This document shows, one piece after another, positions 1-51,030 of a stretch of 51,030 nucleotides of DNA. Source of the DNA: Bacteroidota bacterium. GTDB taxonomy: Bacteria; Bacteroidota; Ignavibacteria; Kryptoniales; JAKASW01. Under the pieces are notes generated by a model. It was not told the origin of the DNA. It saw nothing but the letters and a program-made list of their open reading frames with translations, and did not search any database. A program made the translations under genes and the position numbers. The stretch covers positions 1-51,030 of the forward strand of contig JAJYIT010000031.1 in assembly GCA_021789975.1 (NCBI GenBank), given 5' to 3'. The number at the start of each line of letters is the position of its first letter. Position 1 is the first letter of the stretch.

Positions 1-125
1 CTTCTTGCCCATGGCGCTTGTACCTTCCTGAGTTAAATGAATATGAGAGTTTGTTTTTCTCAGAATTTACTTCGCCTTGGGCTTTTTTCTTACCTGCCAA
101 TTTCAACGAAATCTGGGACAGCATC
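1..125 (-). mobile_element. Terminal part of an insertion sequence, running off the left edge
   Basis: These bases match the reverse complement of positions 50908-51030 at roughly 90% identity by eye, with one 3-base indel. Similarity stops sharply after the motif CTGGGACAGCATC, which marks the outer end of the element. On the minus strand an ATG at positions 12-10 begins Met-Gly-Lys-Lys, preceded by an AAGG ribosome-binding site, and then leaves the window. The most economical reading is the left end of an IS whose transposase starts MGKK. The family cannot be told from four residues; IS3-like orfA is one possibility. Confidence 0.6.
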
Positions 126-787
126 GCGACGCTCGGTCTTGTGCCTTATCCCGCGGGGTATGTCTCGGTGTCGCCAGTGTTCAGGTGGGCGTTCACCCTG
201 CGATTGACATAGTCTGCGCAACAGTAGTTACCACCGTCCCGGCCGTTCTAGTATGTCAGCTTCTGATGCCCGTGATCACCCAGGCTGTTTGGTACAAAGA
301 CCTATTTGCCACGAAACGTCGACAGGAAAATACCATGTGTCCATCCGCTAAACCTTGTGTACTATCAAGGCAGTGTATTGTCTTCTTTCTGTGGTAGGTC
401 CTGCTTTCCGTTAAGGTTCGCGAAAGTTGTGCTTTGTGGGATGCCGCCCTTATTAGGGTCAAAGGACGCTGGCAGCACTCTCCCCGGATGCGCGTTGAGA
501 AGCCGATTTGAAAATTGATTGTGGTACCGGGCTTGGGCTCCACCTTCCTTTAGGGCAGCCTCGCAGGCTGTTGTGCAACTCATTTGCGGCGCTCATGATT
601 CGCACTTTTTATCCGAATATATCTAATAGGGTCCCCGCGGAGGATTTGCTCCATCGAATCGGGGCCATTGCTGATTTGTTGAATCATCAGCACTCCTCCA
701 ATGTCTTTCAGCTCCTTAATCAAGCGATTAGGACTGGGGATTTGGGCAAGAGTACAACTTTTAACAACACTACAAGGAGGTAATGTG
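126..787. other. Gene-poor stretch between IS end and first gene
   Basis: No reading frame here resembles a known protein. The overlapping open frames on both strands are short, with irregular composition. The last bases contain an AAGGAGG ribosome-binding site (775-781) serving the gene at 788. A minus-strand frame over about 580-725 has protein-like composition but no recognisable family. The stretch may be decayed DNA beside the IS insertion. Confidence 0.4.
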
Positions 788-1522
788 ATGCGGAAGTTTG
801 TTTTTACTGCATTGTTATTGTGTCTGGGAGTCAGCAGTGCTATGGCACAGTTGTACGTATCTCCCCAGATCGGTTTCAAGGTCTACGGGATGAGCGGGGC
901 AACGACCGCAAACATAGGTGGCCAGGTTAGTCAAATGGGAATCTCAGATGCCGGTGGCACGGCTTTTAACGTCGGTGTGGGACTGGGCTATGATCTCAAG
1001 TTTCCTACTCCAATTTATCGACTGGATCTTGAAGGCAACTTAAGCTGGTCCGCGATAAACTTTCTCCAAAATGCGTGGGACAACAACCAGGGAGCTGGGT
1101 CATTTGCGGCCGCGGGATATAGCGGGGGTGGTGCTCATATTTTTTCGCTCGACCTTATGCCCATACATCGCTTCATTATCCCGGGATTCTTTGTTTCTCC
1201 GTATGGCGGAATTGGTCTCGCACTGAATCTTTTCGACAATACCAATGCTACGGGGGGGCCGCCGGACAACCCTGCCGGCACAGTCCTGACCGGGGCAACA
1301 GATTTTCAGGTCGGTCTATCAATTTTCTACGGAGCCTATTTCGATGTCCTTCCTGGCATCGAGCCGTTTATCCAGTTCAAGCACCTGATCCCATTCTCGG
1401 GCTCGTATCAGATGACAAGTAGTGCAACCGCACCGGGCAATGGAACCGAGCCTGTTGTCTTTACAATTCAGAATGCACCCGGATATTTCAACCTTGATGC
1501 AGGAGTGCGGTTCGACTTCTAG
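788..1522 (+). CDS. Exported outer-membrane beta-barrel-like protein
   Basis: This 244-residue protein starts at the ATG six bases after a strong AAGGAGG site; the open frame extends upstream but has no better start. Residues 1-20 form a typical signal peptide (Lys/Arg, hydrophobic core, AMA-Q cleavage site). The mature part is rich in Gly, aromatic residues and alternating hydrophobic stretches, contains FISPYGGIG-like turns, and ends in Phe-Asp-Phe, as small outer-membrane beta-barrels do. A barrel of 8-10 strands is inferred. No enzyme motif is visible and the function is unknown. A strong hairpin follows at 1554-1595, so the gene is probably monocistronic. Confidence 0.7.
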   Translation: MRKFVFTALLLCLGVSSAMAQLYVSPQIGFKVYGMSGATTANIGGQVSQMGISDAGGTAFNVGVGLGYDLKFPTPIYRLDLEGNLSWSAINFLQNAWDNNQGAGSFAAAGYSGGGAHIFSLDLMPIHRFIIPGFFVSPYGGIGLALNLFDNTNATGGPPDNPAGTVLTGATDFQVGLSIFYGAYFDVLPGIEPFIQFKHLIPFSGSYQMTSSATAPGNGTEPVVFTIQNAPGYFNLDAGVRFDF

Positions 1523-1553
1523 TGTATCCATATTGACCAATCAGGAATCCTGG

Positions 1554-1598
1554 CACACCGTCTACCGATGTCGCTGAACGTACGGTAGCGGTGTGTTT
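1554..1598 (+). terminator. Hairpin terminator after the beta-barrel gene
   Basis: CACACCG-TCTACCG pairs with CGGTAG-CGGTGTG (1554-1567 with 1583-1595) around a 15-base loop and is followed by TTT. This is a good Rho-independent-like stem with a short T tract. Confidence 0.6.
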
Positions 1599-1718
1599 CC
1601 CGCTTTTCAGTCTTCACTTCAGTGGCGCATGTCTCGCCGGCTTCCATAATCATCGGGCGAGCTTGTCGCTTGCGTCACCATCCCTTATATTAATCATGGA
1701 AAAAAACAGGAGAATAAC

Positions 1719-2210
1719 ATGAAGACAAAATTCTTTCAGTTTCCTGGCACACTTATTATCGCACTTGCAGTCCTTCCGTCGCTCAGCTTTGCGCAGTCTA
1801 AACCGATCAACGTTGCACTGGTAACTCCTATTCAAATATTTCCAGAGAGCAATTCAATAGAAGGACTCCGCATCAATCTCATTTACGGCAAAAATGTTTC
1901 GATGGTAGGATTGGACTGGGGCCTCGTTAACGCGGTAGGGACCGGCGGTTTCACCGGTGTTCAATTCGGGATTGTAAACATGTGTGATGGAAAGGCCGTC
2001 GGATTTCAGAGCAGCCTTGTGAACCTGGCAAGCAGCAGTGTAGAAGGGTTGCAATGGGGCTGGGTTAATTCCGGCACTCACGTAAACGGACTTCAACTTG
2101 GACTTGTGAACTATGCCGGGACCATGAAAGGGCTGCAAATTGGAATAATTAATATTATCAAGACTGGAGGACAGTTCCCGGTTTTCCCAATTGTGAACTG
2201 GTCTTTTTGA
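1719..2210 (+). CDS. LA_2272-type surface-repeat protein
   Basis: This 163-residue exported protein has a signal peptide over residues 1-25 (cleavage after SFA). The rest consists of about five degenerate repeats of roughly 20-23 residues built on G-(L/V/F)-Q-x-G-(L/I/W)-V-N, for example GVQFGIVN, GLQWGWVN, GLQLGLVN and GLQIGIIN. This pattern is known from the LA_2272 family of predicted surface proteins in Leptospira and Bacteroidota and suggests a beta-solenoid or beta-barrel. The start is an ATG with CAGGAG upstream. A perfect 8-bp hairpin follows the stop. Function unknown. Confidence 0.7.
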   Translation: MKTKFFQFPGTLIIALAVLPSLSFAQSKPINVALVTPIQIFPESNSIEGLRINLIYGKNVSMVGLDWGLVNAVGTGGFTGVQFGIVNMCDGKAVGFQSSLVNLASSSVEGLQWGWVNSGTHVNGLQLGLVNYAGTMKGLQIGIINIIKTGGQFPVFPIVNWSF

Positions 2211-2232
2211 ATCTTGACGCAATAGTTTGGTG

Positions 2233-2256
2233 TGCCCCGGCATGTTATCCGGGGCA
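2233..2256 (+). terminator. Hairpin after the repeat protein gene
   Basis: TGCCCCGG pairs perfectly with CCGGGGCA around an 8-base loop, 23 bases after the stop codon. The T tract is weak (TTCCTG), so this may act as a transcript-stabilising stem as well as a terminator. The following 246 bases up to the DUF3788 gene hold no recognisable feature. Confidence 0.55.
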
Positions 2257-2502
2257 TTCCTGCGTAATTTATTCTTCGTTAGTGCGGGGCCGGGCGGTTA
2301 ACTATGCTGTCTCTCACTTTTCACTGCCTCTCGTCTTCCAGGTTTCTGAAGCACCAGTCGATATTCTGACGCACTCCTGTAATGGGATTCAATTTTGTCT
2401 ATGTCGATTCTGATGTAGGCATTTTTCGTTTCCCCTTTCTTCATAGGAGACCGAATCGTATCGAGCCTAATTGATTTGGCAGTCAGAGAATGGAGACAAG
2501 AT

Positions 2503-3057
2503 ATGAACAACCCTGACTTGTGCGATCCTGCTGCTTATCCTTCCGAGGATGTGTTGTCATCGGTATGAGGGAGAGCGTCGACGGCGTACAAATCGATGCT
2601 TGATTTCATCCGCGAGAAACATCCTGAGTTTGTGGAGCAATGGAGATACTATCAGGATGAAAAGAGTTGGCTATTCAAAGTGTCGACGCGAAAGAAAACC
2701 GTCTTTTGGCTTTCCGTCGGAAAAGGGCTTTTTAGAACCACTTTTTATTTTGGTCCTAAGGCAGAAGCGAGCGTAACACACGGCGGGATTCCGAATTCTC
2801 TAAAAAAGCAGTATGCCTCGACAAAAGACAAGAAGGTTCGCCGGATCACGCTGGTTGTGAAATCTAAAAAGGACCTTAAACTTTATGGAGAACTGCTGGA
2901 GCTGAAACTCGCTGATGTGCAAACAGGAACATTAGTCGGTTCCGCCTGTCGGGGGGCGAGGTTCACTGGCCGATACTGTGTTGTTCTGCGACCATATCTC
3001 AAATCGCAGTCTTATTTGCCTAACCAACGTCGGTTGACTAAATTGACTGCACAATAA
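2503..3057 (+). pseudogene. DUF3788 family protein interrupted by an in-frame TGA
   Basis: The frame starts at an ATG (2503) preceded by GGAG and reads MNNPDLCDPAAYPSEDVLSS, a typical DUF3788 N-terminus. TGA at 2566-2568 (codon 22) interrupts it, and the same frame continues with GRASTAYKSMLDFI and the DUF3788 core (WLFKVSTRKKTVFWLSVGKG, YFGPKA, then a helical end). Relatives usually have Leu where the TGA falls, so this is a nonsense change or a read error rather than selenocysteine. Translation could restart at the ATG at 2596, giving 153 residues without the N-terminal helix. The last ~35 residues look like read-through beyond the normal family end. Family function is unknown. Confidence 0.65.
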
Positions 3058-3068
3058 ATCAAGCTGAC

Positions 3069-3824
3069 TTGAGGACCGCAAAGATACCCGAAGGATTTCA
3101 TCCCTATAAGAAAGGGAGCTTGCCCGAAAAAGAGCGGGCGGGGAAAGTGTTTACCCTCTTGAGAAAAGAGCATAGCGATGCGAAGATAGCCCTCAACTTC
3201 AACTCGCCATTTGAATTGTTGGTAGCAACTATACTCTCTGCACAGTGTACGGACGCCCGAGTGAATATCGTGACTCCCGGTCTGTTCAGAAAATTCTCGA
3301 CTCCGGAGGATTTTGCTGCGGCATCTAACGCCGAACTGGAAGCCGCGATCAGGTCAACCGGTTTCTACCGTCAGAAGGCAAAGTCAATCATCAAATGCTG
3401 CACAAGCCTGGTTGTGAATTTTGGAGGCCAGGTACCCCGGACTATGGAAGAGCTTTTGACACTTGATGGCGTCGGCAGAAAAACTGCAAACGTGCTTCTT
3501 GGCAACGCTTTCGGTGTCCCGGGTATTGCGGTTGATACTCACGTCAGCAGGCTGGCACAGCGGCTCAGATTTAGCAAACAAACTGATCCGACAAAAATTG
3601 AGTTTGATATGGCTGCGGTATTTCCGAAAAAGGATTGGACCATGTTATGCCACCTTCTAATGTCGCATGGAAGAAAAGTTTGTGCTGCACGTAATCCGAA
3701 ATGCGATGTGTGCGTGGTCAATACACTTTGTCCGTCTGCATTCACATTTGGTTCAATTAGACAGCATAACACGAAAGAAAGCCGCAGGAGAAAGTCGAAA
3801 GCGGCCGGAGGTAAATCATATTGA
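3069..3824 (+). CDS. nth: Endonuclease III (DNA glycosylase/AP lyase)
   Basis: Endonuclease III removes oxidised pyrimidines from DNA and cleaves the abasic site. The 251-residue protein shows the helix-hairpin-helix LDGVGRKTAN with catalytic Lys138, the catalytic Asp156 in VDTHVSR, and four iron-sulfur cysteines spaced C-x6-C-x2-C-x5-C (205, 212, 215, 221). The length exceeds the usual ~210 because of an N-terminal extension and a basic C-terminal tail. The start given is TTG; a second TTG at 3120 would remove 17 residues. The stop overlaps the next start by 4 bases, so it heads the 3.1-7.0 kb run. Confidence 0.93.
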   Translation: MRTAKIPEGFHPYKKGSLPEKERAGKVFTLLRKEHSDAKIALNFNSPFELLVATILSAQCTDARVNIVTPGLFRKFSTPEDFAAASNAELEAAIRSTGFYRQKAKSIIKCCTSLVVNFGGQVPRTMEELLTLDGVGRKTANVLLGNAFGVPGIAVDTHVSRLAQRLRFSKQTDPTKIEFDMAAVFPKKDWTMLCHLLMSHGRKVCAARNPKCDVCVVNTLCPSAFTFGSIRQHNTKESRRRKSKAAGGKSY

Positions 3825-4663
3825 AAATTAGAGTCGCCCATAGTCCTGATTCGGATGACGCATTCATGTTTTACGCACTTGCCAATAACAAATTTGGTAC
3901 CGGAGAATTTCAATTCGAGAATATCTTGAGCGACATCGAGACGCTGAACCAGAAAGCAATGAAGGGAGAATACGAAGTGAGCGCCGTTTCAATTCATGCT
4001 TATCCGTTCATTGCCGACAAATATCAGATGTTGAGCAGCGGCGCAAGCATGGGTGATGGCTACGGACCGATGCTTGTAAGTACCAAGCCTCACAAGGTTG
4101 AGGATATAAACGATCTTAAGATTGCCATCCCCGGGAAAAGGACATCTGCGTACCTTGCTCTCAGTATTTTTGCCGGCACCTTCGAATATGAGGTGGTCCC
4201 GTTCGATCAGATTATTCAAAGAGTTCTCGATAATGAATACGAGGCTGGGCTTATTATTCATGAAGGCCAGTTGACTTATGAAAAGTCGGGACTATATAAC
4301 ATCATCGATTTGGGAGACTGGTTTAAAAAGAAATTCAATTTGCCGCTCCCTCTTGGTGGGAATGTCATACGGAAGGATCTCTCGCTCGATGTCAAGAAGA
4401 AGGTCGCATATTATTTGCACAAAAGCATATCGTATTCACTTGAGCACAGAAAAGAGGCGCTCGATTATGCGTTGAGCTTCGCGAGGGGCATGGACGACAA
4501 ACTTGCTGACAAATTTGTTGGGATGTATGTCAACGACTGGACACTTGATTACGGGACGAAGGGAAAAGAAGCGATTCAGCTTTTTCTCGACCTTGCCTTC
4601 GAGCGCAATCTTCTTCCGGCAAGGTGTAAAGGGGAGTTCATTGAGACGCCGGAGACCGTTTGA
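3821..4663 (+). CDS. mqnD: 1,4-dihydroxy-6-naphthoate synthase (menaquinone, futalosine route)
   Basis: MqnD converts cyclic dehypoxanthine futalosine to 1,4-dihydroxy-6-naphthoate in the alternative menaquinone pathway. The family hallmark HSPDSDDAFMFYAL lies at residues 7-20. GDGYGPMLVS, KIAIPGKRTSAYLAL and AGLIIHEGQLTY also fit this periplasmic-binding-protein-like fold. Its 280 residues are normal for the family. The TTG start overlaps the nth stop by 4 bases, and its own stop overlaps the next gene. mqnA, B and C are not in the window; an amidohydrolase at 17.7 kb could be the aminofutalosine deaminase of the same route. Confidence 0.85.
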   Translation: MKIRVAHSPDSDDAFMFYALANNKFGTGEFQFENILSDIETLNQKAMKGEYEVSAVSIHAYPFIADKYQMLSSGASMGDGYGPMLVSTKPHKVEDINDLKIAIPGKRTSAYLALSIFAGTFEYEVVPFDQIIQRVLDNEYEAGLIIHEGQLTYEKSGLYNIIDLGDWFKKKFNLPLPLGGNVIRKDLSLDVKKKVAYYLHKSISYSLEHRKEALDYALSFARGMDDKLADKFVGMYVNDWTLDYGTKGKEAIQLFLDLAFERNLLPARCKGEFIETPETV

Positions 4664-5328
4664 TGGCATTTCTACAGTTCGGTGACCGGGAATCCCGAAG
4701 TCAGGCGGAGTTTGAACCTGTTGAGCCAGAGATGCTGCCTAAGACTGCAAGAGTCGCACTTTTCATAATGGCAGTCGGTGGAATATTCTATCTGGGAGGC
4801 TCAGCTTCGAGAGCGATTATCGGTAACGATCTGGTGGAGGTCGGCACTCTGAAGTTCAGACGGGATATACCGTTTGATGCCGAAAAAGAGATATACAACC
4901 TTCTCGCGCGGACGTCGCTCCTAATTGTGTTCGGGTACTGTCTCGCTCTTACCGGCTTCGTCATTTTTATGCTTAAGAACAACATGAAAATGAAAGACCA
5001 CCCCAACGTTCTGATGGCGGTCATACTTTTCTCGATTTTCATTCCTGTTGAGTTATATACCTCGTACATCGATTTGAAGTTCTTCGTGTCGTATGTGGAT
5101 TTCCAACTGGAGTTGTTTCTCGGAGCTGACCCCGGTCCGCTTCGGGATGAAATGAGAAAATTGTTTGTTGAGCGCGTCAGCGGTCTTGGAGGGTTGTCAG
5201 TAATCGCAATTTTGTCTTACTACGCGGCCATTGCGGCATTGATAGTCAGACCGATCAAAGGAGTAAAACGATTCGAGAAAACAAAGGTGGAAGATGCCGA
5301 AACTGAAGACAGAGGCTCTGATAGCTGA
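4663..5328 (+). CDS. Four-helix integral membrane protein, unknown
   Basis: This 221-residue protein has four predicted membrane helices: about residues 28-48 (FIMAVGGIFYLGG), 86-108 (LIVFGYCLALTGFVIF), 118-142 (VLMAVILFSIFIPVELY) and 180-200 (LSVIAILSYYAAIAALI). A charged loop follows the first helix and the C-terminal tail is acidic. The ATG overlaps the mqnD stop (ATGA), and its 3' end overlaps the next gene by 35 bases, so it is translated within the operon. No family was recognised. The position suggests a housekeeping role, but nothing defines it. Confidence 0.7.
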   Translation: MAFLQFGDRESRSQAEFEPVEPEMLPKTARVALFIMAVGGIFYLGGSASRAIIGNDLVEVGTLKFRRDIPFDAEKEIYNLLARTSLLIVFGYCLALTGFVIFMLKNNMKMKDHPNVLMAVILFSIFIPVELYTSYIDLKFFVSYVDFQLELFLGADPGPLRDEMRKLFVERVSGLGGLSVIAILSYYAAIAALIVRPIKGVKRFEKTKVEDAETEDRGSDS

Positions 5329-5593
5329 ACTCGAAGAAGTCGCTTCGCAGCTCGGCCTGAAGGTCATTTACGAGAAGGGCGATTTCAGCGGCGGCTATTG
5401 CATATTGAAGGAAGAAAAACTCATCGTCATAAACAAGAGGTTCGATTTGAAACATCGGTCATCCACACTCGCCAGGAGTCTGGCGGAGGTCGGAATCGAG
5501 ACCCTGTTTGTGAAACCGGCAGTTCGTGAATTCATCGAGGAGCAAGCGGAGGCAAACCATGAGGATAATGATAGTCAACGGTCCGAATCTTAA
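5294..5593 (+). CDS. Small conserved-looking protein, unknown
   Basis: This 99-residue soluble protein begins with an amphipathic helix (ALIAELEEVASQLGL). An alpha/beta segment follows (VIYEKGDFSGGYCILKEEKLIVINKRFDL), then a helix (STLARSLAEVGIETLFV) and an acidic tail. It overlaps the membrane protein upstream by 35 bases and aroQ downstream by 35 bases, so expression is coupled. Similar short proteins occur beside aroQ/mqnD-type genes in FCB bacteria as far as I recall, but I cannot name the family or a function. Confidence 0.65.
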   Translation: MPKLKTEALIAELEEVASQLGLKVIYEKGDFSGGYCILKEEKLIVINKRFDLKHRSSTLARSLAEVGIETLFVKPAVREFIEEQAEANHEDNDSQRSES

Positions 5594-5990
5594 CCTTACC
5601 GGAACACGTGAGCCGCGCATCTATGGTAGTGATTCTCTCGGAGCGATAAATTCCGAGTTGAAGGAGGAATTCGTCGGCATTAGCTTCGAGTTCTTTCAGA
5701 CCAATTCCGAGGGAGCGCTTATCGATAAGATTCAGTCATTGGAGGGAAGCGGATTTGACGGTGCGATCCTGAATGCGGGCGCCCTGTCGCATTACAGCTA
5801 TAGCCTGAGAGATGCGATCGCGGCAGTTTCGAAACCGGTCGTCGAAGTCCACCTCTCCCAGGTTTTCGCGCGGGAAGAGTTCAGGAGAAAGAGCGTCATC
5901 TCGGACGCATGCAAAGGCACTATTACAGGTTTCGGAAAATATTCTTACTTCGCAGCTGTGTATGCTCTAACCAGGTTACTCACTAAATGA
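5559..5990 (+). CDS. aroQ: Type II 3-dehydroquinate dehydratase
   Basis: This enzyme dehydrates 3-dehydroquinate to 3-dehydroshikimate in the shikimate pathway. The 143-residue protein has the N-terminal NGPNLNLTGTREPRIYG with the flexible-loop Arg and catalytic Tyr, the active-site Asn in NAGALSHYSYSLRDAI, and catalytic His in VEVHLSQVFAREEFRRKS. The usual NPGAYTH motif is changed to NAGALSH, an uncommon variation. The chosen ATG (5559) fits the family start exactly; an upstream in-frame ATG at 5526 would add eleven unrelated residues. The gene overlaps its neighbours on both sides. Confidence 0.9.
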   Translation: MRIMIVNGPNLNLTGTREPRIYGSDSLGAINSELKEEFVGISFEFFQTNSEGALIDKIQSLEGSGFDGAILNAGALSHYSYSLRDAIAAVSKPVVEVHLSQVFAREEFRRKSVISDACKGTITGFGKYSYFAAVYALTRLLTK

Positions 5991-6673
5991 TCAAGGCGGT
6001 AATCTTCGATCTGGATAATACGCTCGTCGACTTCATGAAGATGAAGGCGGAGGCTATAGATGCAGCGATCAATGCGATGATCGATGCCGGCCTCGACATG
6101 TCGTACGATGAAACCAAGAAGCGTATCGATGCAATCTACAAGGAAAAGGGAATCGAATTCCAGTATGTTTTCGATTCTCTGCTGTCGGACATTTTCGACA
6201 GGGTCGATTACAAGATTCTCTCAGCGGGAGTCGTAGCTTATCGACGCGCCCGCGAGGCCGCCCTCGTTCCCTACCCGCATGTATATATCACTCTATATGA
6301 GCTGCTCAAGTTGGGCATGAGGCTCGCCGTAATTTCAGACGCGCCGACGAGAGAAGCATGGCTGCGGCTGACGTACTTAAACATGAACAATGTGTTCGAT
6401 GTAGTAGTCACATTCGAGGACACCAAAGAACTCAAGCCTAACCCGGCACCGTTCAAATTCGCCTTGGATAAACTCGGTGTGAAACCTCATGAAGCGCTTA
6501 TGGTCGGAGATTGGGCGGAGCGCGATATTATCGGTGCGAAGAAAGTCGGTATGAAAACGGTCTTTGCCAGATATGGCGATACTTTCAACACCGGAGTTTC
6601 TGGCGGCGACTATGATGCGAACGATATCCGCGAAATCGTCGGAATAATCAAGCGGGAGAACACCGTTGGTTGA
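5987..6673 (+). CDS. HAD-superfamily hydrolase (phosphatase-like)
   Basis: The 228-residue protein has the four HAD motifs: DLDNT (nucleophile Asp8 and Asp10), the Ser of VISDAPT near residue 116, Lys in ELKPNPAPF near 150, and GDWAERDIIGAKK near 170. The helical cap between motifs I and II fits subfamily IA (phosphoglycolate phosphatase/haloacid dehalogenase-like). Substrate cannot be assigned. The start overlaps aroQ by 4 bases and the end overlaps acpS by 8. Confidence 0.85.
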   Translation: MIKAVIFDLDNTLVDFMKMKAEAIDAAINAMIDAGLDMSYDETKKRIDAIYKEKGIEFQYVFDSLLSDIFDRVDYKILSAGVVAYRRAREAALVPYPHVYITLYELLKLGMRLAVISDAPTREAWLRLTYLNMNNVFDVVVTFEDTKELKPNPAPFKFALDKLGVKPHEALMVGDWAERDIIGAKKVGMKTVFARYGDTFNTGVSGGDYDANDIREIVGIIKRENTVG

Positions 6674-7034
6674 AGGGGTCGGGATAGATATAGTCGATGT
6701 ACCCAGGATCCGGAAAAGCATCGAGGATTATCGCGAACTATTTACTCGACGTATTTTCACGGACGCTGAAATTGACTACTGTACACGGAAACCCAACCCA
6801 TATCAGCATTTCGCGGCAAGGTTCGCAGCCAAAGAGGCGTTCAGCAAGGCGACAGGGACGGGATGGAACTCAGACTTTTCCTGGCTCGAAGTCGAGGTTA
6901 TAAATGAACAAAGTGGCAAACCAACCCTTCATTTTCTCGGAGAGACAGCGAGATCGGTCGCCAAGAAGAAGGCACTTCTTTCGCTTTCGCATTCCGGCGA
7001 CTATGTCACTGCCGTCGTGATCATTGAAAGTTGA
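6666..7034 (+). CDS. acpS: Holo-[acyl-carrier-protein] synthase
   Basis: AcpS transfers 4'-phosphopantetheine from CoA to acyl carrier protein. The 122-residue protein carries the N-terminal GVGIDIVDVPRI with the magnesium-binding Asp, the central FAARFAAKEAFSKATGTG with the metal Glu, and the C-terminal LSLSHSGDYVTAVVI strand. Length and motifs are typical. The start is TTG, overlapping the HAD gene by 8 bases. This is the last gene of the run that starts with nth. Confidence 0.92.
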   Translation: MVEGVGIDIVDVPRIRKSIEDYRELFTRRIFTDAEIDYCTRKPNPYQHFAARFAAKEAFSKATGTGWNSDFSWLEVEVINEQSGKPTLHFLGETARSVAKKKALLSLSHSGDYVTAVVIIES

Positions 7035-7207
7035 TCACGCAGGCTTAAACCGCGTTCCCTGTTTTTGCGTCATAGATTCGAAGTTAACCGATGATTATGG
7101 TGTTTCCTTTGACTGGCGACATGCCCGCTTGCTTATGACCAGATTCCACGAGGCTGGAGTGTCCTCCGAAGTTCCAACTTTGATTCAGGACAAATAGAGT
7201 CCTCTGA

Positions 7208-7759
7208 ATGCAGAACGTAGATGATCAAGAGCTTATCAATCGGGCGAATGCCGGAGATGACAGGGCATTCAGTGAAATAGTCAATCGGTATGAGAAGAAG
7301 GTTTTCTTCGTTGTAAAGAGGATGTTGAATGATGACGACGATTCGACCGATGCGACACAGGAGGTCTTCATCAAGCTCCACGATTCTCTTAGAAGGTTTC
7401 GAGGCGACGCAAACCTTTACACTTACATCTACAGGATCGCGACCAACGTCGCTATCGGATATCTTAGAAAAAGAAAAGTTCGGGCCGTCGTAAGGCTCGA
7501 TGAAGTGATCTCGAACATGTTGACAGGAACGAGTGAACCTCAACGCGAGGCCGACCAAGAGGAGCTTCGGAAGCTTGTGTCTCAGGCTGTAGCCGCTCTC
7601 CCGGTGCAGCAAAAGCAGGTCTTCATACTTAGATTCTATGAAGAGCTTTCCTATGAGGAGATATCCCAGATCATGCACCGATCCTTGGGTGCAATGAAGG
7701 CAAACTATTTTCATGCTATGAAGAAGATAGGGGAGTACTTAAAGAATGCGATGCGATGA
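7208..7759 (+). CDS. ECF-type RNA polymerase sigma factor
   Basis: This 183-residue sigma-70 family protein of the extracytoplasmic-function class has region 2 over about residues 10-95 (FSEIVNRYEKKVFFVV, then DATQEVFIKLHDSL and YTYIYRIATNVAIGYLRKRK). Region 4 follows over about 115-178 (LPVQQKQVFILRFYEELSYEEISQIM, then AMKANYFHAMKKI). It overlaps the downstream anti-sigma gene by 14 bases, a standard arrangement. It probably directs transcription of this operon, including the exported protein at 8338. The 173-base gap upstream presumably holds its promoter, but no clear -35/-10 was identified. Confidence 0.9.
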   Translation: MQNVDDQELINRANAGDDRAFSEIVNRYEKKVFFVVKRMLNDDDDSTDATQEVFIKLHDSLRRFRGDANLYTYIYRIATNVAIGYLRKRKVRAVVRLDEVISNMLTGTSEPQREADQEELRKLVSQAVAALPVQQKQVFILRFYEELSYEEISQIMHRSLGAMKANYFHAMKKIGEYLKNAMR

Positions 7760-8327
7760 TATAATCGTCAACTTGCCGGATCATGTACTCGGCAAAATTG
7801 AACCGAACTTAAAGAGAACCATCGAACATCATCTTGAGATCTGTCCGAAATGCAAAGCTGAATATGACGAGATGAAAGCGGATATTGAGTTGATTGGTCG
7901 CGCCGGTATCGAGGAGTACCCGGATGCTTTTTGGCAGCAGATGCGAGCCTCGATCATGGAAAAAGTCTCCGAACCGAAGCGCAAGCCATGGCGCGTCCCG
8001 GCATTTGCTACCGGACTTGCCGTAGTCTTGATTGCCGTTGGCATCGGCATTTACCAGTTGAGCTTGAGGACGACTCAACGGACTCAGGGTCCTCAGAGCG
8101 TAGCGATTCTTGCCACATCGCTTCCTTCCGATCAGGCGGTGATGCTTCCGCAAATGAACGTGAACTATGTGAATGCACTATCATCCCAGGCAAGCGTAAC
8201 TGATGAGATGGATGCGGTAGACGACTCCGTCCAGGAAGCAGTTGTAAGATCCCTTTGGGCGTCGGTGGATGACTCGACAACATCGCTCGAGAACTATTTG
8301 TTAAGTGGCAACAGTATTTCCAATTGA
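7746..8327 (+). CDS. Membrane-bound zinc-finger anti-sigma factor
   Basis: The 193-residue protein has an N-terminal zinc-binding anti-sigma motif H29-x3-C33-x2-C36 (HHLEICPKC) inside a helical domain, and one membrane helix at about 85-105 (FATGLAVVLIAVGIGIYQL). A roughly 85-residue C-terminal part, probably periplasmic, has no known domain. Anti-sigma factors of this build hold the ECF sigma factor at the membrane until an envelope signal releases it. The 14-base overlap with the sigma gene supports direct partnership. Confidence 0.82.
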   Translation: MRCDDIIVNLPDHVLGKIEPNLKRTIEHHLEICPKCKAEYDEMKADIELIGRAGIEEYPDAFWQQMRASIMEKVSEPKRKPWRVPAFATGLAVVLIAVGIGIYQLSLRTTQRTQGPQSVAILATSLPSDQAVMLPQMNVNYVNALSSQASVTDEMDAVDDSVQEAVVRSLWASVDDSTTSLENYLLSGNSISN

Positions 8328-8337
8328 AGGAAGAAAA

Positions 8338-8901
8338 ATGAATAAGATTTTGCTGGCAGTAGTTGTCATCTTGGCACCGGCAGCTTTTTCCGTTGCGCAA
8401 CAGACGCCTCGGCCGGATCCACCGTATCAATTTGAACCGCCTCAGCCGGGTCAACCGGGTTTCCCGCAGCAACACGGACCGGGGGGCATGATGCGGACCA
8501 ATCCGGAAATCAGGCGGCAGCTTGAAGAAATAAAAATTTGGCAAATGACAAAAGAGATGAATTTGCCGACCGATAAGTCGGAGAGGTTTTTCCCGTTATA
8601 CAACAGGTATACTGAGGAGATGAGACACACAACCTCCGAAAGAGAAGGTAGTGTGCGCAAGCTCGATTCACTCATAAGGGACCGGGCGAATGAAGCGGAT
8701 GTCAGAAAGCAAATTGAGGATGTTACCCAACTGGACACGAGGCTTGCGGACATTCACCTGAACTTCATACGGAGCCTCGGAAAGATACTTACTCCGACCG
8801 AAATTGCGAAATATATGGTTTTTGAACAGCGATTTGACCGGGAGATACGGATGAGAATAAGGATGCTGATGCAGCAGAGAATGAGGGGGCGAGGTCGCTG
8901 A
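8338..8901 (+). CDS. Exported Spy/CpxP-like helical protein
   Basis: This 187-residue protein starts at the ATG after GAAGGAAG. It has a signal peptide (residues 1-20, cut after SVA), a Pro/Gln/Gly-rich linker, and then a long helical region (residues 60-187) rich in charged residues. The segments IWQMTKEMNLPTDKSERFFPLYN and LGKILTPTEIAKYMVFEQRF resemble the LTxxQ-like repeats of Spy/CpxP/ZraP periplasmic chaperones and metal sensors. The position after sigma and anti-sigma genes suggests it is either a regulon member or the periplasmic sensor of the stress module. Binding function is inferred. Confidence 0.7.
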   Translation: MNKILLAVVVILAPAAFSVAQQTPRPDPPYQFEPPQPGQPGFPQQHGPGGMMRTNPEIRRQLEEIKIWQMTKEMNLPTDKSERFFPLYNRYTEEMRHTTSEREGSVRKLDSLIRDRANEADVRKQIEDVTQLDTRLADIHLNFIRSLGKILTPTEIAKYMVFEQRFDREIRMRIRMLMQQRMRGRGR

Positions 8902-8986
8902 CAAAAAGCTTCCGTTTTTAATTCCAGACGTGCTGTCTTAAATTAGAGCCGCTCAGAAACAGCAATAATAAGATAGCAAGAAAAAA

Positions 8987-9916
8987 TTGAGATTTAGAGT
9001 TCTTTTGTACGTGGCTCTATTCTTCGATATCGTAGCCGCGCTTAAAATATTCGTACGAAGAGTCGAGTTCGAAAACTTGGGCGGAGGAATTTCAAATCTT
9101 CAGAACCTTCCGCTCGCCGCCTTAGTTGTGGTTATTCTCGTACTTGCGATTCTCGGTCGTGAGAAGCTGTCGAGTGGTACAATCCTGCTTATGCTGCTTA
9201 CCTCTATTGTCTTTATATTCAGCTCGTCCTACATACCTCCAACCGGACCTTTCGGAGTCAAGACCACGCTTGTTACTTATTTTTGCCTTGTCCTGCAATT
9301 GTCGGCTGTTGCAGTTGTTGCGGTATCGAAGTCGCCTAATCTCGGTAAGATTGCCGCTGCTTCATTCTTCATTATCGTGGTTCTAACACTTGCCAGCTTC
9401 ACATTTACATTCACTGAGCAGAGCGAGCTGAATATCGGTGATGGTGCCGATGCTGCGGTTGTGCTTGGCACATCTGTGTGGGGGCCGCACCGGCCCAGCC
9501 CGGTCTTACGGGGAAGGCTGAACGAAGCGCTCAAGCTCTACAGATCCGGGATTGTAAAAAAGATTGCCGTGACCGGAGGACTTACTAGTATCGGTGTTTC
9601 CCAGGCGGAAGTTGAAGCCTGGTATCTAAGACATAACGGCGTTCCCGAATCAAATATTATTGTCGAGAACAAGTCGAGAAATACAATCGAGCAGGCAGTG
9701 TTCGTGAAGAAAGTTCTCGTGGATTCATTGGGGATGAAGAGGATTGTTATTGTCACTGATTCCTGGCATCTTCCACGAGCACTCTTGATGTGTCGCTGGC
9801 AGAATGTACGTGCAGAAGGTGCCCCAAGCGATGACAGGCTGTCCACTATTCATGAAATTCTCTACCGCTTTCGTGAATCGGGTGCGTTGCAGTTGTATAT
9901 TTTGTTCGGAGCATAA
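8987..9916 (+). CDS. YdcF/SanA-like DUF218 membrane protein
   Basis: The 309-residue protein has four hydrophobic segments in residues 1-145 followed by a DUF218 domain. The domain shows DAAVVLGTSVWGPHRPSPVL, RLNEALKLYRSGIVKKIAVTGG, VENKSRNTIEQAVFVKK and IVIVTDSWHLPRALLM. Members (YdcF, SanA, ElyC) act in the cell envelope; ElyC and SanA affect peptidoglycan or barrier function in E. coli, but the reaction is unknown. The start is TTG following an A-rich stretch, so the exact N-terminus is uncertain. Confidence 0.8.
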   Translation: MRFRVLLYVALFFDIVAALKIFVRRVEFENLGGGISNLQNLPLAALVVVILVLAILGREKLSSGTILLMLLTSIVFIFSSSYIPPTGPFGVKTTLVTYFCLVLQLSAVAVVAVSKSPNLGKIAAASFFIIVVLTLASFTFTFTEQSELNIGDGADAAVVLGTSVWGPHRPSPVLRGRLNEALKLYRSGIVKKIAVTGGLTSIGVSQAEVEAWYLRHNGVPESNIIVENKSRNTIEQAVFVKKVLVDSLGMKRIVIVTDSWHLPRALLMCRWQNVRAEGAPSDDRLSTIHEILYRFRESGALQLYILFGA

Positions 9917-10082
9917 AAAGTGTGTCGTTAAATACTTGACTACCGGAAGGCGTGGATTAGAGAGAGTTGAGGTAACCGCCGTACCGGTGGAAGGGAATAG
10001 AAAGGAATCATATAATACATGAGCAGTTGTCGCGGTGATTGTTTTTTCGATGACAAGGAACAAAAAGGATTAGGAACGTAAG

Positions 10083-10550
10083 ATGGTCTCGCAGCGAAGG
10101 CTTGCCAGGGAGCGGGTTCTGCAGGCGCTCTACGCGTACGATATTTCCAGATCTGCGCCAGATTTTCTAAGTCAGGATATTTTCAAAGATATCGAAAACG
10201 GCCCCCATCTGGAATTTGCGCGAAAGCTTTACCGTGATACTCTTGAAAATATGGTCGCTCTTGATTTGATACTTCAGGATCATTTGGAACACTGGGATAT
10301 TGCCCGCGTAAATCCGATAGATCGCGGTCTGTTGCGGATGGGAATTGCGGAGATTCTCTATTGTGAAGAGATCCCTACCAAAGTAACCATTAATGAGGTC
10401 ATCGAGCTGGCCAAGAGATACAGCACAGAAGAAAGTCCGAAGTTCGTGAACGGTATTCTCGACGCTGCGCTTAAGCAGTTGAGCAGTGAGGGGAGATTCA
10501 GGAAAACCGGCAGAGGACTCATAGACACTTCGAGCAAGAAGAAGATATGA
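10083..10550 (+). CDS. nusB: Transcription antitermination factor NusB
   Basis: NusB binds boxA RNA with S10 (NusE) and prevents early termination of rRNA transcription. The 155-residue all-helical protein shows the family start RRLARERVLQALYAYDIS and the C-terminal core VNPIDRGLLRMGIAEILYCEEIPTKVTINEVIELAKRYSTEESPKFVNGILDA, shown here only to mark residues ~80-135. It overlaps the transporter gene by 4 bases. Confidence 0.93.
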   Translation: MVSQRRLARERVLQALYAYDISRSAPDFLSQDIFKDIENGPHLEFARKLYRDTLENMVALDLILQDHLEHWDIARVNPIDRGLLRMGIAEILYCEEIPTKVTINEVIELAKRYSTEESPKFVNGILDAALKQLSSEGRFRKTGRGLIDTSSKKKI

Positions 10551-11809
10551 AGGACGAGCAATACTCTCGTCTAACCGTATTTTCGTGGAGTTTGTTCGAT
10601 TATGCGCGCACTTCCTTTTCAGTGATGGTGAAGACTGTCGGGTTTGCACTTTACTTCCAGGCCATTGTTGCAGCGAGCACGGGGCGGGGGGATTTCTACT
10701 GGGGGCTTGCCGACAGCCTTTCCATGATCATCGCGGCTCTTCTATCGCCAGTGTTGGGTGCTGCAAGTGACTACTCGCACAAAAGAAAAAGATTCCTTCT
10801 ATTCTTTTCAGCGCTTTGCGTCCTTGGAACAACTCTCCTCTACTGGATAGAGAGAGGAATGATAATCGAAGGCATGGTTGTGTTTATCGCTGCCAATGTC
10901 GGGTTCCAGGGTGGATACACTTTCTACGACGCGTTTCTTCCGGAAATAGTCCCAAAGCACTTATACGGTCGCGCATCAGGCTATGGGTTCGGTATGGGTT
11001 ACCTTGGCGCTCTTTCTATTCTTGCTATAACGTTCCCTTTCATCAAAGGTGGGTTTCGGCCGGACAATCTTCATAGTTTTAGATTGAGTTTTTTGATCGC
11101 TGCCGCTTTCTTTTCCATGTTTGCGATCCCCGCGTTTCTCAGGTTGAGAGATCACTCGGGCGATTATCACAGGAAACTGCCGTATTTCCGGCTGGGATTC
11201 AGACGCGCGGTAAGAACTTTCAAGAGACTGGGTCAGTACAAAGCACTATCGAGGTTTCTCCTTGCATTCTTCCTGTATATTGATGGAGTGAATACCGTCA
11301 TATTCTTTTCTGCTTTATATGCCCGAGGTACACTTGGGTTTACGCCCGTAGAGGTGATCCTATTCTTCATAGTAGCGCAAAGCACGGCCATAATCGGATC
11401 CATCGTTTTTGGGATCCTGACGGATCATTGGGGACCTAAGAAGAGTATCAACATAACTCTCCTGATCTGGATAGCAGTCATTGTATCTGCGTTCTTCATA
11501 CAGACCAAAGCTGAGTTCTATGTGGTGGGACTGTTTGCCGGCATGGCCATAGGTTCGTCCCAATCATCCAGCAGGAGCCTGATGGCTCTCCTGACGCCTT
11601 CGGAACACGCGGCCGAATTCTTCGGGTTTTATGACGGAATTGCCGGTAATGCCTCCGCTATAATGGGTCCGCTGACTTTCGGGGCAATATCCAGCTTTAC
11701 GGGTAGCCAACGGCTTGCGGTGTTGTCAGTGCTGATATTTTTCGTGGGTGGTCTTATATTACTCCAACAAGTGAAGTTACAGTGGCAAAAACGAATTGCG
11801 GAATCGTGA
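10547..11809 (+). CDS. UMF1-type MFS transporter
   Basis: This 420-residue protein has 11-12 hydrophobic segments. The N-terminal signature SWSLFDYARTSFSVMV is characteristic of the UMF1 (Atg22-like) family of major facilitator transporters in Bacteroidota and other phyla. MFS-style motifs lie after helix 2-3 (GAASDYSHKRKRFL) and in the second half (GILTDHWGPKKS). Substrate is unknown; yeast Atg22 exports amino acids from the vacuole. It overlaps nusB by 4 bases and the next gene by 4, suggesting translational coupling. Confidence 0.85.
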   Translation: MKDEQYSRLTVFSWSLFDYARTSFSVMVKTVGFALYFQAIVAASTGRGDFYWGLADSLSMIIAALLSPVLGAASDYSHKRKRFLLFFSALCVLGTTLLYWIERGMIIEGMVVFIAANVGFQGGYTFYDAFLPEIVPKHLYGRASGYGFGMGYLGALSILAITFPFIKGGFRPDNLHSFRLSFLIAAAFFSMFAIPAFLRLRDHSGDYHRKLPYFRLGFRRAVRTFKRLGQYKALSRFLLAFFLYIDGVNTVIFFSALYARGTLGFTPVEVILFFIVAQSTAIIGSIVFGILTDHWGPKKSINITLLIWIAVIVSAFFIQTKAEFYVVGLFAGMAIGSSQSSSRSLMALLTPSEHAAEFFGFYDGIAGNASAIMGPLTFGAISSFTGSQRLAVLSVLIFFVGGLILLQQVKLQWQKRIAES

Positions 11810-12225
11810 AGAAAATGTTACTTCAAATTTCTTTGTTGATAATAACGATGATGAGTTTAGGAATCGATTCGGGAAAATTTGTCAGCACAACGGTTGTGCC
11901 GACGAGTATTAGCTTAGCGAGCGGAGGAGCACGTGTTCTCAACGTCAAGTTCAAAACCGTCGATGGAGTCCATGTTAACCTGCGACCGCCGCTCGTCGTC
12001 GAATCACTGATGAAAGGTGTGTCCTTTGTCGTGAAGAGCTTCGGGAAGTCAGGCAATTACCTGGATACTTCCAAACCCGTCGAGATTGAATGCAGGGCAA
12101 AAAATATCAGCGCTGGTGTTCACAAAGTTGGTCTCACGTTCGGCTATACTTACTGCTCAGATAAAGAAGAGTGGTGCAGAATGGCCAACGATACACTTGC
12201 TGTTGAGATAAATATAAAGAAGTAG
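11806..12225 (+). CDS. Small exported protein with Cys pair, unknown
   Basis: The GTG at 11806 overlaps the transporter stop (GTGA) and gives 139 residues; the open frame itself reaches up to 11782. A signal peptide or anchor covers residues 1-20. The remainder is beta-rich, ending with GVHKVGLTFGYTYCSDKEEWCRMAND and a final strand. The Tyr-Cys-Ser-Asp-Lys...Cys motif recalls the N-terminal periplasmic domain of DsbD-like thiol proteins (YxxCSDKxxC). That is a weak resemblance, and redox function is speculative. Confidence 0.6.
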   Translation: MKKMLLQISLLIITMMSLGIDSGKFVSTTVVPTSISLASGGARVLNVKFKTVDGVHVNLRPPLVVESLMKGVSFVVKSFGKSGNYLDTSKPVEIECRAKNISAGVHKVGLTFGYTYCSDKEEWCRMANDTLAVEINIKK

Positions 12226-12242
12226 CTCTTCGAGCAAATTGG

Positions 12243-12992
12243 TTGGAAAAGGCGGTCTATTTCATTTCCGATATACACCTCGGTGCCCCGTCGCTCACCC
12301 GGGAATTTGAGACACAAAGAAGGAATGAACTTCTGAAATTCCTCGACGAAGTCACGATTAATGCGAAGAGAATGGTCATCGTCGGAGATCTCTTTGACTT
12401 CTGGTACGAGTACAAATCGGTTGTCCCGAAAGACTTCTTCTGGCTATATGCCAGGCTGAAGGCGATGGTTGAGAAGGGAATCTCCATTGACTACGTCGCC
12501 GGCAATCATGATTTCTTTCTTGGAGATTTTTTCAGTGACTCGGTCGGCTTGCAGGTGCACCCGGACGGGTTTTCTGAACAACTGGCAGGAAAGAAGTTCT
12601 TGATCATTCACGGAGACGGTCTCGCCGAAAAAGACTCAGGCTACCGAATGCTTAAGAGGATTTTGAAAAACGGCTTCGTGCGGTCGACCATAAGATGGAT
12701 CCATCCGGATATCGGCTTTCCGCTTGCGAAAGCATTCTCTAGTAAGAGTCGTGAGTACACTTCGACGAAAGATTACGGAGAGGCAGACGGAATGATGCTC
12801 TATGCAGAGAGCAAGCTTCGAAATGGCTATGACTTTGTCGTTATGGGTCACAACCATTCTCCGAGGTTGGAACACCTTGCCAAGGGAGTATATGTTAACT
12901 TAGGCGATTGGCTGCATAATTTTACATATGGGCTCTATGATGGCAGTGAGATGCATCTTCTGAGATGGGAGTTTGGACACCTTGCTAAGTAG
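12243..12992 (+). CDS. UDP-2,3-diacylglucosamine diphosphatase (LpxH-like)
   Basis: LpxH hydrolyses UDP-2,3-diacylglucosamine to lipid X and UMP in lipid A synthesis. The 249-residue calcineurin-like phosphoesterase has the metal-binding motifs SDIHLG (Asp10, His12), GDLFDFW (Asp48), GNHDFF (Asn87, His88), His122 in IHGDG, and GHNHSPR (His202, His204). The FDFWYEY and GNHD context matches LpxH rather than general phosphoesterases. The start is TTG with a weak ribosome-binding site. It argues for an outer membrane with lipid A. Confidence 0.82.
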   Translation: MEKAVYFISDIHLGAPSLTREFETQRRNELLKFLDEVTINAKRMVIVGDLFDFWYEYKSVVPKDFFWLYARLKAMVEKGISIDYVAGNHDFFLGDFFSDSVGLQVHPDGFSEQLAGKKFLIIHGDGLAEKDSGYRMLKRILKNGFVRSTIRWIHPDIGFPLAKAFSSKSREYTSTKDYGEADGMMLYAESKLRNGYDFVVMGHNHSPRLEHLAKGVYVNLGDWLHNFTYGLYDGSEMHLLRWEFGHLAK

Positions 12993-13072
12993 ATGGCGAA
13001 TACGGTGAGCGGATTTTCTGTATGCATAGACAATTTTATGGCACTTGACACGAATAAGCTGGTAAGAGAACT

Positions 13073-15355
13073 ATGAAGTGGCGGTATTCAAAAGAAGAGA
13101 TGGAACGATACTTCAACGATCCTGGATACAGGAAGTCGGCTAGGAGAAGTCGCAGGGCGCAAGGAAAAGGCAACGGTGCTATCAAACTCGGCGTGATTGC
13201 CGGCATCATTGTTCTGCTGATCGGTTATTCTATATATGTAATAAATGGCCTTCCTTCGCTGGAAGAACTTGAGAACCCCAAGCCGGAACTTGCAACTAGA
13301 GTACTGTCTGCCGACGGACAGGTAATTGATCGGTTCTTCCTCAAGAACAGAGCGTTGGTCAATATCGATAAGCTTCCACATTATGTTGTTAGTGCGCTGA
13401 TTTCGACGGAAGACAAGAAATTCTATTCGGGCTGGGGAATTGATCCGCTTCGCATTATGGCTGCGGCGTTCATAGATTTAATTCATATGAGGGTCGTCGA
13501 AGGTGCCAGCACGATTACTCAGCAACTGGCAAGGAACCTGTATTTGAACCAGGAAATTTCTCTCACGCGCAAGATCCGGGAGGCGATAACGGCTGTTCAA
13601 ATCGAGAGGACCTATACAAAGCAAGAAATACTCTCGATGTATCTGAACGATGTTTACTTCGGCAGAGGAACTTACGGTATAGAGTCAGCTTCCCAGCTAT
13701 TTTTCGATGAGTCTGCATCTAAACTCTCGCTTCCTCAGGCCGCTCTCCTTATCGGCATGTTGAGGAATCCGGGAATATTCGACCCGATCGACCACCCGAA
13801 GCGAGCGCTCATGGTGCGAAATGTAGTGCTTAAGAACATGGTAAGGAACCATGACCTGTCACAGAAGGATTTCGAGGCTGCACGTATAGCTTCGCTTGGG
13901 GTTAAGTACCACCCACCTTCTTCTGCTCTGGCTCCACACTTTGTGGAAATGGTCAGGCAGCAGCTTGAAAAGATGGCGGAGAAATACGGATTCGATATCT
14001 ACCGGGATGGGCTGACTGTATATACAACCCTTGATGCAAGGATGCAGGCCTACGCGGATAGCGCTGTCGATCAGCATATACGGGATTACCAGAAGAAATT
14101 CGACTCGCGATGGAATTGGAGAACGAATCAATCCATACTTTGGACTGCAGTTGACAATGCCATAAGGGCTAATCCCGAATATCGTGATGCTTCTGATCCG
14201 GCACAAAAGCGAGGAGTCTATCGAAGACTTCATTCCAGTACAGCCTTTGTCGATTCGGTCAAGAAGGCAGAAGAGAGAATACAGGTCGGTTTTGTTTGCA
14301 TAGATCCGGCTACTGGTTACATCAGAGCGCTCGTGGGCTCGTCCAACTACCGCCAATTTAAGTACGGGCTGAATCATGTTACCCAGATTGCCCGGCAGGC
14401 AGGATCCGCATTCAAGCCTTTTGTGTATACAGTTGCAATAGACAATGGCTATCCTCCATCATACAAAATTCTCAATCAACCCGTGACGGTTATAAACCCG
14501 GATGGAACAAGGTGGACCCCTCAGAATGCTGACGGCACGTTCGGCGGCGAGACTACTTTAAGAGATGCACTGAAATATTCAATCAACGTTATTGCTGTGA
14601 GAGCTGTACTTGGCCCTGATGCTATTGCGCCTGTTAGTCAGGTAATTCAGTATGCCCACCGCATGGGGATCACTACTGATATCCCGCCGTATCCCTCGAT
14701 AGCCATTGGTGCAGCCTCAGTCATACCAATTCAGCTCACCTCGGCATACGGTATCTTTGCTGATCAAGGAGTCCTCACCAAACCGATTTCTATTCTGAAG
14801 ATCGTTGACAAGAACGGGAACGTGATTTATCAAAACCATGTAGAAGCGACGGAGGTATTGAGCAAACAGACCGCTTATCTGATGACAAACATGCTTGAGA
14901 GTGTGGTTAACGGAGGGACGGGCGAAACGGTAAGGAAATACTTCTATTCCGATGCCGCAGGAAAAACTGGCACGACACAGGACTATGGCGACGCCTGGTT
15001 TGTCGGATATACTCCTCAACTGGTCGCGGGGGTGTGGGTCGGCTTCGATGACGATAGAGTCCATTTCACGGGGTGGTATGGGCAGGGTGCCGATGCTGCT
15101 GCTCCTATATGGGCGATATTCATGAGCGACGTTTACAATGACAGGTCAATCGGCCTCCCCATTACTTCTTTCGTTCAGCCCCCAGGTGTAGTGTGGGAGA
15201 CTATCGACCCCACCACCGGGATGCTGGCGACTCCCTTCTGCCCGCAAAAAGTGACCGAGGTCTTCAACGCCAAGTATCTTCCGCGCGTTTGCAATGTGCA
15301 CACCTCACCGACTCAAATTCCTGTTTCAAAGCAATCGGGCAAGATAGGTTACTAA
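13073..15355 (+). CDS. Class A penicillin-binding protein (PBP1A-like)
   Basis: This bifunctional peptidoglycan synthase has 760 residues. A membrane anchor lies at about 38-58. The GT51 glycosyltransferase domain (about 75-250) has catalytic Glu113 in STEDKKFYSGWGIDP and the motif EGASTITQQLARNLYL. The transpeptidase domain (about 400-700) has SAFK (Ser445, Lys448), SIN (503-505) and KTG (631-633). Length and order are normal for PBP1A/2A. Its stop overlaps the convergent SDR gene by 4 bases with no terminator visible. Confidence 0.93.
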   Translation: MKWRYSKEEMERYFNDPGYRKSARRSRRAQGKGNGAIKLGVIAGIIVLLIGYSIYVINGLPSLEELENPKPELATRVLSADGQVIDRFFLKNRALVNIDKLPHYVVSALISTEDKKFYSGWGIDPLRIMAAAFIDLIHMRVVEGASTITQQLARNLYLNQEISLTRKIREAITAVQIERTYTKQEILSMYLNDVYFGRGTYGIESASQLFFDESASKLSLPQAALLIGMLRNPGIFDPIDHPKRALMVRNVVLKNMVRNHDLSQKDFEAARIASLGVKYHPPSSALAPHFVEMVRQQLEKMAEKYGFDIYRDGLTVYTTLDARMQAYADSAVDQHIRDYQKKFDSRWNWRTNQSILWTAVDNAIRANPEYRDASDPAQKRGVYRRLHSSTAFVDSVKKAEERIQVGFVCIDPATGYIRALVGSSNYRQFKYGLNHVTQIARQAGSAFKPFVYTVAIDNGYPPSYKILNQPVTVINPDGTRWTPQNADGTFGGETTLRDALKYSINVIAVRAVLGPDAIAPVSQVIQYAHRMGITTDIPPYPSIAIGAASVIPIQLTSAYGIFADQGVLTKPISILKIVDKNGNVIYQNHVEATEVLSKQTAYLMTNMLESVVNGGTGETVRKYFYSDAAGKTGTTQDYGDAWFVGYTPQLVAGVWVGFDDDRVHFTGWYGQGADAAAPIWAIFMSDVYNDRSIGLPITSFVQPPGVVWETIDPTTGMLATPFCPQKVTEVFNAKYLPRVCNVHTSPTQIPVSKQSGKIGY

Positions 15356-16143
15356 AGCATTCCCCTGTATGCACCACCGTCAAACGGAATAGTTGTCCCC
15401 GTTAAGTAACTGTTCTTTTCGGAACAGAGAAAAGCGACCAGGTTGCCGAACTCCTCCGGAGTTGCCAGACGTCCGATGGGTATTTTTCCTGCAAGGCTCT
15501 TTGTGGCTTCATCTCTCGTTATGCCTTGCCGAATCGCTTCTTGCTCCATCAGGTAATCTATCCTCTTTGTCGCCACGTAGTACGGAGCGATGTTGTTAAT
15601 CAGGACATTATCGCGTGCCAGGTCGAACGAAATCGATTTTGCAAGTCCGACCACTGCAGCTCTCACAGAATTTGAAAGAAGAAGATTATCCGCCGGTTGT
15701 TTCACAGTCAACGAAACAATGTTGACAATTCTTCCCCACTTCTGCTTCTTCATTAGCGGAATTGCTCTTCTAATCAACCGAACAGTGCTCATCAGGTTCA
15801 AGTCGACTGCTCTGTACCACTGCTCATCGTCAAACTCGTCGAAGTTTCCGGCAGGTGGTCCGCCGGCATTCGCAACAAGAATATCAATAGTCCCATAGTT
15901 TTTCACAGTCTCTTCGACAAGTCTTTCAATATCTTCAGGCTGGGTTACGTCGGCCTGAACTGCAAGAGGTGGTTTCCCGGTAGCCTTCTCTATTTCTTCG
16001 CTTGCGTCGTGCAGATTCTGTTTATGACGCCCGTTGATTACGACGTTGGCGCCTTCGAGTGCGAGTGAAGTCGCGACCGCTTTGCCGAGACCTTTTGTGG
16101 AAGCGGCTACAATCGCTATCCGATTTTTTAGACCGAGATCCAT
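15352..16143 (-). CDS. Atypical short-chain dehydrogenase/reductase
   Basis: The 263-residue SDR protein has a nucleotide-binding start AASTKGLGKAVA, Asp and NAGG motifs (NAGGPPAGN), and the C-terminal GTTIPFDGGAY. The catalytic serine (Ser144, NIVSLT) is present, but the YxxxK pair is replaced by Ser157 and Arg161 (LLLSNSVRAAVVGL). This substitution characterises a recurring SDR subgroup usually named 3-oxoacyl-ACP reductase. Classical reductase activity is doubtful and the substrate is unknown. It follows marC by 9 bases on the minus strand, so both are probably cotranscribed. Confidence 0.85.
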   Translation of the reverse strand: MDLGLKNRIAIVAASTKGLGKAVATSLALEGANVVINGRHKQNLHDASEEIEKATGKPPLAVQADVTQPEDIERLVEETVKNYGTIDILVANAGGPPAGNFDEFDDEQWYRAVDLNLMSTVRLIRRAIPLMKKQKWGRIVNIVSLTVKQPADNLLLSNSVRAAVVGLAKSISFDLARDNVLINNIAPYYVATKRIDYLMEQEAIRQGITRDEATKSLAGKIPIGRLATPEEFGNLVAFLCSEKNSYLTGTTIPFDGGAYRGML

Positions 16144-16152
16144 GGGTTCCTC

Positions 16153-16764
16153 CTAACGCTTCAAGATTGCTTCGCTAATGCCGACGCGGATCATCATCAC
16201 CGCGATCGCTGCTAAGAAAAGAGACGATACTTTGCTGAAGACTCGGGAGCCTGCTCCGCCGAGAACTTTTGTGACAAGGTTACTGTAATTGAAAACCAAG
16301 TACACGAAGAAGAGGTTGGCTGTCAATGCAAGAGTCGTCAGAAAATATCCGTACGAATTTACGAGAACGAGTATCGTTGTCAAAGCGGCCGGTCCCATGA
16401 TAAGCGGGATCCCTATTGGTACGACCCCGACAGATCCGGCAGGGTCTTTCCTTTGCTGCTCGTGCGCAAATAGCAGATCGTTTACCGACAGGACGAGGAG
16501 AATTATCCCACCTCCGATCCGGAAGTCGCTGAGAGTTATGCCGAGGTAGCCGAAAATCTCCTTCCCCGCTATAATGAAAAGTACTGAAACTGCCAGCGCA
16601 GTCAGAGAAGCTTCGAGCACGAGTCTCCGCTTTCCGGCGGCGTTGAGATTTCCCGTGAGGCCTACGAAAATCGGCAGCACTCCAAAGACATCGATTGCCA
16701 CGAACATTGGGATGAAACAGTACAGAAATGCGTGCCCGAAGCTGCCGATACTCGATAAATTCAT
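16153..16764 (-). CDS. MarC family integral membrane protein
   Basis: This 203-residue protein has six hydrophobic helices and MarC/SNARE-like motifs: FIPMFVAIDVFGVLPIFVGLT near the start, RIGGGIILLVLSVNDL around residue 83, and VGVVPIGIPLIMGPAALTTILV around 120. The E. coli MarC was once linked to antibiotic resistance, but that was withdrawn; family function is unsettled, with amino-acid transport shown for one archaeal relative. It is the first gene of a two-gene minus-strand unit with the SDR. Confidence 0.85.
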   Translation of the reverse strand: MNLSSIGSFGHAFLYCFIPMFVAIDVFGVLPIFVGLTGNLNAAGKRRLVLEASLTALAVSVLFIIAGKEIFGYLGITLSDFRIGGGIILLVLSVNDLLFAHEQQRKDPAGSVGVVPIGIPLIMGPAALTTILVLVNSYGYFLTTLALTANLFFVYLVFNYSNLVTKVLGGAGSRVFSKVSSLFLAAIAVMMIRVGISEAILKR

Positions 16765-17067
16765 TGATCGAAATTATCGTTGACGGAGGAAACTTGCAAT
16801 AATTGGAAAACGGAAGGTGATTCGTACCCACAAAAAGAGGCGTACCGGCCATCGACTTAATCTGAATCGGTGATGTTCCCATAACCCCGACAATGGAATA
16901 CGCATTGTGACTAAGACTTCATGTCTATCGGAGTGTCTTGTGGGGATTTAACGTTGCCTTTGTGGATCTCTTTTGGGTGAGGTGTTCCTGAAGAGCCTTG
17001 ATGAGTCTTGAACAGGTGGAAGAGGATGCCCCGTCTCTTAGGGCGGGGCGTCGCTCCTTGCTGAAGT
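16765..17067. other. Intergenic stretch between marC and Spy-like gene
   Basis: About 300 bases without a convincing gene. It should contain the promoter for marC-SDR and the end of the Spy-like transcript. The only clear element is a hairpin at 17028-17049. Confidence 0.5.
17028..17049 (-). terminator. GC-rich hairpin after the Spy-like gene
   Basis: GCCCCG pairs with CGGGGC around a loop of about ten bases, 19 bases beyond the stop codon of the minus-strand gene. On that strand it is followed by ATCCTCTTCC, a poor T tract, so it is only a probable terminator. Confidence 0.45.
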
Positions 17068-17640
17068 TTAACGCGATGGGTCCGGCGCGTTCTGATTATT
17101 GTCCCACATTGGTCGTCCCATTGTGCCATTACCGTTCATCATCATACTTCCTTGTCCCATCATCGTTCCTCTCTTCATCATCATGCCGTTTTGGCGATGC
17201 ATCATGGGATGCATCCTCGATCCTCTCGAAAACATCATCGGGTGCTCAAGAACCCTTTTCCACACCTTTTGCTGCTCCGGTGTCAGAAGCTTGTTGACGG
17301 CGAACCAGGCATTCAGCATATTCGAGTGGAGCTGTCCTTTCAATTTCGAAATATCCTGGATCTTTGCCGATAGCTGATTTTGGTCGGGATTCTCGGCAGA
17401 TGCCAGCTCTGCGTAGTCCACTCGGTCCTGGGCAATCTGTGCCCGAAGATCGATTTGCTGTTTCATTATCCCGAACCTGATCTTTTGTACTTGCGACCTC
17501 TGCGTTTCAGTCAGTTTCAACTCTCTCTGAAGCATCGGACCGAAACCTCGCTGGCGACCTGCAGGATCGACAGGCTGCGCTATGGCAACCGGGCCTATAA
17601 TAACAAACCCCAAAATTAGGGTTAGCAACTTCGTTCTCAT
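17068..17640 (-). CDS. Exported Spy/CpxP-family protein with Met/His-rich tail
   Basis: The 190-residue protein has a signal peptide (residues 1-21, cut after AIA) and a helical core with two LTxxQ-type motifs (LKLTETQRSQVQKIRF and KLLTPEQQKVWKRV), the signature of Spy/CpxP periplasmic chaperones. The last 55 residues are extremely Met/His/Gly-rich (HPMMHRQNGMMMKRG), like copper- or silver-binding tails. A role in metal or protein-folding stress in the periplasm is inferred. It is a second member of this class next to the one at 8338 and may be controlled by the same ECF sigma factor. Confidence 0.8.
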   Translation of the reverse strand: MRTKLLTLILGFVIIGPVAIAQPVDPAGRQRGFGPMLQRELKLTETQRSQVQKIRFGIMKQQIDLRAQIAQDRVDYAELASAENPDQNQLSAKIQDISKLKGQLHSNMLNAWFAVNKLLTPEQQKVWKRVLEHPMMFSRGSRMHPMMHRQNGMMMKRGTMMGQGSMMMNGNGTMGRPMWDNNQNAPDPSR

Positions 17641-17744
17641 TTCAAATCTCCTTTTTGTAAATCTATCTCTTTGACATAATATCCGGTTTCGTGGTTTAAT
17701 GCCCTTAACTTGAAGAGAGTAACCCGCTTCTTTATATTCAACGA

Positions 17745-18938
17745 GTGAAAAAAATACTGCGCGGGAGGATTGTCGTTGAGGGCCATCAACTCGTTACCTC
17801 AAACACGGGCATCCTTTTGGAAGACGGCGTGATTCTCGGTGTGGGGGACTACGATAATATGGTCACGGAGTTAGGGAATGTGCCGGTTCATGATTACGAC
17901 GGAATCCTATGCCCAGGATTAATTAATTCCCACACCCATCTCGAGCTCTCTACGTTTCGCTACCGGGATTTCTTGCATAAGGATTTCGTGGATTGGGTAA
18001 TGAGGCTCGTCGATAGCCGGTCCCTTCCTTTCCGTGATTCCGACGGCCGCCTCAAGTGCGCCACCGCGAAACAAGAAGCAGAAGACCGCGGAACCGCATT
18101 CTTCGTAAATGTCGGAAATGATTTCAAGTTGAACGAACGGCTAGGCGACAATCAACTGTTCCAGTTTGAGCTGCTGGGGATTAACGAAAATGTAGCGGAG
18201 CATGTATACAGTAAGGCCATGACAACTATTGGGCAGTCCGGCTCTGAGCGAGTCGCGATGGGGATACACGCGCCTTACTCAGTTTCTCCTCAGTTGATGA
18301 AGAAAATCAAATATCACAATGACTCGATCGGCAGCGTAACTTCTATCCATCTTGCAGAAACAAGTGATGAAGTTGAATTCATAAGAACGGGAAATGGTCG
18401 TATAGTTGATTTGCTTGACCGCCGTGTAGGCAGTTGGAAGTTTTCTCCCAACGGATTGTCTCCGGTAAAGTATGTAGATTCGTTGGGAATTCTCGACAAT
18501 AAGACATTGTGTGCACATTGTGTCTGCTTGGATGATGATGATGTACGGACGCTCGCTGAGCGTCGATCAGGAGTTGCCGTCTGTGTTAGGAGCAACCGGT
18601 TCCTGTCGGGGGAAGTACCACCTTTAAGGAAACTTCTTGAACATGAAATTACACTAACGATCGGTACTGACAGCACGGCGAGTTCACCGGATATAGATAT
18701 GTTTGCTGAAGTCTCAGCGTTCTATCATGAGTTTCACGGACTGGTTTCACCGACAGACGTGATGAAATATGCGACTACAAACGCGGCGATTTTTCTTGGA
18801 AAGAGCGATGCCTATGGGAGCATATCCGTCGGCAAACGCGGCCCGATAATTTTCGTACCGTTCGATGGAGCAAGACAGGATGCCGTTGAGTTCCTTGTAA
18901 CCGAGGCCGTCGGAAAAACAAAGGTGGTCAAATGCTGA
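17745..18938 (+). CDS. Amidohydrolase (cytosine deaminase/aminofutalosine deaminase-like)
   Basis: This 397-residue metal-dependent hydrolase has the metal site INSHTHLELS near residue 65, HAPYSVSPQL near 172, His in SIHLAETSDE near 203, CAHCVCLDD near 245, and catalytic Asp in IGTDSTASSPD near 310. The fold matches the SAH/chlorohydrolase/aminofutalosine deaminase group. Because mqnD is present at 3.8 kb, aminodeoxyfutalosine deaminase of the same menaquinone route is an attractive candidate, but S-adenosylhomocysteine or guanine-type deaminase cannot be excluded. The start is GTG. It overlaps the following gene by 7 bases. Confidence 0.75.
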   Translation: MKKILRGRIVVEGHQLVTSNTGILLEDGVILGVGDYDNMVTELGNVPVHDYDGILCPGLINSHTHLELSTFRYRDFLHKDFVDWVMRLVDSRSLPFRDSDGRLKCATAKQEAEDRGTAFFVNVGNDFKLNERLGDNQLFQFELLGINENVAEHVYSKAMTTIGQSGSERVAMGIHAPYSVSPQLMKKIKYHNDSIGSVTSIHLAETSDEVEFIRTGNGRIVDLLDRRVGSWKFSPNGLSPVKYVDSLGILDNKTLCAHCVCLDDDDVRTLAERRSGVAVCVRSNRFLSGEVPPLRKLLEHEITLTIGTDSTASSPDIDMFAEVSAFYHEFHGLVSPTDVMKYATTNAAIFLGKSDAYGSISVGKRGPIIFVPFDGARQDAVEFLVTEAVGKTKVVKC

Positions 18939-19339
18939 AATACAAAATCATCGTTGTTCTTCTGGTGGCGGTGACATTGGCGGTAGTAGCCGACAAGATC
19001 ATTTTTTCCACAACCACCGTTTCAGTAGAAAGCAATCCACAAAGAATATTAGTAGGAAGCTCTTCACCGGTGGAGGTTGAGGTCGTGCCGTTGAACCGTC
19101 TTGGATTTAACGTACCTTTCGATCACTTGAGCGGCAAATTTGTTGTGCGACAGGGGGGCGACAAAATCAACGTGGTGCGCGCCGGTCAGAATAAATTCGT
19201 ATTCACTCCAGGGACGACTGCTGGAAAAGTTGTCATATTCTTCTATGCATCCAATCTCGCATTTCCGGTGGAGATCGTCCTGAGGATCGAATCGGCTTCC
19301 ATTGCAAGTGTGGCTCATTCTTCGGGTACTTGCGCCTAA
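18932..19339 (+). CDS. Small membrane-anchored protein, unknown
   Basis: The 135-residue protein has an N-terminal hydrophobic anchor or signal peptide (residues 5-22, IIVVLLVAVTLAVVAD). A roughly 100-residue beta-rich domain follows, with repeated VxVE and FVF strands, resembling an immunoglobulin-like fold. The end is SSGTCA. The ATG overlaps the amidohydrolase stop. No family recognised; an envelope location is inferred from the anchor. Confidence 0.6.
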   Translation: MLKYKIIVVLLVAVTLAVVADKIIFSTTTVSVESNPQRILVGSSSPVEVEVVPLNRLGFNVPFDHLSGKFVVRQGGDKINVVRAGQNKFVFTPGTTAGKVVIFFYASNLAFPVEIVLRIESASIASVAHSSGTCA

Positions 19340-19346
19340 TCAATAA

Positions 19347-20793
<1,447 letters not shown>

Positions 20794-20800
<7 letters not shown>

Positions 20801-20840
20801 GGTCGGCAAATTTCGGTTGCCTCCTTGTGAGGTTTAATCT
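20794..20840 (+). terminator. Branched inverted repeat between yajC and ribBA
   Basis: AGATTAA (20794-20800, including the yajC stop) pairs perfectly with TTAATCT (20834-20840). Inside it, GGCAA pairs with TTGCC and a CCT...AGG pair forms a second arm. TTCTCCC follows. It may terminate tgt-yajC transcripts or act as a leader structure for ribBA; it does not match the FMN riboswitch, which is much longer. Confidence 0.4.
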
Positions 20841-20876
20841 TTCTCCCATTGCTTTTTCTAACATTTGTGGCAGGTT

Positions 20877-22103
20877 ATGAATAAGTTTGACAGCATAGAG
20901 ACAGCGATTGGTGACATTCGAAATGGGAAAGCTGTAATCGTAGTTGACGATGAGGAGCGTGAGAACGAAGGTGATTTCGTTGTAGCTGCCGAGAAGATCA
21001 CTCCCCAGATGGTTAACTTCCTTGCAAGGCACGGCAGAGGGATTATCTGTGTGGCACTGCCTCCTCATCGCGTCGAGGAATTGGATCTCGACATGATGGT
21101 CGAAGAGAATACCTCTATACACAAGACCGCTTTCACCGTAAGTGTCGATGTGTTGAAAGGCACTACTACCGGTGTCTCTGCCGCAGATCGTGCTGCGACA
21201 GTCCTGTCGCTCGTCGATCCGAACACAAAGCCGTCAGACCTCGGCAGGCCCGGACATATATTCCCGTTGCGCGCCATGGAAGAGGGAGTATTGCGGCGCG
21301 CGGGCCATACGGAGGCTTCGATCGACTTGGCGCGATCGGCATCATTATACCCGGCAGGCGTATTGTGCGAGATCATGAACGAAGATGGATCGATGGCCAG
21401 GGTCCCGCAACTGATGCAGATTGCCGAAGAATTCAAGCTGCACATTATTACAATCCGTGACCTGATCAGCTATCGAACGCAGAAGGAAAAACTTGTACGT
21501 AAGATAGTAGTCACGAAGCTGCCTACCAGGTACGGCAATTTTGACCTCCACCTGTATCAGAGCATTCTTGACAAGAAAGAGCACCTTGCACTTGTCAAGG
21601 GGGACTTAAAAGGCGAAAACCCTGTTCTTGTTCGTGTCCATTCCGAATGTCTCACAGGCGACGTTTTCGGATCGATGAGATGCGATTGCGGAGAGCAGCT
21701 GCACAGCGCCATGAAGATGGTTGAGGACGAAGGACGTGGAGTCGTTCTATACATGCGGCAGGAAGGTAGAGGCATAGGCCTCATCAACAAGATCAAAGCG
21801 TATAGACTCCAAGATGAAGGTAACGACACTGTCGAGGCGAACGAGAAACTTGGATTCAAAGCCGACCTACGCGACTACGGCGTGGGGGCGCAAATCCTTG
21901 TCGATTTGGGCGTGAAGAAAATGCGTCTTATGACAAATAATCCGAAGAAGATTGTCGGGCTGGAGGGGTATGGACTGGAAGTTGTGGAACGCGTGCCGAT
22001 AGAAATTGAACCAAATGAGATAAATCACAGATATCTGGAAACGAAGAGGGATAAATTAGGGCATCTTATCCTCGACCCCGAGGATAAGGAAATTTGTCAG
22101 TAG
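20877..22103 (+). CDS. ribBA: Bifunctional 3,4-dihydroxy-2-butanone-4-phosphate synthase / GTP cyclohydrolase II
   Basis: The enzyme supplies both precursors of riboflavin. The 408-residue protein has an N-terminal RibB domain (residues 1-200) with [31 protein letters not shown] and GHTEASIDL. The C-terminal RibA domain (205-405) has [23 protein letters not shown], providing three zinc Cys, and [21 protein letters not shown]. Fusion and length are standard. The ATG at 20877 fits the family; a TTG four codons earlier is less likely. A terminator follows at 22120. Confidence 0.96.
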
Positions 22104-22119
22104 TTTATTATTTTGCGTA

Positions 22120-22171
22120 AAGCCATTTAGTCCCGGCCCATTGCGGGACAAATGGCTTCTGTATTTTTGTG
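22120..22171 (+). terminator. Rho-independent terminator after ribBA
   Basis: AGCCATTT-A-GTCCCG pairs with CGGGAC-A-AATGGCT around a short loop (stem 22121-22157), followed by TCTGTATTTTTGT. A long stem and T-rich tail make a convincing terminator separating ribBA from greA. Confidence 0.75.
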
Positions 22172-22196
22172 ACTCGAAATGATTCCGGAGGTATTA

Positions 22197-22673
22197 ATGT
22201 CAAATAACTTTGTCTATTTGACAAGAGAAAAGTTGGCCGAGCTTGAGGCACAACTGAAAGAAATGAAGACTACGGAGAGACAGGATGCTGCGCGTAAGAT
22301 TGCCGAAGCGCGAGCACACGGCGACCTTTCGGAAAATTCCGAATACGATGCCGCCAAGGAAGCAATGCAGATGCTGGAGTTGCGAATAGCTCAGCTTGAG
22401 CAAACTCTCACGAGAGCAAGGGTCATGGATCCGAGCGAGGTAAGGACCGACAAGGTATACATATTCAGCAAAGTGAAGCTTCTGGACATGCTTTCAAATA
22501 AAAACATCGAATACCAATTGGTCTCGACCGAAGAAGCTGATATCCACAAGGGAAAAATCTCAACGGATTCACCGATAGGCAAAAGCTTACTGGGAAAGAA
22601 AGTCGGCGAAATCGTAAGCGTCAAAGTCCCTGCCGGGGTCAAGCAATACAAAGTGCTGGAAATTAGCCGGTAG
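22197..22673 (+). CDS. greA: Transcription elongation factor GreA
   Basis: GreA rescues backtracked RNA polymerase by stimulating transcript cleavage. The 158-residue protein has the N-terminal coiled coil (residues 1-80) with the tip motif ARAHGDLSENSEYDAAKE, carrying the acidic Asp and Glu needed for cleavage. The C-terminal FKBP-like domain ends STDSPIGKSLLGKKVGEIVSVKVPAG-type, about residues 120-150. The start ATG lies six bases after GGAGG; an in-frame ATG six codons upstream is rejected. Confidence 0.95.
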   Translation: MSNNFVYLTREKLAELEAQLKEMKTTERQDAARKIAEARAHGDLSENSEYDAAKEAMQMLELRIAQLEQTLTRARVMDPSEVRTDKVYIFSKVKLLDMLSNKNIEYQLVSTEEADIHKGKISTDSPIGKSLLGKKVGEIVSVKVPAGVKQYKVLEISR

Positions 22674-22703
22674 CAGAAATGTCGTCTGCCAGCGTCACTT
22701 CCC

Positions 22704-23270
22704 ATGGATCCTGATACTTCACGGTCGCGGACGAACCTTGAGTTCAAGGCAAGAGTTGCGGATCACGATGCTCTTGCCTCCGCGTTCAGCAGGCACGGCG
22801 CCATGCCTGCGGGCATGCTTCGCCAGACCGATACTTACTTTTCCGTTGCCAGAGGTCGGCTGAAGATTCGTGAAGTTGTCAACGGGCGAACCGAGTTGAT
22901 CTTCTACGATAGAGATGAATCTCTGACAAATCACATGGAGAGTCATTATCGGCTTGTGGATGTAAATGATCCGGGTCTTAAGATAGTTCTTGAAGCGGCG
23001 ATGGGGATCAAAATTGTTGTCAAAAAGAAACGGCGTCTATATCTGTGGAAGAATGCGAGAATTCATCTCGACGAGGTTGAGACCCTGGGAAAATTTCTTG
23101 AGTTTGAAGTGGTATCGGAACCTGACCTGCAGAACGAAGTGAGGAACTTTGAGGAGGATTCAAAAACTCTCGAAGCGTTAAAGGAGATCGCAGCACCCTT
23201 CGTTGAGCAGGAGATCGCGTGTTCCTATTCCGACTTGATGCTTTCAGGCAAGCCTGATTCTGCGGCGTAG
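22704..23270 (+). CDS. CYTH-domain protein (adenylate cyclase class IV/triphosphatase-like)
   Basis: This 188-residue protein starts with NLEFKARV, the ExK strand of the CYTH fold. RQTDTYFSVARGRLKIREV, ELIFYDR, KIVVKKKRRLYLW and HLDEVETLGKFLEFE complete the set of basic and acidic tunnel residues that bind a triphosphate. Family members include class IV adenylate cyclase, thiamine triphosphatase and tripolyphosphatase; the substrate cannot be told. Its 3' end overlaps the convergent dusB gene by 46 bases. Confidence 0.82.
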   Translation: MDPDTSRSRTNLEFKARVADHDALASAFSRHGAMPAGMLRQTDTYFSVARGRLKIREVVNGRTELIFYDRDESLTNHMESHYRLVDVNDPGLKIVLEAAMGIKIVVKKKRRLYLWKNARIHLDEVETLGKFLEFEVVSEPDLQNEVRNFEEDSKTLEALKEIAAPFVEQEIACSYSDLMLSGKPDSAA

Positions 23271-24232
23271 CGATAGGCAAATTCCAGCATAGCTTCCTCT
23301 ATTTCCGGAAGAGTCGCAAGGGTTACCAGTTTCGACCTTAGCGACGAACCGTTCCTTATGCCATGGAAGTAGCCGTGGTAGTATTTTCTGAATTCAAGCA
23401 TGCCGCGATGTTCTCCTTTTAACTTCATTTCCATCCGCAGGTGAAGCAGGCATGTTTGAATCCGTTCCTCCATGCCGACCGGTGTTGCCGACGGCAACCC
23501 GCGCATCAACGCCTTTATTTCTCTGAAGATCCACGGATTGGCCACTGCGCCCCGCGCAACCATGATGCCATCGCACCCTGTGAATTCAAACATGTCGAAT
23601 GCATCCTGGGCAGTTCTGATATCGCCGTTGCCGACGATCGGAAGCTCCGATATTTCCTTTGTGCGTCGAATCCAGTCCCAGTTTGCTTCACCATCATGGT
23701 GCTGGTCGCGTGTTCGGGCATGAATAGTAAGTGCCGACAGTCCCTCGTCCGCACAAATCTTCGCGACTTCGAAAATCGTTATCGAGTTAGAATCCCATCC
23801 GAGACGCGTCTTCAACGTAACAGGAATCGACACCGAGCTCTTCACGCTGTGAATGATCGCTCTCATTTGCACAAGATCTTTCAAGAGTCCAGCGCCAGCG
23901 CCCCGCTGTGCTACCTTAGGCACCCAGCACCCGGCATTTATGTCGATGAAGTCGGGCCCGACATCTTCCGCGAGCTTTGCCGCATCGGCCATCACAGCAG
24001 GATCCCCTCCGAAGATCTGTATCCCCACCGGTCTTTCCTTGTCGTCGATCAATAGCTTCTGCGTGCTTTTCCGGGCAGAACGAATGAGTCCCTCAGAGCT
24101 GATGAACTCCGTATAAACGATGTCCGCACCGAATTCTTTGCAGACAAGTCTGAAACCGACGTCGGTGACGTCTTCCATTGGCGCGAGCGCGACCGGGTGG
24201 TCTAACTCATATTTCCCTAGTCTGATCTTCAT
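23225..24232 (-). CDS. dusB: tRNA-dihydrouridine synthase (DusB type)
   Basis: Dus enzymes reduce uridine to dihydrouridine in the tRNA D-loop using FMN. The 335-residue protein has ALAPMEDVTDVGFR, TEFISSEGL, GIQIFGGDP, the catalytic Cys in DINAGCWVPKVAQRGAGAGLL (near residue 101), KTRLGWD, TIHARTRDQ, NGDIRTAQDA and GIMVARGAVANPWIF. The usual NxGCPV is changed to NAGCWV. The convergent overlap with the CYTH gene removes its last 15 codons from independent evolution. Confidence 0.92.
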   Translation of the reverse strand: MKIRLGKYELDHPVALAPMEDVTDVGFRLVCKEFGADIVYTEFISSEGLIRSARKSTQKLLIDDKERPVGIQIFGGDPAVMADAAKLAEDVGPDFIDINAGCWVPKVAQRGAGAGLLKDLVQMRAIIHSVKSSVSIPVTLKTRLGWDSNSITIFEVAKICADEGLSALTIHARTRDQHHDGEANWDWIRRTKEISELPIVGNGDIRTAQDAFDMFEFTGCDGIMVARGAVANPWIFREIKALMRGLPSATPVGMEERIQTCLLHLRMEMKLKGEHRGMLEFRKYYHGYFHGIRNGSSLRSKLVTLATLPEIEEAMLEFAYRYAAESGLPESIKSE

Positions 24233-24326
24233 CTCTCAACATGACCTTAGCTAATGAGGCTGAGGCCTTTCATTTCCCTCTTCTCTCAATTAATCCAATA
24301 CTTCACAAGCCCGTCGTTTCATCCCG

Positions 24327-25208
24327 TTAGGGAACGACCTTGTTGAGCGGGTATTCAATGATTCCCTCGGCTCCGTTCCTCTTCAGTTCAGGAACAAGGA
24401 TTCTCACTATTCGTTCGTCAATGATTGTCTCAATTGCGACCCATTCATCGTCATACAGTGGAGCAACTGTCGGTTTCCTCAACGCGGGTATGATTCCGAC
24501 TATCTTCGGAAGTTCAGATTTCCGGATGTTCATCTTCAAGCCGACTTTTCCCTCGGCTGCTATCGCTGCTTTTAGAAGTAATGCGACTGTGTCGATCTTC
24601 TCCCTTTTCCACTCGTCGAGATACGACTGTTTGTTTGAGATAAGTCGTGTGGAAGACTCGAGTACCGTATCGATTATCCGAAGATGGTTCGCGCGGAGGG
24701 AGCTTCCTGTCTCGGTAACTTCCACGATTGCATCGGCCAATTCCGGGACTTTTACCTCCGTCGCGCCCCATGAGAATTCGACTGATGCATTGACGTTATG
24801 AGCCTGCAAGTACTTCCTTGTTATATTTACGACTTCCGTGGCTATCCTTTTACCGTCCAGGTCGGCGACAGTCTTAAAAGGGGAATCCTCCTGAACCGCG
24901 AGGACCCACCTGACGGGGCGCATGCTCTGTTTTGCATAAACTAGTTCCGCAACTTCCAGGACGTCGCTGTTGGTCTCTACGATCCAGTCTTTGCCGGTCA
25001 ATCCGGCATCAAACGTTCCAAGTTCAACGTATCGCGCCATCTCCTGGGCCCGGACAAGCATCAACTTTATTTCATCGTCCTCTATGCTTGGATAGTAGCT
25101 TCTTGATGACACGGAGATTGCGAATCCTGCTTTCTGAAACAATGATATTGTGGATTCCTGAAGACTGCCTTTGGGTAACCCGAGCTTCAGCAAGTTTTCT
25201 TTGGGCAT
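24327..25208 (-). CDS. hisG: ATP phosphoribosyltransferase, long form
   Basis: HisG joins ATP and PRPP in the first step of histidine synthesis. The 293-residue length and C-terminal ACT-like regulatory domain (about residues 215-290, [21 protein letters not shown]) identify the long, HisZ-independent form, which is feedback inhibited by histidine. Catalytic-part motifs are [28 protein letters not shown] and [17 protein letters not shown]. No other his gene is nearby. Confidence 0.93.
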
Positions 25209-25272
25209 GTTCGAATGGTTTCCTTCCGGTTTAAGTATTGCATGGGCATTTAAGCGCGTTATGTGCCGGCGT

Positions 25273-26187
25273 TTATTTCCTTATCACAAACTGAACGCTG
25301 TCCGGCTGGATAGATATTACCTGCAGGTCATCGGGTATTCTCACATTTGGACTAAAGTAACCCGATGCAGATCGGACAAGTTGAAGGTAATCGGCAAGAG
25401 CTGAAATGGAATCAGAGGTGACCTGTGCCATTATCTGAAGTCCGCCCCTCAAGGTTACGTCTACCGTTGGCGGAAGTAGCAGCACCTTAACGGAATCTAC
25501 ATTATTTACAACTCTTATCGGTATGTTTTTATACGTATCTTCTGCAATCTGCTCGACGTCCGCACTGAACCTGACGCTCCTCGCGCCTAATCTCGTGATG
25601 CCTGCAAGTGTGTCGGATAAAGGCAAAGTCATGTCGATTTCATTCATAGCGTTCTTGAATTGCCGTTCCTGGGTGTACCATGAATCGAGGTTGACAAGTA
25701 ATCTCAGTGCCCCGCTAACTGTAACGGAGTCCGGTCGCAAAACAGGAGCGCCGACGATCATAAATCCTTTGCGCGGCTGAATCGCCACCCGCGAAACAAT
25801 CGGGACGCGTTTGCTGATTGTCTTATCTAACATAACCACAATGGTGTCGGGGGTGAAACCGAGCACCTGTGCCGCCGATCCGAGGTCAAGCGAATATCCC
25901 AGGTCACTGCCAGTGAATACGAATTTTCTCTTGTCAAAATCCTGAATGTCGAGGTTGATACTTGAAGTGGAAGAGAGGTAGGAAGAAGCGAGCTGCCATC
26001 CCGTCCCTCGAACCCTTACGAGCACTGCCCGAGGAATCGGGGCAGCCAGAGCAACATTGACGGGGAGATCGCTGATTCTCAGGGGCACTTTCATATTGAC
26101 CGTGTATTCGCCATTCATTGACACCGAAAGCCAGAGGAGAATCGAGAGTATGAGCGACGCGACGATTACATGTGTCTTCTTTTCCAT
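25273..26187 (-). CDS. YbbR-like domain protein (CdaR-like)
   Basis: The 304-residue protein has an N-terminal membrane anchor (residues 7-24, [18 protein letters not shown]). Several YbbR-type beta repeats of about 80 residues follow, with recurring IPxRV and VxVxG strands ([29 protein letters not shown]). In Firmicutes CdaR (YbbR) regulates the c-di-AMP synthase CdaA. Here no diadenylate cyclase gene is adjacent upstream, so that role is not supported by context. Confidence 0.78.
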
Positions 26188-26624
26188 TTACTCCTGCGAC
26201 TTATTCCTAGTCCGAGTGACCTTTGGGCGCACGCCGGAACCTTCGTAGTGGTATGCGCACTCCGGCGAGCTATTAAAATCTCGTCCGGGAATACCTTCGG
26301 ATTTGCAAGAGGCTCCGGTGGAGGATCAATCTCAAGAATGATTAATTCAGAAGAAATTTAATTCCGCATACGCAAATTTTCAAAGGCAGGCTCTTTGACC
26401 TAAGCCAGGGTAATTGCATTGTGAATTTGGTTCTTTTCAAGTATAATGTTCTATCGGATTTTCGCGTATGGAAACCCGATGCAACGTCGAGCGGGCAATA
26501 GCCAGTTTGAGGTAAAATACCGAGAGAGTAAGGAATGATCTGGTGTCGCCCCCCAGGGGGATTTCGGCGACCTTGGTAGTTGCGCTGACAATTGTTAAAT
26601 TTCTTACCTACAATATTAGATTTG
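26188..26624. other. Divergent intergenic region, 437 bases
   Basis: The region separates the minus-strand YbbR gene from the plus-strand nucleotidyltransferase gene and should carry both promoters. Visible structure includes direct repeats GCGCACGCCGGA/GCGCACTCCGGC about 30 bases apart near 26228-26270, a stem ATCGG/CCGAT near 26453-26480, and GTCGCC...GGCGAC enclosing a C-run and G-run near 26544-26572. No known riboswitch or small RNA was recognised. An open minus-strand frame without start codon covers about 26165-26345. Confidence 0.4.
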
Positions 26625-27602
26625 ATGAAAGCATTAATACCAGTCGCAGGAGTCGGAACACGTCTGCGCCCTCACACTTTCACTTTGCCGAAAGTACTTT
26701 TGAACGTCGGCGGGAAGCCGATCGTCGGCCATATTGTCGATAGCCTGATGGATGTTGGAATAAAGAACATCTCTGTCGTAGTAGGTTATATGGGCGAGAT
26801 GGTGGAAGAATACCTGCGAGATAATTATAAAGCAGACTTCAAGTTCATTTATCAAGAGGAGAGGCTAGGCCTCGGTCACGCCACACACGTTGCGCTTTCG
26901 CAAGATGGTGCGGATGAGCCGCTGCTGATAATTCTGGGCGACACGATTTTCGATGTCGATTTGTCTCTTATGCTGAAAAACGAGTTTTCGGCCATAGGGG
27001 TGAAAAGAGTTGAGGACCCGCGGAGATTCGGAGTAGCTGAGACCAGCGGGAATAACGTAACGAAGCTCATCGAAAAGCCCGACAATCCCACCTCGAATCT
27101 TGCTGTGGTAGGCCTATACTACATCAAATCACCGCAGGCGTTGGCATCCGCCCTTCAGGAATTGATCGACAAAGATATCAGGACCAAAGGGGAATACCAG
27201 CTCACCGATGCACTGCAGATTATGCTTGATCGCGGTGAGGTAATAACTTACTTCGAGATTGAAGGGTGGTACGATTGCGGAAAACCGGAAACGCTTCTTT
27301 CGACAAATCAGCACCTGCTGAAGAAAACGAGTCATTATAAGAAGCGCAGCAACGTGGTGGTCGTTCCCCCCGTCTACATAGCCGATTCTGCCAGAATAGT
27401 CAATTCGGTGATTGGTCCTAATGCCACCATTGATGCAGACGTTACCGTAGAAAATTCGCTGATTAGGGATTCAATCATCGGTTCCGGATCCTCCATTCAG
27501 AGTTCTTTACTCAACGGCTCTATAGTGGGCCAAAACGTACAACTAAAGGGAAGTTTCAAACGCGTCAACGCGGGCGATTCTACCGAGATAGATCTTTCGT
27601 AA
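26625..27602 (+). CDS. Sugar-phosphate nucleotidyltransferase with left-handed beta-helix
   Basis: This 325-residue protein has an N-terminal nucleotidyltransferase domain with PVAGVGTRLRPHTFTLPKVLLNVGGKPI, EERLGLGHATHVAL, the metal Asp in IILGDTIFD, and YDCGKPETLL. A C-terminal hexapeptide-repeat helix follows (IVNSVIGPNATIDADVTVEN, then LIRDSIIG). This architecture suits a glucose-1-phosphate thymidylyl-/uridylyl- or N-acetylglucosamine-1-phosphate-type enzyme; the exact sugar is open. The ATG at 26625 fits the family; the open frame begins 11 codons earlier. metK follows after 18 bases. Confidence 0.88.
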   Translation: MKALIPVAGVGTRLRPHTFTLPKVLLNVGGKPIVGHIVDSLMDVGIKNISVVVGYMGEMVEEYLRDNYKADFKFIYQEERLGLGHATHVALSQDGADEPLLIILGDTIFDVDLSLMLKNEFSAIGVKRVEDPRRFGVAETSGNNVTKLIEKPDNPTSNLAVVGLYYIKSPQALASALQELIDKDIRTKGEYQLTDALQIMLDRGEVITYFEIEGWYDCGKPETLLSTNQHLLKKTSHYKKRSNVVVVPPVYIADSARIVNSVIGPNATIDADVTVENSLIRDSIIGSGSSIQSSLLNGSIVGQNVQLKGSFKRVNAGDSTEIDLS

Positions 27603-27620
27603 CAAATTTGTGGAGATAGT

Positions 27621-28799
27621 ATGTACAAGTTATTCACATCGGAATCAGTCACTGAAGGGCATCCTGACAAAATTTGCGATCAAATTTCCGATGCAGTGCT
27701 TGACGCGCATCTTAGACATGCACCGAATTCAAGGGTTGCGTGCGAGACTTATGCTACTACCGGTCTAGTCGTTGTGGGCGGTGAGGTAACCACTACTGAG
27801 GAGGCGAGGGCCAAGATAGATGTTGCTGAAATCGCCCGATCCGTAATCAAGGATATCGGCTATAATGACATCCGGTACAAGTTTGATGCTGAGTCGTGCG
27901 GCGTTATAAATGTGATGCACTCGCAGTCCGCAGACATAAGCCGTGGAGTCGAGACGGGAGGTGCAGGAGACCAGGGTATGATGTTTGGTTATGCTTGCGA
28001 TCAAACGAAAGAGTATATGCCCCTGCCGATTGCGCTCGCACATAAGCTTACGCAGCGCCTTGCCGAGGTCAGACGCATGGAGAACACTCCGATGAAATAT
28101 CTCAGGCCAGACGGCAAGAGTCAGGTCACAGTTGCGTACCATGAAGACGGAAGGATAACAGTAGACACAGTGGTGGTCTCGACGCAACATGACCCGGAAC
28201 CTAAGGGCGTGAGCGAAAAGAGCTGGCAGGATCAAATTGCTGAAGATGTTAAGAAGCATGTTATTGGTAAAGTAATTCCTGAGAAGTTTCTGACTAAGGA
28301 CACACGGTATTACATAAATCCAACCGGCAGATTCGAAATTGGCGGACCTCATGGAGATACCGGATTAACGGGGAGGAAGATCATTGTCGATACCTATGGT
28401 GGATACGCTCCCCATGGTGGAGGTGCTTTCTCCGGGAAAGACCCATCCAAGGTCGATCGTAGCGCGGCATATGCCTCCCGCTATCTGGCCAAGAACATCA
28501 TAGCTGCAGGGCTTGCTAAAGAGTGTATGATACAGTTGGCTTACGCGATTGGAGTTGCAGAGCCTGTTTCCGTTTTAGTTGATACACGCGGAACTTCCCG
28601 TGGGATTTCTGACTCGAAGCTCTCGGAGATTGTTCGGAGGAGTATGGACTTGACGCCGAGTGGGATAACCAAACATCTGAACCTTCGGCGCCCGATCTTC
28701 AAGAAGACCGCAGCCTACGGACATTTCGGAAGGAACGATGCGGATTTCACGTGGGAGAAGCTGGACCTGGTGAAGACGCTGCAAGCGGAAGTCCATTGA
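27621..28799 (+). CDS. metK: S-adenosylmethionine synthetase
   Basis: MetK makes S-adenosylmethionine from methionine and ATP. The 392-residue protein has the standard motifs [81 protein letters not shown] and [20 protein letters not shown]. Followed by ahcY after 185 bases, it forms a methyl-cycle pair. Confidence 0.96.
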
Positions 28800-28816
28800 G
28801 CTCGGGAAGTCTTTGA

Positions 28817-28866
28817 CAATCAAGGAGTACTTCCTGATTGGGATGCTCTGGGGAGTTGTCGACCCC
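28817..28866 (+). promoter_or_regulatory. Palindromic structures in the metK-ahcY spacer
   Basis: A 24-base imperfect palindrome (28817-28840, arms CAATCA and TGATTG with a GTAC centre) lies just after metK. It is followed by CTGGGG pairing with CCCCGG over 28850-28868. These may be a metK terminator, an operator or part of an ahcY leader. The spacer does not show the published SAH riboswitch core as far as I can judge. Confidence 0.35.
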
Positions 28867-28984
28867 GGAACCTCTCAACCGAATCCCGGATCTTCTGCAT
28901 CTGTCAATTCCGAAGTTAGATTCCGTGCCTTGTTCCGGGTCACCCGATGAAAATATCCCTAAACTATAGTGGAGAGTCTTTTTT

Positions 28985-30265
28985 ATGAATGAAGTAAAGG
29001 GCATTTACAAAGTAAAAGATATCAAGCTTGCCGATGAAGGTCAGAAGCGAATCGCGTGGGCCGAATCGAGAATGCCGGTGCTGATGGCTTTGAAAGAAAA
29101 ATACAGTGACACGAAGCCTTTCAAGGGTTACAAAATTGCAGGCTGTCTGCATGTGACTAAAGAAACTGCGGTACTGGTCAAGACTTTCGCGGCCTGCGGC
29201 GCTCAAGTGAGCTGGAGCGGATGCAACCCGTTGTCTACTCAGGATTCAGTCGCTGCTGCACTTGCGGCCGACGGAGTTTCTATATTTGCATGGCACGGCA
29301 TGTCCGTCAAGGAATTCTATTGGGCCATCGACGAGACGATCAAGATGAAGCCGAACTTGACGCTTGATGATGGAGCCGATCTTATCTTTACCGTTCACAA
29401 GAAGTATCCGGAACTCGCGGAGAGCTCAATCCTTGCTGGAACGGAAGAGACAACGACGGGGGTGCATAGGCTGCGCGCCATGGCAGCCGATGGTGCTCTG
29501 AAATATCCTGTTATCGCTGTAAACGACGCCGAAACAAAGTGGGACTTTGACAATGTCTACGGGACGGGTCAATCAACCCTCGATGGCATTATCAGAGCGA
29601 CGAGCGTTTTGCTGGCTGGCAAGAACATTGTCGTGGCCGGTTATGGTCACTGCGGCAAAGGCGTCGCGATGCGTGCCAAGGGCTTCGGCGGAAACGTAAT
29701 AGTCACGGAGGTTAAACCGACCGCAGCACTGAAAGCGACGCTGGATGGCATGAGGGTTATGACGATGGACGAAGCTGCAAAGATCGGTGACGTGTTCGTA
29801 ACGGCAACAGGAGTCAAAGACATCGTCGTGGAACGACACTTCTCGAAGATGAAAGACGGAGCCATAGTCTGCAACACAGGCCACTACGATTGCGAGCTGA
29901 ATCTCAATGACCTTAAAGGCATCACGAAGAATATCCGCGAGATCCGTGCCAACAACGAAGAGTATACGTCCAACGAAGGGCGAAAGATATACGTCCTTGC
30001 ACAAGGCAGACTGGTCAACCTGGCGGCTGCCGAAGGCCATCCCTCCGAAGTGATGGATATGTCGTTCGCGAACCAGTTTATGTCTCAACTGAGAATAGTC
30101 GAGCTTCACAAAAAAGGGAAGAGGCTCGATAACAAGGTCCATGACATCCCGCCCGAGCAGGATCAGGAAATAGCAATGGTGAAACTAAAGACCATGGGAA
30201 TCAAGATAGACAAGCTGACCCCTGAGCAGGTGAAATACCAAACCGATTATAGCTCAGGAACATAA
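28985..30265 (+). CDS. ahcY: Adenosylhomocysteinase
   Basis: This enzyme hydrolyses S-adenosylhomocysteine to adenosine and homocysteine, clearing the product of methylation. The 426-residue protein has CLHVTKETAVLVKTFAACGA, GTEETTTGVHRL, VNDAETKWDFDNVYGTGQS, the NAD-binding VVAGYGHCGKGVAMRAKGFG and the C-terminal tail ending KYQTDYSSGT. The length and compact NAD region resemble the shorter archaeal/thermophile-type form. The ATG is preceded by GGAGAG. Confidence 0.95.
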   Translation: MNEVKGIYKVKDIKLADEGQKRIAWAESRMPVLMALKEKYSDTKPFKGYKIAGCLHVTKETAVLVKTFAACGAQVSWSGCNPLSTQDSVAAALAADGVSIFAWHGMSVKEFYWAIDETIKMKPNLTLDDGADLIFTVHKKYPELAESSILAGTEETTTGVHRLRAMAADGALKYPVIAVNDAETKWDFDNVYGTGQSTLDGIIRATSVLLAGKNIVVAGYGHCGKGVAMRAKGFGGNVIVTEVKPTAALKATLDGMRVMTMDEAAKIGDVFVTATGVKDIVVERHFSKMKDGAIVCNTGHYDCELNLNDLKGITKNIREIRANNEEYTSNEGRKIYVLAQGRLVNLAAAEGHPSEVMDMSFANQFMSQLRIVELHKKGKRLDNKVHDIPPEQDQEIAMVKLKTMGIKIDKLTPEQVKYQTDYSSGT

Positions 30266-30310
30266 GCGAAGGCCGTTTCATTCCGGGTGATAGTCGGTTA
30301 GATTTATTGA

Positions 30311-30562
30311 ATGAAGAAAAGAGATCGGCATCAAAATACAGTCATCGTTGAGCAGGACGAGGATGGCTGTGTCGTTGGCTGGGTACTCGCGATTCCAGTT
30401 TGTCACACGCAGGCCAAAAATATCGTTGATCCCGAAAAGGGAATGCATGAGGCTGCCCGGCTTTGTCTTGGGGTAGCGAGGGAAGATCCTGAATATCACA
30501 GAGCCGTAGAAGGTTCTGCCTGTCAGCCGGGTCTCTCAGGGCTTGAAATGATCACCTTATGA
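30311..30562 (+). CDS. hicB: HicB-like antitoxin
   Basis: The 83-residue protein has the HicB partial RNase-H-like beginning NTVIVEQDEDGCVVGWVLAIPVCHTQAKN, matching the usual v-DEDG-yvv-vPe-lPGChTQg motif with some divergence (PVCHTQ instead of PGCHTQ). The C-terminal half lacks a clear DNA-binding motif. It overlaps hicA by 4 bases (ATGA), as in type II pairs with the antitoxin first. Confidence 0.75.
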   Translation: MKKRDRHQNTVIVEQDEDGCVVGWVLAIPVCHTQAKNIVDPEKGMHEAARLCLGVAREDPEYHRAVEGSACQPGLSGLEMITL

Positions 30563-30783
30563 TTAAGTTGCCTTCATTCAAGGCTCGCGATCTCATAAAG
30601 GCAATGGTTGGACTTGGTTTCACACCGGTCAGGGCTAAAGGCTTTCATATTTTCTACAGGGATGCAGATGGAGGGACAACTGTTGCGCCGAGTCGCGCGG
30701 GGGAAGATATCGGTGGGGGATTGTTGCGGAACATTCTGGACTACGTCCAGCTTACTTTGTATGAGTTCTCAGGGTTAACTTGA
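30559..30783 (+). CDS. hicA: HicA-like mRNA interferase toxin
   Basis: HicA toxins cleave mRNA through a double-stranded-RNA-binding-like fold with one catalytic His. The 74-residue protein reads LPSFKARDLIKAMVGLGF, then ARAKGFHIFYRDADGG, with the expected His in the KGxH motif, then TVAPSRAGEDIGGGLLRNIL. The family usually has a KGSHH sequence; here it is KGFHI, keeping one His. Active toxin is likely but not certain. Confidence 0.78.
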   Translation: MIKLPSFKARDLIKAMVGLGFTPVRAKGFHIFYRDADGGTTVAPSRAGEDIGGGLLRNILDYVQLTLYEFSGLT

Positions 30784-30853
30784 CTTCTACCCCCCTTATC
30801 GGATAACGCCTATCGAATCGCTGAACCTTCCCGGCCTTGAGCCTTATCGCACG

Positions 30854-31624
30854 ATGCGGCGTACCGCAGAGCATCTTAAGGAAGGGATTTTTGTTGCAGA
30901 AGGTGAAAAGGTAGTAAGAAGACTTGTCGAGAGCAACCTTCAGATAGTTTCGATGCTCCTGACCGAGGAATGGTTCGCGGTGTATTCGGATCTGCTGACG
31001 AGTCGGGAGATTGAGGATTACATATTTGTTGGGGATAAATCTCTTCTTGAAACAATAGTCGGATACGGCCTCCATCAGGGCATCATGGCGATTGGTAGAG
31101 TGCCACGGGAGACAGATGTCTTCGCTGTCGCTGCTACAAGTGCCAAGCCAAAGCTCTTTGTTGCGCTGGATGGCATCGCAAATTCAGAAAACATGGGAGT
31201 AATAATTAGGAACTGTGCGGCATTTGGAGTGAATGTGGTAATATCCGGAGAGACTTCGTGCGATCCGTACTTGAGACGTGCTGTGAGGAATTCTATGGGC
31301 ACTATCTTCCGGTTGCCGGTGACTCATGTCGAAGATCTGTCGCAGAGTCTCCGTAAACTTCGCGATGAATTTTCATTCCATATAGTTGGTGCAGATCCCA
31401 AATTTGTTTCTGTTAACGTTGATGATGCCAACCTGGCTGGTGATGTCTGTCTGGTTCTTGGGAGCGAAGGGGACGGCATCTCAAACAAAGTCCGAGATAT
31501 GTGTACTTTAAGAGTGAAGATCCCTATGTGGAATGAAGTAGATTCAATTAACGTATCGAGTTCGGTTGCCGTTCTCCTCTTTGAGGTGTCGCGGCGGAAG
31601 AGTTGTTTGAATAACCGGCTATAG
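30854..31624 (+). CDS. SpoU-type RNA 2'-O-methyltransferase
   Basis: The protein (256 residues from the ATG) has an N-terminal substrate-binding domain (IFVAEGEKVVRRLVESN) and a SPOUT methylase domain with motif 1 LFVALDGIANSENMGVIIRNCAAFG, motif 2 CLVLGSEGDGIS and motif 3 VKIPMWNEVDSINVSSSVAVLLFE. The target may be 23S rRNA or tRNA. The frame remains open upstream to 30779 and there encodes PIESLNLPGLEPYRTMRR, which looks like the genuine family N-terminus, yet contains no ATG, GTG or TTG. A rare start (CTG at 30821 or ATA) or a frameshift near the hicA end is possible. Confidence 0.85.
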   Translation: MRRTAEHLKEGIFVAEGEKVVRRLVESNLQIVSMLLTEEWFAVYSDLLTSREIEDYIFVGDKSLLETIVGYGLHQGIMAIGRVPRETDVFAVAATSAKPKLFVALDGIANSENMGVIIRNCAAFGVNVVISGETSCDPYLRRAVRNSMGTIFRLPVTHVEDLSQSLRKLRDEFSFHIVGADPKFVSVNVDDANLAGDVCLVLGSEGDGISNKVRDMCTLRVKIPMWNEVDSINVSSSVAVLLFEVSRRKSCLNNRL

Positions 31625-31747
31625 TTTGCCTTCCAGGGGGAATAGCGGGGGATTTGAATCCCATCTGGATGTGGCTAAATTGAGGAGTCATGGGCTCATG
31701 TTATCAATGGAACAAAATCTAGCAGCTCAGCCGGACGTGGAGTCGGA

Positions 31748-32005
31748 ATGTGCTTAGCTGTTCCTGGAAAAGTCCTCAAAATTGACGAGGGTGCAGCCGG
31801 GCTGACAATGGGCAGTGTGAGTTTCGGCGGAATAGTCAAGGAAGTCTGCCTCGCCTATGTACCGGAAGTTAAAGTTGGGGATTACGTGATAGTCCATGTC
31901 GGCTTTGCCATCAGCGTTGTCGACGAGGACCAGGCCGAGTCTGTCTTTGACTTTCTCGGGCAACAAAGAGATGCGAAAGATACCGACAACTCCGGGTCTT
32001 CATAG
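31748..32005 (+). CDS. hypC: Hydrogenase maturation chaperone HypC
   Basis: The 85-residue protein starts MCLAVPGKVLKI with the essential Cys2. It carries the HypC beta-barrel strands (GSVSFGGIVKEVCLAYV, VGDYVIVHVGFAISVVDEDQA). HypC carries the Fe(CN)2CO group with HypD and delivers it to the large subunit of NiFe hydrogenase. First gene of the hyp run. Confidence 0.93.
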   Translation: MCLAVPGKVLKIDEGAAGLTMGSVSFGGIVKEVCLAYVPEVKVGDYVIVHVGFAISVVDEDQAESVFDFLGQQRDAKDTDNSGSS

Positions 32006-32062
32006 ATTCATAATTGCGAACGGCTGGATGACGGTTCCCGCGGGAATTGTAACTAAAGCTGT

Positions 32063-32407
32063 ATGCACGAACTCTCAATCGCAGAAAATATAATAGAAAT
32101 AGTAAAGCAGAATGCCGCAGTTGTAAATGCGTCGCGAGTAAATTGTGTAAAGATCAGAATCGGAGAGCTTGCCGGAGTCGTACCCGACTCACTCGATTTT
32201 TGTTATTCAGCGATTATTGCCGGGACAGAACTTGAGGGCTCCAGGCTTGAGATCGAGAAGACCGACATTGTGATACATTGTCCGGCATGTGGTGTCGATT
32301 CAAAAGTTGAGGACCTCTTCTTCATTTGCCCTGAGTGCGGTGGCTCCGACACAAAAATGATATCTGGCGATGAGTTGTGGATCGTCGGGATTGATTTCGA
32401 TGAGTAA
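32063..32407 (+). CDS. hypA: Hydrogenase nickel-incorporation protein HypA
   Basis: The 114-residue protein starts MHELSIAENIIEIV; Met1-His2-Glu3 form the nickel site. The zinc ribbon CPAC...CPEC lies at about residues 74-93. HypA and HypB insert nickel into the hydrogenase large subunit. Ten bases separate it from hypB. Confidence 0.93.
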   Translation: MHELSIAENIIEIVKQNAAVVNASRVNCVKIRIGELAGVVPDSLDFCYSAIIAGTELEGSRLEIEKTDIVIHCPACGVDSKVEDLFFICPECGGSDTKMISGDELWIVGIDFDE

Positions 32408-32416
32408 GGTGCGGAT

Positions 32417-33064
32417 ATGCCCATTGTCAGAATAGAACGAAAAGTGCTGCAGAAGAACGATGACATTGCAGCTTTAAACAGGGTGCTCCTTAGGAAAAAA
32501 AGAGTATTCGCGATCAACCTGGTCAGCTCTCCGGGTTCGGGGAAGACGAGCTTGCTGGAGAAAACGATAGCTGAGTTGAAGGGAAAGATGAACCTTGCAG
32601 TTATCGAGGGGGATGTCCAGACAGATCTTGACGCCCAACGCATTGCGAGGTTGAATGTACCGGTTGTGCAAATCGTTACTAACGGCGCTTGCCACCTCGA
32701 AGCCAAGCTGGTACAGGACGCACTTGTGAAAATAGACCTCGCTGACATTGACCTCCTCATAATAGAGAATGTCGGAAACCTCGTCTGTCCCGCAGCTTAT
32801 GACCTCGGCGAGGCAATGAAAGTTGTAGTTGCGAGCACGACGGAGGGCGACGATAAGCCGCTGAAGTATCCCGCGATGTTTAGAAACGCTTCGGTCCTGA
32901 TAATAAACAAAATGGATCTTGTACCCTATTTGAATTGCAGAGTTGATTTGTTGAAAGAGAATGCAATGCGTATCAACCCTGGCCTTCTTGTCTTCGAAAC
33001 TTCGTGCTCGACAGGTTCGGGCATTCGGGAATGGTCGCAATGGCTCCTGACGAACATCGGGTAG
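32417..33064 (+). CDS. hypB: Hydrogenase nickel-incorporation GTPase HypB
   Basis: The 215-residue GTPase has Walker A SSPGSGKTSLLEKT near residue 39, the metal-site Cys-His in NGACHLEA near 94, IENVGNLVCPA, and NKMDLVP for guanine binding near 170. It lacks the His-rich N-terminal nickel store present in some homologues. hypF overlaps its 3' end. Confidence 0.93.
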   Translation: MPIVRIERKVLQKNDDIAALNRVLLRKKRVFAINLVSSPGSGKTSLLEKTIAELKGKMNLAVIEGDVQTDLDAQRIARLNVPVVQIVTNGACHLEAKLVQDALVKIDLADIDLLIIENVGNLVCPAAYDLGEAMKVVVASTTEGDDKPLKYPAMFRNASVLIINKMDLVPYLNCRVDLLKENAMRINPGLLVFETSCSTGSGIREWSQWLLTNIG

Positions 33065-35571
33065 AGTTGGAGAAACGTATCCGTATCCAGATCCACGGCG
33101 CGGTACAGGGAGTGGGATTCAGACCTTTTGTGTTCAAGCTTGCCCGCGAGATGAGGCTTAACGGATGGGTGCTCAATTCAAACCAGGGTGTGTTTGTCGA
33201 AGTCGAGGGCGTCAGTTCGGATCTCGACCGTTTCGTCCGACGGCTCGAAAAAGAAAAGCCGTCACGTGCCTACATCCAGGGGATTAAAGTGACGTACCTG
33301 GACTTCATCGGATTTAGAGATTTCATAATCAGGGAGAGCGATGTCAGTGGCTTGAAGTCCGCTTTTGTATTGCCGGACATCGCCATCTGTTCTGAATGTG
33401 CAGAAGAAATTTTTGATCCCGAGAATAGAAGATACCTGTACCCGTTCACCAATTGTACGAACTGTGGTCCACGATTCAGCATCATTAAGTCCCTCCCCTA
33501 TGATAGACCAAATACGACGATGGATTCCTTTCAAATGTGCGGGGACTGCCGGAGGGAGTATAACGACCCGACAGATCGCAGATTCCATGCTCAACCAAAC
33601 GCGTGCCCAAAATGTGGACCACATATCGAGTTGTGGGACAGCAATGGCCGGGTGGTTGCGACGCGAGCCGATGCGTTACTACAGGCTGCCGAGGCGATTC
33701 GTGGCGGCAAAATACTTGCCCTGAAAGGCATCGGCGGGTTTCAGCTTCTCGTCGATGCCGGAGATGATATCGCTGTGAGACGCCTCCGGGAAAGAAAACA
33801 TCGAGAAGAGAAGCCTTTTGCTTTGATGTTTCCAACGCTGGAAGAGATCAAGGGGACTTGTGATGTGTCCGGGCTTGAGGAACGATTTCTTGTTTCGCCG
33901 GAGGCGCCGATCGTTTTACTGAGAAAAAAGAAGTTGGAAATCAGAAGTCACAGACAAGAAAACCTGGCACGAGAAGCTTTGCCAAGGTTGGCAGAGTCGC
34001 TTGCTGCACGAAATCCGTACCTCGGCGTTATGGTACCGTACTCTCCGCTTCATCTGATCTTAATGCGTGAACTGGGATTTCCCGTAGTTGCAACTAGCGG
34101 AAATTTATCCGACGAACCGATATGCACCGATGAAAACAATGCACTCCTACGACTCGGACCGGTTGCCGATTTCTTCCTGGTCCATAATAGGCCGATTGAA
34201 CGATCGGTTGACGATTCCGTGGTTCGGATGATGATGGATCGGGTTCAAGTGATACGACGCGCGAGAGGATATGCTCCTTTTCCGGTAGAGCTGGATATTG
34301 GAAAAACGGAACAGGAGAAAGAGCGAAGAGTTCTTGCTGTAGGAGGCCATTTGAAAAACACGATTGCAATAAATTCCGGCCTCAACATCGTCATTAGCCA
34401 ACATATCGGTGACCTGTCAGCTGCCGACGCATACCTTGCTTTCCAGAAGGCGACGAATGACTTCAAACGACTTTACGAAGTCTCTCCCGGGACGGTCACT
34501 CATGATTTGCATCCTGACTACTTATCAACGCAATTTGCGCTCAAGAGTGGTTTAGAAGTGTTGGGAGTTCAGCATCATTTTGCGCACGTTGCGTCGTGTA
34601 TGGCAGAGAACCAGCTCGATGAGAGAGTGTTGGGAGTCTCGTGGGACGGGGCAGGCTATGGCGAGGACGGCACAATCTGGGGAAGTGAATTTCTTATAAC
34701 CGACGGAAGCTCTTACCACCGCGTTGCCACGTTCCGTTCGTTCAGGTTGCCGGGCGGTGACGCGTCGGTGAAGGAACCCAGGCGTACAGCACTTGGACTG
34801 CTCTTCGAAGTGTTCGGCGGGAAGACTATAGAGATGCACAACATTCCTACAATCCAGGGATTTGACTCCAAGATGCTGTCAATTCTAAGAAAGATGCTCG
34901 AATCCAGAATTAACGCTCCTTTTACGACGAGCGCGGGTCGATTGTTCGATGCAGTCTCGTCGATTGTGGGAATACGACAGGTCGTCAATTTCGAAGGGCA
35001 AGCTGCGATGGAGTTGGAGTTTGCGGCGGATTGTGTCAGGACGGAGGAGACATACAACTTTGAGATAGTTAAAGTCGGTGCGTCGGAGACACGAGAACGA
35101 AGAACGGGAGATGGAGAAGGTATTACGGATTGTGGAGAGAGTAAACACTATGATCCAGATTTCATCATCGATTGGGCACCAATGGTAAGAGGAGTTCTCA
35201 CCGACAGATCTAAGGATGTCGCCGCATCTCTAATCTCTGCGAAGTTTCATAACACACTTGCCCGGTTCATCGTAGACATAGCAAGACGCGTTAACATAGA
35301 AAAGGTTGTTCTTAGTGGCGGCTGCTTCCAAAACAAATACTTGACTGAAAGCGTTATCAAGAGATTGAGCGAAGAGGGATTCAGACCTTACTGGCACCAG
35401 CGCGTACCGACTAATGACGGCGGTATTTCGCTGGGACAGATGTATGTTGCGTTGATGAAACGCCGGAAATCAGAGATCAGAAGTCAGATGCCGGAGAATA
35501 GGAGCGAGGAGCCGGGAGCAGGAAGTGAAAATGATCAGCACCAGGAGCGGCAATTGATCATTGATGAATGA
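33040..35571 (+). CDS. hypF: Carbamoyltransferase HypF with extra inserted segments
   Basis: HypF converts carbamoyl phosphate and ATP to a carbamoyl group that becomes the cyanide ligands of NiFe hydrogenase. Domains in order are acylphosphatase (residues 8-95, HGAVQGVGFRPFVFKL), two zinc fingers (CSEC...CTNC and CGDC...CPKC), YrdC-like (about 205-390) and Kae1-like (about 430-800, GVQHHFAHVASCMAENQ, GVSWDGAGYGEDG). The 843 residues exceed the usual ~760 because of purine-rich word-repeat insertions near residues 300 and 685 and a tail after 808. The ATG at 33040 overlaps hypB; 33031 and TTG 33067 are alternatives. Confidence 0.9.
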   Translation: MAPDEHRVELEKRIRIQIHGAVQGVGFRPFVFKLAREMRLNGWVLNSNQGVFVEVEGVSSDLDRFVRRLEKEKPSRAYIQGIKVTYLDFIGFRDFIIRESDVSGLKSAFVLPDIAICSECAEEIFDPENRRYLYPFTNCTNCGPRFSIIKSLPYDRPNTTMDSFQMCGDCRREYNDPTDRRFHAQPNACPKCGPHIELWDSNGRVVATRADALLQAAEAIRGGKILALKGIGGFQLLVDAGDDIAVRRLRERKHREEKPFALMFPTLEEIKGTCDVSGLEERFLVSPEAPIVLLRKKKLEIRSHRQENLAREALPRLAESLAARNPYLGVMVPYSPLHLILMRELGFPVVATSGNLSDEPICTDENNALLRLGPVADFFLVHNRPIERSVDDSVVRMMMDRVQVIRRARGYAPFPVELDIGKTEQEKERRVLAVGGHLKNTIAINSGLNIVISQHIGDLSAADAYLAFQKATNDFKRLYEVSPGTVTHDLHPDYLSTQFALKSGLEVLGVQHHFAHVASCMAENQLDERVLGVSWDGAGYGEDGTIWGSEFLITDGSSYHRVATFRSFRLPGGDASVKEPRRTALGLLFEVFGGKTIEMHNIPTIQGFDSKMLSILRKMLESRINAPFTTSAGRLFDAVSSIVGIRQVVNFEGQAAMELEFAADCVRTEETYNFEIVKVGASETRERRTGDGEGITDCGESKHYDPDFIIDWAPMVRGVLTDRSKDVAASLISAKFHNTLARFIVDIARRVNIEKVVLSGGCFQNKYLTESVIKRLSEEGFRPYWHQRVPTNDGGISLGQMYVALMKRRKSEIRSQMPENRSEEPGAGSENDQHQERQLIIDE
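33930..33966 (+). repeat. Short word-repeat insertion inside hypF
   Basis: GGAAATCAGAAGTCACAG encodes the hydrophilic EIRSHRQENL stretch in the YrdC-like domain, where homologues have a short loop. The same word, GAAATCAGAGATCAGAAGTC, recurs at the hypF 3' end (35467). Confidence 0.5.
35085..35145 (+). repeat. Purine-rich word-repeat insertion inside hypF
   Basis: GAGACACGAGAACGAAGAACG and following bases encode a Glu/Arg/Thr-rich segment (SETRERRTGDGEG) between otherwise conserved Kae1-like blocks. The composition and words (GA(C/G)ACACG(G)AGAACG) resemble the insertion in the histidine kinase at 42797-42876. Confidence 0.45.
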
Positions 35572-35585
35572 ACACTGGTAATTGA
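35465..35585 (+). repeat. Word-repeat tract forming the hypF tail and hypF-hypD spacer
   Basis: The last ~35 codons of hypF are built of GAAATCAGAGATCAGAAGTC and GGAGCGAGGAGCCGGGAGCA type words, followed by AATTGATCATTGATGAATGA up to hypD. It resembles the flanks of the four-helix-bundle genes elsewhere in the window but carries no gene. Confidence 0.55.
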
Positions 35586-35588
35586 GAT

Positions 35589-36698
35589 ATGAAATACATC
35601 GACGAGTATAGAGACGCTGAGATTGCAAGGAGATATGCCGGATTGATCCACCAGGTCACAAGGCACGAGTGGACCATGATGGAGATTTGCGGAGGGCAAA
35701 CTCATGCAATTGTGAAATTCGGCATCGATCATCTTCTGCCAAAAGAAATAACCCTGGTACATGGGCCGGGATGTCCTGTCTGCGTTACACCGCTCGAGAT
35801 AATCGACAAAGCACTTGCGATCGCGGGTCGCAGTGATGTCATCTTCACTTCATTCGGAGACATGCTACGCATTCCAGGTTCGACGAAAGATCTGCTGACA
35901 GTGAAATCTGAGGGCGGAGATGTGCGGATAGTCTATTCTCCCCTGGATGCTGTCCGTCTTGCTCAACAAAACCCAAGAAAGAAAGTCGTTTTCTTTGCAG
36001 TCGGCTTTGAGACTACCGCACCTATGAATGCGATGTCGGTCTGGCACGCGAATAAGCTGGGATTGAAGAACTATTCCATTCTTACTTCCCATGTCCTCGT
36101 CCCTCCAGCTATGGAAGCAATTCTTTCTTCGCCTTCACATTTGGTGCAAGCCTTTTTAGCGGCGGGGCACGTTTGCACTGTCATGGGTTATGAAGATTAC
36201 TACCCGATCGCAGAAGGGCACGGAACCCCGATTGTAGTCACCGGGTTTGAGCCGGTCGATATACTGCAGGGCGTTTACATGGCGGTTAAGCAGCTCGAAG
36301 AGGGTCGAGTAGATGTCGAGAACCAATATTCACGCGCAGTACGGCGGAGAGGGAATTTGCAAGCGAAGGATCTCATTTCGAAAGTGTTCGAGGTGGTGGA
36401 CAGGAAATGGCGCGGCATCGGAATGATACCTGCAAGCGGCTGGGGGTTGAAGAAAGAATTCGCCGTCCATGATGCGGAAAAAGTCTTCGACGTCGGTGGT
36501 ATAGTAACTCGGGAATCTTCGGTTTGCATCGCCGGCCAGATTATGCAAGGTGTTAAGATGCCGAACGAGTGCGCCGCGTTCGGCAAGGATTGCATGCCCG
36601 AGCATCCGCTCGGAGCACCGATGGTTTCGTCGGAGGGATCGTGCGCAGCGTATTTTCACTATAGGAGATTTCAGGATAGCGAACGGGCGATCTTTTGA
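35589..36698 (+). CDS. hypD: Hydrogenase Fe-cyanide/CO assembly protein HypD
   Basis: The 369-residue iron-sulfur protein shows [51 protein letters not shown] and the C-terminal cysteine motif [25 protein letters not shown], the cysteines binding the 4Fe-4S cluster. HypD together with HypC assembles the Fe(CN)2CO moiety. It follows hypF after 17 bases; hypE is separated from it by a 590-base insertion. Confidence 0.95.
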
Positions 36699-36807
36699 TT
36701 TAAGAAGATGCAAGACGCCGGACGCAAGAAGCCGGAATGAAGAGCCATGCAAACGAAGGCTGGAACTAGAAAAGTGGGATCCATCTTGTGCAAAGAGAGG
36801 GCATATT

Positions 36808-37104
36808 ATGGAACAGAAACCTATTAAAGCATATCGCGATCTCAATATATTCCGGCTCTCATATTCTTCAGCGATGGATATCTTCCAGTTGGAGAAGAAG
36901 TCTCCGAAAGAAGAGATATATTCTTTAACTGACCAATTCCGTGATAAAATATTGAATCACTTGGGGTTACATTCCCCGTCGCTCGCGGCGTCATTCCCGC
37001 GTGCCAGCCTGTCCGGTAGGCAGGCCTTCCTGTCCGGTAGGCAGGCTCTCAGCGGGAATGTGGTTCAGGAGGCGTCGATTCCCAACAGGAGCGTTCGGGA
37101 ATGA
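36808..37104 (+). pseudogene. Degenerate four-helix-bundle (S23/IVP) protein gene
   Basis: The ATG-started frame encodes KPIKAYRDLNIFRLSYSSAM, then KSPKEEIYSLTDQFRDKI, the first two helices of the S23/TIGR02436 family (YRDLxVWQxA, E-x-Y-xLTxQxR). After residue 56 homology stops at a palindromic repeat and the frame continues with Arg/Ser-rich unrelated residues. The expected SxANIAEG core is missing, so the gene is dead. No conserved remainder is clear downstream. Confidence 0.6.
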
Positions 37105-37105
37105 C
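36990..37105. repeat. ATTCCCGC/GCGGGAAT palindromic repeat with an internal tandem pair
   Basis: GTCATTCCCG (36990-36999) pairs with CGGGAATGAC (37096-37105), and an alternative inner partner GCGGGAATG lies at 37052-37060. Inside, CCTGTCCGGTAGGCAGGC occurs twice (37008-37025 and 37029-37046) with a 21-base period. ATTCCCGC-type ends are common in dRS3-like repeats. It has inserted into the four-helix-bundle gene. Confidence 0.6.
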
Positions 37106-37288
37106 ATCGTGGGTCTTTTGGATTTCGACGAATACCCCGCGGCTTGCCGCGAGGATGTTTATTGGATTTCATTACGGCTGGAGAACTTCCAGGCGATCGT
37201 CATGATAAAGCGAATGAGAACTCGAAATGTAGGTCTCATTTCTGGCTTCTGACTTGTTGTCTCCGGCTTCTTTCAAAGGATAATTGCC

Positions 37289-38356
37289 ATGTCAAACGAA
37301 TCTAAACTCGAGTCGACCTCCGGCTTCACGTGTCCGATACCCAAATCGGATTACCCGAATATCCTGCTCGCTCATGGTAGCGGCGGGAGGCTGACGCATG
37401 ATCTTATCTCGAAGGTGTTCGTGCCTCAGTTCCAGAACGAACTTCTTGAGCCGCTACACGATGGAGCGGTCTTCAGAGTCGGAGGAAAGAAATTGGCCTT
37501 CACGACTGATTCGTATGTCGTCAACCCGATTTTCTTTCCGGGCGGAAATATCGGAGAATTGGCAGTCAACGGTACGGTGAATGACCTGGCAATGTGTGGA
37601 GCTCGACCGATGTATTTATCCGCTGCATTCATCATTGAAGAAGGACTGCCGCTGGAAGACCTTTTGAAGGTTGTGCGTTCGATGCAGGACGCTGCAAAGA
37701 GTGCCGGAGTTCTGCTCGTCACCGGTGACACGAAGGTGGTTGACCGTGGAAAGGGCGACAAGATATTCATTAATACTTCCGGAATAGGCAGTGTCGATGT
37801 AGATGTGGAAATCAGCCCTGGAAGAATGGAAGCTGGTGATCGAATCATTGTCAACGGCGATATCGCACTTCATGGTATAGCGATCTTGTCGGTTCGCGAA
37901 GGACTCGAGTTCAACACGGAAATCAGAAGCGACACGGCATCTCTTAACGGACTTGTTGCTGAAATGTTGGCGGCAAGCAAGAATATTCACGTACTTCGGG
38001 ATCCGACTCGCGGCGGTGTCGCGACTTCCCTGAACGAGCTGGCGGAGCAGGCGTCGCTTGGGATAGAAATCAGCGAAGACGCCATCCCGATTACGGATGA
38101 TGTGACGGGAGCGTGTGAAATTCTTGGGCTGGATCCACTCTACATCGCAAATGAAGGGAAGCTCCTTGCGTTTGTTTCGCCTGCGGACACCGATAGGGTC
38201 CTCGAAGCGATGCGGGAGCATCCGCTCGGCCGCAAGTCGTGCATCGTTGGGGAGGTGGTTGACCAGCACCGTGGAACTGTCGTGCTGAAAAGCAGGATTG
38301 GCGGCAGTCGTGTGGTTGACATGTTGACCGGCGAGCAGCTCCCGCGAATCTGCTAG
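37289..38356 (+). CDS. hypE: Hydrogenase maturation protein HypE
   Basis: HypE dehydrates the thiocarbamate on its C-terminal Cys to thiocyanate, the cyanide donor for NiFe hydrogenase. The 355-residue AIR-synthase-like protein shows LLAHGSGGRLTHDLI, FTTDSYVVNPIFFPGG, NGTVNDLAMCGARP, GDTKVVDRG and DPTRGGVATSLNELA. It ends with the required PRIC tetrapeptide whose Cys is the active residue. Confidence 0.95.
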   Translation: MSNESKLESTSGFTCPIPKSDYPNILLAHGSGGRLTHDLISKVFVPQFQNELLEPLHDGAVFRVGGKKLAFTTDSYVVNPIFFPGGNIGELAVNGTVNDLAMCGARPMYLSAAFIIEEGLPLEDLLKVVRSMQDAAKSAGVLLVTGDTKVVDRGKGDKIFINTSGIGSVDVDVEISPGRMEAGDRIIVNGDIALHGIAILSVREGLEFNTEIRSDTASLNGLVAEMLAASKNIHVLRDPTRGGVATSLNELAEQASLGIEISEDAIPITDDVTGACEILGLDPLYIANEGKLLAFVSPADTDRVLEAMREHPLGRKSCIVGEVVDQHRGTVVLKSRIGGSRVVDMLTGEQLPRIC

Positions 38357-38757
38357 AGCCTTCGATTTGCCCAGGATAACTCAGGGTATCCATTATGCCC
38401 GCATGTATATGATACGCGGGTCATGATCGTGTGGAAGCACTCTCGCATAATCGGGAACAATCGTCAGACGTTTCAAGCCTCGGTTCCATAACTGCTGAGC
38501 CACGATCTCTCGCTTGTCCGCGCTGGTGAAATTCCAGGTAGACCAGGCAAGTGGATTAGGACCGCGTCGCGTTGTGCAATTTTTGCTATGTCCTGAACTG
38601 ATTCTCCATTCGCGCAAGTATCAAACATACCGCCCAAATTGCAGATGCCTCAAGAAGATTTGGCTTCCGAACATCACTTATCGGCTCTCAGCAAACCTGG
38701 CGGTTAAGAACAAATTCCCAAATCAATGATTGTTGAATTCAAAAAAGGCCGGTCCCT
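38357..38757. other. Convergent spacer with an orphan minus-strand frame
   Basis: Four hundred bases between hypE and the GH20 gene. A minus-strand frame at 38617-38393 (74 codons) has protein-like composition in its second half (NPLAWSTWNFTSADKREIVA, then NRGLKRLTIVPDYARVLP) and no recognised relative. It could be the remnant of a longer protein. No strong terminator was found for either flanking gene. Confidence 0.35.
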
Positions 38758-41511
38758 TCAATGTACAATCACTTCGTCTGCGAACATGAATGCGGGACTC
38801 CCGGCTCCAGGATGCCCGAAAGGCAGCGGCCCGGGGTAAACACCGATGACTTTGATAAATCTTGTCTTGATGTTTGCGAAGTGAGCTTCATATCTGTGGA
38901 TGATAGTCCCTTGAATTTTCTGGTCTATGGTGTTCGGGATTTCCGCAACTTCATGGAAATCCTTTCCGTTATCCGAGAAAAATACCTCTACATCTTTTGG
39001 CATAAGTATCCACGAAAAACTGTTCTGCAGGAAGCGAATCGCGACACTTTTGACGTCTGTCTGTCTCTTTAGATCGAGAGTGACATCGAGATTTTGACCT
39101 TGAAAGCCCTGCCACCTTCCATCGGCAAAATTCGTCGAGCCGAGAAGTCCATCGACGAGGGCGGAGTCTCCGCCGGCCGAGTATGCCGGATTGTACGTGC
39201 TGTATTGTGATTCGAGTTTGTACAGGGTACCGATAGCTTTATCCACCAGGACGTACTCATTTGCCGTCTCCACTACTTGCCCGTATTCTTCAACGCCGGC
39301 ACGAATTGGCGCCGAATGATCTATTGTGAAAGGACCGGTGTACATATTTGCACCGAGTGTAGGTGAAGTGTTGTCCGTGGTATAGTAGATTGGTCGGTCG
39401 TGGAAGACGGTGCTCAACGTAATGGTGCGCTTGCCATCAACAACATAGTCTGATGGAGTTATGATTACTGTCTTGTCGAGGTTAATGAAACTGTTGCCAA
39501 GCTGGTCGTACCTGTGTAGTATGTTGTCCAGCGACCAGGTGCGGTTTTCTTCACCCCACAGCCTTACATATTCCATCTTCAATTTGTGAAGTCCGTTTAG
39601 AAGCGGATCGATCTGGGTTCTCAATTCAGCGAGATAAGAAGAATCGCCGGTTGCCATTGCCTGGTTCAACTTGATCGAAAAGATGTTCTTCCTGGTTTCG
39701 AACTGGACTCTTCGTGCAGCGAAAATTGCGTAATCAAGTGTCGCCACGTTCCTTCTGACTGTGCTTCTTTCTGCTTGGAGTTCTGCTATTACTCGTGTTG
39801 CGGCCGAGCCTGCCACGAGGTTGTTAGTAACATCAGAGTCCCTGGAATCCAGGGATGTGAAAGATAGAGGCTCTTTCCAGAAACCGGGGTCGTCAAGCAC
39901 TTCTCGAACAGGATAATTCCGGATCGAGTCAAGGCGATAAAAAGTCTGAGCGATTGAATCCGACGGATTGCCGTAGAAAATCGCATTGAATGAGTCTTCG
40001 AAGTGCGAAAGTCGCCCCGTCAGGTACCCGTCTGCAATGGTACTGGTATCCGGCGGTGCAGGCAGCCATGCGCACTCTGCCCCCCATATCAGTTCGAACC
40101 AGTTATAGTTGAAGAGATTCTCTCCATCATCGTCCCATGCAGTGTTCAACATGCCGAGCGCTCCGAATTTCGCACCGTCCCTGACGAAATTCGAGATATT
40201 GATCGTTGCACTTTCCATGCTAGGCCAAATTTCGCTCCAACAGCCGACTCCCGGCGACACCATGAATCTGAGTTTCTCGTTCACGAATGGGATAATCATG
40301 CTGTCGAAGCTTTTATCCGGGCTATAGTTCCATGGGAGCATGATGATATCTTTCGGAAGCTGCTTTACAATATTGGGATGCTCGTCGGCGATATCCCCCC
40401 ACATCATGATTGTCTTATGGTACGGTTTCAAAAGGTCATAAACCTTATTGATGTGCATTGCATACACCGCTCCGATCCCGATGCTGTCCACCAGGTCTTT
40501 CGATTTACCTTCGCCAAGATCGAATGTTTCGTCACAATTAATATTGAAGAAGTTGCTTGAGTAGGCTGGGACGATCTCCGAGTAAACTTTGGATAGGAAT
40601 TGATACGTCTGTGGTACGATTGGGCACAGAACATTTTCAGTTTCTCGCATTTCATAATAAAAGGGGTCGCTCAGCGTATGGTACATGTGACCAAAAGACT
40701 GGAAGTTTCCGACAAGCTGAATATGATAGGGCTCTGCGTACTTGGTAAGTTCTTTAACCTGATGAGCAGTAAGACCATCCTGAGGCGCAAGATCCGGAAA
40801 TGTTTTCAGCTTGAAAACATTTTCCGTATAGAGTGTGAAAAAGTTCAGCTTGTATTCCGCCAATTTGCGGATTTCCTTTTCGAGCAGCGAAACAGTCGGT
40901 ATCGGTCCGCGACTTATGTCTACCATCCAACCTCGATATTTCATGGTGGGCCAGTCGGTAATCGTGAGGGATGGGATTCTGTTATCTACGGAGTTCGCTC
41001 GTATGAGTTGCTTCAGAGTTTGCACACCGTAAAATATTCCAGTTGATGTATTCCCTGCCACTGTTACTCGTTCAGGCGAGACATTAATGATGTAGCCTTG
41101 CTCGCCGAGCGAATCCGGTATTGAAACACCATTTTGGCGCAAGGCACGGTCTACCAGCTTGTCCTTAGAAATCCGGCCCAACAAGAAGTACTTACCTCTC
41201 GGACTTACCGCTGTCTTGACTTCAATATTAAGGTCGGTTTGTATTTCCTGTTCCAACTGCGTGGCTGAGAATCCGTCCTCTCGGTTATGAGAATCCGCGA
41301 GCACGATATTTTCCATGGCAGTGATTTCGAAACTTCCACTTCGCATCATTATGTGCCTCGGTGTCGGTATTAGCATCAATTGTCTTGCACTTACATCTTT
41401 CTGAACGCGATCAGAAGTGCGTTTGTCTGATGCATATATTGTTGCATTGCTTAGAAGGGCGAATGCGGAAAAGAGAATGATGAGTCGCGGAATTAGGAAT
41501 CGATGGCACAT
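38758..41511 (-). CDS. GH20 beta-N-acetylhexosaminidase with C-terminal binding domain
   Basis: The 917-residue exported glycosidase removes terminal GlcNAc/GalNAc from glycans, chitin fragments or peptidoglycan-derived sugars. It has a signal peptide (1-27), GH20b domain (about 45-185) and catalytic barrel (185-530) with the Asp327-Glu328 pair in NINCDETFDL. A helical region covers 560-690. A chitobiase-C-like segment follows near 695-760 (PIYYTTDNTSPT), then a discoidin/F5-8-type domain at about 775-917. Relatives are common in polysaccharide-using Bacteroidota. Transcription is divergent from the gene at 41595. Confidence 0.88.
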   Translation of the reverse strand: MCHRFLIPRLIILFSAFALLSNATIYASDKRTSDRVQKDVSARQLMLIPTPRHIMMRSGSFEITAMENIVLADSHNREDGFSATQLEQEIQTDLNIEVKTAVSPRGKYFLLGRISKDKLVDRALRQNGVSIPDSLGEQGYIINVSPERVTVAGNTSTGIFYGVQTLKQLIRANSVDNRIPSLTITDWPTMKYRGWMVDISRGPIPTVSLLEKEIRKLAEYKLNFFTLYTENVFKLKTFPDLAPQDGLTAHQVKELTKYAEPYHIQLVGNFQSFGHMYHTLSDPFYYEMRETENVLCPIVPQTYQFLSKVYSEIVPAYSSNFFNINCDETFDLGEGKSKDLVDSIGIGAVYAMHINKVYDLLKPYHKTIMMWGDIADEHPNIVKQLPKDIIMLPWNYSPDKSFDSMIIPFVNEKLRFMVSPGVGCWSEIWPSMESATINISNFVRDGAKFGALGMLNTAWDDDGENLFNYNWFELIWGAECAWLPAPPDTSTIADGYLTGRLSHFEDSFNAIFYGNPSDSIAQTFYRLDSIRNYPVREVLDDPGFWKEPLSFTSLDSRDSDVTNNLVAGSAATRVIAELQAERSTVRRNVATLDYAIFAARRVQFETRKNIFSIKLNQAMATGDSSYLAELRTQIDPLLNGLHKLKMEYVRLWGEENRTWSLDNILHRYDQLGNSFINLDKTVIITPSDYVVDGKRTITLSTVFHDRPIYYTTDNTSPTLGANMYTGPFTIDHSAPIRAGVEEYGQVVETANEYVLVDKAIGTLYKLESQYSTYNPAYSAGGDSALVDGLLGSTNFADGRWQGFQGQNLDVTLDLKRQTDVKSVAIRFLQNSFSWILMPKDVEVFFSDNGKDFHEVAEIPNTIDQKIQGTIIHRYEAHFANIKTRFIKVIGVYPGPLPFGHPGAGSPAFMFADEVIVH

Positions 41512-41594
41512 TTAAAACCTCAGGTTTTGAATGAATTATTAGGCTAATATAGTAGGTTACGTGAGAAAACTGAAAAATCGGATCGGTGTTGAGA

Positions 41595-42242
41595 ATGAGA
41601 GATGACAAAAGAAAACAGGTGCTTCCTAAAGAGCGAGGCTTCCAAATTTTCAAAGCGTTTCGTAAGCCCCACGATGTTCAGGCTTTCCTTGACCTCATCC
41701 CTTATAAATCCGAGGCCGGAACAATATCGCCGAAGGAAGTCATAAGAAGACGGGAAGCGAACTGTTTCGAAGGCGCACTCTTCGCGGCCGCCGCACTTAG
41801 AACCATTGGGTACATGCCGTTGATCGTTGATATGATCGCTGTGAATGACGACGACCACGTCATTGCAGTTTTCCAAAAGGACGGTCATTATGGTGCAATT
41901 GCCAAATCAAATACAACTTTGCTCCGCTATCGAGAACCGGTGTACAGAAGTCTTAGGGAGCTTGTGATGTCATATTTCGATTTCTATGTCAACATAATTG
42001 GAGAGAAAACTCTGAGAAGCTATTCCAGTCCGGTCGACCTGACAAGGTTCGATAAGGATAATTGGATGAGCACCGACGATAATCTCGACTATATTGGAGA
42101 CTATCTGAGCGAGGTCAAGCACATGAAGATACTGACAACCAAACAGCTTCGGAACCTTAGCAAGGTTGATGATAGTTTCGTAAGAGTGTGCTTCGACGGT
42201 GCCATAGGGGATGGACTTTACAAACCGAAAAGGAGATCATGA
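41595..42242 (+). CDS. Transglutaminase/cysteine-protease-like protein, unknown
   Basis: From the ATG at 41595 (GTG 41586 is also possible) the protein has 215 residues. EANCFEGALFAAAALRTIGY with Cys57, and His88 in DDDHVIAVFQKDGHYGAIAK, resemble the Cys-His order of transglutaminase-like cysteine peptidases, with an acidic partner not pinned down. The C-terminal half (YFDFYVNIIGEKTL) is mixed alpha/beta. No signal peptide, so probably cytoplasmic. Its 3' end faces the histidine kinase gene 8 bases away. Function unknown. Confidence 0.6.
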   Translation: MRDDKRKQVLPKERGFQIFKAFRKPHDVQAFLDLIPYKSEAGTISPKEVIRRREANCFEGALFAAAALRTIGYMPLIVDMIAVNDDDHVIAVFQKDGHYGAIAKSNTTLLRYREPVYRSLRELVMSYFDFYVNIIGEKTLRSYSSPVDLTRFDKDNWMSTDDNLDYIGDYLSEVKHMKILTTKQLRNLSKVDDSFVRVCFDGAIGDGLYKPKRRS

Positions 42243-42249
42243 TTCTCCG

Positions 42250-43674
42250 TCAAAACCTCAGAGTGAATACTGTCTCTCCGCCCGGTTCGGAGCCTACTGT
42301 AATTGTGCCCTTGTGGGCGCGCATTATCTGTCTTGAAAGACTTAACCCGATTCCTGATCCTTCTTTGTGAGTTGTGAAGAAGGGGATAAAAATCTTATCC
42401 TGGATGTCTTCAGGGATCCCGGTTCCATTATCTGTTACCTGGATCAGGGTTCCGTTCCGCGAATCTACCCTTGCTGTCAGTTTCATCTGCGGCGAGTCAA
42501 TCCCGGATAGCGCCGTCATAGAGTTGGTTATGAGGTTAATCAGCACTTGTTCTATCAAGTCCGGATCGGCGGTCAGTTCGATGTCATGAGGATCGACGGA
42601 GCTGCTGAATTTGATTCTGCGGACCTGGAGTCTGTCAGAAAAAAGCTTACGAATTCTATTGAAGAGTTCTGCCACGGGAAATGTCTGGAAATTCGGAGTC
42701 GGGATGCGGGTCAAATTTCTATAGTCGTCCACAAAATGCAGGAGTCCCTGGCTTCGCCGTGAGATCGTGTCGAGAGCGCCTTTCACATCTTCCATTACGG
42801 AACACGGAACAGGTAACATGGAGTATGGAGAATCGGCACATTTGGTGGCTTCTTGATTCCGTTCTCCGTGTCCCGTGCCCCCCATTCCATTCTTCAAAGT
42901 CGCATCAAATCCGTCGAGTAGTGATCCCGCAGTCGAAGATAGCGACACGATCGGTGTAACCGAATTCATTATCTCGTGAGTCAGTACCCGGATAAGGTCG
43001 TGCCATGCCTCCATCTCTCGCTCTTCGAGCTCGTTCTGGATGTTCGTGAGCGACACGAGCTTGTAATCTTTGTCACGCATCTTGAACTCCGTGGCGTAAA
43101 TCGAAAGCTGGAAAAACTCGTTGTCGTTGATGAATTTGACGAGCACGTTCTGGCCCGCTTTGACTTGCTCAATTGAATCGACCAGCCCGAGGCTTATTGG
43201 CGAAAGGTCCGCGACTTTCTGTAGAGCATTTATTCGGAGAAGTTTCTTGGCGGCGGGGTTCAGAAGCTCGACGTTTCCATCACGCGTGAACACTATCAAC
43301 CCAATCCCAACATGCTGTACCACGATCTGCAAATAGCGGTACTGTTCTTCCTTCTCGGCCCTGGCTTTCCTGAACTCTTCGATGACATCGGAAAAGGCTT
43401 TGTTGAGTTCTTCGAACGATGATCCTTTGATCGTGGAGCGGAAGCTCTGAGAAAAATCGGCGTACTTCACCGAATCGAAAAATCTTGCGATATCCCTGTT
43501 TGTTTTCTGGACATAATGGATTAAAGAGTAGACTTGTGCAATTATCAGGATTGCGACAATAAAGGGTGTTGCCACGAACGAGGTTTTCGTAAGAAGATAG
43601 ATGAGGAGGAAGACCGTGGCACAGAGGATTGCAGTCCGTGCCAGCACCACGAAACTGAATCTCCTGAAGATCAT
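42250..43674 (-). CDS. Membrane sensor histidine kinase (NtrY-like) with inserted segment
   Basis: The 474-residue kinase has two membrane helices (8-28, 34-53), a coiled linker and a PAS-like domain (about 108-215). A dimerisation helix carries the phospho-accepting His233 (LTHEIMNSVTPIVSL). The ATPase domain (about 340-474) has N box LINLITNSMTAL, G1 DNGTGIP, F box FIPFFTTHKEGSGIGLSL. Between the two dimerisation helices, residues ~263-294 are an unusual Gly/Cys/Pro-rich insertion (GMGGTGHGERNQ...CSVM) encoded by an inverted-repeat tract. The probable partner is the regulator at 44718, now separated by a toxin pair. Confidence 0.88.
   Translation of the reverse strand: MIFRRFSFVVLARTAILCATVFLLIYLLTKTSFVATPFIVAILIIAQVYSLIHYVQKTNRDIARFFDSVKYADFSQSFRSTIKGSSFEELNKAFSDVIEEFRKARAEKEEQYRYLQIVVQHVGIGLIVFTRDGNVELLNPAAKKLLRINALQKVADLSPISLGLVDSIEQVKAGQNVLVKFINDNEFFQLSIYATEFKMRDKDYKLVSLTNIQNELEEREMEAWHDLIRVLTHEIMNSVTPIVSLSSTAGSLLDGFDATLKNGMGGTGHGERNQEATKCADSPYSMLPVPCSVMEDVKGALDTISRRSQGLLHFVDDYRNLTRIPTPNFQTFPVAELFNRIRKLFSDRLQVRRIKFSSSVDPHDIELTADPDLIEQVLINLITNSMTALSGIDSPQMKLTARVDSRNGTLIQVTDNGTGIPEDIQDKIFIPFFTTHKEGSGIGLSLSRQIMRAHKGTITVGSEPGGETVFTLRF
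42797..42876. repeat. In-frame inverted-repeat insertion inside the histidine kinase gene
   Basis: ACGGAACACGGA (42797-42808) is complementary in 11 of 12 positions to TCCGTGTCCCGT (42865-42876), with more partial word similarity inward (GAACAGG, GTTCTCC). The tract encodes the residues that homologous kinases lack between helices 1 and 2 of the dimerisation domain, and the frame is preserved. Confidence 0.6.
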
Positions 43675-44370
43675 TTACGCAAGCCGGTTCTTGTTCCCGT
43701 AGAAAATGTCTTCCGCGATTACTGCAAAATCTTCCTTGATGGTCGAATAGTCGAAGCCTTCGATCCAGTTGATCTCGTCCAATTTCTCAAATGGAAAAGT
43801 CTTAATGAAATCTGAGACATCGGGCGGATCAACTGAACCTTCTTTGTATTTTGCTTCAGCCAAGATTTCAGTCCAGTCAAATTTGTGACGTCGTGAGAGT
43901 GCCCAGACATCGACATAGTCTTTTGCCGCAAATCTGAAGAAAGCCGATATTTTGTTTGAGAGAATGTTCCTCCAATTGTCGATAAGGCCTAAGTTTTCGT
44001 CCTGTACCAGTTCTCCGAAATGGTAAGGTACATCGTTGACGATATCGATCTTAAGCTCCGCTTCATCTCCCAGGAGATAGAGTTGTGCGAAATGTTCCCG
44101 TCTCAACTCTCTGTCTAGATCCAGCTTGAACGGAAGTTGGCTTTCTTCGGCAGTCAAGTAGTTGAAATAGGTATCTACATATGAAGTGAAATTCTGATCG
44201 TTGTTAACAAACAGATCGAGATCATTGGAGTATCTATGATGCAGGTAATGCCGGCTAAGGGTTGTACCGCCTGTAAGATAGAGCGGTAGCTTTAAGTCGC
44301 TTCTGATTTTCAGTGCTCCATCCTGAATTGGGTACAGTCTCTCCGTGTAAAATTGCGCGGATGAGTTCAT
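43675..44370 (-). CDS. AbiEii/AbiGii-type nucleotidyltransferase toxin
   Basis: This 231-residue protein has the AbiEii motif LYLTGGTTLSRHYLHHRYSNDLDLFV, containing the nucleotidyltransferase GGT and the D-x-D metal pair near residues 50-53. ELKIDIVNDVPYHFG (third acidic residue) and KISAFFRFAAKDYVDVWAL follow. AbiEii toxins transfer nucleotides and function in type IV-like toxin-antitoxin or phage-abortive systems. The first 38 codons overlap the partner gene by 116 bases in another frame. The pair sits between a histidine kinase and its likely regulator. Confidence 0.82.
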   Translation of the reverse strand: MNSSAQFYTERLYPIQDGALKIRSDLKLPLYLTGGTTLSRHYLHHRYSNDLDLFVNNDQNFTSYVDTYFNYLTAEESQLPFKLDLDRELRREHFAQLYLLGDEAELKIDIVNDVPYHFGELVQDENLGLIDNWRNILSNKISAFFRFAAKDYVDVWALSRRHKFDWTEILAEAKYKEGSVDPPDVSDFIKTFPFEKLDEINWIEGFDYSTIKEDFAVIAEDIFYGNKNRLA

Positions 44371-44632
44371 ATCTTTCTCTCATGTCCTTTGGCCAAAGTC
44401 GCTTGATGACATCGGATGTCAGATTTTCTCGCAGGTAATCGGGGCCAAATACATCGAGCATTTGGTACCATGATAGCGTGCTGCAGAATCTTGCGAGCGC
44501 CCATTCCTTATTGAACCAGCCCATCGGCTCTTTCTTCCCAACCGCAATCAAGTAAAGATCGTAGGGATCGAGCTTATAGTCCCAGACGGTGCCGTGGAGA
44601 ACCTTGCGTATTTCGTTTTCTTCGGTAAGCAT
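44255..44632 (-). CDS. Putative partner/antitoxin of the AbiEii-type toxin
   Basis: From the ATG at 44632 the protein has 125 residues; the open frame extends nine codons further. It is helical and soluble: VLHGTVWDYKLDPYDLYLIA, MGWFNKEWALARFCSTLSWY, ENLTSDVIKRLWPKDMRERY. Proteins of this pattern regularly precede AbiEii-type genes in Bacteroidota and related phyla, as I recall, and lack the winged-helix DNA-binding domain of classical AbiEi. The antitoxin role is inferred from position and overlap. Confidence 0.6.
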   Translation of the reverse strand: MLTEENEIRKVLHGTVWDYKLDPYDLYLIAVGKKEPMGWFNKEWALARFCSTLSWYQMLDVFGPDYLRENLTSDVIKRLWPKDMRERYELIRAILHGETVPNSGWSTENQKRLKATALSYRRYNP

Positions 44633-44656
44633 AGAACAAGTTACCTTAGTTGCAGA

Positions 44657-44714
44657 CAATGCTCAATGAGCTTTGTGCAATGATCAACGATCAATGAATG
44701 TTGAACGTTGAAAA
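44657..44714. repeat. CAATGATCAATGA-type word repeat between toxin pair and regulator
   Basis: The tract consists of CAATGCTCAATGAG, CAATGATCAACGATCAATGA and TTGAACGTTGAAAATT. Within it TCAACGATCA is complementary to TGAACGTTGA in 9 of 10 positions, giving a hairpin directly after the regulator stop codon. The same words flank the four-helix-bundle gene on the other side of the regulator. Confidence 0.6.
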
Positions 44715-44717
44715 TTG

Positions 44718-46091
44718 CTATAATCCATACTTCTCCAGCCTCCTGTACAGTGACGCCCTGGTTATACCGAGTTCTTTTGCGGCTTGAGTCAGGTTGCCGT
44801 CGCATTTGCTTACGGCTTTTATGATGAGAAGCTTTTCTGCTTCATCTAGCTTATAACTGTTGAAGAGCGAGTTCGGCATTTCTGATCCATCAACGGAAAA
44901 AAGAAAATCGTCCGTCGTCAGCTTATCCGAATCCTTCAGGATTACGACTCTCTCGATTGAATGCTGGAGCTCGCGCACGTTGCCCGGCCAGTTGTAACCC
45001 GCCAGTTTTTTCGCAACGGCGGAGTCGATTTGCATGGTCGGCTTGCCGTACTTCCTGCAGTACATTTTGATGAAATGGTCTGAGAGCAGTGGAATATCCT
45101 CGGCCCGACTCCGTAGAGGCGGAAGATGGATCTCAACTGTGTTGATCCGATACAGAAGATCCTGCCTGAATCTTTTCTCCGATTTCAACTCCTCGACCGG
45201 GAGATTTGTGGCACAGATGAGACGGATATCCACCGGTTTGGGAATGCTTGAGCCGAGCCTTGTCACTTCTCTGTTCTGAAGTACTGTCAAAAGTTTCGCC
45301 TGAAGATTTTGTGAGAGATTTCCGATCTCGTCGAGGAACAGTGTGCCGCCCGAAGCTACCTCGAACCGGCCCGGCCTGTCTTCCTTCGCGTCGGTAAATG
45401 CGCCTCTCAAATAGCCGAAAAGCTCGCTCTCAAAAAGGGAATTGCTGAGTGCGCCCATGTCCACGCCGAGGAAAATCTGATCCTTCCTTCTCGATTGTCG
45501 GTGGATGGCTCGGGCGACAAGTTCCTTTCCGGTCCCGTTTTCTCCGACTATCAAAACGTTTGCATCGGTCGCTGCGACCTTTCGAATCATCTCGAAGACT
45601 TTCTGCATGCCATCGGAGACTCCGATCATCTCCTGGAACTGGTTGTCCATATCTGTGGAAAGCTGCTTCTGTTTCGAAGAAAGTTCTTCGATCTCCGTTT
45701 TAGAATTGCTCAGCTTCATGGCTGCAGAAACCGTTGCGAGAAGTTTTTCATTCTGCCACGGCTTGAGGACAAAATCGGTCGCGCCTTCTTTTATCGCCTT
45801 CACTGCCATTTCGATGTTGCCATAAGCGGTAAATAGAACCACAACTGCTGACGGGTCTATCTCTAAAATCCTCTTGAGCCAATTGAAGCCTTCTGCACCG
45901 GTCGTTACTCCGCCGGTAAAATTCATATCGAGGAGTATGACACCGTAATGCTCGTCTTTGAGTATTGCCGGGATTTTGCTCGGGTCTTTTTCGATGCGAA
46001 CGATGGGATAATATCTTTTCAGCAGAAGCCTCGCAGAGTAGAGAATATCTTCGTCGTCATCAATGATAAGGAGTTTGGCGGATTTATTCAT
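44718..46091 (-). CDS. Sigma-54-dependent response regulator (NtrC family)
   Basis: The 457-residue regulator has a receiver domain (1-125) with Asp10-Asp12 and phospho-acceptor Asp55. The AAA+ domain (about 150-380) has Walker A VGENGTGKELVARAIH, the sigma-54 contact loop, Walker B GGTLFLDEIGNL and RFRQDLLYRI. The C-terminal Fis-type helix-turn-helix is NLTQAAKELGITRASLYRRL. The contact loop reads GAFTDA instead of the usual GAFTGA, a change seen in Bacteroidota-type members. It probably activates the divergent exporter genes in response to the kinase at 42250. Confidence 0.92.
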   Translation of the reverse strand: MNKSAKLLIIDDDEDILYSARLLLKRYYPIVRIEKDPSKIPAILKDEHYGVILLDMNFTGGVTTGAEGFNWLKRILEIDPSAVVVLFTAYGNIEMAVKAIKEGATDFVLKPWQNEKLLATVSAAMKLSNSKTEIEELSSKQKQLSTDMDNQFQEMIGVSDGMQKVFEMIRKVAATDANVLIVGENGTGKELVARAIHRQSRRKDQIFLGVDMGALSNSLFESELFGYLRGAFTDAKEDRPGRFEVASGGTLFLDEIGNLSQNLQAKLLTVLQNREVTRLGSSIPKPVDIRLICATNLPVEELKSEKRFRQDLLYRINTVEIHLPPLRSRAEDIPLLSDHFIKMYCRKYGKPTMQIDSAVAKKLAGYNWPGNVRELQHSIERVVILKDSDKLTTDDFLFSVDGSEMPNSLFNSYKLDEAEKLLIIKAVSKCDGNLTQAAKELGITRASLYRRLEKYGL

Positions 46092-46108
46092 TGGTCAGTT
46101 ATCAATAA

Positions 46109-46536
46109 TCAATGACAAATGGTCATCGATCACTGTCTTTCCTGATTCTTGTGGCTTTCAAAATAGAGAAGAGTATCTTCCCGATTTCATCGGCGTCGGC
46201 GCAGAAGCTTTCTTTTCCTTTCTTCTTCATGAAGTCTCTCTGACCGAGAAGTCTGATCCAACACTTGGTTTCAAGGCACTCGTTATATGCGATGGATATC
46301 TTGTTCGAAAAATCAGCCCTGGAGATTGCGCCACCGGCCTCAGAGACGTTCGCGCCTATTGATGTACCACCTCTCAGCATTTGCTTGGAAAGCACGAACT
46401 CTCTCTTGGTATCCGCAGGATATTGGTATGCGCGTGCCATTCGGACCGCAGACTCAAATGACTTTTCTTCAATTACATTCTCCTTTTTTATCTTCGCTCT
46501 CTTTCTGCGTTGTCTTTCTTGACAATTGGTCATTGA
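46109..46536. repeat. Four-helix-bundle element next to the regulator, bounded by inverted repeats
   Basis: TCAATGACAAATGGTCA (46109-46125) is complementary to TGACAATTGGTCATTGA (46520-46536) in 15 of 17 positions. Both ends continue into CAATGATCAATG-like words. The gene inside uses the right repeat for its start and its stop overlaps the left repeat, so the element is little more than the gene plus its ends. Confidence 0.6.
46123..46533 (-). CDS. Four-helix-bundle (S23/IVP) family protein
   Basis: The intact S23-type protein shows NVIEEKSFESAVRMARAYQY, EFVLSKQMLRGGTSIGANVSEA (the family core), SKADFSNK-like AISRADFSNKISIAYNECLETKCWIRLL and a final helix. The family encodes proteins in 23S rRNA intervening sequences and includes the Avd accessory protein of diversity-generating retroelements; the biochemical role outside those is unknown. 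The ATG at 46533 gives 136 residues, but AAGGAG sits six bases before an ATT at codon 25, so the true start may be non-standard. Confidence 0.75.
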   Translation of the reverse strand: MTNCQERQRRKRAKIKKENVIEEKSFESAVRMARAYQYPADTKREFVLSKQMLRGGTSIGANVSEAGGAISRADFSNKISIAYNECLETKCWIRLLGQRDFMKKKGKESFCADADEIGKILFSILKATRIRKDSDR

Positions 46537-46855
46537 ACATTGATCATTGAGGCCGTCCGCCAGCGAACACCACCGTCCGATTCCGGACACCTGTAACTTC
46601 GCACCAAGAGTCTAAAGAGTCAAGTATGGCAAAAACCGGCGATTCCTGCAGGTATCATACTTGGTCAGGGCAGGCACATCAATTGTACTTCAAATACTGG
46701 CGAGCAGGACTCGTCGTCGAAGAAGGACAGGCGGTAATCAGGAAGGCGAGCGGGTTGGCGGCCTTCGGAAGTGGTTCAAAAGAATTTGGCAGCGTTGCCA
46801 TCAAAAATATCTGGACGATACTCTCGTAAGCAAATTAAGAAAGAAGAGGAACTCA
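46537..46855. other. Intergenic region upstream of the exporter genes
   Basis: This 319-base stretch should hold the promoter of the membrane fusion gene and perhaps sites for the sigma-54 regulator. A palindrome TGGCAGCGTTGCCA lies near 46788-46801, but its GG and GC spacing is too short for a -24/-12 promoter. The open frames here look non-coding. Confidence 0.4.
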
Positions 46856-48106
46856 TTGGACAGAAAAATCGAAAAGAAACCATTCTACATGCGCCTCAGG
46901 TTTTGGTTGTACTCTGCGGGTGGCGCGGCATTCTTAATACTGATTATTCTGATTGTTTCCGATTCTGGTTCGAAGCTCAATGTCGATGTCGACAAGATCA
47001 CAGTATCGACCGTCTCGGAAGGCGAATTCCAGGAGTTCATCCCCATAACCGGGACGGTAATGCCGAAGACTTCGTACTATCTCGACGCGATCCAGGGTGG
47101 AATAGTTGAAGCGAAGTATGTCGAGGAAGGTGCGATAGTCAAAAAGGGCGAGCAGCTTTTGAAGCTCTCCAATACAAATGTTCAATTGAACGCTCTTCAA
47201 CAAGAAACTTTCGCGTACCAGCAAATAAACGATGCGAGAAACACCCGTCTTCAGATTCAGCAGAACAATATCCAGCTTCAAAACGCTTTGGTTTCTGCGA
47301 TCTACCAATTGACAAACTACAGAGAAATATTTGAGCGCGAGAAAAAGATATACGAGAAGAAGCTTGACTCTCAGCAGAACTTCGAGCAAGCGTACAACAA
47401 TTATCACCAGGCGCTTGAACAGGAGGATCTGGCAAGGAGGAACTTCTCCCAGGACTCGCTGTTGGGTGTCTCTCAGCTATCACAAATCGGCTCATCGATT
47501 ACCAGGATGGAGCAGAATTTGAGATTAATTCGGGAGACGATAGATAATCTAACGCTCAAGGCACCGATAAGCGGCCAGCTTACATCCCTGAATGCCGAAA
47601 TAGGTCAGTCGAAAAATCCAGGAGATCAGCTCGGGGTGATCGACGCGCTTGACGGTTTCAAAGTTAGGGCCGATATCGATGAGTTCTACATCGCACGTGT
47701 TGTGAGGGGACTGCATGCTACGGTTACGATAAATGATAGCGACTACAATCTTATCGTGACAAAAGTGTTCCCCGAAGTGACGAGCGGCAAGTTTCAGGTT
47801 GACATGAATTTCTCAGGACGTGTTCCTGATGGAATAAGAAGGGGGCAGACGCTTCAGATTAGGCTGCAACTGAGCGAGCGTACCAAGGCTCTGCTTCTGC
47901 CGCGCGGCGGTTTTTATCAGAAGACCGGCGGCCAATGGGTGTTTCTCCTCAGCAAATCCGGCGGAGAAGCTCTTAAGAGAGACATCAGCCTGGGCCGTCA
48001 GAACCCGGATTACTTCGAAGTCTTGAGTGGCCTCAAGCCGGGTGACAAAGTGGTGACTTCGTCGTATGATAATTTTGGAAACGTACAGGAACTGGTGATA
48101 AAGTAG
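46856..48106 (+). CDS. HlyD/MacA-type membrane fusion protein
   Basis: The TTG at 46856, five bases after GAGGA, matches the family start (LDRKIEKK) and gives 416 residues; the open frame extends 65 codons upstream with unrelated Arg-rich sequence. One membrane helix lies at about 17-38. Barrel-sandwich halves are GGIVEAKYVEEGAIVKKGEQLLKLSN and LTLKAPISGQLTSLNAEIGQ, separated by a long alpha-helical hairpin (about 115-225). The C-terminal adaptor domain ends GLKPGDKVVTSSY. It links an inner-membrane ABC transporter to an outer-membrane channel. The ABC ATPase gene follows after a four-helix-bundle insertion. Confidence 0.88.
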   Translation: MDRKIEKKPFYMRLRFWLYSAGGAAFLILIILIVSDSGSKLNVDVDKITVSTVSEGEFQEFIPITGTVMPKTSYYLDAIQGGIVEAKYVEEGAIVKKGEQLLKLSNTNVQLNALQQETFAYQQINDARNTRLQIQQNNIQLQNALVSAIYQLTNYREIFEREKKIYEKKLDSQQNFEQAYNNYHQALEQEDLARRNFSQDSLLGVSQLSQIGSSITRMEQNLRLIRETIDNLTLKAPISGQLTSLNAEIGQSKNPGDQLGVIDALDGFKVRADIDEFYIARVVRGLHATVTINDSDYNLIVTKVFPEVTSGKFQVDMNFSGRVPDGIRRGQTLQIRLQLSERTKALLLPRGGFYQKTGGQWVFLLSKSGGEALKRDISLGRQNPDYFEVLSGLKPGDKVVTSSYDNFGNVQELVIK

Positions 48107-48112
48107 CAATCA

Positions 48113-48571
48113 GCAATCAGCGTTCAGCAGTCAGCCAAAATCAGGAACTGACAGATGAATGCTGATAACTGGAAACTGAAATCTAAAGAAAGGAGGAAAA
48201 ATGAAAGATTTCACAAACTTAGAAGTGTGGAGCAAAGCTCATCAAACGGTACTGGCTGTCTATCAGAACTTGCAGGCGTTTCCGCGAGAAGAGATATTCG
48301 GTCTGACAAGTCAGGTGAGGCGTGCTGCCGTTTCGGTTTCATCAAATATTGCGGGGGGCTGCGGGAGGGGAAGCGATGCCGAGTTGGCCCCCTTTTCAGA
48401 AATTGCAATGGGTTCGTCAAACGAGCTGGAGTATCAGGTCTTGCTTGCCAAGGATCTGAATTACCTCAGTAACGAGAAATATGAGGATCTCTCGAGTAGA
48501 ATTGTCGAAGTTAAGAGAATGCCTGCATCTTTAATCAAAAAGCTAAATGCTGACCGCTGAAAGCTGATAGC
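48113..48571. repeat. Four-helix-bundle element between exporter genes, bounded by inverted repeats
   Basis: A 23-base left end (48113-48135, words CAATCAGC-GTTCAGCAGTCAGC) is complementary in 20 of 23 positions to the right end (48549-48571, GCTGACCGCTGAAAGCTGAT and three more bases). The right end overlaps the stop codon of the gene inside. The left end lies 7 bases after the fusion-protein stop and the right end 16 bases before the ABC ATPase start. Confidence 0.7.
48201..48560 (+). CDS. Four-helix-bundle (S23/IVP) family protein
   Basis: The 119-residue protein begins FTNLEVWSKAHQTVLAVYQN after a strong AAAGGAGG site. It continues EEIFGLTSQVRRAAVSVSSNIAGGCGRGSDAELAPF, containing the LTxQxRRAxxSVxxNIAEG signature with Ala-Gly-Gly replacing Ala-Glu-Gly, and ends with helices LEYQVLLAKDLNYL and VEVKRMPASLIKKL. 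It is full length and in the same direction as the exporter genes it separates. Avd-like nucleic-acid-binding by a pentameric basic barrel is possible by analogy only. Confidence 0.82.
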   Translation: MKDFTNLEVWSKAHQTVLAVYQNLQAFPREEIFGLTSQVRRAAVSVSSNIAGGCGRGSDAELAPFSEIAMGSSNELEYQVLLAKDLNYLSNEKYEDLSSRIVEVKRMPASLIKKLNADR

Positions 48572-48586
48572 TCAAAGGAGTGAACC

Positions 48587-49276
48587 ATGATCCGTACAGT
48601 CAACTTGAAAAAACTCTACACTACCGAAGAAGTCGAGACCACGGCTCTTGATGATGTGAACATCGATATCAACGAGAAGGAATTCGTCGCTATCATGGGG
48701 CCATCGGGATGCGGTAAGTCGACTCTTCTGAACCTTCTCGGAATGCTTGATAACCCGACTTCAGGCGAGTACCACTTCTTAAATGATGAAGTCTCCAAGT
48801 ATTCAGAGAGACAACGCGCAAATATTCGGAAGAAAAACATCGGTTTTGTCTTCCAGAGTTTCAACCTGATTGATGAACTTACGGTCTTCGAGAATGTCGA
48901 ATTGCCTCTCCTTTATCTCGGAGTCGCTGCAAATGAAAGAAAGAAGATGGTCGAGGAAGTTCTTGAGCGGATGCAGATAATGCACAGAAGAGACCATTTC
49001 CCGCAGCAGCTCTCCGGTGGCCAACAGCAGCGTGTCGCGGTCAGCAGAGCGGTTGTAGCAAAGCCTGCGTTAATTCTGGCTGACGAGCCGACAGGCAACC
49101 TGGATTCTGCAAACGGCGAAGAGGTGATGAACATACTTACCCAGCTGAATGAAGGTGGTACAACAATTGTCATGGTGACCCACTCACCGCACGATTCCGA
49201 GTTCGCCCACCGCGTCATACACCTGTTTGACGGGCGTGTGGTCACCGAAAACTATAAAGAAAAATTTCACGTGTGA
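48587..49276 (+). CDS. MacB/LolD-type ABC transporter ATPase
   Basis: The 229-residue ATPase has Walker A GPSGCGKSTLLN near residue 40, Q-loop FVFQSFNL near 90, signature LSGGQQQRVAVSRA near 142, Walker B LILADEPTGNLDS near 163 and H-loop VTHSPHD near 200. This is the set typical of FtsX-fold exporters. The permease gene that should follow is absent, because a second four-helix-bundle gene and insertion sequences begin right after it. With the fusion protein it would form a MacAB-like efflux system. Confidence 0.92.
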   Translation: MIRTVNLKKLYTTEEVETTALDDVNIDINEKEFVAIMGPSGCGKSTLLNLLGMLDNPTSGEYHFLNDEVSKYSERQRANIRKKNIGFVFQSFNLIDELTVFENVELPLLYLGVAANERKKMVEEVLERMQIMHRRDHFPQQLSGGQQQRVAVSRAVVAKPALILADEPTGNLDSANGEEVMNILTQLNEGGTTIVMVTHSPHDSEFAHRVIHLFDGRVVTENYKEKFHV

Positions 49277-49285
49277 GCGTAGAGC

Positions 49286-49332
49286 GCATGGCGCAAAGGG
49301 CATGGCGCGAAAGGATTGGTTCGCTTTGCGCC
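49286..49332. repeat. GCATGGCGC word-repeat flank of the last four-helix-bundle gene
   Basis: GCATGGCGCAAAGG (49286-49299) is followed directly by GCATGGCGCGAAAGG (49300-49314), and GGCGCAAAG (49290-49298) pairs with CTTTGCGCC (49324-49332). A CCTGACTACGGGCAGG motif after it resembles the tandem repeat at 37008. The matching right flank is not visible because an IS follows the gene. Confidence 0.55.
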
Positions 49333-49424
49333 TGACTACGGGCAGGAAGGCTTGTCCCCATGCGCTTTGCGGCTTCGCTGAAAAGAGTGGCCTTGGAGTT
49401 TAACAACAAATCTCGGGAGGGCAC

Positions 49425-49703
49425 ATGAAGTTTCGGTTTCAGGATTTGCAGATTTGGCAATTTGCGATTGAACTGACTGACCAGCTGTTAGATATCGCCG
49501 ACGTGCTCGAGGGAAGGAAACTCTTCAGGTTTGCTGAGCAACTGAGGGGGGCTGCCATGAGCATGAGCAACAATATAGCCGAAGGATCTGGTTCGACCAC
49601 GACAAGAGATTTCAAGAATTTCCTTGATATTGCGAGGAAATCTGCATTTGAAAATATGCTTTTCCGGTTTGCACATATTAGAGACATTGAATATGCAAAC
49701 TAA
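49425..49703 (+). pseudogene. Four-helix-bundle (S23/IVP) gene truncated by an IS1595-type element
   Basis: The frame starts after CGGGAGG and encodes FRFQDLQIWQFAIELTDQLL, then FRFAEQLRGAAMSMSNNIAEGSG and DFKNFLDIARKSAFEN. Homology then breaks off near codon 75, where relatives continue with a third and fourth helix. The remaining residues (MLFRFAHIRDIEYAN) and stop come from the adjoining insertion sequence. The predicted 92-residue product lacks the last helix and is probably non-functional. Confidence 0.7.
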
Positions 49704-50682
49704 TCCAATCATCTTGTCTTATATGGAGAACTTTCCGAAATCACTTTTCGAGTTCAATCGCATGTTTGGAACCGAGGAAGCATGTTGGAGCTATCTCAAA
49801 GAAATGAGGTGGCCGGACGGGGTTGTCGATTATAGAGACGGAAAGACAAAACCAATCGGATTTTGTTCTACTCGAAAGGTTTGGGAGTTTCCCGATCACT
49901 TTCAGCAAACGGTTACAGCCGGAACCGTTATGCACAAGACAAGAACCCCGCTTACGCATTGGTTTTATGCTGCGTATCTTATGGCAACTTTAAAGCCTGG
50001 AATCTCTGCCTTGCAACTTTCGCAACAGCTAGGAATGAGACTCGAAACAACTTATTTGCTTCTGATGAAGTTGCGTTCCGCTTTAGTGAATCCGTTCCGA
50101 ACAAAATTAAGAGGAACAATCGAGATTGATGAAACCTATGTAGGTGCAAAGGCTTCCGGTAAACGTGGACGTGGAGCCGGAAACAAGTCAATTGTGATTG
50201 CAGCAGTCGAGGTGATAGACCAATCCGATAAAAAGGTTGGCGGCCGGATCCGGATGAGAAAAATTCCTTCTATATCGGCTAACGATCTTCATAAATTCAT
50301 TACCGACAATGTAGAAAAGGGTTCCACAATAGCGACAGACGGTTATCGTGGATATGAAGGGATTGAGAAAACGGGATATTCACACAAGGTAATAACCGGC
50401 GAAGATTCGGAAGACGTTGCAAAGAAAATGCAGCTTATTCACATCGTTTTTGGGAATCTTACAGCGTTCCTCAATGGAACATACCACGGAGTTTCAAAAA
50501 AACATTTACAAGCCTATCTCAATGAATATGTATTCCGATTCAATAGACGCCGATTGGTATTTGAGGCATTCAACACACTTTTGGGGATCGGAATTAGCAA
50601 AGAGGGGCCAACTTATTATCAACTTTATCACACAGGTAAAACGGGTGGATGGATACATCCTAACCCAAGAAAGGATGAATAA
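49693..50682 (+). CDS. IS1595-family transposase lacking the zinc ribbon
   Basis: From the ATG at 49693 the DDE transposase has 329 residues. It contains TAGTVMHKTRTPLTHWFYAAYLMA, catalytic Asp in IEIDETYVGAK, catalytic Asp in IATDGYRGYE, and the C-terminal GTYHGVSKKHLQAYLNEYVFRFNRR, all typical of IS1595. The N-terminal WPDG motif is present, but the CxxC pairs that normally follow are replaced (VVDYRDGKTKPIGFCSTRKV), leaving one Cys. The 5' end abuts a broken four-helix-bundle gene, so the element inserted there. Clear terminal inverted repeats were not identified. Confidence 0.88.
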   Translation: MQTNPIILSYMENFPKSLFEFNRMFGTEEACWSYLKEMRWPDGVVDYRDGKTKPIGFCSTRKVWEFPDHFQQTVTAGTVMHKTRTPLTHWFYAAYLMATLKPGISALQLSQQLGMRLETTYLLLMKLRSALVNPFRTKLRGTIEIDETYVGAKASGKRGRGAGNKSIVIAAVEVIDQSDKKVGGRIRMRKIPSISANDLHKFITDNVEKGSTIATDGYRGYEGIEKTGYSHKVITGEDSEDVAKKMQLIHIVFGNLTAFLNGTYHGVSKKHLQAYLNEYVFRFNRRRLVFEAFNTLLGIGISKEGPTYYQLYHTGKTGGWIHPNPRKDE

Positions 50683-50800
50683 TGAAATGGAAAAAGATTA
50701 CTCTGAAATTCGAGAAGCTATTATAGCAATAATTGGCGGGATATTGGTAGGTTTATCACTTCCTTTTTTTATGTATATAGACAAGTTATTGCTCCATTGA
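50675..50800 (+). CDS. Small hydrophobic protein overlapping the transposase end
   Basis: An ATG in the sequence GGATGAATAATG overlaps the transposase stop and opens a 41-residue frame: MNNEMEKDYSEIREAI followed by a membrane helix (IIAIIGGILVGLSLPFFMY) and IDKLLLH. The stop-start overlap suggests translational coupling. It could be a passenger of the insertion sequence, or chance; nothing similar was recognised. Confidence 0.4.
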   Translation: MNNEMEKDYSEIREAIIAIIGGILVGLSLPFFMYIDKLLLH

Positions 50801-50907
50801 TTTGCTCTTGAAATTAAAAAAATCTGTTGGCAATAGCCTTCCTATAATTAACGTTAGAAAAGGTACAATTTCAGCAAAGTTTTTTGTGCCGAAAGCAATG
50901 GCAGCAA

Positions 50908-51030
50908 GATGCTGTCCCAGATTCCGTTGAAATTGGTAGATAAGAAAAAAGCCCAAGGCGAAGTAAATTCTGAGAATAACAACTCGTATTCATTAAACTC
51001 AGAAAGGTACAAGCGCCATGGGCAAGAAGA
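50908..51030 (+). mobile_element. Left end of an insertion sequence with transposase start
   Basis: Starting at GATGCTGTCCCAG this sequence is an inverted near-copy of bases 1-125. An ATG at 51018 after AGAAAGG begins Met-Gly-Lys-Lys and runs off the window. It is the same element as at the left edge, in the opposite orientation, so the window is bounded by two outward-reading copies. Confidence 0.6.

Follow-up and report, generated by a model that had tools for sequence, protein, structure and literature searches.

The closest described system is the IVS of Coxiella, an S23-bearing insertion in 23S rRNA that has been called selfish, is excised by RNase III and has been suggested to be mobile (PMC4990558, in the part of the text accessible to us). 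A second report (PMC4679880, likewise in its accessible part) describes arrays of the heptamer TAACTGA and suggests that an unidentified mobile protein binds the repeats. A link between S23 genes and arrays is absent from the accessible parts of both papers, and no paper making it was found in the open-access literature, which mostly leaves out subscription journals and preprints; within that limit, an IVS-like element between protein genes appears to be undescribed as such. Here we analyzed a 51,030-nucleotide stretch of DNA from a Bacteroidota bacterium of the Ignavibacteria (the window; contig JAJYIT010000031.1), in which an element lies between the genes for an HlyD-type fusion protein and an ABC ATPase and not inside a 23S rRNA gene. 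It works like an IVS, yet it lacks a defining feature, a position inside 23S rRNA. We consider it likely that positions 48105-48577 are one copy of a small, selfish, IVS-like insertion element in which an S23 (IVP) gene is set between inverted arrays of seven-base words.

The initial annotation had described inverted 23-base ends, built from a repetitive word, at 48113-48571. The two arms, 48113-48135 (GCAATCAGCGTTCAGCAGTCAGC) and 48549-48571 (GCTGACCGCTGAAAGCTGATAGC), are indeed complementary at 20 of 23 positions; at 40 randomly drawn places of the window with the same geometry, the top 23-mer pairings reached 12-16. The repetition was also confirmed, but the ends are not simple terminal repeats; they are parts of period-7 arrays (NTCAGCN), with 4.4 copies on the left and 5.6 on the right by Tandem Repeats Finder. 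Nor does the element start 7 bases after the stop codon of the HlyD-type gene, as had been proposed, since the left array begins at or inside the TAG at 48104-48106. (The open reading frame of that gene is listed from 46661, with TTG at 46856 as the likely start.) As shown in Table 1, the layout is A-A'-gene-A', with an extra internal inverted copy ahead of the S23 gene that is complementary to the left array at 19 of 24 positions (48148-48171). The stop codon of the S23 gene falls within the right arm, and the right array stops just short of the ABC ribosome-binding site. Folding of the whole element as RNA, a check that the initial annotation had proposed, gave a better structure than shuffled sequences (z -2.2), and in it the ends pair with each other. 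An Rfam search of the window gave no match. The S23 gene is the sole gene between the arms, and Pfam revealed no transposase domain; the element encodes no known nuclease, integrase, transposase or reverse transcriptase.

Table 1. Features of the element and of neighbouring parts of the window
Feature	Coordinates	Strand	Basis or remark
CATTGA-type hairpin without S23 gene	44659-44720		junction adjoining the S23 element of CATTGA word (46123-46590)
Second S23 gene, CATTGA word	46123-46590	-	profile match; arrays 46519-46550 and about 46089-46130
HlyD-type membrane-fusion protein host gene	46856-48106	+	PF13437; sequence
Left arm A, period-7 array AGC-N4 x5 (NTCAGCN units)	48105-48135	+	Tandem Repeats Finder; pairing
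Internal inverted copy A', forms upstream hairpin	48148-48179	+	19/24 complementary; sequence
AGGAGG ribosome-binding site of S23 gene	48191-48196	+	sequence
S23 / 23S rRNA IVP / four-helix-bundle gene, 119 aa	48201-48560	+	PF05635, TIGR02436; alignment
Right arm A', period-7 array (GCTGANN units), overlaps S23 stop codon	48539-48577	+	Tandem Repeats Finder; pairing
Ribosome-binding site of ABC gene	48574-48586	+	within tract more alike between species than flanking genes
ABC transporter ATPase host gene	48587-49276	+	PF00005; 12 orthologues
Neighbouring element, word GCGCANA: left hairpin	49278-49371	+	sequence; junction comparison
Third S23 gene, with the GCGCANA-word hairpin	49425-49703	+	profile match; truncated at ISXO2/IS1595-type transposase gene (49624-50682)

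The product of the gene matches PF05635 (5.7e-35) and TIGR02436 (3.6e-34). It had been called intact, and its frame is open, but alignment revealed several changes at conserved residues (NIAEG to NIAGG, P to S, R to P and L to P). The picture of a fresh, well-preserved insertion did not hold, because the same element is present in two other species and this copy is altered at conserved residues; the window's own copy is probably decaying. S23 genes as such are common among its relatives. PF05635 was found in 12 of 13 same-genus genomes, with 2 to 14 matches each, and S23 or "four helix bundle" genes in 157 of 198 genomes sampled from the phylum, with up to 16 matches each. The PDB entries of two S23 homologues, 2gsc and 2rld, hold five chains each, and at 7.7, the median pI of S23 proteins does not suggest that they bind nucleic acids. 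Weak matches below the cut-off relate S23 to the Avd protein of diversity-generating retroelements. We also note that adjoining junctions frequently have a word in common, such as the CATTGA hairpin and the CATTGA-type S23 element of the window, and that the minus strand at 43675-44659 carries an AbiEii-type nucleotidyltransferase gene, preceded by a small gene that belongs to no known family.

The initial annotation had proposed a comparison of the site in related genomes, where an old operon member would be expected to persist together with its flanks. Among 12 genomes, the fusion-protein/ABC junction held CAGC-type S23 elements in three and ACGG-type elements with a different S23 clade in another three, and the remaining genomes had two gene-less hairpins, three short junctions and one rearranged locus. 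The window's gene is present in 3 of the 12, and the orthologous junctions of the others hold something else or nothing. Turnover of this kind was also seen at the ABC/next gene, gene/kdsB and gene/truA junctions, four sites in all: kdsB directly adjoins its neighbour in several genomes and is separated from it by an S23 element in two, and at gene/truA two species whose right flanks are 97% identical have different S23 elements within the same stop-start interval. Different units have repeatedly come to occupy the same junctions. Upstream of truA at one locus (L254, G008 C28), there is in addition a long tandem array, AAAGGTGACGGTCACTTTAGCACC(T), with a period unrelated to that of the S23 arrays. 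Junctions identified by eye as 3-hydroxyacyl-CoA dehydrogenase/thiolase also hold S23 genes in distant lineages, a recurrent site seen in the window's genus (G004 C1:178320), Flavobacterium (L183) and Fodinibius (L165).

The window element also has a history of its own. Between genomes G000 and G003, the synonymous difference is 0.31 for the S23 gene compared to 0.85 for the ABC gene and 0.74 for the fusion gene (Fisher P 5e-18 on rounded counts), and the similar tract runs from the upstream stop codon to the next start codon. In the ABC tree G005 is the sister of G000, yet its S23 gene is more distant. Because the S23 gene diverges less than its flanks and that of G005 is more distant, the sequences indicate that the window copy was exchanged between species independently of its neighbours. 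Identity extends a few bases beyond each end, so recombination in the flanks and exchange by the element itself are indistinguishable at the window site. Taken together with empty sites in relatives, the junction turnover and this separate history bear out the proposal that the element was inserted between coupled genes and broke neither.

Under a non-mobile explanation, slippage and template switching from arm to arm would have grown the arrays locally as simple repeats, the S23 gene would be a long-standing part of the operon, and ordinary recombination of whole junctions would account for the differences between species. Some junctions are indeed common to genomes as blocks (94% over 3.3 kb between G006 and G009), gene/truA is one clear recombination-like case, array length shifts by whole units (by 14 bp between L318 and L325), and the arms have equal numbers of G-T and A-C mismatches, which points to a process at the DNA level. 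This explanation is largely refuted by clean empty sites in plasmids, where a tblastn search found S23 elements that are mainly cyanobacterial. Four plasmids match the flanks of the element in Trichormus variabilis plasmid C at 97-99% identity but have just a 13-base gap in its place, giving a net insertion of 428 bp. The junction sequences have the five bases GTAAT once in the empty site and on both sides of the Trichormus insert. A flanking direct repeat was clear only there; TTCTA is plausible at a second site and none was visible at others, and a universal target-site duplication is not supported. Plasmids of Nostoc, Picosynechococcus, Aulosira and Calothrix provided more filled/empty pairs, with less similar flanks. 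In the Aulosira pair, whose left flank is only 76% identical so that the junction is placed approximately, the upstream gene apparently has its end shifted beyond the element, and this displacement points to insertion and not loss. Two further observations weigh against a non-mobile origin, namely that unrelated S23 clades occur at one junction and that the word follows the S23 clade across phyla, and we regard such an origin as very unlikely. The clean empty sites indicate instead that the S23 unit is an insertion; from sequence comparison, S23 insertions appear to be about 430 bases long and to settle between operon genes in many phyla. Some S23 elements in cyanobacterial plasmids lie inside CRISPR-Cas operons (L313, L317 and L319; cas6/cas4 and cas10/cmr3).

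We compared the arms of S23 loci within the genus and in a cross-phylum set of 80 loci from a scan of GTDB genomes, which covered Acidobacteriota, Chloroflexota, Bacteroidota, Planctomycetota, Nitrospirota, proteobacteria, CPR bacteria and archaea. The words of the genus vary by copy (TCAGC, GGAACAC, GCGCANA, CATTGA, ACAGAGT, GTAGTAA, TGGAATAA and others). For about 70 usable genus copies, the upstream arm scored a median of 29.5 against the reverse complement of its own downstream arm and 17 for cross pairs. In the cross-phylum set the corresponding medians were 32 and 17, and 60 of 77 loci exceeded the 95th percentile of cross pairs. An arm score of at least 26 was reached by 42 of 70 S23 genes but only 2 of 297 control genes in the genus (P 7e-34), and by 57 of 79 compared to 11 of 109 across phyla (P 5e-19). 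The match was replicated at 18 of 30 further loci of the phylum, against 5.5%, and at 42 of 45 loci in viral contigs. Clear matching arms are absent from about one-third of S23 genes.

In 423 kb of the window's own genome, we counted nine arrays at lag 7, two at lag 8, one each at lags 11 and 12, and none at lags 4-6, 9, 10 and 13; 8 of the 11 lag-7/8 arrays adjoin an S23 gene or relic. Lag-7 arrays were found at 41-49% of S23 flanks, at 0 of 297 own-genome control genes and at 14% of controls near S23 loci. Lags 4-6 and 9-12 were close to zero at S23 flanks, with lag 8 and the harmonic 14 as the exceptions. Array size has its mode at four to five units, including on the side unused for detection, a peak partly shaped by the detection threshold and undercounting. 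The word can be predicted from the similarity between S23 proteins: Mantel r is 0.25, against at most 0.09 in 999 permutations, and 0.14 against at most 0.10 for pairs outside the genus. For proteins more than 60% identical, mean arm similarity is 0.50 vs 0.18, and such proteins tend to have the same word even across phyla. Across many phyla, the S23 gene and its matching arms belong together as a single unit. Period-7 arrays also occur without S23: an S23 gene was nearby at 0 of 80 TAACTGA-array loci, which excludes these repeats as the same thing as the S23 arrays.

The hairpin array could instead be the mobile or conserved entity, a REP-like unit that a Y1/RAYT transposase or a reverse transcriptase moves in trans, with S23 as a passenger. 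The same junctions do harbour hairpins that lack S23, Y1 transposases are frequent in the genus, reverse transcriptases are present in 7 of 13 genomes, and S23 has its kinship with Avd. Different words have no fixed tag in common, however, and a passenger would not be expected to have its clade tied to the word. Moreover, no Y1 match was obtained in genome G002, which has 11 S23 matches, nor any match to the reverse transcriptase family PF00078 in G010, which has 14, although these assemblies are incomplete. We therefore consider a passenger role for S23 unlikely, and the need for either enzyme in trans was rejected, as S23-rich genomes lack one or the other.

S23 elements follow the direction of their surroundings. 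Both neighbours are co-oriented with S23 in 107 of 126 cases compared to 57% expected from background pairs; the left arm starts a median of 2 bases past the upstream stop codon and the right arm ends a median of 6 bases before the next start. The arms resembled intrinsic terminators or promoters no more often than by chance. With this co-orientation and no convincing promoter, the element is probably expressed from the host transcript. It might then serve as a regulatory module, in which S23, acting like TRAP, binds the mRNA of its own operon at the 5' array and the arms, as a site of RNA processing or attenuation, are kept because they are useful. The co-orientation agrees with this, as do the array immediately upstream of the S23 start, the coincidence of four to five units with five chains, the C-poor left arms (G>C in 78, C>G in 17) and the low dN/dS estimates between orthologues (0.04-0.25, several with saturated dS). 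Against it, the elements turn over fast and are absent at orthologous junctions, their host operons have no common theme, and the arms show no G-U tolerance. Arm mismatches comprised 207 G-T and 209 A-C, an equality that argues against RNA pairing as the selected feature and leaves RNA-level selection on the arms unsupported. We judge a regulatory role improbable and prefer the selfish insertion.

How such an insertion would move can be outlined conditionally. The S23 protein probably binds the tandem words and would thereby specify which ends are served; that it reads its own word is suggested by the five chains per solved entry and by arrays of mostly four to five units. Cutting and joining would be left to host enzymes, for want of any known nuclease, integrase or reverse transcriptase in the element itself. 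By settling just past a stop codon and pointing the way the operon is transcribed, the element would spare its host. More tentatively, the elements could form a mobile-element class of a new kind. In it, an S23 pentamer, ring-shaped and without enzymatic activity, would recognise its own tandem seven-base word at each end, with one word for every subunit, and would guide host enzymes that copy the element or move it into junctions between genes; word and protein would co-diverge, and the 23S rRNA IVS would be a special case. We offer this larger scheme as a possibility that is open to considerable doubt. If mobile elements with self-specific ends do carry the widespread S23 genes, a common "hypothetical" would gain a role. 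The old question of 23S rRNA IVS mobility would then become testable, and a source of change within operons, including the CRISPR-Cas operons of cyanobacterial plasmids, would be explained.

Compared with known systems, the S23 element is most like the 23S rRNA IVS of Leptospira and Coxiella, as described in the accessible part of PMC4990558: an S23 open reading frame lies between complementary ends, within a transcribed unit that is not destroyed, and the distribution is scattered. Unlike the IVS as described there, S23 elements lie between protein genes, in several copies per genome and with observed empty sites, and their ends are period-7/8 arrays of a lineage-specific word. REPINs with their RAYT proteins and GTAG/CGTC palindromic repeats (PMC3116915 and PMC3733652, in their accessible parts) are also short intergenic inverted units with a protein-coding partner and gene-less copies, but that partner is a Y1 transposase, whereas S23 is a four-helix bundle (PF05635), and their ends are fixed tagged palindromes, whereas those of S23 elements are tandem seven-base words. 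The TAACTGA arrays similarly consist of tandem seven-base words beside stop and start codons; as far as the available text of PMC4679880 goes, however, they are direct, in one orientation, and in viral contigs they are not beside S23. In contrast to insertion sequences, the S23 element has no transposase of its own between its terminal repeats by Pfam. S23 falls, by weak matches below the cut-off, in the same protein superfamily as the DGR protein Avd, but genome G010 combines 14 S23 matches with none to PF00078.
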